From Deltaproteobacteria bacterium (lineage in GTDB: Bacteria > Desulfobacterota > RBG-13-43-22), in contig JACRBX010000116.1 in NCBI GenBank assembly GCA_016219225.1, positions 1-35,735 on the forward strand: a stretch of DNA of 35,735 nucleotides, given 5' to 3'. The position numbers were made by a program, and so were the translations under genes. The notes below the pieces were generated by a model, which was given only the letters and a program-made list of their open reading frames with translations, was not told the DNA's origin and did no database searches. This document shows positions 1-35,735 of the stretch, piece by piece; position 1 is the first letter of the stretch; every line of letters starts with the position of its first letter.

Positions 1-160
1 CGGCCTCGAAAAATCCTTTGTCCATCCCAATGAAGACCGGAGCCGAACTGGAGAGCTTGAGAAGGCCTACCTTCACTGTGGTCAGGCCGAAAGAAGTGCT
101 TATAGGAATAAGGATCAATAAGAAACCGAGCAACATACTGAAAAACTGTTTTCTGGCCAT
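1..160 (-). CDS. ABC transporter substrate-binding protein, NitT/TauT (NMT1/SsuA-like), N-terminal fragment
   Basis: Only the first 53 codons lie in the window; the gene runs off the left edge. It starts with ATG at 158-160 (minus strand), preceded by an AAGGAG ribosome-binding site at about 172-177. Residues 2-25 form a signal peptide: basic Arg3-Lys4, then a hydrophobic core ending near Thr-Ser-Phe-Gly. After this, VKVGLLKLSSSAPVFIGMDK followed by GFF is the usual first beta strand and 'living off a ligand, guarding a substrate' opening of periplasmic binding proteins of the nitrate/taurine/thiamine-precursor type. By family knowledge it would deliver a small ligand to an ABC importer. The ligand cannot be read from this piece, and no permease or ATPase gene is visible. 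Confidence 0.75.
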   Translation of the reverse strand, partial: MARKQFFSMLLGFLLILIPISTSFGLTTVKVGLLKLSSSAPVFIGMDKGFFEA

Positions 161-541
161 AATTAATTCTCCTTTTTTAAAGGACCACATTAATTCGATG
201 GGGCAAAAGGGTTAAAAAAAATGTAACCATTTAGCCCTTTGAAAAATTTAAGACTTTTATCTGAAAATCCTGATTTTCTCAAACGTCATTCCGGTGAAAA
301 CCGGAATCCAGGTTTCTTTCGTCTCAGTATGACTCCTGGATTCCGGTTTTCACCGGAATGACGGAGAGGTTATCGCCGTTTTTTCAAAAAGCTAAACTGA
401 TACAAAAAAATTCATTTTACCAGCCCTTCAGGTAAAAATAAAGCAATTTCAGGGAGGTTAAACACCATGAATCCAGAATAATGGTATATCTTTTTTGGGG
501 CTGTTACTCATTCTGAATTCCAAAATTTTAAATATCTTTGA
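161..541. other. Intergenic region with palindromic element and a 4-codon remnant
   Basis: No gene is supported in this 381-base stretch. It holds the dispersed inverted-repeat element at 284-411. It also has a strong ribosome-binding site (AGGGAGG, 451-457) correctly spaced from ATG 467-469, but the frame stops after four codons (Met-Asn-Pro-Glu). This may be a decayed gene start or a leader peptide; nothing downstream supports a choice. Confidence 0.5.
284..411. repeat. Dispersed palindromic element, copy 1 (29-bp perfect inverted repeat)
   Basis: Arms 284-312 and 335-363 are exact reverse complements (29 bp) around a 22-base loop. Each arm is also a hairpin by itself: ATTCCGGT-GAAA-ACCGGAAT, an 8-bp stem with a GAAA loop. 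The sequence after the right arm (GAGAGGTTAT, then TTTTTTCAAAAAGCTAAACT) recurs after the second copy at 33113-33240, so the unit is about 125 bp. It lies between two minus-strand genes and could act as a terminator. Confidence 0.85.
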
Positions 542-1123
542 TTAGAATTTATGCGTGATACCCACTAATAAAAAAAGGGTGTTTATGCCGCTGTTGGGTT
601 GTTTGACGCTGGCGTTGGAGACATGACGATAGAGGCCTTCTGCGGTAATAGCCTTATCTTTTTCAAAAAAATAGTGTATTCCAATTCCGGCTTGTTCAAG
701 AAAATTAAATTGGGTAGACTGTTCATGGCTGGTCTGGGACATATAAAGGAAGCCCAGGCCTGCTTTCACGTAGGGCTGAACGGGGTGCCTCTCGGGGAGA
801 ATCCCGACTTTTAACATGAGGGCCGTTCCGGCTTCCCAATTCAGATCGGGTTGGGAAACCATACTCATAAAGGGTTCTATTTGGAACTGAAATAAACCCG
901 GTGGACAAAACCCTTTTTTTTCAAGAAAAGGTTTGAGATCAACATCGAAATCAAGGATCACCGGGTGGAGACGATATTCCCCTTTTTTTTCCAATGGGCC
1001 GGTTCCAAGACCAGTCAACACCCCTATACCTTGAAAAACCTTCGACTTACTATCTGCTGCCCAACTGTTAATAGAGAAAATAAATAATAACGATAAGACG
1101 ATAATAGCCGTTGTTTTTTTCAT
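542..1123 (-). CDS. PagL-like outer-membrane acyloxyacyl hydrolase family protein
   Basis: This is a 193-residue protein. Residues 1-22 are a signal peptide (Lys2-Lys3, a hydrophobic core, then Ser-Trp-Ala-Ala), and the rest is compatible with a small outer-membrane beta-barrel ending in Phe. Near the C-terminus is the PagL lipid A 3-O-deacylase signature: His167-x-Ser169-Asn170-Ala followed by Pro176-Asn177-x-Gly179-Ile. In characterised PagL a catalytic Glu lies 12 residues after the Ser. Here that position is Asn181, so the His and Ser are kept but the acid is not, and deacylase activity is uncertain. The gene is monocistronic, with a GGAAAGGA ribosome-binding site. It reads away from the divergent IclR gene, so the two share an intergenic region of about 155 bp. 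Confidence 0.7.
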   Translation of the reverse strand: MKKTTAIIVLSLLFIFSINSWAADSKSKVFQGIGVLTGLGTGPLEKKGEYRLHPVILDFDVDLKPFLEKKGFCPPGLFQFQIEPFMSMVSQPDLNWEAGTALMLKVGILPERHPVQPYVKAGLGFLYMSQTSHEQSTQFNFLEQAGIGIHYFFEKDKAITAEGLYRHVSNASVKQPNSGINTLFLLVGITHKF

Positions 1124-1201
1124 GGGTTTATTTCCTTTCCGTGAATTAATTTTGCAGGATAAAGGAAGGGAAGCAGGGGGTCAAGCAGAATCACTTTTTT
1201 C

Positions 1202-1230
1202 TTGACACCTTTTATTGTTTGTTCTATATA
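1202..1230 (+). promoter_or_regulatory. Sigma70-type promoter for the IclR gene
   Basis: A perfect -35 box TTGACA (1202-1207) is separated by exactly 17 bases from a -10 box TATATA (1225-1230). The IclR start codon follows 48 bases downstream of the -10 box. Confidence 0.75.
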
Positions 1231-1277
1231 GAAATAAAATGTTCTCTATGGAGAAAATGTTGGGACAAACAATAAAA
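1210..1277. promoter_or_regulatory. Nested palindromes, likely IclR operator region
   Basis: Three dyads overlap the promoter and leader. TTTTATTGTTTGT (1210-1222) is the exact reverse complement of 1265-1277 (13 bp). TTCTATATAGAA (1222-1233) is a perfect 12-bp palindrome covering the -10 box. TTCTC-TATG-GAGAA (1242-1255) is a similar half-spaced copy. IclR regulators commonly bind such palindromes and repress their own genes; autoregulation here is inferred from position only. Confidence 0.6.
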
Positions 1278-1278
1278 T

Positions 1279-2061
1279 ATGAAGCCGACCGGTAAAACAA
1301 CAAAAGTGCAAATAAAAAGAGTTCCTGCCGTAGACAAATGCTTCAAAATTTTGGAGCTGTTGGCCGGGGCAAAGAATCCCCTGGGGATCAGTGAGCTGTC
1401 TCATCGGCTGGGTTTTCATAAGAGCACGGTTTTTAACCTGATTTATACCCTGGTGGATTTAGGGGTCCTCGAAATGGCTTCTGAAAACAAGGTGCGTCTG
1501 GGTATAAAACTGTATACCCTTGGCCGGGAGGCCGGAGCCGGATCGATACTCATTTCCAAGATACACCCTTATCTGGAGGAAATCAATCAACAAACCAAGC
1601 TTTCCGTATTTCTGGGGCTTCGCTCCGGAATGAAGGCCGTGATTGTCGATAAGGTGGATTCACCCTATGATATCAAGGTCTCCTCCGAAATGGGCATGAA
1701 AATCCCCCTGGTGGCCGGAGCAAGTGGAAAGGTCCTGTTGTCGCAACTGCCCGAAGCCCAGGTCGATAAAATTCTGTCAGAAAACAAATTGATAAAATTT
1801 ACCCCTTATTCCTGTACTGATCTAAAACAATTTAAAAATAAGATAAAAAAATCCGGGGAGGATCAAATCGCTCTGGACGATGAAGAATATATCGAAGGCA
1901 TACGTGCCCTGGCTATCCCCTTGAATATCGGCCGGCCGGATTTTCAGGCCGCCATCTGGGTTGTAGGATTGAAAAGCCAGATCACCGATCAAATGATACC
2001 CGAGTATAAGGACCAACTTAAAAAAATAGGGGCCCGGATTGAGGCCCAATTCTCTTCGTGA
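1279..2061 (+). CDS. IclR-family transcriptional regulator
   Basis: This 260-residue protein has the normal IclR length. Residues 12-75 are the winged helix-turn-helix (AVDKCFKILELLAG, then ISELSHRLGFHKSTVFNLIY, a wing, then KLYTLG). Residues 85-258 are the IclR effector-binding domain (LGLRSGMKAVIVDKVDSP; GASGKVLLSQLPE; DDEEYIEGIRALAIPL). The start has no strong ribosome-binding site, but it fits the family N-terminus. The next gene, a CoA ligase, begins 12 bases after the stop and is co-oriented, so the regulator probably controls the ligase-molybdoenzyme operon. Related regulators often sense aromatic acids or acyl compounds; the ligand is unknown here. Confidence 0.9.
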   Translation: MKPTGKTTKVQIKRVPAVDKCFKILELLAGAKNPLGISELSHRLGFHKSTVFNLIYTLVDLGVLEMASENKVRLGIKLYTLGREAGAGSILISKIHPYLEEINQQTKLSVFLGLRSGMKAVIVDKVDSPYDIKVSSEMGMKIPLVAGASGKVLLSQLPEAQVDKILSENKLIKFTPYSCTDLKQFKNKIKKSGEDQIALDDEEYIEGIRALAIPLNIGRPDFQAAIWVVGLKSQITDQMIPEYKDQLKKIGARIEAQFSS

Positions 2062-2073
2062 GGAGGTTCCTCT

Positions 2074-3408
2074 ATGATGGTTGAAGACGGCAGGAAATAT
2101 TGGAATCCTGTACTGGAGACCCTGACTTCGGATCAGCATCTGGCCCTTGAACTCAGGAATCTTCGTAAGCTGATTCGGTATGCCAAGGAGCATTCGGTTT
2201 TTTATCAGGAAAAGTACAAGGACATCCTTCCCGAAGAAATCACCACTATCGAATCGGTCCGCCGACTCCCATTGATCGACAAAGAAGACCTCCGGAAAGC
2301 CCAGGAGGGCAAGCCCCCTTTCCCTTACGGAGAAATGTTAGGCGTTGATTTAAAGGAGGTGACCGATTTCCGTCAGACATCGGGGACCACCGGAAGACCG
2401 GTTTATGTTCCGGAATCTTATGAGAGCTGGCAGTGGCGGATTGAGGTCTGGTGCCATATCCTCTGGATGGCCGGATTCCGGGAAACAGATCGCGTCTTTG
2501 TTCCCTTTGGCTATAATGTCTATGTGGCCTTCTGGGAGGGCCATTATGGGGCAGAAAAACTGGGTTGTGAGGTCGTCCCCGGGGGGGCACTGGATACCCG
2601 GGGCCGGATCAACAAGATGCTGGAAGTCAAGGCGACGGCCCTTTTGAATACGCCCACCTACGGCCTCCACATGGCTGAGGAGGCACTGAAAATGGGGCTC
2701 GATCCCAAAACGATCGGGATCAAAAAGATGCTTTGTGCCGGAGAGCCGTTGCCGCCGGCCACCCGGAACCGGCTGGAAGAAATCTGGGGCGCCGAGGTTT
2801 ATGACCATATCGGAGGAACAGAGCCCTGCGCCTGGGCGGCTATGTGCGGGGAGCGCAGGGGGCTGCACATCATGGAGCCTTTCTTCCTGGTGGAGGTCCT
2901 GGATATGGAGACCATGAGCCGGGAAGTCGACCCGGGGGAACTGGGTGTGGCCGTGGTCACGCCGCTCGGAAGGCATTCCTTTCCCTTGATCCGCTTCAAC
3001 ACCAAAGATGTGGTACGCCGGGGCGAAAAGGGGTGTCTCTGCGGCCGGACCTCCAAGAGGATTTCCGGAGTCGAAGGCCGGACCGATGATCTAAGAAAAA
3101 TCCGGGGGGTCCTGTTTACCCCGGTCACGGTCGAAGAGGTAGTCCGGAGGGAATTCCCTCAGGTTATGGAATATGAAATCATCGTCGAACGTAAGGGCAT
3201 CATGGATGAAATCCGCCTTAAGGTAGAACCCCAGGAGGAAATGGGGGTCGAGGCGTCCAAAGATTTTTCCAGGAATATCTCGGAAAGACTGAAAATAAAA
3301 ACCAACCTGAGATTCCGGATCGATCTGGTCGCCCCCGGCGAACTTCCGCGCTATACCTTGAAATCCAAGAGGTTCAAAGACCTCAGGGAGGTAAAAGAAA
3401 ATGACTGA
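2074..3408 (+). CDS. Phenylacetate-CoA ligase-like (PaaK family) adenylate-forming enzyme
   Basis: This 444-residue enzyme has the usual PaaK length. The ATP phosphate-binding loop TSGTTGRPV is at residues 102-110. The adenylate motif YDHIGGTEP, a Cys pair (GCLCGRT), and a C-terminal domain starting near GVEGRTDDLRKIRGV and ending LKSKRFKDL follow. The family converts a carboxylic acid, ATP and CoA to acyl-CoA, AMP and pyrophosphate in the cytoplasm. The substrate could be phenylacetate or another aryl or alkyl acid; the sequence alone does not decide. The start is supported by GAGGAGG just upstream. The gene follows IclR by 12 bases and overlaps the next small gene by 8 bases, so the three are probably one transcript. 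Confidence 0.85.
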   Translation: MMVEDGRKYWNPVLETLTSDQHLALELRNLRKLIRYAKEHSVFYQEKYKDILPEEITTIESVRRLPLIDKEDLRKAQEGKPPFPYGEMLGVDLKEVTDFRQTSGTTGRPVYVPESYESWQWRIEVWCHILWMAGFRETDRVFVPFGYNVYVAFWEGHYGAEKLGCEVVPGGALDTRGRINKMLEVKATALLNTPTYGLHMAEEALKMGLDPKTIGIKKMLCAGEPLPPATRNRLEEIWGAEVYDHIGGTEPCAWAAMCGERRGLHIMEPFFLVEVLDMETMSREVDPGELGVAVVTPLGRHSFPLIRFNTKDVVRRGEKGCLCGRTSKRISGVEGRTDDLRKIRGVLFTPVTVEEVVRREFPQVMEYEIIVERKGIMDEIRLKVEPQEEMGVEASKDFSRNISERLKIKTNLRFRIDLVAPGELPRYTLKSKRFKDLREVKEND

Positions 3409-3598
3409 TCCAGCAGAAAAAAGCCAATGGGCAAATCTCAACGGGATGAAGGTCCATATCGATCAGATTGAGAAACACTTGCGTGATCTCAAGGCCCTGG
3501 GGGGGGAAATGCCGGTCATAGAAAAGAATGTTCGGGCCATGATGAGTTTCATTTATGCCCTGAAGTTCGGCATTTCGGATTTAGCGGAGATGGATTAA
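3401..3598 (+). CDS. Small conserved-looking hypothetical protein, 65 residues
   Basis: I do not recognise a family. The frame starts with ATG 3401, which overlaps the ligase stop by 8 bases, and has a clear AGGGAGGT ribosome-binding site inside the end of the ligase gene. Translational coupling is therefore likely. The protein is predicted to be all-helical: a segment MKVHIDQIEKHLRDLKALGG with heptad-like spacing, then IEKNVRAMMSFIYALKFGIS and an acidic tail. There is no signal peptide, Cys or membrane segment. It could be a small accessory or oligomerisation partner of the ligase or the molybdoenzyme. Function is unknown. Confidence 0.7.
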   Translation: MTDPAEKSQWANLNGMKVHIDQIEKHLRDLKALGGEMPVIEKNVRAMMSFIYALKFGISDLAEMD

Positions 3599-3622
3599 TA
3601 CTACAGCAATAGTTTTTCCGTC

Positions 3623-3694
3623 ATTCCCGAATGTCTTTATCGGGAATCCAGAATCCGGGTATTCGGTCAATGACTCCATTACCCGATAAGGAGG
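3623..3694 (+). promoter_or_regulatory. Leader with two mutually exclusive hairpins before the molybdoenzyme gene
   Basis: ATTCCCGA (3623-3630) can pair with TCGGGAAT (3640-3647). The overlapping TTATCGGG (3637-3644) can pair instead with CCCGATAA (3682-3689), which directly abuts the GGAGG ribosome-binding site (3690-3694). The first hairpin also resembles the ATTCCC...GGGAAT dispersed repeats known in bacteria. A regulatory switch is an inference from geometry. Confidence 0.4.
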
Positions 3695-3700
3695 TTGCAG

Positions 3701-5788
3701 ATGGGGGAGATTAAAAAAATCAGAACGGCTTGCAGGAATTGTCATGGCGGGTGCGGCGTGATCGCCACCGTTTCGGATGGCAAGGTGATCAAGGTGGAAG
3801 GGGACCCGGAATCCCCCATCAGTTACGGGACTTTATGCAGCAAGGGGCTGGCCGTCACCCAAATGGCCTATCATCCCGACAGGATCCTTCATCCCATGAA
3901 AAAGGTGAACGGCCAATGGGAACGGATCTCCTGGGACGAGGCCCTGGACACCGTTGCCACAAAATTCAAGGAAGTGATCGCTGCCCACGGGCCTGAGGCC
4001 ATTGTCATCGGCCAGGGGACCGGCCGGGACTACGAAAGCCATCTCTACCGGTTTGCCAATATGCTCGGTACGCCGAACGTCCTGACTGCCGGCCACATGT
4101 GTTATGTCTCCAGGGTGGCTTCCACCCTGATTACCTGCGGCAACTTGCCTATCTGCGACTACCGGGGCGAGCCGAAACTGATCGTCATGTGGGCCTGCAA
4201 TCCCCAATGGACCAACCCGGATGAGTACAAAGGGGTCGATTTCTGGAAGGCTTATAAAAAGGGGGCCAAACTCATCTGTATCGATCCCCGTAAAGGCTTT
4301 GTGGCCAAAAGGGCCCACCTCTGGCTCCAACTGCGACCGGGCACGGATGCTGCCCTGGCCATGGGTTTCCACCGGGTGATCATGGAGGAAGAATTATTCG
4401 ACCGGGAGTTTACGGCCCAATATATCCACGGCTGGGAGGCCTTCCGGGAAAGGGTGATGAAGGACTATCCCCTGGAACGGGTGGAGGAGATTACCTGGGT
4501 GGACAAGGACCTCATCCGTCAGGCGGCCAGGCTGTATGCCACCACAAAACCGGCCTGCATCCATTGGGGCGTACCGACCGAACAGACCAACAACTGCACC
4601 GACTTTACCCGGACGGCCACCGGGCTCATGGCAGCCACCGGCAACCTGGACGCACCCGGGGGCAACGTCCTCTATGTCAACCCGCCGACCCGGACGGTGG
4701 CTGAATTTGCCCGGCATAAGGAACTCAGCCTGGAGCAGAGGGCCAAGAGGCTGGGAGGGGAGCAGTATAAATTAGGGGCCAGAGTGGCCTTTATAACCCC
4801 CAAGGTCGCCTGGGAATCCATATTAGAGGGGAAACCCTATCAATTAAAAGCCGGTCTTTTATGCGGGACCAATCCGGTGATCACCAGGGATGGGGCCAGG
4901 GAGGCCTATGCTGCGCTCCAGGCCCTGGATTTCCTGGTAGCCATCGATTTTTTCCTCACCCCCACGGCCGAGCTGGCCGACATCTTTCTGCCGGCCGGTA
5001 CCTGGCTCGAACAGAATCACGTGGCCGATAACTGGAAAAGACACGGTTTCGTGGTGGCCCGGCAGAAGTGCGTCGAGATCGGGGAGGCCTGGCAGGACCA
5101 CAAAATCTTCATGGAATTGGGCAAGAGGATGGGGCAGCAGTGGTGGGATACCGTAGAGGAGTCCCTCGATTATCTGCTCGAACCGGCCGGGGTGACCTGG
5201 GAGGAATTTAAAAAGATCGGCTGGCTCCAGGGAGAGATGGTCTACCACAAGTACAAGGAAAGGGGCTTTTCCACACCCACCCGGAAGGTGGAACTCTGGT
5301 CCACTACCCTGGAGAAGTGGGGATTCGACCCCCTGCCCAAATATGTGGAACTGCCGGAGAGTCCGGTTTCCACACCCGAACTCCTGGAACGTTACCCTTA
5401 CATCCTGAATGCCGGGTTGCGGACACCGACTTTTTTCCATTCAGCCAACCGCCAGCAGCCCTGGTTGAGGGAGATCCGGCCCGACCCGATCGTCGAGATT
5501 CACCCCGAGACGGCCAGGAAACATGGGATCCAGGATGGCGACTGGGTTTATATCGAGTCGCCCCGGGGACGGGTCAAGGAGCGGGCCAAGCTTTACGACG
5601 GAATCAATCCCCAAGTGGTGGTTGCCGAACATGGCTGGTGGTACCCGGAGATCAAGGACCCGGGTCACGGCTGGGATATATCCAATATCAATATCCTGAT
5701 GGACAATGCCCACAGGACCATGGATCCGGCCATGGGGGCGACCAATATAAGGAATTGTTTGTGCAGCATCGCCCGGGTGGAGGATTAA
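3701..5788 (+). CDS. Molybdopterin-dependent oxidoreductase, large subunit (DMSO reductase superfamily, cytoplasmic)
   Basis: This 695-residue protein starts at ATG 3701, six bases after GGAGG; an upstream in-frame TTG at 3695 is less likely. The N-terminus binds a [4Fe-4S] cluster through Cys11, Cys14, Cys18 and Cys46. Cys134, in AGHMCYVSR, lies where the family places the Mo/W ligand. Central motifs such as LLCGTNPVITRDG and TAELADIFLPAGTWLEQNHV, plus a C-terminal pterin-guanine dinucleotide-binding domain (residues ~570-690), complete the fold. There is no Tat signal, so the enzyme is cytoplasmic. With the 4x[4Fe-4S] protein at 6226 it forms a two-subunit enzyme without a membrane anchor. 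Near a PaaK-type ligase, a phenylacetyl-CoA oxidoreductase-like or acetylene hydratase-like role is conceivable, but the reaction is not determined. Confidence 0.88.
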   Translation: MGEIKKIRTACRNCHGGCGVIATVSDGKVIKVEGDPESPISYGTLCSKGLAVTQMAYHPDRILHPMKKVNGQWERISWDEALDTVATKFKEVIAAHGPEAIVIGQGTGRDYESHLYRFANMLGTPNVLTAGHMCYVSRVASTLITCGNLPICDYRGEPKLIVMWACNPQWTNPDEYKGVDFWKAYKKGAKLICIDPRKGFVAKRAHLWLQLRPGTDAALAMGFHRVIMEEELFDREFTAQYIHGWEAFRERVMKDYPLERVEEITWVDKDLIRQAARLYATTKPACIHWGVPTEQTNNCTDFTRTATGLMAATGNLDAPGGNVLYVNPPTRTVAEFARHKELSLEQRAKRLGGEQYKLGARVAFITPKVAWESILEGKPYQLKAGLLCGTNPVITRDGAREAYAALQALDFLVAIDFFLTPTAELADIFLPAGTWLEQNHVADNWKRHGFVVARQKCVEIGEAWQDHKIFMELGKRMGQQWWDTVEESLDYLLEPAGVTWEEFKKIGWLQGEMVYHKYKERGFSTPTRKVELWSTTLEKWGFDPLPKYVELPESPVSTPELLERYPYILNAGLRTPTFFHSANRQQPWLREIRPDPIVEIHPETARKHGIQDGDWVYIESPRGRVKERAKLYDGINPQVVVAEHGWWYPEIKDPGHGWDISNINILMDNAHRTMDPAMGATNIRNCLCSIARVED

Positions 5789-5856
5789 GGGTCATACCGG
5801 AAGAGGCGTCGCAAAGTCGATGAAGCCGATTGGGCAAACGAATCCCGGATAGAAAT

Positions 5857-6207
5857 ATGGCTACCTGGACGGATCCTGAAACAGACCTGGAATGGCAAAT
5901 GGAATCACCCGGTGAGATGACCTGGGATGGGGCCATGGCCTATGCCGGGGAGCTTATATGGGAGGGCAGGCAGGATTGGCGCCTGCCCGGCGTTTTCGAG
6001 CTGGAGACCCTGCTGGACCGGAGCAGATATCGGCCGGTCATTCGTCCGGAGGTCCCTTTTCAGGATATACTAAGCTATTGGTCGTCAACCACCTTCGGGC
6101 CGGCTACTAAAAATGCCTGGATCGTGATGTTTGACGGCGCCTATGTGCTGAGTTATTCCAAGGGCAACATCTACCAGGTCCGTTGTGTACGCGGTCCGGA
6201 TCAATAG
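5857..6207 (+). CDS. DUF1566 (Lcl C-terminal domain) protein
   Basis: This is 116 residues from ATG 5857. An in-frame TTG at 5830 would add nine residues but has no better ribosome-binding site. The DUF1566/Lcl pattern is clear: TDPETDLEWQ, then QDWRLPGVFELETLLDRSRY, SYWSSTT, AWIVMFDGAYV and the terminal QVRCVRG. This domain is usually found in secreted or repeat-containing proteins of unknown function. Here it is a single domain with no signal peptide, placed between the molybdenum subunit and its presumed electron-transfer subunit. It could be an assembly or accessory factor for the enzyme, but that is only inferred from position. Confidence 0.8.
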   Translation: MATWTDPETDLEWQMESPGEMTWDGAMAYAGELIWEGRQDWRLPGVFELETLLDRSRYRPVIRPEVPFQDILSYWSSTTFGPATKNAWIVMFDGAYVLSYSKGNIYQVRCVRGPDQ

Positions 6208-6225
6208 ATCACAGGAGGGTATGAG

Positions 6226-6687
6226 ATGGGAAAAGTCTCTTTGATGTTTTTTAAAAAGGATTGCATGGGCTGTCATGCCTGTGAAGTGGCCTGCAAGCAG
6301 GAGCATGCGCTTGGGGTGGGGCCGAGACTGGTACGGGTAATCGAGAAGGGGTGCGACTTTTTCCCCATTTACTGTCACCACTGTGCCAATGCCCCCTGCA
6401 AGGAAGCCTGTCCGGCCGGGGCCATAATAAGAAATCCCCAGGGTGTTGTGCTGATCGACTCTGAACTCTGCATCGGTTGCCAGGCCTGTGTCGAAGCCTG
6501 TCCCTTCGGGGCTATGCAGTTCGAAGAAGAAAAAGGACTGGCCATGAAGTGCGATTTATGCATCGATCGGCTGTCGCAAGACGAACGGCCGGCCTGCAGC
6601 CTGGTTTGCCCGACCCGCTGTATTTCCTTTGGGGATATGCACACTTTTTCGGAAAGGGTGGCGAAAAGGGCCATGGGGGAGGCCTGA
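6226..6687 (+). CDS. Four-cluster [4Fe-4S] ferredoxin-type electron-transfer subunit (DmsB/PhsB/HycB-like)
   Basis: This 153-residue protein has sixteen Cys in four groups typical of the small subunit of complex iron-sulfur molybdoenzymes: Cys13/16/19/23, Cys50/53/58/62, Cys82/85/88/92 and Cys109/112/124/128. Each group would ligate or share one [4Fe-4S] cluster. There is no signal peptide, matching the cytoplasmic large subunit at 3701. A GGAGGG ribosome-binding site precedes the ATG. The protein probably carries electrons between the molybdopterin subunit and a soluble donor or acceptor such as ferredoxin. No membrane-anchor gene follows. Confidence 0.9.
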   Translation: MGKVSLMFFKKDCMGCHACEVACKQEHALGVGPRLVRVIEKGCDFFPIYCHHCANAPCKEACPAGAIIRNPQGVVLIDSELCIGCQACVEACPFGAMQFEEEKGLAMKCDLCIDRLSQDERPACSLVCPTRCISFGDMHTFSERVAKRAMGEA

Positions 6688-6740
6688 TATTTCCAAAGCA
6701 GGTAATCTATTGCCCGTATCACCTGACAGGAGAATTCGAT

Positions 6741-7391
6741 ATGCGTTATGAAGCGATTATTTTTGACCTGGACGGGACCTTACTGGATACCATTGAGGAC
6801 TTGACCGATTCCATGAACGAGGTGTTGGCCCGCTTCGGCTTTCCGGGCCACGGTCAGGAAGCCTATAAATATTTCGTCGGCGAGGGGGTCGAAACCCTGG
6901 TCCTGCGGGCCTTGCCGGCAGATCGGGCTGATGAGGCGACCATCAGCCAATGCGTCATCGCCATGCGGGAAGAATATGGCCGGCGTTGGGACAAGAAGAC
7001 CCGGCCCTATCCGGGGGTACCGGAACTCTTAGACGCCCTCCACCAAAGAGAAATCCCCCTGGCCGTCTTGTCTAACAAAGTCCAGGACTTCACCCAGATA
7101 TGTGTGGCCAAGCTGCTGCCTAACTGGTCTTTTCAGGTGGTCTTGGGGGCCCGGCCCATGGTCCCCAAAAAGCCGGACCCCACGGCAGCCCTGGAAATAG
7201 CCCAAATCATGGGCCTTAATCAGGACCAATTTCTATATCTTGGAGATACCGCTACGGACATGAAGACCGCCGTGGCGGCCGGCATGTTTCCTTTAGGGGC
7301 CTTATGGGGCTTTCGCACCGCCCAGGAACTTACGGCCAACGGGGCCAAGGCCCTGCTCGAAAAGCCGTTGGATCTCCTGCAATACCTGTAA
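6741..7391 (+). CDS. HAD-superfamily hydrolase, phosphoglycolate phosphatase-like
   Basis: This 216-residue protein starts at ATG 6741 after a GGAG site; the open frame extends further upstream but overlaps the ferredoxin gene. HAD motif I is FDLDGTLLDT with nucleophile Asp9 and acid Asp11. Motif II is the Ser of LAVLSNK, motif III the Lys of KKPDP, and motif IV GDTATDM. A four-helix cap (residues ~15-85) places it in the Gph/subclass I group. The usual reaction is dephosphorylation of 2-phosphoglycolate or a similar small phosphate ester. The distance to the ferredoxin gene is 53 bases and it is co-oriented, so it may be the last gene of the operon, though no functional link is obvious. Confidence 0.85.
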   Translation: MRYEAIIFDLDGTLLDTIEDLTDSMNEVLARFGFPGHGQEAYKYFVGEGVETLVLRALPADRADEATISQCVIAMREEYGRRWDKKTRPYPGVPELLDALHQREIPLAVLSNKVQDFTQICVAKLLPNWSFQVVLGARPMVPKKPDPTAALEIAQIMGLNQDQFLYLGDTATDMKTAVAAGMFPLGALWGFRTAQELTANGAKALLEKPLDLLQYL

Positions 7392-7396
7392 TCAAA

Positions 7397-7464
7397 GGTT
7401 CAGGGCTCAGGGTTCAGGGCTCAGGGCTCAGGGGTCAAGGCTCAGGGTTCAGGGGTCAGGGGGC
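7397..7464. repeat. Heptamer array, unit TTCAGGG/CTCAGGG
   Basis: About nine successive 7-base units alternate between TTCAGGG and CTCAGGG, with single-base drift (GTCAAGG, GTCAGGG). It begins six bases after the HAD stop codon. It belongs to the group of 7-bp-period arrays spread through the window. Confidence 0.85.
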
Positions 7465-7490
7465 AAGTTTAATAAAAATTTTTTGCCCCC
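7459..7490. terminator. Hairpin between convergent genes
   Basis: GGGGGCAA (7459-7466) is the exact reverse complement of TTGCCCCC (7483-7490), with a 16-base AT-rich loop. It lies between the ends of the converging HAD and SDR genes. A bidirectional transcription stop is plausible, but it lacks a U-tract directly after the stem. Confidence 0.4.
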
Positions 7491-7520
7491 GAGCATTGAT
7501 TTTTGTTGCTTTGAGCTCTT

Positions 7521-7573
7521 TACTCCGAACTCCGAACTGTCTTTTCGCCTCACGCCTCATGCCTCAGGCCTAT
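7521..7573. repeat. Two short heptamer arrays (ACTCCGA and GCCTCAY units)
   Basis: ACTCCGA is repeated twice with a third partial unit, followed by GCCTCAC-GCCTCAT-GCCTCAG. The second array reaches the stop codon of the SDR gene on the opposite strand. Confidence 0.65.
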
Positions 7574-8310
7574 CAGGCCTCGGCACCGCCACAAAGGGAA
7601 ATAATCTCCCCGGTCAAATAAGCGGATCTTGAAGAGGCCAGGAAATCCACCATCTGAACCACGTCTTCGATTTTAGCGATCCGCCCCTGGGGAACCCCTT
7701 TCAGTATTTCCTTCAGGATGGAGTCATCCGTCCAAAAAGGTTTGGAGAAATCAGTCTCCACCACACCGGGGGCCACGGCATTGACCCTTATTCCATAAGA
7801 AGCCAGTTCTCTGGCCAACACCCTGGTCAGCATCTCCATCCCGGCCTTGGCTATCCCGTAAATCCCCATACCCGGGGCGGCCCGATGGGCGGCCGTAGAG
7901 CTGATATTGATGATGGACCCCCCTTTTTCTTTCATCAGGGGGAAGGCCTGGCGGGAACACATAAAAGCGGACTTCAGGTTTCCATCCAGGATTTTATCCC
8001 AGAGGGTCACCTCGGCCTCCACCGTAGAAGGGGTGAAGATATTCATCCCCACATTATTAACCAGAAGGTCCAGGCCGCCGAATTCCGAACGGATATTAAT
8101 AAACAATTCCGTCACCTCTTCGGCTTTCCCGACGTTGGCCTGAAAGGTTAAGAGATTTCCCATTTCCTCTTTAGCCTTTTGCAAGTTGACTTCTTTCCGG
8201 CCGCAGATGGCCACCCAGGCGCCCTGGCCCACAAAATACCGGGCAATTCCCAGCCCGATACCCCGCGAACCTCCGGTTACCAATACCCGTTTGTTTTCAA
8301 ATTCACTCAT
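7573..8310 (-). CDS. Short-chain dehydrogenase/reductase (FabG-like SDR)
   Basis: This 245-residue protein starts at ATG 8310 (minus), with a strong GGAGG site 5-6 bases upstream. The classical SDR signature is complete: cofactor loop TGGSRGIG at residues 12-19, NNVG at 85-88, catalytic Ser138, Tyr151 and Lys155 (YGIAK), and the PGVVETDF loop at 181-188. Arg38 after the second beta strand (CGRKE) favours NADPH. The C-terminal DFLASSRSAYLTGEIISLCGG is typical of 3-oxoacyl-ACP reductase-like enzymes that use small or acyl alcohols. The substrate is unknown. It converges with the HAD gene and has no operon partner. Confidence 0.88.
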   Translation of the reverse strand: MSEFENKRVLVTGGSRGIGLGIARYFVGQGAWVAICGRKEVNLQKAKEEMGNLLTFQANVGKAEEVTELFINIRSEFGGLDLLVNNVGMNIFTPSTVEAEVTLWDKILDGNLKSAFMCSRQAFPLMKEKGGSIINISSTAAHRAAPGMGIYGIAKAGMEMLTRVLARELASYGIRVNAVAPGVVETDFSKPFWTDDSILKEILKGVPQGRIAKIEDVVQMVDFLASSRSAYLTGEIISLCGGAEA

Positions 8311-8741
8311 ACTTTCCTCCGTTATTTCTTCTGAAAAATTTCCAGGTAACAATAAGGTGAAACCCATTTTGAAAGTCCCATCGGGTTGAAAGGTATCGTA
8401 TCTCAGGCGGCCGCTTTCTTCAAGGAGAAATGTAAACCCTATCCGGTCTGTCAGCTTTTTGTCAGGATGCGGAGGAAACATCAAAAACATGCCGGATGTC
8501 ATCAAAGTTGGTTAAGGTTCTCCCGGACCCTTTCCGGAATTCCGATTAAAAGAACCTGTTCCTTTTGGACCACCAAACCCGACCGACTTTTCTTTAACCT
8601 ATCCGTTCAGCTTTCTTGACTAATTTGATGTAAAAATCCGGATGGAAAATAGAAAATTTCCCTCTCCCCCGGGATGGAGGAAAAGGGGTTACCGGACAAG
8701 CTGTTTTTAATGGCATACTCCTTGCTTTAATACAAAAATAA

Positions 8742-8771
8742 CGTTCAGCGTTCGGCGTTCGGCGTTCGGCG
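8742..8771. repeat. Heptamer array, unit CGTTCGG
   Basis: Four tandem 7-base units (CGTTCAG, then CGTTCGG three times) directly follow a TAATACAAAAATAACGTT-like module and precede dyad element copy 1. Confidence 0.8.
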
Positions 8772-8777
8772 AAACCC

Positions 8778-8820
8778 ATTTTCATGCTTCGTGGTGCCTC
8801 CATGAGGTATGAAGGTTTAA
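8778..8820 (+). repeat. Dyad element copy 1 (CATGC...GTATGAAGGTTTAA)
   Basis: This is a ~42-bp dispersed repeat. The core reads ATTTTCATGCTTCGTGGTGC, then a variable centre, then ATGAAGGTTTAA, with complementary ends able to form a short stem. It matches five other copies in the window (16330, 22318, 23488, 26482, 26599), some of them inverted. Confidence 0.8.
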
Positions 8821-8897
8821 TATAAAGGTAACACTTTAAGATGCCGTTGAGCCCCTGGTCATCCGGCCAAGGGTTTGACCGGCCCGGGAGGAACCAC

Positions 8898-10964
8898 ATG
8901 GAAACAAACAGCCCAAGGACCCTGGGATTTCACCTGCAGCAGGTCAAGGAAGGAAAAAGGCGGTATGAAAATGCCTTTCAGACCGTGGCCCGGATGATCC
9001 TGGAAAACAATGAATTGATCGAAAAGGTCGTGGTCAATGGGAAAAGCACCTACAACTTTAAAATCTTTCGCCTGGGCAATAAGCACGTCATTGGCATGTA
9101 TGATGAGATCAATAGTTTTGTTTCTTGTATCAAGGACGCGGCCGAAGGGGGTTCATCCCGGGAAATGGCCTTTGTCCTGGTGGGGGAGCCGGGCAATGGG
9201 AAGACCTTTTTGGTCGATACCCTCTGCAGTCTTTATCGGAATTTCTTGGCCCAGGAAGAAAACCGCCGTTATACCTTCAACTTCAAGAATCTGGAAAAAC
9301 TGGGCACCTATGGTCGAATAACCCAGATCCAGTCCCAGACCTTTGAAGATCCCATGATCCTGGCCATGAATCTCTTCCCGTCCCGAAAAGAGAACATGAC
9401 CTATCTGACCCGGGAGGCTGGATTTTCCGACCAGGAAGTGGAAAGCCTCTTTGAAACCTTCAGACCCTTGGGTGCCTGCAGCGACTACATCATGAACGAT
9501 ATCCGGAATGCCTTAAATGGCAACATCGAAGAACTTAAGGATTTTTTTGAAGTCGTCCCGGTCCCCTTAAGCGAAAGCCTGGGGACGATCACCGGGAAAT
9601 ATTCGGCCAAGGACAAGATCACTTCTTCGGCCGTAGACCTTTTAGGGGAAGAATCGATCCAAAGACTCCTTCATTTAACCGATCCGAATAACCCTTATCG
9701 TTTCGACCTTCGGAGGGGGGCCCTGGCCCGGGTAGCCGGAGGGGGTATCCATTTCAGCGATGAGATCTTCAAAAACAAAAAGGATCTGGTTCAGGTTTAT
9801 CTCGGGGTAATCCAAAACAGAAACATAGAAATAGATGGGTTCCGCTGGCCCATCGATACCCTGATCATCGCCACCAGCAACAATGCCGAGTTCAACCGCT
9901 TCCTGGCCGAAAAAGAAGAGGCCCCCATCGTGGATCGATGCCGCATCTGCTATGTGGCCCACAATACCAACTACCGTATGCAGGAACAATTGACCGCCTA
10001 TGCCGTCGGCAGTGAATCCAAGACCACCCTGACCAAGGAAAAATTACACCAGGACCCTAATTTGAATTATGCGGCCTCTATTGCGGCCGTTTTGACCCGG
10101 CTGCCCAGGACGGAGAAACTGACCCCCATAGAGATGATGAAGCTGGGGGCCGGAGAAGTGGCCGGGGAGAAAAGCATCAAGACCCTGGCCGAGGTCATTG
10201 ACACCCTTAATCATGAACCGGACATCACCAAACGATTCGGTCAAAAAGGACTGGGGCAGCGGGACCTGGGGAGGGCCCTCCAATTGTTGATGGAGACCTC
10301 CGAGACTAACGAAGGTCAATGTATGTTTGCCGAGGACATTTTTAAGGCCTTCGAGCGGGTCATCCTGGATTATGTAACCGAGGCCAATGAAAGAAAAAAA
10401 TATTTTGAAGACATCAAGACGGCCCGAGGTCTATACCGGGAACGGATCATGACCGAGATGTTCAATGCCTATATGGACGAACCCCATGCCATAAAAAAAG
10501 ATGTCATGAATTATGTCAACATGATTATCGGGATCGATGCCGAAAACCTGGGTCCTGATAAGATGTGGAAATATAAGGATCCCCAGACCGCCCAATTAAA
10601 GGCCCTCAAGATCGATGAGCGATATATCCAGAGTGTTGAGGAGAGGTTGGGTCTGAAGACCCATGAACAGCGGGAATCCTTCAGGACTTCCATAAGAAAG
10701 ATTTACGGCCAAAAGCTGTCAATCGATCCCGGTTATGATTTTATGGACAATATCGAACTGGTCAAGGCCGTCACGGATGTGAGACTCAAGTCCGATATCG
10801 CCGGGGCCGGGAGTCTCATCGGGGCCTTGGCCAACCGGACCAACGATGAGAACCAGAAGCTTTATGACCGCATGACGCAAACCATGTTGACCCAGTTGAG
10901 ATATTGTAAAACCTGCGCCCAGAAGACTATCGAGTATTTTTGTACCCGGAATGATGAAAACTGA
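8898..10964 (+). CDS. prkA: PrkA/YeaG-family serine protein kinase 1
   Basis: This 688-residue protein starts at ATG 8898, five bases after GGGAGGA; the open frame extends 19 codons upstream without support. Residues ~60-400 are the AAA+-type PrkA domain. The Walker A loop GEPGNGKT is at 96-103, a Walker B-like strand lies around GGIHFSDEIFKNK, and a sensor strand is TLIIATSNNAEFNRF. The C-terminal ~270 residues are the PrkA kinase domain. E. coli YeaG (644 residues) belongs to this family and acts with YeaH in nitrogen starvation and stress adaptation; a B. subtilis homologue influences sporulation. Here it heads the run prkA-yeaH-spoVR-prkA2 and overlaps the next gene by 14 bases. Its protein substrates are unknown. 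Confidence 0.9.
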   Translation: METNSPRTLGFHLQQVKEGKRRYENAFQTVARMILENNELIEKVVVNGKSTYNFKIFRLGNKHVIGMYDEINSFVSCIKDAAEGGSSREMAFVLVGEPGNGKTFLVDTLCSLYRNFLAQEENRRYTFNFKNLEKLGTYGRITQIQSQTFEDPMILAMNLFPSRKENMTYLTREAGFSDQEVESLFETFRPLGACSDYIMNDIRNALNGNIEELKDFFEVVPVPLSESLGTITGKYSAKDKITSSAVDLLGEESIQRLLHLTDPNNPYRFDLRRGALARVAGGGIHFSDEIFKNKKDLVQVYLGVIQNRNIEIDGFRWPIDTLIIATSNNAEFNRFLAEKEEAPIVDRCRICYVAHNTNYRMQEQLTAYAVGSESKTTLTKEKLHQDPNLNYAASIAAVLTRLPRTEKLTPIEMMKLGAGEVAGEKSIKTLAEVIDTLNHEPDITKRFGQKGLGQRDLGRALQLLMETSETNEGQCMFAEDIFKAFERVILDYVTEANERKKYFEDIKTARGLYRERIMTEMFNAYMDEPHAIKKDVMNYVNMIIGIDAENLGPDKMWKYKDPQTAQLKALKIDERYIQSVEERLGLKTHEQRESFRTSIRKIYGQKLSIDPGYDFMDNIELVKAVTDVRLKSDIAGAGSLIGALANRTNDENQKLYDRMTQTMLTQLRYCKTCAQKTIEYFCTRNDEN

Positions 10965-12306
10965 CAAAGAGTTAGAGAATCCAGAATCCAGGAGTCAGAA
11001 TCCAGAAGGGGAATCTCGCCACATCATGCCTGGCGACTTGGATCCTGAACCGCGGATTAAACAGTGGAAAGACGATTTGGGAAAAGCCTTCCGGAATACC
11101 CTTTATGAACAGGACGACCTGACCCATCTTCAAGCCCTCACCGCACCAAGGGGACACTATCTTCAAAATCTGAAATCGATTGATGAGCTGTTGGAAAGAG
11201 ACCTTCAACGGGAAAAGGACGGGTTTCCCCGGAAGATCCGGATCGGCCGGTTGATCAAGGTCGGGAAAGGGGGAAAGGAGAAAATCGTCGTGGTTCCCAC
11301 AACCGTGGAGGAGAAATTGATCCACGACCTGAAGGCGGATTCTTCAAAAACTGAAGATCAGTCCGGCGGGTCAGGGGAGGGTAATGACGGCCAGGTGATC
11401 GGAGAGGAACCGGTCCACGGAACGGAAGGCTCAGGAACCGGAGGGGCCGGCCAGGGCGAGAGCGGGGAGCATGAGATCGAGTCCAGCGCCTTTGATTTAG
11501 GGAGGATCTTAACCGAAAAATTCAACCTGCCCAATCTGACCGAAAAGGGGAAAAAACGTTCCTTAAAAAAATTTACTTATGAACTCACCGACCGGAATAA
11601 GGGGTTTGGCCAGGTCCTGGATAAAAAGGCTACCTTAAGGAAGATTATCGAGACCAACATCAACCTAAACACCATTCCGGATGTTGCCCAGATCGATCCG
11701 GCCCGTCTCCTGGTCTCTCCGCAGGACAGCGTTTACCGGATCCTTTCCAAGGAACAGGATTTTGAATCCCAGGCCATGGTTTTTTTCGTCCGGGATTATT
11801 CCGGTTCCATGTCCGGCAAACCGACCGAGGTGGTGGTGACCCAACACGTCTTGATCTATAGCTGGCTCCTGTACCAGTACGATCGACAAGTGGAGACCCG
11901 CTTTATCCTCCACGATACCGAGGCCAAGGAGGTCCCGGACTTCAACAGTTATTCCAGTTTGTCGGTGGCCGGCGGGACCAAGGTGGTCTCGGCTTATCGC
12001 CTGGTCAATGAAATCGTGGAAAGAGAAAATTTGTCCAGGGATTATAATATTTATGTCTTTCACGGCACCGATGGGGATGATTGGGACACCACCGGGAAGG
12101 AAACCATTCCGGAACTCCGCAAGATGGCCCTCTATAGCAGCCGGGTGGGTATCACCGTGGCCAATCGAGGAGGATCGGCCCTGGAGAAGACAATCAAGGA
12201 TTCTCGAGTCCTGGAAGAATATATGAAGCAATTACGGCTGGTGGTTATAGAAGAAGAGGCCGAGGAATCCCGTCTGATTGAAGGCATCAAGCAACTGATA
12301 TCTTGA
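10951..12306 (+). CDS. YeaH/DUF444 family protein with von Willebrand factor A-like domain
   Basis: This is 451 residues if started at ATG 10951, which overlaps the PrkA stop. An alternative ATG at 11026 would drop 25 residues encoded by a heptamer array and give 426 residues. Neither has a good ribosome-binding site. The DUF444 N-terminal domain covers residues ~35-130, and a Gly/Glu/Ser-rich linker runs over ~135-175. A VWA-type domain begins near residue 275 with the metal-site motif Asp282-Tyr-Ser284-Gly-Ser286, then FHGTDGDDWDTTG. In E. coli, YeaH is the partner of the YeaG kinase. Location between kinase and SpoVR genes supports a shared role, perhaps as scaffold or substrate. Confidence 0.88.
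   Translation: MMKTDKELENPESRSQNPEGESRHIMPGDLDPEPRIKQWKDDLGKAFRNTLYEQDDLTHLQALTAPRGHYLQNLKSIDELLERDLQREKDGFPRKIRIGRLIKVGKGGKEKIVVVPTTVEEKLIHDLKADSSKTEDQSGGSGEGNDGQVIGEEPVHGTEGSGTGGAGQGESGEHEIESSAFDLGRILTEKFNLPNLTEKGKKRSLKKFTYELTDRNKGFGQVLDKKATLRKIIETNINLNTIPDVAQIDPARLLVSPQDSVYRILSKEQDFESQAMVFFVRDYSGSMSGKPTEVVVTQHVLIYSWLLYQYDRQVETRFILHDTEAKEVPDFNSYSSLSVAGGTKVVSAYRLVNEIVERENLSRDYNIYVFHGTDGDDWDTTGKETIPELRKMALYSSRVGITVANRGGSALEKTIKDSRVLEEYMKQLRLVVIEEEAEESRLIEGIKQLIS
10968..11012. repeat. Heptamer array (CCAGAAT/CCAGGAG units) inside the YeaH reading frame
   Basis: The 7-base units AGAGAAT-CCAGAAT-CCAGGAG-TCAGAAT-CCAGAAG match in type the intergenic array near 29010-29038. This one encodes residues about 7-20 of the longest YeaH reading frame, so it is either translated or marks a later true start. 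Confidence 0.7.
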
Positions 12307-12324
12307 ACTCTATTTTCGAACTAA

Positions 12325-13983
12325 ATGGAACTCATCAATCAACATACCAAGCGCATCATGGAAGGCTGTAAAGACCGGGCCAAAGAGGCCGGGCTTCAGT
12401 TCCAGGACGAAACCCTGGAATATATCGTCACCAACAAAGACCTTCTGGAACTGATGCCTAAAAACATGATCCCCACCCTGTATGATTACTGGGTCCATGA
12501 GGTGGAGGTGCTCAAAGAAAAAGGGAAGTACGAGCTGTATCCTTATAATCCCTATGAAACCGTTATCAATACCCGTCCGGCCATGTCGTTTTATAATGAC
12601 AACAACCCGGACTGGTTGAATGTGATGATCTTTTATCATGTCCTGGCCCATATCGATTTTTTTCAGAACAACCTGTTTTTTAAACATACCTGGCAGGAAG
12701 ATTTTGCCGGACAAGCCCTTTCCGATAAACGCTCCATTGCCTTGCTGCGCTCGGAAAAGGGACGTTTCGTGGACTATGTCATCGAGTTCACCCGGGGGAT
12801 CGACAATCTGGTCGGCTTTTATAATGAACTCTCAGACCTTAACCGACCGGCAGGGAACAAGAGCGCCGGCAAGCTGGATTTCTACTTCGATCTGTTCTTG
12901 CAGACCATCGTCCGGGTTCCTTTCCATGAATATCTCAAGGAAGTGGACCGTTATAATGAAACCACCGGCCGGTTCGGTTCCATGGCCGAATCGATTTTTT
13001 TTTCCCAGGTGTCCAAGAAATATCCTGAGTTTGAGGCCTTATATACCACCCGGCAAAAGTCTAAGAAGCCCAAATCCAGGGACCTGATCGATTTTATTGC
13101 GGACCACTCGCCGTTTTTACAAAAGGAAGAAAACCGCTGGATGAAAACGGTCATGGAGATTGTCCGAAAGACCTCTCTCTATTTTCAACCGCAAATCAGG
13201 ACCAAGATCCTCAATGAAGGCTGGGCCAGCTATTGGCATGAAAAGTTGTTTATCAACGACGACCGGATCAAGGGCAATGAGGTGGCCTTCGCCAGGGTCA
13301 ATGCCAAGGTAACGGCCCTTCCGCGCATGGGACTCAATCCCTATGCCCTGGGCATGAGGCTGTTTTCCTATCTGGAAGGTTTAGCCGACCAAGGCCGGAT
13401 CTCCTATGCCTTCCAACGGCTCGAAAGTATCGGGGGACGCAGTGGCTTTGACCAAAAAACCGGACAAGGGCGGGATTTCGTTTCTCAGGTTCGGGAAAAC
13501 TTCAACGATTTTATGTTCGTTAATACTTTTGTGGATCAGGATTTCGTGGACACTTACAAACTTTTTGTGGCCGGAAAAAGATTGAACCCTCAAAAAGAGG
13601 TTTGGGAGTATTATATTCAGAGCCGGAAGGCTTCGGACTACAAAGCGATGCTGCTTGAATCCCTTTACCATCCACCCCATATAGTCATCGGTGAGCCGAA
13701 ATCCCAAGACCGGTCCTTATATCTTGACCATCAATTTGAAGGCAAACCCCTGGTCCGCGAATTTATCGCCCACACTCTTTTAGGGATTGAGTACCTCTGG
13801 GGGGGGCCTGTGAAGCTCGAAACCTCCGAACCGATAGAAAAACCGGAGCCCCCCTTGGCCTATAGCTACAATTTGTATGACCCGGTCCCGACCGATGGTA
13901 AATCTTCGCGTCAAGACAAGGCCCAGTTCGGCCGGGTCCTTTATACCATGGAGAATCGAAAACTCTCCAGGTCCCTTCTATGA
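12325..13983 (+). CDS. SpoVR/YcgB family protein
   Basis: This 552-residue protein matches SpoVR from end to end: an N-terminal helical part with MPTLYDYWVHE-like sequence (here MIPTLYDYWVHEVEVLKEKG), YNPYETVINTRPAMSFYNDN, the characteristic NEGWASYWHEKL at about residue 300, GLNPYALGMRLFSYLE, and a C-terminal DHQFEGKPLVREFIAHTL. SpoVR is named for a B. subtilis spore-cortex mutant, but the family is widespread in non-sporulating bacteria and accompanies yeaG and yeaH. Its biochemical activity is unknown. The ATG lies 18 bases after the YeaH stop and has no clear ribosome-binding site, so translation may depend on coupling. The downstream PrkA2 gene begins 13 bases after its stop. Confidence 0.92.
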   Translation: MELINQHTKRIMEGCKDRAKEAGLQFQDETLEYIVTNKDLLELMPKNMIPTLYDYWVHEVEVLKEKGKYELYPYNPYETVINTRPAMSFYNDNNPDWLNVMIFYHVLAHIDFFQNNLFFKHTWQEDFAGQALSDKRSIALLRSEKGRFVDYVIEFTRGIDNLVGFYNELSDLNRPAGNKSAGKLDFYFDLFLQTIVRVPFHEYLKEVDRYNETTGRFGSMAESIFFSQVSKKYPEFEALYTTRQKSKKPKSRDLIDFIADHSPFLQKEENRWMKTVMEIVRKTSLYFQPQIRTKILNEGWASYWHEKLFINDDRIKGNEVAFARVNAKVTALPRMGLNPYALGMRLFSYLEGLADQGRISYAFQRLESIGGRSGFDQKTGQGRDFVSQVRENFNDFMFVNTFVDQDFVDTYKLFVAGKRLNPQKEVWEYYIQSRKASDYKAMLLESLYHPPHIVIGEPKSQDRSLYLDHQFEGKPLVREFIAHTLLGIEYLWGGPVKLETSEPIEKPEPPLAYSYNLYDPVPTDGKSSRQDKAQFGRVLYTMENRKLSRSLL

Positions 13984-13996
13984 GGAAAGGCGGCCC

Positions 13997-16291
13997 ATGG
14001 AATCCGTTGAGCAAGTAATATCCACCCTCTGTCAAAAAATCAAGGAACGGGAAAACCGCCTTCCCATGAATTACCAGGAATTCATGACGTTGGCCGGGGA
14101 ACAACCGACCCTGGTCTTTCGCAATATTTTTCAGAGGCTCCAGGACATGATCAAAAGTCATTTAGGCGAAGGCGTAAATGAATATCCGGATGATCCGGAA
14201 TCCATCAACTATGTCTATTATGACTGCAACAGCCTTTTTGTCGACGGGGCGGACCACCCTTTTTTCGCCGACCGTCTCTTCGCCAATCGGCTTATCAATC
14301 ATATCAATGCCTTTCAACATGGAAGGCAGCAAAACCGGATCTATATTTTTGAAGGTCCTCATGGATGCGGTAAGAGCACCTTCCTGAACAACCTGCTGAT
14401 GAAGTTTGAGCACTACAGCAAAACCGCCGCCGGAAGCACCTACGAAACCGTCTGGCGCCTGGACAAAAAGGAACTGGGCGTGCTTTTCGAAAATGAGGCC
14501 CATGTCCTTTTGGGCCAGTTACGGACCCTGGCTGAGCATGCCTCCCTGACCCCCCGGCCGGCCCAGCGGGATCAAATTCTGGGCCTGCCTGCCAAGGAAT
14601 ACCTGGAGGTCCCCTGCCCCAGTCATGACAACCCTATCCTTTTAATCCCTAAAGGGTATCGCCGGGAGGTCTTTGACCATCTCATCCAGGATGAAGGGTT
14701 CAAACAAAAGTTATTTACCGAAAAGCAGTATGAATGGGTGTTCAGAGATAATCCCTGCACGATCTGCCTGTCCCTGTATCAGACCCTTTTGGACCTTTTG
14801 GATTCTCCGGCCAAGGTCTTTGATATGGTCTTTGCCCGACGCTACGAATTTAACCGGCGTCTGGGCCAGGGGATCAGTGTCTTTAATCCCGGCGACCGGA
14901 TTACCAAAGTCGCTGTCATCACTAATGAGATGCTGCAAAGTCAATTGAATGCCCTGGTCAAAGACAGCAACAGGGTTAAATATCTTTTTTCCCGATATGC
15001 CATCACCAACAATGGCATCTTCGCCCTGATGGATGTAAAAGATCACAACAAGGAACGCTTTGCCAATCTTCACGGCATCATCAGTGAAGGGGTCCATAAG
15101 GTGGAGGAAGAGATCGAAGAGAATGTCAATTCCCTGTTTCTGGCCCTGATGAATCCGGAAGATCTGGAAAATATAGGCGACACCCATTCTTTTATCGACC
15201 GTATCACCTTTATCAAGATCCCCTATGTCCTCGATTACAATACCGAGGTCAAGATCCACAGGAACGTCTTTGGTGATCAACTCGAGAGCCGTTTTCTTCC
15301 CCGGGTGCTCCAAAATTTCTCCAAGGTGGTTATATCCTCCCGGATGAAGGAAAAATCCGAGGGGTTAGAGGAGTGGATCAAAGAGCCGGATCGCTACCGG
15401 CTGTATTGTGACCGAAACCTCCAGTTGTTGAAAATGGATATCTATGCCGGCTTGATCCCCCCCTGGCTTTCTCAGGAGGACCGGAAAAGATTTACGGCCA
15501 AGCGAAGACAGTCTATCATCGGCGAGTCGGAGACCGAGGGAACCAAAGGGTTTTCAGGAAGAGACTCCATCATGATTTTAAATGAGTTTTATTCCACCTA
15601 CGCCAAGAATGGCAAATTAATCACCATGGCCATGGTTTATCATTTCTTCCGCGAAAATCGCCGGGACCTGCTGGCTTCGATCCCTGAAGGATTTTTGGAT
15701 TCCCTGGTAAGTTCTTATAACTATGCGGTCCTTCAGGAAGTCAAGGAATCGCTTTATTACTATAATGAAGAACGGATTTCAAGAGATATTCAGAATTACC
15801 TTTTTGCCACCAATTTTGAACCCGGCAGTGCCGAAAGATGTATCTATACCGGGGAAACCCTGGAAATCGGAGAGGAGTTTTTTGAAGGCCTTGAACGCCG
15901 CATCCTCGGTGCGGGGCTTAAAGATTCCCAAAGGCAGGCCTTCCGAAAAGAGGTCCAGAATCAATATGCCTCCAAGACCCTGACCCAGGAAATGCTCCTG
16001 GAGGGAAAGCAAATTACCGAGACTTCGGTGTATCACTCCCTGCGTGAACGGTATGTCCACAACCTGAAGGAAAAGGTGATGGACCCTTTTCTGAAAAATG
16101 AAAATTTCAGGAGGGCCATCAAGGATTTTGCCACAGATAGTTTCAGAACCTACGATAAAAGGATCCGGGAGGAGATCAACTTCCTCATGCAGAACCTCAT
16201 GGGAAAATTCGGCTACTCCTCCCAGGGGGCCAAGGAGGCCTGTATCTATGTGATCGATAACGACCTGACCACCACTTTTGCCTCATCATGA
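13997..16291 (+). CDS. PrkA-family serine protein kinase 2 (divergent paralogue)
   Basis: This 764-residue protein starts at ATG 13997, with GAGGAAAGG ending six bases upstream. The P-loop GPHGCGKST is at residues 120-128. The length and order resemble the first kinase (an AAA+-type domain, then a long helical C-terminal region), but sequence identity by eye is low. It has an unusual insertion after the P-loop, including a NPCTICLSLYQ stretch with two Cys, and the glutamate-rich motif KVEEEIEENVNSLFLAL. The sensor-like strand reads YAITNNGIFALMDV. By family it would be a cytoplasmic Ser/Thr kinase or regulatory ATPase. As the fourth gene of the YeaG-YeaH-SpoVR set it could form a hetero-complex with kinase 1 or regulate it. 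Confidence 0.78.
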   Translation: MESVEQVISTLCQKIKERENRLPMNYQEFMTLAGEQPTLVFRNIFQRLQDMIKSHLGEGVNEYPDDPESINYVYYDCNSLFVDGADHPFFADRLFANRLINHINAFQHGRQQNRIYIFEGPHGCGKSTFLNNLLMKFEHYSKTAAGSTYETVWRLDKKELGVLFENEAHVLLGQLRTLAEHASLTPRPAQRDQILGLPAKEYLEVPCPSHDNPILLIPKGYRREVFDHLIQDEGFKQKLFTEKQYEWVFRDNPCTICLSLYQTLLDLLDSPAKVFDMVFARRYEFNRRLGQGISVFNPGDRITKVAVITNEMLQSQLNALVKDSNRVKYLFSRYAITNNGIFALMDVKDHNKERFANLHGIISEGVHKVEEEIEENVNSLFLALMNPEDLENIGDTHSFIDRITFIKIPYVLDYNTEVKIHRNVFGDQLESRFLPRVLQNFSKVVISSRMKEKSEGLEEWIKEPDRYRLYCDRNLQLLKMDIYAGLIPPWLSQEDRKRFTAKRRQSIIGESETEGTKGFSGRDSIMILNEFYSTYAKNGKLITMAMVYHFFRENRRDLLASIPEGFLDSLVSSYNYAVLQEVKESLYYYNEERISRDIQNYLFATNFEPGSAERCIYTGETLEIGEEFFEGLERRILGAGLKDSQRQAFRKEVQNQYASKTLTQEMLLEGKQITETSVYHSLRERYVHNLKEKVMDPFLKNENFRRAIKDFATDSFRTYDKRIREEINFLMQNLMGKFGYSSQGAKEACIYVIDNDLTTTFASS

Positions 16292-16293
16292 AA

Positions 16294-16497
16294 GGGATCG
16301 GGGTTCGGGGGTCAGGGATCGGGGAAAAGTTAAACCTTTGTCCTGGAGGGCGTCACGAAACATGAAAATTTTTTCAGGTGATGGGTGATGGGCTATGGGC
16401 TATGGGCAAGGTACAGGGTTGAAGGTTTTTACACCTGTAACTTGCAACTTTCTCTTCGACTGCCCCCCGACCCCCGATCCCTGATCCCTGATCCCTA
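16294..16497. repeat. Composite intergenic repeat A (heptamers, dyad copy 2, heptamers)
   Basis: In order: heptamers GGATCGG/GGTTCGG/GGTCAGG (16294-16324), dyad element copy 2 in minus orientation (16330-16369), TGATGGG/CTATGGG units (16377-16408), a spacer like GTACAGGGTTGAAGGTTTTT, CTTGCAA-type units (16437-16452), and CCCCCGA/TCCCTGA units up to the response-regulator stop. The same order of modules recurs at 22318-22490, so the composite is a larger repeated unit. Confidence 0.75.
16330..16369 (-). repeat. Dyad element copy 2
   Basis: It starts TTAAACCTTTGTCCTGGAGG and ends CACGAAACATGAAAAT. It is the reverse orientation of copy 1 and has one of the more diverged centres. Confidence 0.7.
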
Positions 16498-16944
16498 AAA
16501 GGCGGCGATACTTTCGGCCAGGGCCGGATCGCGCAAAATCTTCTTGGCGAATTTTATGTATTTGGCTACAATGGCTCGGACGGCTAATTGCAGGGCATAG
16601 GGGCGAATGGGTTTTTCAATGAGATAAGTAATGTCCGAGGCGATGCACATATTGACCACGTCATCACTGGCATTTCCGGTGACAATGATCGTATCCTGGT
16701 AGGCCAGGGGGAACTTGTCGATGACGGCCTCCAGAAAACCGAATCCGGTTTCCTCACCCATGAAGACGTCTAAAACGAAGATGGCTACGGAATTTTTCTG
16801 GCTTCGGCAAAAGGCGACGGCTTCTCCGGACTGGGTAAAGGTGAGCACCTGTCCCCAGGTATAAAATCTGGTGATGATCTTGGCCACGACCTCGCAAACG
16901 GCCGGATCGTCATCGACGATAATTACATCCAGGCTGTCAGACAT
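16495..16944 (-). CDS. Single-domain response regulator (CheY-like)
   Basis: This 149-residue receiver domain has no output domain. The acidic pocket is Asp11-Asp12-Asp13, the phosphoacceptor is Asp59 (FVLDVFMG), the switch Thr is Thr89 (IIVTGNA) and the conserved Lys is Lys111 (IEKPI). After the receiver, only a helical tail of about 30 residues remains. It starts with a good GGGAGG site. It is transcribed divergently from the receiver-GAF-histidine kinase, 231 bases away, and its 3' end faces the PrkA2 gene. It probably acts as a phosphate shuttle or by protein-protein contact, either with that kinase or with the PrkA module; the partner is inferred only from neighbourhood. Confidence 0.88.
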   Translation of the reverse strand: MSDSLDVIIVDDDPAVCEVVAKIITRFYTWGQVLTFTQSGEAVAFCRSQKNSVAIFVLDVFMGEETGFGFLEAVIDKFPLAYQDTIIVTGNASDDVVNMCIASDITYLIEKPIRPYALQLAVRAIVAKYIKFAKKILRDPALAESIAAF

Positions 16945-17175
16945 AATTCCTCCCTCGGATTAGAAATGGTAGTTTCCTGACTATAAAGTATAAGAATTAG
17001 CATTTAGACGCCGATGAACTCGGATCGGCAGGATGCCGATCGTGCAGATCGTCAAGATTTTAAATATAAAGAGCTAATAGAATAATGAGCTGCGTGTATC
17101 AGCGAAAATCTGCATCCTGATATAAAATTCTAATGAAGGTCTTCTATCCTGTCAATAAAGAAATGAGAACCTGCC
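16945..17175. other. Divergent intergenic region between response regulator and histidine kinase
   Basis: No gene is visible. It contains GATCGGCAGGATGCCGATC (17032-17050), a dyad with GATCGGCA/TGCCGATC arms (8 bp each) around a three-base centre. It also has a GCTGCGTGTATCAGCG hairpin (GCTG/CAGC arms) near 17090-17105. No convincing promoter could be assigned. Confidence 0.45.
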
Positions 17176-18966
17176 ATGTCCCCTGACGAAAAGATACTCA
17201 TCGTAGATGACGACCCTGATATCCGGCGGCTCATCCAGAAAGCCCTGAGTAAGGCCGGATATACCTGTCTGGAGGCCGAAGACGGTCGTGGGCTTTTTCA
17301 TCTGATGGCCGACCATCGCCTGGCCCTAATCCTTTTGGACATCAAACTTCCCTATCAGGATGGGTTGACTCTTTTGCCCAAGATCCTGGAGCAGGACCAG
17401 GAAGTCTGCGTGGTTATGCTGACGGGTGTAGTCGATGTGAAAACCGCCATATTGGCTATCCGGAAAGGGGCCTTTGATTATATTCCCAAGCCTTTCCCGT
17501 TGGAGGAACTGCAATTGGTGGTCCGCCGGGCTCTGGAGAAAAGGCGTTTGGAAATTGAAAACAAACTCTATCATCAGGCCATCGAGAGAAAAAATCTCCG
17601 CCTGGAGATTTTACACGGTCTCTCTGTCAAGATAGCCTTTTCCCTGTTAGAGACCGTAGAACTTGAAGAAATCCTCAGGACTATATTGGTCGGAATCACA
17701 GCCGGCGAAGGACTGGGGTTAAATCGAGCCTTTTTGGCCTTATTCAATGATACCCAAACCAGGTTGGAAGGCAAGATTGCCATAGGCCCGGGCAGTCCCG
17801 AAGAAGCGGGGCGGATCTGGGCCTCTTTACAAGAGCGCAAAACCAGTCTGTCCCAGGCCATCGCCGAATACGGTCGGGTTTGCCGGATTGAAAACACCCG
17901 GGTCAACCAAATCGCCCAGGCGATTTCGCTTCCCTCCACCGATTATGATAACATCCTGATCCGGGCCGCTCAAGAAAAACGATCTTTTAATGTCGTAGAC
18001 GGCCAGATCGATAAGCAGCCTGTTAAAAAGGATATCATTCATCTTTTAGGGTCCGAGTCCTTTGCCGTTGTTCCCCTTTGTTCGCCGGACCGGGTCCAAG
18101 GGATAATTGTGGCCGACAACTATATTACCCGCCAACCGATCACGGCCGAAGACATTACGGCTATGGAGCTGTTTGCCAATCAGGCCAGCCTGGCCATAGA
18201 AAAAAGCCGGCTCTATTCCGAACTGGCCCAAAAAGTGTCCAACCTGGAAGCCGTCAACAAGGAATTGGAAGAAAACCGGGACCTGCTGATACGGGTCGAA
18301 CGATTGTCAGCCCTGGGGGAAATGGCGGCTCAAATCGCCCATGAAATGAAGAACCCCCTGGCCTCCATCGGCGGGGTGGCCCGATTTATCCAAAGACACA
18401 CCCAGGAAGAGAAATATAAAAATCATTTGGAGACTATCGTCAAGGAAACCTTGCGGCTGGAGCAGATCCTGTTCCAGATTTTTGACTTTATCCAATGTCC
18501 GTCGATAACCCTAAAAAAAATAAATTTAAACCACCTTCTCCATTCCTGTCTTCAGACCCTCCATTCCCAAATGGAAAAATCCAATATAACCCTGGCGACC
18601 GACTTTTCTCCGGATCTGCCTGAAATGGATCTGGATGAAGACCGGATAAAGGAGGCCGTCCTGAATATCTGCCGCAATGCCATCGACGCCATGCCTTCGG
18701 GCGGTCGGTTGCGTGTCTGCACCGGGGTGGACCGGAAAGAAGTCCGGGTTGAAATAAGCGATACCGGCGTGGGGATGGTTCCGGAACATTTAGAAAAGGC
18801 CCGGCAACCTTTTTTTACCACAAAAACCTATGGGATCGGTTTGGGGCTGACCCTGGCGGAAAAAATTGTTAATATGCACCAGGGCAGGATCACTCTTTCC
18901 GGTAAATTGGGATCCGGGGTCTGTGTAACGATTTTCCTGCTTTTGTCGCCGGGATCAATCGATTAG
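17176..18966 (+). CDS. Hybrid sensor histidine kinase: N-terminal receiver, GAF, HisKA, HATPase
   Basis: This is a 596-residue soluble kinase with no membrane segment. Residues 5-120 are a receiver: Asp11-13, phosphoacceptor Asp55, Thr83, Lys105. Residues ~145-345 are a GAF domain (AFLALFND; AVVPLCSPDRVQGIIVADN; FANQASLAIEKS). A short coiled coil runs ~347-375. The HisKA H-box contains His389 (AHEMKNPLASIGG) and is followed by a HATPase domain with N box NICRNAIDAM, G1 DTGVGM and G2 GIGLGLTLAEK. A kinase with an N-terminal receiver suggests it accepts phosphate from an upstream kinase, or that the receiver modulates it. Its output partner may be the divergent single-domain regulator. The last 12 bases overlap the converging DUF2284 gene. 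Confidence 0.9.
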   Translation: MSPDEKILIVDDDPDIRRLIQKALSKAGYTCLEAEDGRGLFHLMADHRLALILLDIKLPYQDGLTLLPKILEQDQEVCVVMLTGVVDVKTAILAIRKGAFDYIPKPFPLEELQLVVRRALEKRRLEIENKLYHQAIERKNLRLEILHGLSVKIAFSLLETVELEEILRTILVGITAGEGLGLNRAFLALFNDTQTRLEGKIAIGPGSPEEAGRIWASLQERKTSLSQAIAEYGRVCRIENTRVNQIAQAISLPSTDYDNILIRAAQEKRSFNVVDGQIDKQPVKKDIIHLLGSESFAVVPLCSPDRVQGIIVADNYITRQPITAEDITAMELFANQASLAIEKSRLYSELAQKVSNLEAVNKELEENRDLLIRVERLSALGEMAAQIAHEMKNPLASIGGVARFIQRHTQEEKYKNHLETIVKETLRLEQILFQIFDFIQCPSITLKKINLNHLLHSCLQTLHSQMEKSNITLATDFSPDLPEMDLDEDRIKEAVLNICRNAIDAMPSGGRLRVCTGVDRKEVRVEISDTGVGMVPEHLEKARQPFFTTKTYGIGLGLTLAEKIVNMHQGRITLSGKLGSGVCVTIFLLLSPGSID

Positions 18967-19353
18967 CACAAACCCATAACGGTTTTGACGATCATCTTTA
19001 TTCTGTAAGACGTCACAGGGCCATCCCAGATTCCGCACCGTCTGATACACATCGATGCCGAAGCTTTGATCGCAAGGCCTGACCTTTTCCGGTGTGGGAC
19101 AGGGTTTCCCCTGGCTGACCGCACAAACCTTACACCAATTACAATAACGAAGGGCGAAGGCGAAATAATGACCATCCAGAAAGGCGGTTTGTTCAATCTC
19201 CAGGACAGCCCGGCTCAATTCCCGGGCCTGATGAGAGATGTATTTTTCCATTTTTTTAAGTCGCCGGTTGTATTCAAGTCCGGGATATGATACTAAAGTT
19301 CCGAAGCGAAGACGCCATCCGGGATTATAGAACGATCCGGTTTGTGAAATCAA
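18955..19353 (-). CDS. DUF2284 metal-binding protein, apparently lacking its N-terminal half
   Basis: The frame is 132 residues from TTG 19353, or 98 residues from ATG 19251. The C-terminal part is a clear DUF2284 signature: Cys-rich YCNWCKVCAVSQGKPCPTP, then RPCDQSFGIDVYQTV and the end RYGFVLID. Family members normally begin with a Cys-x-x-Cys-Pro and Cys-Pro-Pro motif about 50-70 residues earlier. This is absent, and an upstream stop closes the frame. The gene may therefore be a 5'-truncated remnant or a short variant. It lies head-to-head with the epimerase gene, whose ribosome-binding site falls within its 5' edge, and overlaps the kinase gene by 12 bases at the 3' end. Confidence 0.6.
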   Translation of the reverse strand: MISQTGSFYNPGWRLRFGTLVSYPGLEYNRRLKKMEKYISHQARELSRAVLEIEQTAFLDGHYFAFALRYCNWCKVCAVSQGKPCPTPEKVRPCDQSFGIDVYQTVRNLGWPCDVLQNKDDRQNRYGFVLID

Positions 19354-19375
19354 TTGGAAACAAAAGGAGACAAAA

Positions 19376-20371
19376 ATGTCTGAAATGAATTATTACACCG
19401 GCAAAAAGATATTGATTACCGGCGGCCTTGGATTTATCGGAAGTACTTTGGCCATTCGCCTGATTGAATCGGGGGCCGAGGTCACTCTTTTGGATGCCCT
19501 GATACCGGATTTAGGGGCCAATTCCTTTAATATCGAACCGATAAAAGACCGGGTTGCAGTGGTCCAGGCCAACCTCGGGGATCGTTCGGTGGTTGATGAT
19601 CAGGTCAAAGGCAAAGACCTGATTTTTAATATCGGTATGCATTCCTGCCATCTGAGATCCATGTCCGATCCCCTCTTTGACCTGGAGACCAATGTCATCC
19701 CCCAGGTCCATTTTTTAGAGGCCTTGCGCGCCCACAATCCTCAAACCCGGATCATCTATATCGGCACCCGGGCCCAATACGGTCAGGCCCTGACCATTCC
19801 CATTACGGAAAATACCCCGCCCAATCCCAAAGACATCTATGCCGCCAGTAAACAGGTCGTAGAATGGTACCACCTCCTCTATCAAAAAATTTGCGGTCTC
19901 CGGGCAACCTCTTTGCGCCTGGGCAATACCTATGGTCCGCGACACCAGATGCGTCATCCCCAATACGGCGTCCAAAATTTTCTGATCCGATTGGCCCTGG
20001 AGGATCAGGAGATCAAAGTCTTTGGCGACGGCATCCAAAAAAGGGAAATGATTTACATTGATGACATTATTTCCTGCCTGCTTTTATTGGGGGAAAATCC
20101 TTCCTGTGTCGACCAAATCTATAGTATCGGGAGTGCCGAGTCCATCACCTTCTTGCAACTGGTTCAGGAAATCATCCGGGCCTGCGGGTCGGGCCGCTAT
20201 GTCCATGTCCCCTGGCCGGAAGATCGGAAGACCATCGAAGTGGGCGATGTGGTCACCGATTTTTCCAAGCTGACCGCCCATACGGGCTGGAAGCCCAGCA
20301 CCTTGCTGGCTGAGGGGCTTAACAAGACCGTGGCCTTTTATCGGCAGTATCGGGGCCATTATTGGCTGTAA
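19376..20371 (+). CDS. NAD-dependent epimerase/dehydratase (extended SDR)
   Basis: This 331-residue protein starts at ATG 19376 after AAAGGAG. The Rossmann loop GGLGFIG is at residues 16-22 and the catalytic Tyr155-x-x-x-Lys159 (YAASK) fits extended SDRs acting on nucleotide sugars. SLRLGNTYGPRHQMRHPQYG and a FGDGIQKREMIYIDDI stretch are typical of UDP-glucose 4-epimerase and dTDP-glucose dehydratase relatives. The usual Ser/Thr of the triad corresponds to Thr131 in YIGTRAQYG. It likely makes or modifies a sugar for cell-surface glycans. UppP 82 bases downstream would suit an envelope role. Confidence 0.85.
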   Translation: MSEMNYYTGKKILITGGLGFIGSTLAIRLIESGAEVTLLDALIPDLGANSFNIEPIKDRVAVVQANLGDRSVVDDQVKGKDLIFNIGMHSCHLRSMSDPLFDLETNVIPQVHFLEALRAHNPQTRIIYIGTRAQYGQALTIPITENTPPNPKDIYAASKQVVEWYHLLYQKICGLRATSLRLGNTYGPRHQMRHPQYGVQNFLIRLALEDQEIKVFGDGIQKREMIYIDDIISCLLLLGENPSCVDQIYSIGSAESITFLQLVQEIIRACGSGRYVHVPWPEDRKTIEVGDVVTDFSKLTAHTGWKPSTLLAEGLNKTVAFYRQYRGHYWL

Positions 20372-20452
20372 TCGGTTTTTTGTAACTATCCACCCAGAGA
20401 AAAAATATATTAACCTTCTTGTTTTCTGATTCCTTCGGGTTGGGAGAATGCA

Positions 20453-21271
20453 TTGTTTGATTATTGGGTAGCCATCATTTTGGGCATCGTGGAAGGGTTA
20501 ACGGAGTTCATCCCCGTCTCCTCCACAGGGCATCTGATCCTGGTGGGACACCTTTTGAGCTTTAAGGGCCGGATGTCCGAGACCTTTGACATTGTCATTC
20601 AGCTCGGGGCCATCCTGGCGGTCGTCATCCTCTACCGCCAAAGATTTATCGGCCTTTTACCCAAAAAAGCCTGGCTGAACTGGTCCCAAAGAAATGTTGG
20701 GTTTTCCGGCTTACAGGGTTGTTTTTTGTTGGGGCTGACTACCCTTCCGGCCCTCATTATAGGGAAATTCGCCTATAAGGTTATCAAGGGGTATCTGTTT
20801 AATCCGACCTGGGTGGCCATAGCCATGGCTGTGGGCGGGATCGGCATATTGATCGCCGAACACCAACGGACCAAAGTTAGGGCTGACTCTCTGGATGGGA
20901 TTCAATGGTCCCAGGCCCTGTATATAGGTCTCTTTCAGTGTCTTTCCATGTGGCCGGGCATATCGCGGGCCGGGGCGACCATCGTCGGCGGCCTTCTGAC
21001 CGGCTTGGATCGCAAAACAGCAGCCGAATATTCCTTCCTGGCAGCCGTTCCGGTAATGATCGCCGCTACGGGTTACGACCTTTATAAGACCTGGTCTCAT
21101 TTCCAGGCAGGAGACCTCGTCTTGTTAGGGATCGGTTTTGGGGTCTCTTTTGTGGTGGCCTATATTACCGTAGCAGCTTTTATTCGACTCCTGGGCCGTT
21201 GGACCTTAAAGCCTTTCGCCTGGTACCGCCTGGCCTTGGCCCCGATCATTCTCCTTTTTTGGCCTGATTAA
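20453..21271 (+). CDS. uppP: Undecaprenyl-diphosphatase (UppP/BacA)
   Basis: This 272-residue integral membrane enzyme recycles the lipid carrier by converting undecaprenyl diphosphate to the monophosphate for peptidoglycan and glycan synthesis. The first signature region, GIVEGLTEFIPVSSTGHLIL (residues 11-30), is intact. So is the second, GISRAGATIVGGLLTGLDRK, with the catalytic Arg/Ser region. About seven to eight hydrophobic helices follow the family pattern. The start is TTG at 20453 with GGGAG six bases upstream; no ATG gives the correct N-terminus. It follows the epimerase on the same strand and may be co-transcribed. In other genomes it can confer bacitracin tolerance. Confidence 0.93.
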   Translation: MFDYWVAIILGIVEGLTEFIPVSSTGHLILVGHLLSFKGRMSETFDIVIQLGAILAVVILYRQRFIGLLPKKAWLNWSQRNVGFSGLQGCFLLGLTTLPALIIGKFAYKVIKGYLFNPTWVAIAMAVGGIGILIAEHQRTKVRADSLDGIQWSQALYIGLFQCLSMWPGISRAGATIVGGLLTGLDRKTAAEYSFLAAVPVMIAATGYDLYKTWSHFQAGDLVLLGIGFGVSFVVAYITVAAFIRLLGRWTLKPFAWYRLALAPIILLFWPD

Positions 21272-21567
21272 GCCTATAACCTCCGGGAAAAGTCTTCCTT
21301 ATCCACGCCCGGTCCGCCGCCGGGGAACGGCCCCCCTTAGTTCAGACGTTCATACCGTTCTAAAAAACTATTTTTTTATTATTTAATATATTGATATTAT
21401 AAATGAATAATATTCTTTTTGTTGAAAACAAAACAAAATTATCGGGGTAATAATGAATAATTTCTTGACAATTAAAATATCGTTCTGTATTTTTATAATT
21501 AGAAATATAAATTTTTTAATTTTGTTTATAAAACGTTAAGATAAATAAATAATATTATTCTTTTTCC
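21272..21567. other. AT-rich intergenic region upstream of TetR
   Basis: The first 80 bases are GC-rich and hold CGGTCCGCCGCCGGGGAACGG. From 21361 to 21540 only 26 of 180 bases are G or C. A near-direct repeat (AATAATATTCTTTTT at 21405-21420 and AATAATATTATTCTTTTT at 21548-21565) brackets the promoter. No gene is visible. Confidence 0.7.
21465..21493 (+). promoter_or_regulatory. Likely promoter of the TetR gene
   Basis: TTGACA (21465-21470) is followed after 17 bases by TATTTT (21488-21493). A better -10 box TATAAT (21494-21499) also lies nearby but with a 23-base spacer. The start codon is about 75 bases downstream. Confidence 0.5.
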
Positions 21568-22167
21568 ATGAAAAAAAAGGATCGGGAAGATATAAGAAAA
21601 AGCATCATTACGGCAGCAACCAGGCTGTTTGCGGAGCAGGGCTATCAAAAAACCACCATTACGGATATATCCAGGGAAGTAGGGTTGGTCGAATCGGCCA
21701 TTTATGAATATTTTCAAGGAAAGGAAGACCTGCTTTTCAGTATCCCCTATGATTGGGCCACTGAAAAGATTGAAGAATTGGAGGAACAGCTTTACGGGAT
21801 CGAAGGTTCTTTTAATAAACTCAGAAAATTTTATTGGTGGTATTTGCGGAATGTGGAGAAAAGTCCGCAAACCGCAATAGTCATCTTTTTAATTTTGCAA
21901 ACCAATCGGGATTATTTGCAGACCGAGGTATACTCTCAGATTAAATCCCTATTTTCCACGTTAATAAAAATTTTTGAAGAGGGACGAGACTCCGGTGAAA
22001 TGAGAAAGGATTTGGATCCCTATGAAGCCAGGGCCATCTTTTGGGGCACTATTAATAATAAAGTAACCCGGTGGCTTCTAAAAGGGAGGAATTATCCATT
22101 GAATCAAAATCTGGATCATTCCTTCAGCCTTTTAAAAGAGGCTTTTCGACCTCAGGAACAGGTGTAG
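21568..22167 (+). CDS. TetR/AcrR-family transcriptional regulator
   Basis: This is a 199-residue protein. Residues 8-55 are the TetR helix-turn-helix (IITAATRLFAEQGYQKTTIT, then DISREVGLVESAIYEYFQGK). The remaining ~140 residues form an all-helical ligand domain resembling FadR/PsrA-type regulators of acyl-CoA metabolism, such as the pattern WYLRNVEKSPQTAIVIFLIL. There is no good ribosome-binding site before the ATG, which follows a poly-pyrimidine stretch. The gene precedes the hcr-like operon by 375 bases on the same strand and is a candidate regulator of it; a ligand such as an aryl- or acyl-CoA is a guess from family behaviour. Confidence 0.85.
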   Translation: MKKKDREDIRKSIITAATRLFAEQGYQKTTITDISREVGLVESAIYEYFQGKEDLLFSIPYDWATEKIEELEEQLYGIEGSFNKLRKFYWWYLRNVEKSPQTAIVIFLILQTNRDYLQTEVYSQIKSLFSTLIKIFEEGRDSGEMRKDLDPYEARAIFWGTINNKVTRWLLKGRNYPLNQNLDHSFSLLKEAFRPQEQV

Positions 22168-22229
22168 CAGCGGATCAGTCACTAAACCCCCATACCTGTT
22201 AGGGACGAGACACCACAAGGCAAAAAAAC

Positions 22230-22268
22230 CGAATATCGAATATCGAATATCGAATACTGAATGTCGAA
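22230..22268. repeat. Heptamer array, unit CGAATAT
   Basis: About five units: CGAATAT three times, then CGAATAC and TGAATGT. It is comparable with the CGATATT units at 26577-26600 in inverted reading. Confidence 0.75.
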
Positions 22269-22317
22269 GGAAAGGGAAAAACTTTATAATTCGAAATTCA
22301 GGGATCTTTTTTTCGTA

Positions 22318-22359
22318 TTAAGCCCTTATGCCCCAGGGGGCGCCGCAGGGCATAAAAAT
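22318..22359 (-). repeat. Dyad element copy 3
   Basis: It starts TTAAGCCCTTATGCCCCAGG and ends CAGGGCATAAAAAT. Like copy 4 it is preceded by CGTATTAAGCCC. It heads composite repeat B (to about 22490). Confidence 0.75.
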
Positions 22360-22542
22360 TTTTCTGGGGGCTATGGGCAATAGGAAGGCACAGGGTTTAA
22401 GGTTTTTTTCACTTGCAATTTGGAACTTGCCTCTTGCAACTCTCTTCTTTAACCCAGCCCTGACCTCTGACCCCCGTCCCCTGATCCCGTTTTTCATACT
22501 TGCATCTTGTAACTTTATTTTCGTCCCGAACAGGAGGGTAAA

Positions 22543-23526
22543 GTGAGACTACCGAAGTTTACTTATTTAGAGCCAAAGAGTATTGAGGAGGCTTCCACTC
22601 TCCTCATGGGGGAAGCAACGGTCAAGATACTGGCCGGGGGGACCGATCTGTTGGTCAACATGAAGCATCGGATTGAAAGGCCTTCTGCCCTGGTAAATCT
22701 TAAAAAAATCAAAGGACTGGATTATATCCGGCCCGATGAAGGAGCCATCCGGATTGGGTCCTTGACCTCCCTTAAAAAGATCTCCCAGGATCCTTTCATC
22801 AAGGAAAGAATGCCGGTTCTGGCCCAGGCGGCTTCTTCGGTGGGGTCTTATCATCATCAGAGTATGGGAACCCTTGGCGGTAATATTTGCCAGCAAAATC
22901 GCTGTAAATTTTTTAATCAGTCGAAATGGTGGCGGAGCACCAACCCCCCTTGCCTCAAAGTGGGAGGGGAAGTCTGTCACGTGGTGCAGAAACAGGAGGC
23001 CTGCTATTCCAGTTACTGCGGAGATCTGGCCCCGGCCCTGCTGGTCCTGGAGGCCAAGGTCCTGTTAAAGAAGAATAGGGATTCCCGGGAGGTTTCATTA
23101 ACGGAATTTTTCTCCGGAAACGGCTTGGCTCCCCTGGCCTTGAAAGGGGGGGAAATCTTAACGGAGGTTATTATCCCACTTCCTTCGGCAGGCAGTTACT
23201 CGACCTATGTGAAATTTGCCAACCGGGAAAGCATCGATTTTCCGATTGTCGGTCTGGCCTTTCAAACGTCTCTGGAGAAAAAGGAATACCGTCTGGCCTT
23301 TACGGCCGTGGATCGTCGCCCGGTGAGGGGCCAAAAGGTTGAAGCCTTTCTCAAGGGCCTGGACCTTTCCCCGGAAGTCGTGGACGAGGCGGCTCAACTG
23401 GCCTCCAAGGAGGCCGCGCCGGTCAAGAATTCCCTTTATGCACCGTCCTTTAAAAGAAACCTCATGGGCCGCCTGCTTCGAAGCGTATTAAGCCCTCAGG
23501 CCCCAGGGGGGCGGCACGAAGCATAA
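22543..23526 (+). CDS. hcrB: 4-hydroxybenzoyl-CoA reductase beta-like subunit (FAD, extra [4Fe-4S])
   Basis: This 327-residue protein of the xanthine oxidase FAD-subunit family starts at GTG after CAGGAGGGT. The FAD loop AGGTDLLVNMKHR is at residues 31-43 and a second FAD site is TLGGNICQQNR. Between residues 116 and 160 is an insertion with Cys121, Cys137, Cys145 and Cys154. In Thauera 4-hydroxybenzoyl-CoA reductase the beta subunit has such an insertion, binding an extra [4Fe-4S] cluster used to drive the reductive dehydroxylation; ordinary xanthine dehydrogenases lack it. This is the best evidence for the assignment. The last 12 codons and stop come from dyad element copy 4 (23488-23530), so the native C-terminus has been replaced or extended. 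Confidence 0.85.
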   Translation: MRLPKFTYLEPKSIEEASTLLMGEATVKILAGGTDLLVNMKHRIERPSALVNLKKIKGLDYIRPDEGAIRIGSLTSLKKISQDPFIKERMPVLAQAASSVGSYHHQSMGTLGGNICQQNRCKFFNQSKWWRSTNPPCLKVGGEVCHVVQKQEACYSSYCGDLAPALLVLEAKVLLKKNRDSREVSLTEFFSGNGLAPLALKGGEILTEVIIPLPSAGSYSTYVKFANRESIDFPIVGLAFQTSLEKKEYRLAFTAVDRRPVRGQKVEAFLKGLDLSPEVVDEAAQLASKEAAPVKNSLYAPSFKRNLMGRLLRSVLSPQAPGGRHEA

Positions 23527-23530
23527 AAAT
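23488..23530 (-). repeat. Dyad element copy 4, overlapping the hcrB end
   Basis: It starts TTAAGCCCTCAGGCCCCAGG and ends GCACGAAGCATAAAAAT. Read in the hcrB frame it encodes Leu-Ser-Pro-Gln-Ala-Pro-Gly-Gly-Arg-His-Glu-Ala and the TAA stop. Confidence 0.8.
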
Positions 23531-23543
23531 AGAAAAAAAAGAG

Positions 23544-23650
23544 AGGCTATAGGCTATAGGCCATAGCCATTATGAAATTTTTCATACTTGATGGATTTTT
23601 TACAAGTCCTTCATACTTGCAACCTGCATCTTGCATCTTGAAACGTTATT
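23544..23650. repeat. Heptamer arrays between hcrB and hcrC (GGCTATA and ATCTTGC units)
   Basis: GGCTATA-GGCTATA-GGCCATA is followed by a spacer with a TATGAAATTTTTCATA palindrome. TACTTGCAACCTGCATCTTG-type 7-base units come next, ending in AAACGTTATTTTC, the inverse of the GAAAATAACGTT module. The arrays separate two genes that are normally adjacent. Confidence 0.7.
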
Positions 23651-23678
23651 TTCTTAATAAACAGAAGGAGATAAACTG

Positions 23679-24155
23679 ATGAAAACCGCCATCGAACTCC
23701 ATATTAACGGCGACAGTTATGATGCCCTGGTTTCCCCGAATAATACCCTGTTGGAGGTCTTGCGGGAAAAACTGGGCCTGATGGGTACCAAGCGGGGCTG
23801 CGACCTGGGGGCCTGCGGGGCCTGTACGGTCCTGATCGACGGGGAGGCCGCCCTTTCCTGTCTCATGCTAGCCCTGGATGCGGTGGGGAAAAAAGTCACC
23901 ACCATCGAAGGATTGAGCGAAACCGGCGAACTCCACCCTTTACAAAAGGCCTTTGTAGATCAGGGAGCCCTGCAATGCGGCTTTTGCACTCCGGGCATGA
24001 TTATGACCGCCCAGGCCATATTGCAGGAAGATCCTGATCCCACGGAAGAGATCATCAAGAAGAAAATGGCCGGCAATCTCTGCCGCTGCACCGGATATAA
24101 AAAGGTCGTTGAGGCGGTGATGAACGTCCGGACGCCAGCCGGGAAGGAGGATTAA
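23679..24155 (+). CDS. hcrC: 4-hydroxybenzoyl-CoA reductase gamma-like subunit, 2x[2Fe-2S]
   Basis: This 158-residue small subunit of the xanthine oxidase family starts at an ATG preceded by AAGGAG. The N-terminal plant-type [2Fe-2S] cluster is held by Cys41, Cys46, Cys49 and Cys61. The C-terminal all-helical domain holds the second cluster through Cys100, Cys103, Cys135 and Cys137 (GFCTPGM and NLCRCTGY). It passes electrons between the FAD/[4Fe-4S] beta subunit and the molybdenum centre. Its length matches HcrC of Thauera. The stop codon is immediately followed by the ATG of the alpha subunit. Confidence 0.88.
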   Translation: MKTAIELHINGDSYDALVSPNNTLLEVLREKLGLMGTKRGCDLGACGACTVLIDGEAALSCLMLALDAVGKKVTTIEGLSETGELHPLQKAFVDQGALQCGFCTPGMIMTAQAILQEDPDPTEEIIKKKMAGNLCRCTGYKKVVEAVMNVRTPAGKED

Positions 24156-26435
24156 ATGGGAACAACCTTCAATGTAGTCGGTCAGCGTTTGCCGATGCAC
24201 GATGGGGCCGCCAAGGCCAAAGGCACGGCCCAGTTCACGGACGACATTATGCTGCCGGGAATGCTGCACGGAAAAATATTGCGCAGTCCTTTGCCCCACG
24301 CCCGGATAGTCCGTATCGACACCACCCAGGCCGAGAAACTCCCCGGAGTAAAGGGCGTGGTGACCGGCTGGGATATCCCGGACCGTCCCTACGGCATCGT
24401 ACCCAAGGCCCGGGACGAGCATGCCCTGGCCCGGGAAAAAGTACGTTATATCGGCGATGACGTAGCGGCCGTTTGCGCCGTGGACCCGGAGATCGCGGAA
24501 GAAGCTCTGGACCTGATCCGGGTGGATTATGAAGAACTCCCGGCCGTCTTCGATCCGTTGGAGGCCATCAAGGAAGGGGCTCCCCTCATCCACGACGGGG
24601 TCCCCCACAACACCTCTTTTTCCATTCACAAGGAATTCGGGAATGTGGAAAAGGCCTTTCAGGAAAGCGACTTCGTTTTTGAAGACCGCTTTTATTCCCA
24701 GGCGGTCAACCATGCCCCCCTGGAACCGCACGCCGCCGTGGCTCAATACGATCCGTTAAAAGGGGAGCTTACGGTCCATTCCTCCACCCAAATCCCCTTT
24801 TTCCTGCGCCGGAACCTGTCGGCGACCCTCATGATTCCCGAATCCAAGGTCCGGGTGATCAAGCCCAAGGTGGGAGGCGGTTTCGGCCAGAAGATCGATA
24901 TGTTCGCCAAGGACTTCTGCGCCGCCTGGTTCGCCCGCCAGACCGAAAAACCCGTCAAATTCGTCTACGACCGGGAGGAGGTCTTTATCTCCACCCGGCA
25001 GCGGCACCCCATGTATATTACGGTCAAGACCGGCGTAAAAAAGGATGGGACTATCCTGGCCCAGCAGTTTCTGGCCCATGCCGACGGCGGGGCCTTCAAC
25101 AGCACCGCCCCGACCATGATGGCCCTCTCCTGTTACTTTCTGATGATCCCTTACCGGGTCCCCAACCTGATTTATGAAGGGCACCACGTATACACCAACA
25201 AACCGGTGGGCGGAGCGATGCGGGGGCACGGCATTCCCCAGGCCCGTTTCGCCGTGGAACGTCAGTTGGACCTGATCGCCGCACGCATCGGGGTGGACCC
25301 GGTGGAACTGCGCCTCAAAAACAGCATTCATGCCGGTGAACCGCACCCGGCCAAATTCATTATCAACTCCTGCGGCTTTTACGATTCCCTGAAGCTGGCG
25401 GCCGAGGCCATCGGCTGGAAAGAAAAACGGGGGAAACTCCCCAAGGGGAGGGGGGTCGGCCTGGCCGGCGCCTCTTTTCCCAGCGGGGTCAGCAACATGA
25501 GCCATATCAGCTCCGGTTCCGTGGTCCAGATGGGCCAGGATGGGGCCGTCAATGTCCTTTCCGGGGCCGCGGACATCGGCCAGGGTGCGGAAACGGTCAT
25601 CTCCCAGATCGTGGCTGAGGTCCTCGGGGTCCCGATGGAGGATATCCGGATCACCGCGGCCGATACCGGAGTCACCCCCCTGGACCCCGGCACCTTCGGC
25701 AGCGGGGTCACGGTGCGGGCCGGGAATGCCGCCCGTCTGGCGGCCGAAGAGGTGCGGGGTAAGCTCTTCCGCTTCGTAGCAGAAAAGCTGGGGGCCGTTC
25801 CGGAGGACCTGACGGCCAGTAACCGAATGATCTTTGTCAAGGGATCAGCGGATCGCGGGATGGCCTTGAAGGATGCCATCAAGGGGTACCAGTATGCCGA
25901 CTTGCCCATGCCGATAGTGGGCCGCTCCGACTGGTTTCCCCCGGCCACCGAACCGACCACCCTGTTCAAGGAAGACGGGAACTTCTCCCCCAACTATTCT
26001 TTCATGACCCAGGCCGCCGAAGTGGAGGTGGATCTGGAAACCGGAAAAATAAAGCTCCTGAAGATGGTCACGGCCCACGACTGCGGCCGGGCCATCAACC
26101 CTATGCTGGTGGAGGGGCAATTAGAAGGTTCTGTGGTCGGCGGCATGGGACAGGCCCTCTATGAAAACATCATCGTGGAAAAGGGACAGGTCATGAATCC
26201 TTCGTTTCTGGATTACGGCTTCCCCACCTTTATGGAAATGCCCGAGATAGGGGCCATCGAGGTGGAAACCGATGACCCGATCGGGCCTTTCGGGGCCAAG
26301 GAGGCCGGTGAAGGGACCCAGTTGTCCCCGGCCCCGGCCATCGTCAACGCCATTTATGATGCCATCGGGGTCGATTTCATGGAACTGCCGGTAACGCCGG
26401 AAAAAATCCTGGAGGCCTTACGGCGGGGGAAATAA
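24156..26435 (+). CDS. hcrA: 4-hydroxybenzoyl-CoA reductase alpha-like subunit (molybdenum cofactor subunit)
   Basis: This 759-residue catalytic subunit of the xanthine oxidase family has about the length of HcrA. The start ATG abuts the hcrC stop and follows GGAGG. Features in order: GTAQFTDDI domain entry, YIGDDVAAVCA, the cofactor motif KVGGGFGQKIDMF, GGAMRGHGIPQARFAVERQL, GQGAETVISQIVAEVLG, and the C-terminal GPFGAKEAGEGTQLS, whose Glu716 corresponds to the active-site Glu of the family. With the beta subunit carrying an extra cluster, the predicted reaction is ferredoxin-dependent reduction of 4-hydroxybenzoyl-CoA to benzoyl-CoA plus water. A related aryl-CoA or purine substrate remains possible. 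Confidence 0.87.
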   Translation: MGTTFNVVGQRLPMHDGAAKAKGTAQFTDDIMLPGMLHGKILRSPLPHARIVRIDTTQAEKLPGVKGVVTGWDIPDRPYGIVPKARDEHALAREKVRYIGDDVAAVCAVDPEIAEEALDLIRVDYEELPAVFDPLEAIKEGAPLIHDGVPHNTSFSIHKEFGNVEKAFQESDFVFEDRFYSQAVNHAPLEPHAAVAQYDPLKGELTVHSSTQIPFFLRRNLSATLMIPESKVRVIKPKVGGGFGQKIDMFAKDFCAAWFARQTEKPVKFVYDREEVFISTRQRHPMYITVKTGVKKDGTILAQQFLAHADGGAFNSTAPTMMALSCYFLMIPYRVPNLIYEGHHVYTNKPVGGAMRGHGIPQARFAVERQLDLIAARIGVDPVELRLKNSIHAGEPHPAKFIINSCGFYDSLKLAAEAIGWKEKRGKLPKGRGVGLAGASFPSGVSNMSHISSGSVVQMGQDGAVNVLSGAADIGQGAETVISQIVAEVLGVPMEDIRITAADTGVTPLDPGTFGSGVTVRAGNAARLAAEEVRGKLFRFVAEKLGAVPEDLTASNRMIFVKGSADRGMALKDAIKGYQYADLPMPIVGRSDWFPPATEPTTLFKEDGNFSPNYSFMTQAAEVEVDLETGKIKLLKMVTAHDCGRAINPMLVEGQLEGSVVGGMGQALYENIIVEKGQVMNPSFLDYGFPTFMEMPEIGAIEVETDDPIGPFGAKEAGEGTQLSPAPAIVNAIYDAIGVDFMELPVTPEKILEALRRGK

Positions 26436-26481
26436 TAGGAAATAGAGTTCGGAGTTTAGAGTTCGGAGTTCGGAGTAAACC

Positions 26482-26538
26482 ATTTTCATTCTTCGTGGCG
26501 CCCGCGCGAGCATGAGGGTTTAACACGAAAATAACGTT
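26482..26538 (+). repeat. Dyad element copy 5 with AATAACGTT module
   Basis: It starts ATTTTCATTCTTCGTGGCGC and ends with a CATGAGGGTTTAACACGAAA run into AATAACGTT. It shows the longest contiguous form of the repeat. Confidence 0.8.
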
Positions 26539-26598
26539 GCGGGTTACGGGTTCCGGGTTCAAAACCGACCTTACTTCGACATTCGATATTCGATATTC

Positions 26599-26644
26599 GT
26601 ATTTTCATGCTCGTGGTGCCGCCCTGGGCATGAAGGCTTAATAA
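26599..26644 (+). repeat. Dyad element copy 6
   Basis: It starts GTATTTTCATGCTCGTGGTG, has a centre CCGCCCTGG and ends GCATGAAGGCTTAATA. TTCATGC and GCATGAA form a perfect 7-bp dyad. Confidence 0.8.
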
Positions 26645-26669
26645 ATAACCACCAACGGGAGGAAGAACG

Positions 26670-28343
26670 ATGGCGCTTGAAGGGACGAATCCTTTTCCTC
26701 AGGAATTGATAGAACGGTACACAACCCGGCGCTGGTGGTCGGGAATTCCTCTGGGTCAAATGCTGGACCGGACCTGCGACCTGTACCCGCAAAAAGAAGC
26801 CCTGGTGGCGGGAGACACGAGATTAACCTACCGACAGCTTCGGGAGGGGACGGACCGGGCCGCCGTCGTCTTTCTTGAATTGGGGGTCCGGCAACAGGAC
26901 CGGGTTCTGTTGCAGATGCCCAATTGGGTGGAATTTGTCTATGCCTATTACGGACTGCTTAAAATCGGCGCCATCCCCGTCTTTTGCATTCCCCGTTTTT
27001 CCCTCCGGGAAATGGACCATTTCCGGGGCATCACCGAGGCGAAGATCTGGATGGCCCCTCTTCGATTTGAAAAAATCGATTACCGCCCCCTCATCGAGGC
27101 CTTTCAAGCCAGACCGGGTTTTTTAAAACATATCCTGTTGGCCAATCCGGACCAGCAACCCATACTTTCGGGGACCCTCTCTTTTAATGAACTGCTAAAG
27201 AAAGTGGATTTGGGCCGCCTTCCGGCAACCGATCTTCCGGCCTGGGCCCCCGACCCTAATGAGATCTGCCACTTGATGCCCACCGGAGGGACTACCGATC
27301 TCCCCAAGCTGGTACCGAGGACCCATAATGATTTTTATTGTAATATCGAATATCGGGCCAAGGCCTGGCAGCGATGCCCACAGGATATCACCCTGATCGC
27401 CACCCCCTTGACCCATAACATGGCTATCGAGGTTTCGCTGAACCCCACTTTTTTTACCGGGGGCAAGGTAGTCCTCATTGATTCCACCGAGCCCCGGGCC
27501 ATCCTGGAGGCCATCGAACGGGAACAGGTAACTACTACAATCCTGGTTGTGGCTCAACTCCATCGGGTTTTGAAGGTCCCGGACCTGAAACAGTACGATC
27601 TTTCTTCCCTGAAGGTTATTGCCGGAGCCGGTTCCTATGTGCCGGCCGATTTGATAAAAAAAGTCTATGATCGCCTGGGCTGTAAGTTTTATAATGTCTA
27701 CGGCAGCTCCGAGGGACCCTGCTCCCAGACCAGATTCGAAGACCCCCCGGAGATCGTGCTCCATTCCGTTGGACAGCCCATCTGCCCTTACGACGAATTC
27801 AAGGTTATCGATTTTGCCGGGCAACCCCTGCCCCCGGGCCGGGAAGGCGAACTGGTGGTCCAGGGGCCTTGTATCTTCAGGGGCTATTATAAGTCGGAAG
27901 CCGAAAACAAAGAGGTCTTTACTGCCGACGGTTTTTATCGGACCGGAGACCTCGCCACCTTCGACCCGGAGGGACGGTTGCTTATCACCGGCCGGAAAAA
28001 AGATATCATCATTCGCGGCGGTGAAAACATCAGCGCCAAGGAGGTGGAGGAGTTGATCGGGGGGCATCCCGGGGTGGACCAGGTGGCCGCGGTCGGGATG
28101 CCGGACCAGGTCCTCGGTGAGCGGGTCTGCGCCTTCATTAAACCCAAACCGGGCCAGGTCGTTACCTTCGAAGGCATCATCACCTACCTGAAAGCCCAAA
28201 GCACCTCCGTGCTCTATCTGCCCGAGCGGGTGGAAATCGTATCGGAGATCCCACTGACCCCGGTAGGGAAAACCGACAAGAAACGGCTCCGGGAAGCAAT
28301 CCGGAAAAAAATCGAAGGGGAAGCCCCTCTCGGGAACGGGTAG
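26670..28343 (+). CDS. Aryl acid:CoA/AMP ligase (2,3-dihydroxybenzoate-AMP ligase-like; candidate hydroxybenzoate activator)
   Basis: This 557-residue ANL-superfamily enzyme starts at an ATG preceded by GGGAGGA. The N-terminus (ERYTTRRWW, then GIPLGQMLDR) resembles EntE/DhbE-type aryl-acid ligases. The ATP loop TGGTTDLPK is at residues 205-213, the adenylate motif YGSSEGPCSQTRF and hinge region TGRKKDIIIRGGENI follow, and the catalytic Lys is near the C-terminus (TPVGKTDKKRLRE). No siderophore genes are near. The gene follows hcrA by 234 bases on the same strand. The simplest reading is activation of 4-hydroxybenzoate or a related acid to the CoA thioester that HcrBCA reduces, but the acid is inferred from context. 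Confidence 0.82.
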   Translation: MALEGTNPFPQELIERYTTRRWWSGIPLGQMLDRTCDLYPQKEALVAGDTRLTYRQLREGTDRAAVVFLELGVRQQDRVLLQMPNWVEFVYAYYGLLKIGAIPVFCIPRFSLREMDHFRGITEAKIWMAPLRFEKIDYRPLIEAFQARPGFLKHILLANPDQQPILSGTLSFNELLKKVDLGRLPATDLPAWAPDPNEICHLMPTGGTTDLPKLVPRTHNDFYCNIEYRAKAWQRCPQDITLIATPLTHNMAIEVSLNPTFFTGGKVVLIDSTEPRAILEAIEREQVTTTILVVAQLHRVLKVPDLKQYDLSSLKVIAGAGSYVPADLIKKVYDRLGCKFYNVYGSSEGPCSQTRFEDPPEIVLHSVGQPICPYDEFKVIDFAGQPLPPGREGELVVQGPCIFRGYYKSEAENKEVFTADGFYRTGDLATFDPEGRLLITGRKKDIIIRGGENISAKEVEELIGGHPGVDQVAAVGMPDQVLGERVCAFIKPKPGQVVTFEGIITYLKAQSTSVLYLPERVEIVSEIPLTPVGKTDKKRLREAIRKKIEGEAPLGNG

Positions 28344-28356
28344 CCCTCGAAGGTAG

Positions 28357-28405
28357 CGAAAGCTTTTCCCTTTGCGTTCTTTGCGCCTTGGCGTGAAAAC
28401 AGTTT
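28357..28405. repeat. Partial copy of the structured element at 29073-29280
   Basis: GCGAAAGCTTTTCCC followed by a TTTGCGTTCTTTGCGCCTTG stretch and GCGTGAAAAC matches the reverse complement of the left half of the 29073-29280 element, minus its internal 13-bp hairpin. It begins 14 bases after the ligase stop. Confidence 0.6.
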
Positions 28406-28446
28406 TTCTATTGGTTAGATTTAGTCGTACGGAAGGATTGAACTCC

Positions 28447-28941
28447 TTAAACGCCTAAAACGTCCCTGAATCTTTCCACATACCCTCTGTACTCGGCAAG
28501 TTCCTCGGCAGTCATCTCATCCGGGAACTGCATTTCCACCTGTGTTATGGCTTTGACAATTTTATCGGCATGGGGCGCCACATTTAATATTTTGGATTTA
28601 CTGCCATGCTCCAGTTTTATCTTTCCCAACATGAAATCGGTTACGAATTTGTTTTGTTTCCGGAGAATCTTTTTCCACTCCTGCGGGGGAGCCGAAAGGA
28701 TAAAATCGGAATCTTGAAGGGCCGCCGCTTTGGTAAAAAAAGCCAGTTTGGTTAACCGGCCAGATTCAAAAAAGGACCCGAAGAGGATATCCCGTTCCAG
28801 CCCCCAATCCGGATCCGCTTCCACCCGGTAACACAACTTATTGGTAAAGGTCTTAAGCGATTCTTGAAAATTCGGATCGGAATTAAAGGCCTTTTCCGAT
28901 GCTTCCAACCACTCCGGTGTCAGGTAACGCACTTTAGACAT
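28447..28941 (-). CDS. SCP2 (sterol carrier protein)-like small protein
   Basis: This 164-residue protein has no signal peptide or membrane segment. The start has a GGGGGG-rich site. The pattern WLEASEKAFNSDPNFQESLK, then LCYRVEADPD, DILFGSFFESG, DFILSAPPQEWKKILRKQNK, FMLGKIKLEHGSKSKIL and HADKIVKAI fits an SCP2-like lipid- or acyl-binding domain, which forms a hydrophobic cavity. Similar proteins sit beside CoA ligases in aromatic and acyl-CoA loci. Here it is flanked by acyl-CoA synthetase genes on both sides and bracketed by two copies of a repeat element. A role in holding a hydrophobic acyl-CoA is an inference. Confidence 0.65.
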   Translation of the reverse strand: MSKVRYLTPEWLEASEKAFNSDPNFQESLKTFTNKLCYRVEADPDWGLERDILFGSFFESGRLTKLAFFTKAAALQDSDFILSAPPQEWKKILRKQNKFVTDFMLGKIKLEHGSKSKILNVAPHADKIVKAITQVEMQFPDEMTAEELAEYRGYVERFRDVLGV

Positions 28942-29005
28942 ATTCTGCCCCCCTTTTTTTAGATTCTTAAAAGATACCTTTGAGAATTTATACCGATGCG
29001 ATCCT

Positions 29006-29060
29006 TGAACAATTCTGGCTCCTGGCTTCTGGATTCCAAAATTTCGTATCAGTTTAGATT
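29006..29060 (-). repeat. CTGGCTC heptamers joined to CTAAACTGATAC module
   Basis: CTGGCTC-CTGGCTT-CTGGATT is followed by ATTTCGTATCAGTTTAG, the reverse complement of the CTAAACTGATACGAAAAT module at 391-411 and 33222-33240. Confidence 0.7.
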
Positions 29061-29072
29061 TTTAAAAAACAA

Positions 29073-29280
29073 TTTTCACCGCAGAGCCGCAAAGGGCGCA
29101 AAGAGGGAATAAATTTTCCTTTCTGTTGAGAGGACAGAAAGGAAAAAGCTTTCGCAACCCTCCGGGGTGTAGGCCCCTCCGGGACGGAGTCCAGAGTTGT
29201 TTTGTTCAATCCCGCCTCTCATGGGATTGAACAAAGATGATTCTCTCTGCGTTCTTCGCGCCTTTGCGGTGAAGAAAAAC
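29073..29280. mobile_element. MITE-like structured repeat with terminal inverted repeats and two 13-bp hairpins
   Basis: The outer ends are imperfect inverted repeats: TTTTCACCGCAGAGCCGCAA on the left, and on the right the reverse complement of TTCTTCACCGCAAAGGCGCG. Inside are two perfect hairpins: TTTTCCTTTCTGT (29114-29126) with its complement at 29134-29146 (7-base loop), and TTTGTTCAATCCC (29201-29213) with its complement at 29223-29235 (9-base loop). A GC-rich dyad (GGGG/CCCC) lies between them. TTTTTAAA occurs just outside both ends. It has no coding capacity, so movement would need a transposase in trans. Confidence 0.65.
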
Positions 29281-29312
29281 TCTTTTTTAAACAACTTAAG
29301 TGTTACAGAATT

Positions 29313-31010
29313 TCAAATAGGTTTGGTTAGTTCTTCCTCGGCCTTCATCCGGGTAATGATTTCATCCCGTAAGGCTTTTTTATATACTTTTTCAGTAACG
29401 GTCAAGGGCAGCCCGTCTCTGAATTCGATAAATTTGGGCACTGCATAGGGCGGAAGATGGAGGCGACAAAATTTTTGAATCGCTTCCGAAGAGACCTTCC
29501 CCTTATAGGCCTCTTTTAATTGTATGACCGCCATGACCCGTTCACTTCCCGGTATCAGAGGATCAGGCACCCCAAAGGCGGCAGCCATTCCCACGCCGGG
29601 ATGGCTGAACAGCACCTCATCTACAGAGGTGGTATAAACCTTCAGACCTGAAATGTTGACCATGTCTTTGATCCGGTCGGTCAGGTGGAAATAACCGTCT
29701 TCATCCATGAAGGCCATATCTCCGGTATGGAGCCAGCCGTCGGGGGTAAGCCCTGATCCCGGTTCGGGGAAGTAGCCTTTCATGATCTGCGGCCCCCGGA
29801 CAACCACTTCCCCGGGTTCGCCAAAGGGGACTTCAACCCCCGTAGCCGGATCGATAAGCCTGCATTCCGTATCCGGTGAGGGGATGCCCAGGCCATTTTT
29901 TTCTTTGGCCAGGAAGCCGGTAATTTTTGAAAAGGCGGAAATATTAAAATGGGTCAAGGGAGAGGTTTCCGTGAGTCCATAGCCCTCTGATACGGGGGTC
30001 CCCATCTTCTTTTTAATGAGGTCGGCCACTTCTTTGGGAAGAGGCGCAGATCCGGATATGGGGATGGCGTTCAGTTTGCCGATATCGGTTTGCACCATCC
30101 GCATGAGCTGGGTCGGAACGGTGGCAATCATTAGAGGGCGGTACTGTTTAATAGTTCGAACGATCAGTCCCGTATCCCTGGGGTCCGGCAACAAAATCAC
30201 ACGCAAACCAAGAGCAGCGGCGGATTGATAAATATAATGTCCATAGGCATGAAAAAGGGGTATGGGGACCAGGATCGATGACTTGCCGGCTACTGCCCGG
30301 AGCATGGGCTTAAGCATCCAGGGAAAACCCTGCAGGATGCAGCTTAAGCGGTTATAATGCGTAACCATGACCCCCTTGGGAGTTCCGGTGGCCCCGCCGG
30401 TAAAGGCCAACTCACACAAATCCTCCGTCGGATCAATATCTATCGAAGGCGGTTTCCCTTCACCTTTATCGATCAATCGCCTGAATTCATGGACTCCGGA
30501 GCGAAGAGGAGCGGATACCCCCTTAACATCAAATCCTTCCGTGGAGGTGACAATGATCTGTTCAAAAGCACATTGCCCTTTTATTTTTAAAATACGGTCC
30601 AGATGTTCTTCCCGACAGACCACCACCCGGCATCGGGATCCCTGGATTTCATGGATCAAACCGGCCTCGGTCCGGAGGATACTGGTCGGGACCACCACGC
30701 CGCCGGCCTTCATGACCGCCCAGTCGCTGATGATGACTTCAGGACAATTGGGGAGAAAAAGGCAGACCCGGTCCCCTTTTTCCAGACCTGATTCTCTCAA
30801 GGCCCGGGCCAGCCTGTCGGTAATGATTTTCAGGTCTCTATAGGTCAGGGTTCTTTCTAAAAAAAGGATGGCCGTTTGCTTGGGCCATTTTTCGGCCGCC
30901 CTGTCCAGTAACCGGTAAACCGGTTCCCGGGGATAAGGTTGCAGGCTTTTATCCAGTTTATAAGGCCCGAGCTGATAACTTTTCAGCCAGGGTTTTTCTA
31001 AGTAACCCAT
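29313..31010 (-). CDS. Long/medium-chain acyl-CoA synthetase (FadD-like AMP-dependent ligase)
   Basis: This 565-residue ANL enzyme starts at an ATG with AAAGGAAT upstream. The ATP loop TGGATGTPKG is at residues 204-213, followed by YGLTETSP, the hinge DRIKDMVNISGLKVY and a C-terminal TVTEKVYKKALRDE, in which the usual Gly before the catalytic Lys is Glu. The N-terminal LERTLTYRDLKIITDRLARA is typical of fatty-acyl-CoA synthetases. It would activate a fatty or hydrophobic aromatic acid. It lies directly downstream of the AOR gene on the same strand (165 bases), so the pair could oxidise an aldehyde to an acid and then activate it. Confidence 0.85.
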   Translation of the reverse strand: MGYLEKPWLKSYQLGPYKLDKSLQPYPREPVYRLLDRAAEKWPKQTAILFLERTLTYRDLKIITDRLARALRESGLEKGDRVCLFLPNCPEVIISDWAVMKAGGVVVPTSILRTEAGLIHEIQGSRCRVVVCREEHLDRILKIKGQCAFEQIIVTSTEGFDVKGVSAPLRSGVHEFRRLIDKGEGKPPSIDIDPTEDLCELAFTGGATGTPKGVMVTHYNRLSCILQGFPWMLKPMLRAVAGKSSILVPIPLFHAYGHYIYQSAAALGLRVILLPDPRDTGLIVRTIKQYRPLMIATVPTQLMRMVQTDIGKLNAIPISGSAPLPKEVADLIKKKMGTPVSEGYGLTETSPLTHFNISAFSKITGFLAKEKNGLGIPSPDTECRLIDPATGVEVPFGEPGEVVVRGPQIMKGYFPEPGSGLTPDGWLHTGDMAFMDEDGYFHLTDRIKDMVNISGLKVYTTSVDEVLFSHPGVGMAAAFGVPDPLIPGSERVMAVIQLKEAYKGKVSSEAIQKFCRLHLPPYAVPKFIEFRDGLPLTVTEKVYKKALRDEIITRMKAEEELTKPI

Positions 31011-31175
31011 TTATTCCTTTCCAAAGCTTAATAGTGTAAATCCGTAAACTTCGGGGGTCCCGAATGGAGCGAACAGAACCCACCAAATAAAGCTTTCAAC
31101 AGCCAGCAGCCAGCATAAGCATTTCTCCGGAGGGTTTTTTGAATACTGACCCCTGATCGCTGATCGCTGCTCTGT
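31011..31175. other. Intergenic spacer between AOR and acyl-CoA synthetase with heptamers
   Basis: It contains CAGCCAG units (AACAGCCAGCAGCCAGCA) near 31099-31116 and TGATCGC units (CCCCTGATCGCTGATCGCTG) at 31150-31170 that reach the AOR stop codon. No other feature is visible. Confidence 0.55.
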
Positions 31176-33047
31176 TTACCAGACATCCTTTATAAGACCA
31201 TCCAGGCCCAGTTCCTGCATCTTCTCAGGAGTAGGGATACCGGTGGTTCCATCCCATCCCCGTAACGCGTAATAGGCGTCTTTCAACCTCTCCAGCGTCT
31301 CTTGGCTGATCACCTCCCCTGCGGCCGGGCCATCGGGTAGGGGCTCTTCCATCAACCGTTTCGGAAGCGTATCGGATTCCCTGGTAATCCCTTCCCGGAC
31401 GCAGAAAAGCCGCATAAGATTGAAATTCCGTTCCCCGCACCTCCTGAAATCGGTTACAGTGTAATTCCATCCGGTGGCGGCGTTGATCAGTTCCACAAAA
31501 TCTTCGGCCAAAAGGAGTATTCCCATGAATTTGCAGGCCCCCATGCAATCAAACATGGTCAGGGCGTTTTCCAGGTCGACTACCACCCTAACTTCTTCCG
31601 GATTGGCCAGAAACGGGTCCTCAATGCGGCTGTCATCCACAATAAGGAAGGGTGCATCGATAAAGGTCGGCCCCTGGACAAAGGCGGTGATATGGTCCCC
31701 GCCTCGATTGGCCGTAACATATCCCAGGCCGGTAATTTTGGCGGCCCGAGGGTCATAAGCCGGCAACTCAAGCCCCTTAACCTGCATGGCAAAGCGCTCC
31801 GAACCCTGCCCGATTATCCCGGACAGGACCTTTGTTCCTTCGGCCAGGAGATTCCCGATGCCTTCTCTACGGGCAATTTTTCCGATCAGGTCGACCACCA
31901 GTCCGGGATTTCCGAATTCAATCTCCATCCCCCCGGTTTGTTCATCGGTAAGAAGGCCTTTTTGAAAGCATTCCATGCTGAAGGCAATGGTTGAGCCGGT
32001 ACTGATGGTATCGAGCCCGTAATCATTACAGAGATAATTGGCCATGGTGATGGCATTCAGGTCCGATACGCCGCAGGCGGCCCCGAACATATTGGTCGTC
32101 TCGTATTCGGGCCCTTCTCCCTGGTGTCCTTTCCAGGGCCCTTCCTTGATTTGCGTGCCCCGGCCACAGGCGATGGGACAGGCAAAACACCGCACTTCCT
32201 TGACCAGAACCTTGTCGGTCAGGGCTTGACCATTGACTTCTTCTATCCGGTCAAAAACCCCTTTCTGCCAGTTCAAGGTAGGGTAACCGCCTCGGGCATT
32301 GACCATGTCGGAAACCATATTGGTGCCGAAGGTCTCAAAACCGACCTTCAGCATGGATTCATTCAAAAGAGTGATCTGTCTACGGGCAATGGAATTGAAG
32401 CGTTCCTTTTCCGCCAGATGGATCGCCGCCTTGCCGGAACAGACCAAGGCTTTCAATTTTTTGGCGCCCATTACCGCACCCAGACCGCTTCTTCCGACCG
32501 ACCGGTGGCTGTTATTCATGATCGAGGCATAACGGACCAGATTCTCTCCTGCCGGACCGATGCAGGCGATGTGCATGTGCTTTCCAAGGGATCCCTTCAG
32601 GGCCGACTCCGTTTCCGAGACCGATTTGCCCCACAGAGGCCGGGCATCCAACAACTCTGCTTTTCCGTCTATGATCTTCAGATAAACCGGGTTGGGGGCT
32701 ATTCCTTCAAACAGGATCCCGTCATAACCGCTACGTTTTAAGGCCGGTCCGAAGTTGCCCCCGCTGTTGCCGTGTCCCCAGATCCCGGTCAAGGGCGATT
32801 TGGCCACCACCGAATACCTTCCGGCACTGGCTGCCGCCGTACCGGTCAGCGGTCCGGTCATGAAAATAAGCAGGTTTTCCGGACCTAAAGGATCGGCCCC
32901 TTTGGGCACTTCCTGATAAAGGTACCTGGTGGCTAATCCCGGACCGCCAACATATTTTTCCGTCCAGTCGGCCCGGACTTTTTCTTCGGAGACTTTCCCG
33001 GTAGTCAAATTGACCCTTAAAAGTTTTCCCATATAGGCAAAAGGCAT
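31176..33047 (-). CDS. Tungsten/molybdenum aldehyde:ferredoxin oxidoreductase (AOR family)
   Basis: This is a 623-residue enzyme of about the usual AOR length. It starts at an ATG after GGGGGGATC; a second in-frame Met is at residue 6. The N-terminal domain has GGPGLATRYLYQEVP and ASAGRYSVVAKSPLTG. The [4Fe-4S] ligands are Cys287, Cys290 and Cys294 (RCFACPIACGR), with a fourth at Cys505 (DCMGACKF). GLELPAYDPRAAKITGLGYV and TANRGGDH match the pterin-binding regions. It oxidises aldehydes to acids with ferredoxin, or the reverse, in the cytoplasm. Other AOR-superfamily branches such as benzoyl-CoA reductase BamB also share this fold, but the length and position favour AOR. The neighbouring acyl-CoA synthetase would activate its product. 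Confidence 0.87.
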   Translation of the reverse strand: MPFAYMGKLLRVNLTTGKVSEEKVRADWTEKYVGGPGLATRYLYQEVPKGADPLGPENLLIFMTGPLTGTAAASAGRYSVVAKSPLTGIWGHGNSGGNFGPALKRSGYDGILFEGIAPNPVYLKIIDGKAELLDARPLWGKSVSETESALKGSLGKHMHIACIGPAGENLVRYASIMNNSHRSVGRSGLGAVMGAKKLKALVCSGKAAIHLAEKERFNSIARRQITLLNESMLKVGFETFGTNMVSDMVNARGGYPTLNWQKGVFDRIEEVNGQALTDKVLVKEVRCFACPIACGRGTQIKEGPWKGHQGEGPEYETTNMFGAACGVSDLNAITMANYLCNDYGLDTISTGSTIAFSMECFQKGLLTDEQTGGMEIEFGNPGLVVDLIGKIARREGIGNLLAEGTKVLSGIIGQGSERFAMQVKGLELPAYDPRAAKITGLGYVTANRGGDHITAFVQGPTFIDAPFLIVDDSRIEDPFLANPEEVRVVVDLENALTMFDCMGACKFMGILLLAEDFVELINAATGWNYTVTDFRRCGERNFNLMRLFCVREGITRESDTLPKRLMEEPLPDGPAAGEVISQETLERLKDAYYALRGWDGTTGIPTPEKMQELGLDGLIKDVW

Positions 33048-33281
33048 GATGATCCCCCTTCCCGTATTAAAAGTTCATGGCCCTTTGAAACGTCACGAAT
33101 CTTGTCTTTCCCCTCCGTCATTCCGGTGAAAACCGGAATCCAGGTGTTATGCTGAGACGAAAATAACCTGGATTCCGGTTTTCACCGGAATGACGGAGAG
33201 GTTATTGACGTTTTTTCAAAAAGCTAAACTGATACGAAAATTGTTTTCGCCGAACGCTGAACGACGAACGGTATTTTCGTC
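33048..33281. other. Intergenic spacer with palindromic element copy 2
   Basis: Apart from the AOR ribosome-binding site it contains the palindromic element (33113-33240) followed by GAACGCT-GAACGAC-GAACGGT heptamers (33252-33272). Confidence 0.7.
33113..33240. repeat. Dispersed palindromic element, copy 2 (33-bp perfect inverted repeat)
   Basis: Arms 33113-33145 and 33166-33198 are exact reverse complements over 33 bp around a 20-base loop, four bases longer than copy 1 at 284-363. The trailing GAGAGGTTATTGACG, then a TTTTTTCAAAAAGCTAAACT run into GATACGAAAA also matches. Each arm contains the GAAA-capped small hairpin. Confidence 0.88.
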
Positions 33282-34466
33282 CTAAACCCCTATCGGTGCG
33301 TCAATGATCTCCCGAACAGGGATATCTTTTATGAGTTCCCTGAAAAACACCTTGGGGTCAATGACACCTTCCGGTGCAAAGACCCCGGATGTCTTGATTT
33401 CGCCGCGGGCCAGCATCAGGGCCCCGAGGACCGATGGAAGGGATGTGAGCAGATCGGCATTAGAGCCGCAATTATAAGAAAAATGGACCGGACTCCCGTT
33501 TTTTTCTCCATGCACATCGACCCGCAAAACAACCCCTTCGATACCGAACTCACCGTATTCAGTCACCACGGTATCTATTAAAGACTGGACAAAATCTTCC
33601 GAAAGCATGGGCAGGCCTAAAATGATATCCGTTCCAACGGCCCGGGCGGGAATGCTTCTCCCGCGCACATCGATTTCGGTTGTTTTGGAAAGGCCGATCT
33701 CTTTGAAGACCTTGGCCATTTCGGAAAATTTAGTGGGCCAGATGCCGCCATAGTTGGTCACATCCCTGACCCCTTTGATATAACGCGGAAGGGTTATCGG
33801 TTCCGGATGCCCTACCTGGCTGACTTCAAAAGTGCCGATAGGATCGATGAAATTGAAGGCTTTTGTAACGGACATGGCTGGAATCGGGACCCATTGGCCG
33901 TCACGGTAGGTAATAATGTCCCCGTCAATGGCGTGGAAATAGTGTTCGACGATGCCGCTACCGGTCATCTTCGGGTCGATGGCCGTCCAGGCCCAGGCCG
34001 TATCGATAGCATCTACCCGATCAAGCTTATCGGCCCCTGACCGGGCCATTAGATTCGTTATGCCGGGCGTAGCCCCTAAACCGACAATCACACAGATCCC
34101 GGCCTTTCGGGCTTCTCCGTCCAGGGCCAGGATTTTTTCAGTGGCATCTCCGTCATCGCAGACATCGACCAGGTGCTTTTTGGCTTCGATAGCGGCCTTG
34201 ACAATTCTCTCGCCATAGACATAATAAGGGCCGACCGTGTTTAAGACCACATCGGCCTGTTGCATAGCCTTAACCATATTGCCCATATCATTAGCATCCA
34301 CTTGTATGGCCGTCGTTTTACCGCCCACTTCGGCAGCCAGCATCTGGGCCTTATCCAAATGGTAATCCGCTACAATGACTTCCATATCCGGCGCCTTTTT
34401 AACCAACTCCCGAACCCCTCCGGAACCGATATGACCGGCCCCACCCAACGCTAAAATTTTCATCAT
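33282..34466 (-). CDS. Saccharopine dehydrogenase-like NAD(P)-binding protein
   Basis: This 394-residue protein starts at ATG 34466 (or the next codon, 34463), with AAGGAG upstream. The Rossmann motif GGAGHIGSGG is at residues 8-17, then YHLDKAQMLAAEVGG, NTVGPYYVYGERIVKAAIEA and VGLGATPGITNLMA, which define the saccharopine dehydrogenase/lysine-oxoglutarate reductase-like family. The C-terminal domain (residues ~150-380) would bind the second substrate. Despite the name, members often act on amino or carboxyl acids other than saccharopine, and the substrate is not determined. It is transcribed with the DUF1329 gene upstream (20-base gap); no lysine genes are near. Confidence 0.82.
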   Translation of the reverse strand: MMKILALGGAGHIGSGGVRELVKKAPDMEVIVADYHLDKAQMLAAEVGGKTTAIQVDANDMGNMVKAMQQADVVLNTVGPYYVYGERIVKAAIEAKKHLVDVCDDGDATEKILALDGEARKAGICVIVGLGATPGITNLMARSGADKLDRVDAIDTAWAWTAIDPKMTGSGIVEHYFHAIDGDIITYRDGQWVPIPAMSVTKAFNFIDPIGTFEVSQVGHPEPITLPRYIKGVRDVTNYGGIWPTKFSEMAKVFKEIGLSKTTEIDVRGRSIPARAVGTDIILGLPMLSEDFVQSLIDTVVTEYGEFGIEGVVLRVDVHGEKNGSPVHFSYNCGSNADLLTSLPSVLGALMLARGEIKTSGVFAPEGVIDPKVFFRELIKDIPVREIIDAPIGV

Positions 34467-34486
34467 TAATCTCCTTTTTGCTTTTT

Positions 34487-35735
34487 TTATTTATTTTTAA
34501 TCATACCGCTCATGCTGACATCGGAACGGTTGAGCCACAGAGCCGGATAGGAATAGGAATGGTAGGCGGTGCTGTGGGTATCGATATGGTCGAGGGCCAG
34601 GGTGTGAAACTGGTTGTAGGTGCCCATCTCGGGGATAAAACCCCAGACGGCATCATAGGTCCGATATAAACGTCCCTTTTGATCGTAGCTCTCGATATGA
34701 TGGGGATAGAGGATTTCCTTATCGACATAAAAGATACGCTTGCCGTAAACGTAATTTTTATCCAATTGGGTCAACTGGACGACCCAGCAGGGCCGGCGCT
34801 CAAACTGGAGGTTTTTCAAAATAAACCCTTCTTTGGAACTCATATAAGGCGCTCCATCGGTGGTGATGGGGACCAGAAATTCCCCTTCTCCGATCAACTC
34901 GTATTTGTAGGGGTACCGTTTCGGACTCAGCTTCTGGTTAAATCCTTGCCAGTCTTCATAAATGATATCCTGGCCCACGGCCGGGTCCTGGGTGTCGGAA
35001 GCGGTCAGTTTCCGAATGCGCCTGATGCTGTTGATATACATGAGAAAGAGGTCGTCCTTGGTGGGATCGATGTAAGAGGTCATACTGATAATGTTCCCGA
35101 ACAGGTCCCGCGGGGCCTGGCTCATATATTGGGAAGCCCTTGTCTCGCCCTGTTCCCTGGCCCGGGAATCCAGCCAACCCAGAGGTGCCCATTTGATCCG
35201 GCCTTGCGCCCTCATGGTATAGGCCGTGGCCATGCCTTCGTAATCATTGCGCAGATCACCGGTATATCCGAAGACGTGTTCCCAATAAAATTCGCCGTCC
35301 AGGTTATAACTCTTGTCCCAGTTGTAAATGATCTGCTGGGCCTGGTGCGCTCCGGAAGGCCTGGGAAAGGGGAATCCGGCTACATAAGACTCATTAATTA
35401 TGTATCCGTTTTTGTCTTCCCTGACGGTCCCCATATATTTTTTAGTCGCCTCGGCCACCGGCAGGGAGTGGTAATATTGTCTGGTGGGGACAATTTCGAT
35501 CTCGGTAAAATTACAGGCATGCCGTTTACCCGAGGCCGGTGTGGGGTTAAACCGGTCATACATCAGCTTCCACATCATTTTGTCAAAGGGGAATTTGGTT
35601 TTGTCCTTGTAGGTGTATTTGCCCGGTTTGATCTCCGGATACACTTTACCGACCACATTCGGGGCCTTGAATCCGATGGTCTCAGCCCAGACCTTTTTCA
35701 TGGTCTCCACGTCGTAGGTTACTTTTTTGTAGGCC
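34487..35735 (-). CDS. DUF1329 family outer-membrane-associated protein, 5' end missing
   Basis: The gene enters from the right edge: the frame is open to position 35735 and continues AYKKVTYDVETMKKVWAE, so at least 415 residues are present. The apparent GTG start at 35710 is only an in-frame codon inside the gene. DUF1329 marks include KYTYKDKTKFP, AHQAQQIIYNWDKSY, LFLMYINSIRRIRKLTASDT, and the end LALDHIDTHSTAYHSYSYPA. Members are usually secreted proteins with a LolA/LppX-like lipid-binding fold and often occur with RND transporters in Proteobacteria. The signal peptide, if any, is beyond the window. It may handle a hydrophobic compound, an inference from the family. Confidence 0.82.
   Translation of the reverse strand, partial: AYKKVTYDVETMKKVWAETIGFKAPNVVGKVYPEIKPGKYTYKDKTKFPFDKMMWKLMYDRFNPTPASGKRHACNFTEIEIVPTRQYYHSLPVAEATKKYMGTVREDKNGYIINESYVAGFPFPRPSGAHQAQQIIYNWDKSYNLDGEFYWEHVFGYTGDLRNDYEGMATAYTMRAQGRIKWAPLGWLDSRAREQGETRASQYMSQAPRDLFGNIISMTSYIDPTKDDLFLMYINSIRRIRKLTASDTQDPAVGQDIIYEDWQGFNQKLSPKRYPYKYELIGEGEFLVPITTDGAPYMSSKEGFILKNLQFERRPCWVVQLTQLDKNYVYGKRIFYVDKEILYPHHIESYDQKGRLYRTYDAVWGFIPEMGTYNQFHTLALDHIDTHSTAYHSYSYPALWLNRSDVSMSGMIKNK

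Follow-up and report, generated by a model that had tools for sequence, protein, structure and literature searches.

A conserved PrkA-YeaH-SpoVR-PrkA operon with two deeply diverged PrkA paralogs, probably a two-motor form of a stress-survival machine

Two PrkA-family AAA+ proteins, a YeaH protein and a SpoVR protein are encoded by four genes that constitute one operon, passed on together and in some cases duplicated as a whole, and the second PrkA (PrkA2) is a built-in partner and not a stray gene. PrkA2 is an ancient partner with an altered ATP-splitting site, and the quartet is therefore probably a two-motor version of the widespread, poorly understood PrkA-YeaH-SpoVR stress-survival machine. 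Conservation of PrkA, YeaH and SpoVR reaches from E. coli and Bacillus as far as haloarchaea, with starvation induction in several of these, and their molecular function is poorly understood. The division of the PrkA role over two proteins with fixed active-site changes shows which features are separable (ATP hydrolysis, the C-terminal CxxC and the CxxH...CxxC motif), and the quartet suggests specific mutants and provides four defined proteins to reconstitute.

We tentatively favour, at a little under an even chance, a stress-induced two-motor AAA+/VWA machine in which a hydrolysing PrkA1 and a hydrolysis-weakened PrkA2 act on SpoVR through YeaH. Upon starvation or stress, sigma-54 would transcribe the operon; PrkA1 would hydrolyse ATP and PrkA2 would mainly bind it, and the two would form an asymmetric AAA+ assembly, by analogy with BchI/BchD of magnesium chelatase. 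YeaH, via its MIDAS, would couple this assembly to SpoVR, and ATP-driven movement would remodel or activate SpoVR, the probable metal-dependent effector, which may help cells through growth arrest. The roles of PrkA1 and PrkA2 and their mixed ring are what we infer; what is observed is the anatomy, the conservation and the enrichment of the promoter motif. A bolder form of the model appears somewhat unlikely: active PrkA1 and hydrolysis-weakened PrkA2 would form obligate hetero-AAA+ mixed rings that, via YeaH, metal-load or activate SpoVR as an unrecognised metalloenzyme, and the trio with a single PrkA, as in E. coli and Bacillus, would be a simplified form of this machine.

Organization and inheritance of the quartet

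The source genome is 5.9 Mb, and the window (the whole stretch of 35,735 nucleotides analysed) is its contig C116. A run of four genes on one strand at 8898-16291, proposed in the initial annotation, is borne out by the open reading frames and Pfam matches. The first gene, prkA1 (8898..10964, +), encodes a 688 aa type-II PrkA AAA+ protein with Walker B IHFSDE, catalytic E289 and a C-terminal YCxxCA, without CPxH...CxxC. It is followed by yeaH (10951..12306, +; 451 aa, DUF444), with a VWA-type MIDAS composed of D282, S284, S286, T343 and D374, by spoVR (12325..13983, +; 552 aa, SpoVR family), with the invariant H105xxxH109 and E298, and by prkA2 (13997..16291, +; 764 aa), in which the Walker B glutamate is replaced by aspartate (D346), CPSH...CTIC is kept and the C-terminal CxxC is gone. 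The P-loop GPHGCGKST reported for PrkA2 is present as its Walker A (residues 120-128), and the spacing was also read exactly: prkA1 and yeaH overlap by 14 bases, followed by gaps of 18 bases (yeaH-spoVR) and 13 bases (spoVR-prkA2). A GGAGG ribosome-binding site is immediately 5' of prkA1. All four proteins exceed curated Pfam cut-offs, PrkA1 with both PF08298 (5.6e-16) and PF06798 (1.3e-36), PrkA2 with both PF06798 (3.5e-54) and PF08298 (1.5e-9), YeaH with PF04285 (and NCBIfam NF003712 at 676 bits, cut-off 421), and SpoVR with PF04293 (2.2e-57) and PF24755 (SpoVR_C). The source genome contains one copy of SpoVR.

A terminator-like hairpin followed by a nine-T run lies within spoVR (12970-13003, + strand). 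Directly after the operon, reading by eye identifies a response-regulator-like gene (16495-16944, -), and further on a receiver/GAF/histidine-kinase-like gene (17176-18966, +). Response-regulator/histidine-kinase genes related to the latter are located near 15 of 87 sets at varying positions, and no flanking gene is conserved beside the quartet across these 87 loci as a fifth component.

A scan of 84,980 species genomes identified 174 PrkA2 relatives, and the best 79 of these 174 loci were examined. When these were taken together with same-phylum genomes, leaving out the window itself, the order prkA1-yeaH-spoVR-prkA2 was observed in all 63 other sets that are complete and single-copy, far above chance, with median intergenic gaps of 29, 41 and 13 bases. 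Partial loci are mostly interrupted by contig ends, and tandem copies of the whole set are present at L046 and L069, and probably at L025. Correlation among the four proteins' distance matrices reaches r 0.80-0.84 (permutations ≤0.18), which fits their joint inheritance.

Some loci have unusual arrangements. At L036 (Desulfonema magnum, G207:C1:3375657-3402000) prkA1 and spoVR are ~17 kb apart and spoVR and prkA2 4.1 kb apart, with all genes in the same direction. At L116/L117 (G124 C1) PrkA2 is split: the body, next to spoVR, extends to the end of the contig, and the final ~82 residues lie 1.29 Mb off, 12 kb from prkA1-yeaH, reflecting either rearrangement or misassembly.

The quartet occurs through many sulfate- and metal-reducing bacteria, and its distribution is patchy. 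The examined loci are mostly titled Desulfobacterales, Geobacterales and other 'Deltaproteobacteria', 21 loosely titled MAGs are Myxococcota by NCBI ranks, and there are also two Aminicenantes and one bacterium UASB270. PrkA2 was not found in the other searched genomes of the source's genus and family (G001-G004), and the scan found no PrkA2 relatives in viral contigs.

A survey of co-occurrence, suggested at the outset as a check, was run on 197 genomes of the phylum. PrkA2 is present in 11 of the 197, type-II PrkA1 in the identical 11 and SpoVR in 11/11, such that PrkA2 without SpoVR and PrkA1 occurs in 0/11; canonical trios are in 11 different genomes, and both types are together in 0/197. 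The strict 11/11 pairing, with PrkA1-only genomes absent from these 197, suggests mutual need and argues against a division of labour in which two homomeric AAA+ machines share YeaH and SpoVR and serve different clients or conditions. We regard such a division as distinctly unlikely, although complementary cysteine motifs and the deep divergence of PrkA1 and PrkA2 (see below) would suit it. One true orphan PrkA2 was found outside these 197 genomes (L028, 8908-11289, in G206); it is an intact gene on a complete 5.57 Mb MAG chromosome from which PrkA1 and SpoVR are absent, and it shows either that PrkA2 is able to persist alone or that it can be left as a remnant.

Two unequal PrkA proteins

In a phylogenetic tree PrkA1 and PrkA2 each form a well-supported clade outside canonical PrkA, on long branches. 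The PrkA1 and PrkA2 profiles each match canonical PrkA (5e-51 and 2e-48 respectively), and direct profile comparison of PrkA1 with PrkA2 by hhalign gives no significant similarity. Recent tandem duplication as their origin is thus ruled out, and by sequence comparison the two are deep, ancient paralogs. PrkA2 is therefore not a divergent kinase beside a normal PrkA1, as initially described, since canonical PrkA is very distant from both; the broader proposal of two unequal PrkA-family AAA+ proteins in a co-inherited four-part unit is upheld.

The Walker-B glutamate is Glu in 20/20 canonical PrkAs and 67/67 PrkA1 proteins, and Asp in 91/91 PrkA2 proteins, which have Met at the preceding Walker-B Asp position. 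The MAFFT register at the PrkA1 Walker B is off by one, and the gapless hhalign register was used for this check. The Walker A Lys, sensor-1 Asn, Arg finger and sensor-2 Arg are kept in the canonical, PrkA1 and PrkA2 clades, and apart from the Glu-to-Asp change the PrkA2 ATP site is, as judged from its residues, otherwise complete; with Asp at this position it may still hydrolyse ATP.

In most canonical PrkAs there are two cysteine motifs: CPxx...CPxC, and YCxxC at the C terminus. PrkA1 retains only the C-terminal CxxC and PrkA2 only the CxxH...CxxC, in which C207/H210...C254/C257 are invariant and constitute a plausible candidate zinc site. A 'two-Cys insertion' had been considered peculiar to PrkA2, but the motif is present in most canonical PrkAs and is thus an ancestral feature that PrkA1 has lost.

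The asymmetry extends to evolutionary rate, with PrkA2 evolving faster (mean identity 0.62 versus 0.80) and having its own inserts. Together with the orphan at L028 and the lack of significant direct profile similarity, which leaves shared interfaces not evident, these features are compatible with PrkA2 being a separate regulator, forming its own assembly with little ATP turnover and modulating PrkA1 or YeaH outside a common ring. The retention in both PrkAs of the Arg finger, sensors and Walker A, as expected for ring subunits, is at odds with such a regulator, and we consider it a rather improbable reading.

A third, very divergent prkA-yeaH-spoVR-prkA operon is present at L018 (7031-14645) and L115 (947-8580), in two genomes of the same genus (G024 and G181). 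At the Walker-B Glu site its last PrkA (863 and 832 aa) carries Asp and its first PrkA carries Glu. By hhalign the last PrkA matches PrkA2 (1e-20) and not PrkA1, and it also shares the C-terminal YSxQGA. A tree grouping of this protein with PrkA1 (88/83, with a long-branch warning) is not trusted because profile comparison places it with PrkA2 and the shared motifs agree. The PrkA2 role, from this resemblance, probably predates the operon type described here.

The predicted structure of PrkA2 (pLDDT 81) has as its best PDB match BchI of magnesium chelatase (E 2.5e-3, TM-score about 0.1-0.2), followed by MCM and LonC, all of them weak; that of PrkA1 (pLDDT 49) is unusable. PrkA1 has an AAA_5/dynein-related Pfam match (3.2e-6), with AAA_lid_7 sub-threshold. 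The LonC match, together with casein cleavage reported for B. subtilis PrkA (cited in PMC13001217), raises the notion of a Lon-like protease machine that degrades regulators. We judge this extremely unlikely, as the protease activity of B. anthracis PrkA was gone on further purification and that protein is without protease active-site residues (PMC13001217), and the Pfam matches of the quartet include no protease domain.

The 'kinase' label that the initial annotation carried is likewise doubtful, because the kinase and protease activities of B. anthracis PrkA were negligible in purified form, whereas the protein did oligomerise with ATP (PMC13001217). A cascade in which both PrkAs are serine kinases, one phosphorylating the other PrkA, YeaH or SpoVR, would accord with the historical annotation and with the failure of E. 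coli YeaG K426A, altered in the supposed kinase domain, to complement (PMC4664914). With the negligible activity of the B. anthracis protein, whose C-terminal part is without a P-loop (PMC13001217), it is very unlikely.

Partner proteins, promoter and phage-borne relatives

The YeaH MIDAS residues (DxSxS...T...D) are complete in 36/36 sequences of all types, phages included, which fits the favoured AAA+/VWA machine. In SpoVR, H105, H109 and E298 are invariant in 35/35 sequences (HxxxH...NEGWA), and the HxxxH...E is a possible metal site. That SpoVR has enzymatic activity is conjecture, because its HxxxH does not contain the catalytic Glu present in HExxH zincins.

A sigma-54 type -24/-12 promoter element, TGGCATACTCCTTGCT, is located at 8711..8726 (+), 187 bases before PrkA1, and matches TGGCAC-N5-TTGCW at 10/11. 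The 400 bases upstream of PrkA1 genes were searched for this motif with a threshold score of >=10, and shuffles were also run. Elements scoring at least 10 are upstream of 12/66 PrkA1 genes and 3/527 control ORFs taken from these loci (p 5e-10 by Fisher's test, a value that is not calibrated because the loci, and hence the sequences, are related); 45/66 relatives have no good sigma-54 match within the 400 bases searched. In R. etli, prkA depends on RpoN1 and is the first gene of a prkA-VWA-spoVR operon that was demonstrated by RT-PCR (PMC3188799). In E. coli, NtrC binds at the yeaGH promoter, yeaG and yeaH mutants have a common phenotype in recovery from nitrogen starvation, and AAA+ residues are required (PMC4664914). 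The motif enrichment and the R. etli and E. coli data together tie the set to starvation or stress.

Relatives of these genes are also carried by phages. The 595-kb uncultured phage LR756511.1 (L104, 3530-9011, -) encodes a complete PrkA-YeaH-SpoVR trio with the MIDAS and HxxxH...E intact, and three further phages of 634-642 kb have PrkA and SpoVR relatives. The phiYS40-group Thermus phages, including YS40_Isch (L129, 695-6821, +), have the arrangement yeaH-spoVR-(616 aa gene)-prkA; the 616-aa gene was considered as a second PrkA and ruled out, having no match. A PrkA relative is present in 11 Thermus phage records, and one in Enterobacter phage LAU1 is annotated as YeaG.

Comparison with known systems

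In MoxR-VWA systems, magnesium chelatase BchI/BchD, CbbQ/CbbO and NorQ/NorD, an AAA+ protein and a MIDAS-containing VWA protein act on a client, and BchI/BchD has one active and one degenerate AAA+ subunit. The quartet has the same combination of AAA+ and MIDAS VWA proteins, and an unequal AAA+ pair as in BchI/BchD. It differs in that the VWA is a separate protein, the PrkA2-BchI fold match is weak and the client role of SpoVR is one that we infer; moreover, the quartet PrkAs have no Pfam match to the MoxR family (AAA_3/MoxR lid) or to chelatase families. The MoxR-VWA-like architecture suggested initially is thus supported by the intact YeaH MIDAS, the PrkA1 AAA_5 match and the weak PrkA2-BchI fold similarity, as a likeness in how the systems may work only.

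Among solved structures the PrkA-family protein 9xip (692 aa, 'Serine protein kinase') matches both PrkA1 (1.4e-12) and PrkA2 (1e-16). In its aligned sequence the Walker-B Glu and the two cysteine motifs are all present, whereas PrkA1 and PrkA2 keep one cysteine motif each.

The PrkA-YeaH-SpoVR trio was recognised by 2007 at the latest (PMC2375023). The canonical trio (E. coli YeaG/YeaH and YcgB, the R. etli prkA operon, B. subtilis PrkA) is composed of the same three families in the order prkA-yeaH-spoVR, and shares with the quartet a sigma-54/stress link, the YeaH MIDAS and the SpoVR HxxxH...E. It has one PrkA, however, whereas the quartet has two deep-paralog PrkAs, neither of them canonical, at its two ends. 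The quartet YeaH belongs to a separate NCBIfam model (NF003712), and its SpoVR scores ~200 bits with PF04293, compared to 390-485 for full-length canonical SpoVR.

The four-part set had been thought to be undescribed, but it is not new in general, because a signature cluster of two PrkA genes, DUF444 and SpoVR was reported in all haloarchaea in 2011 (PMC3102087). That cluster contains the same four components, with two PrkA genes always present; the haloarchaeal PrkA genes are adjacent, whereas the quartet PrkAs flank yeaH-spoVR, the PrkAs being compared by published description only. Haloferax YeaH is below the NF003712 cut-off, which the quartet YeaH exceeds. The literature searched yielded no paper on this bacterial quartet, or on the PrkA asymmetry. 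The quartet differs from the haloarchaeal cluster in its gene order and its YeaH model.
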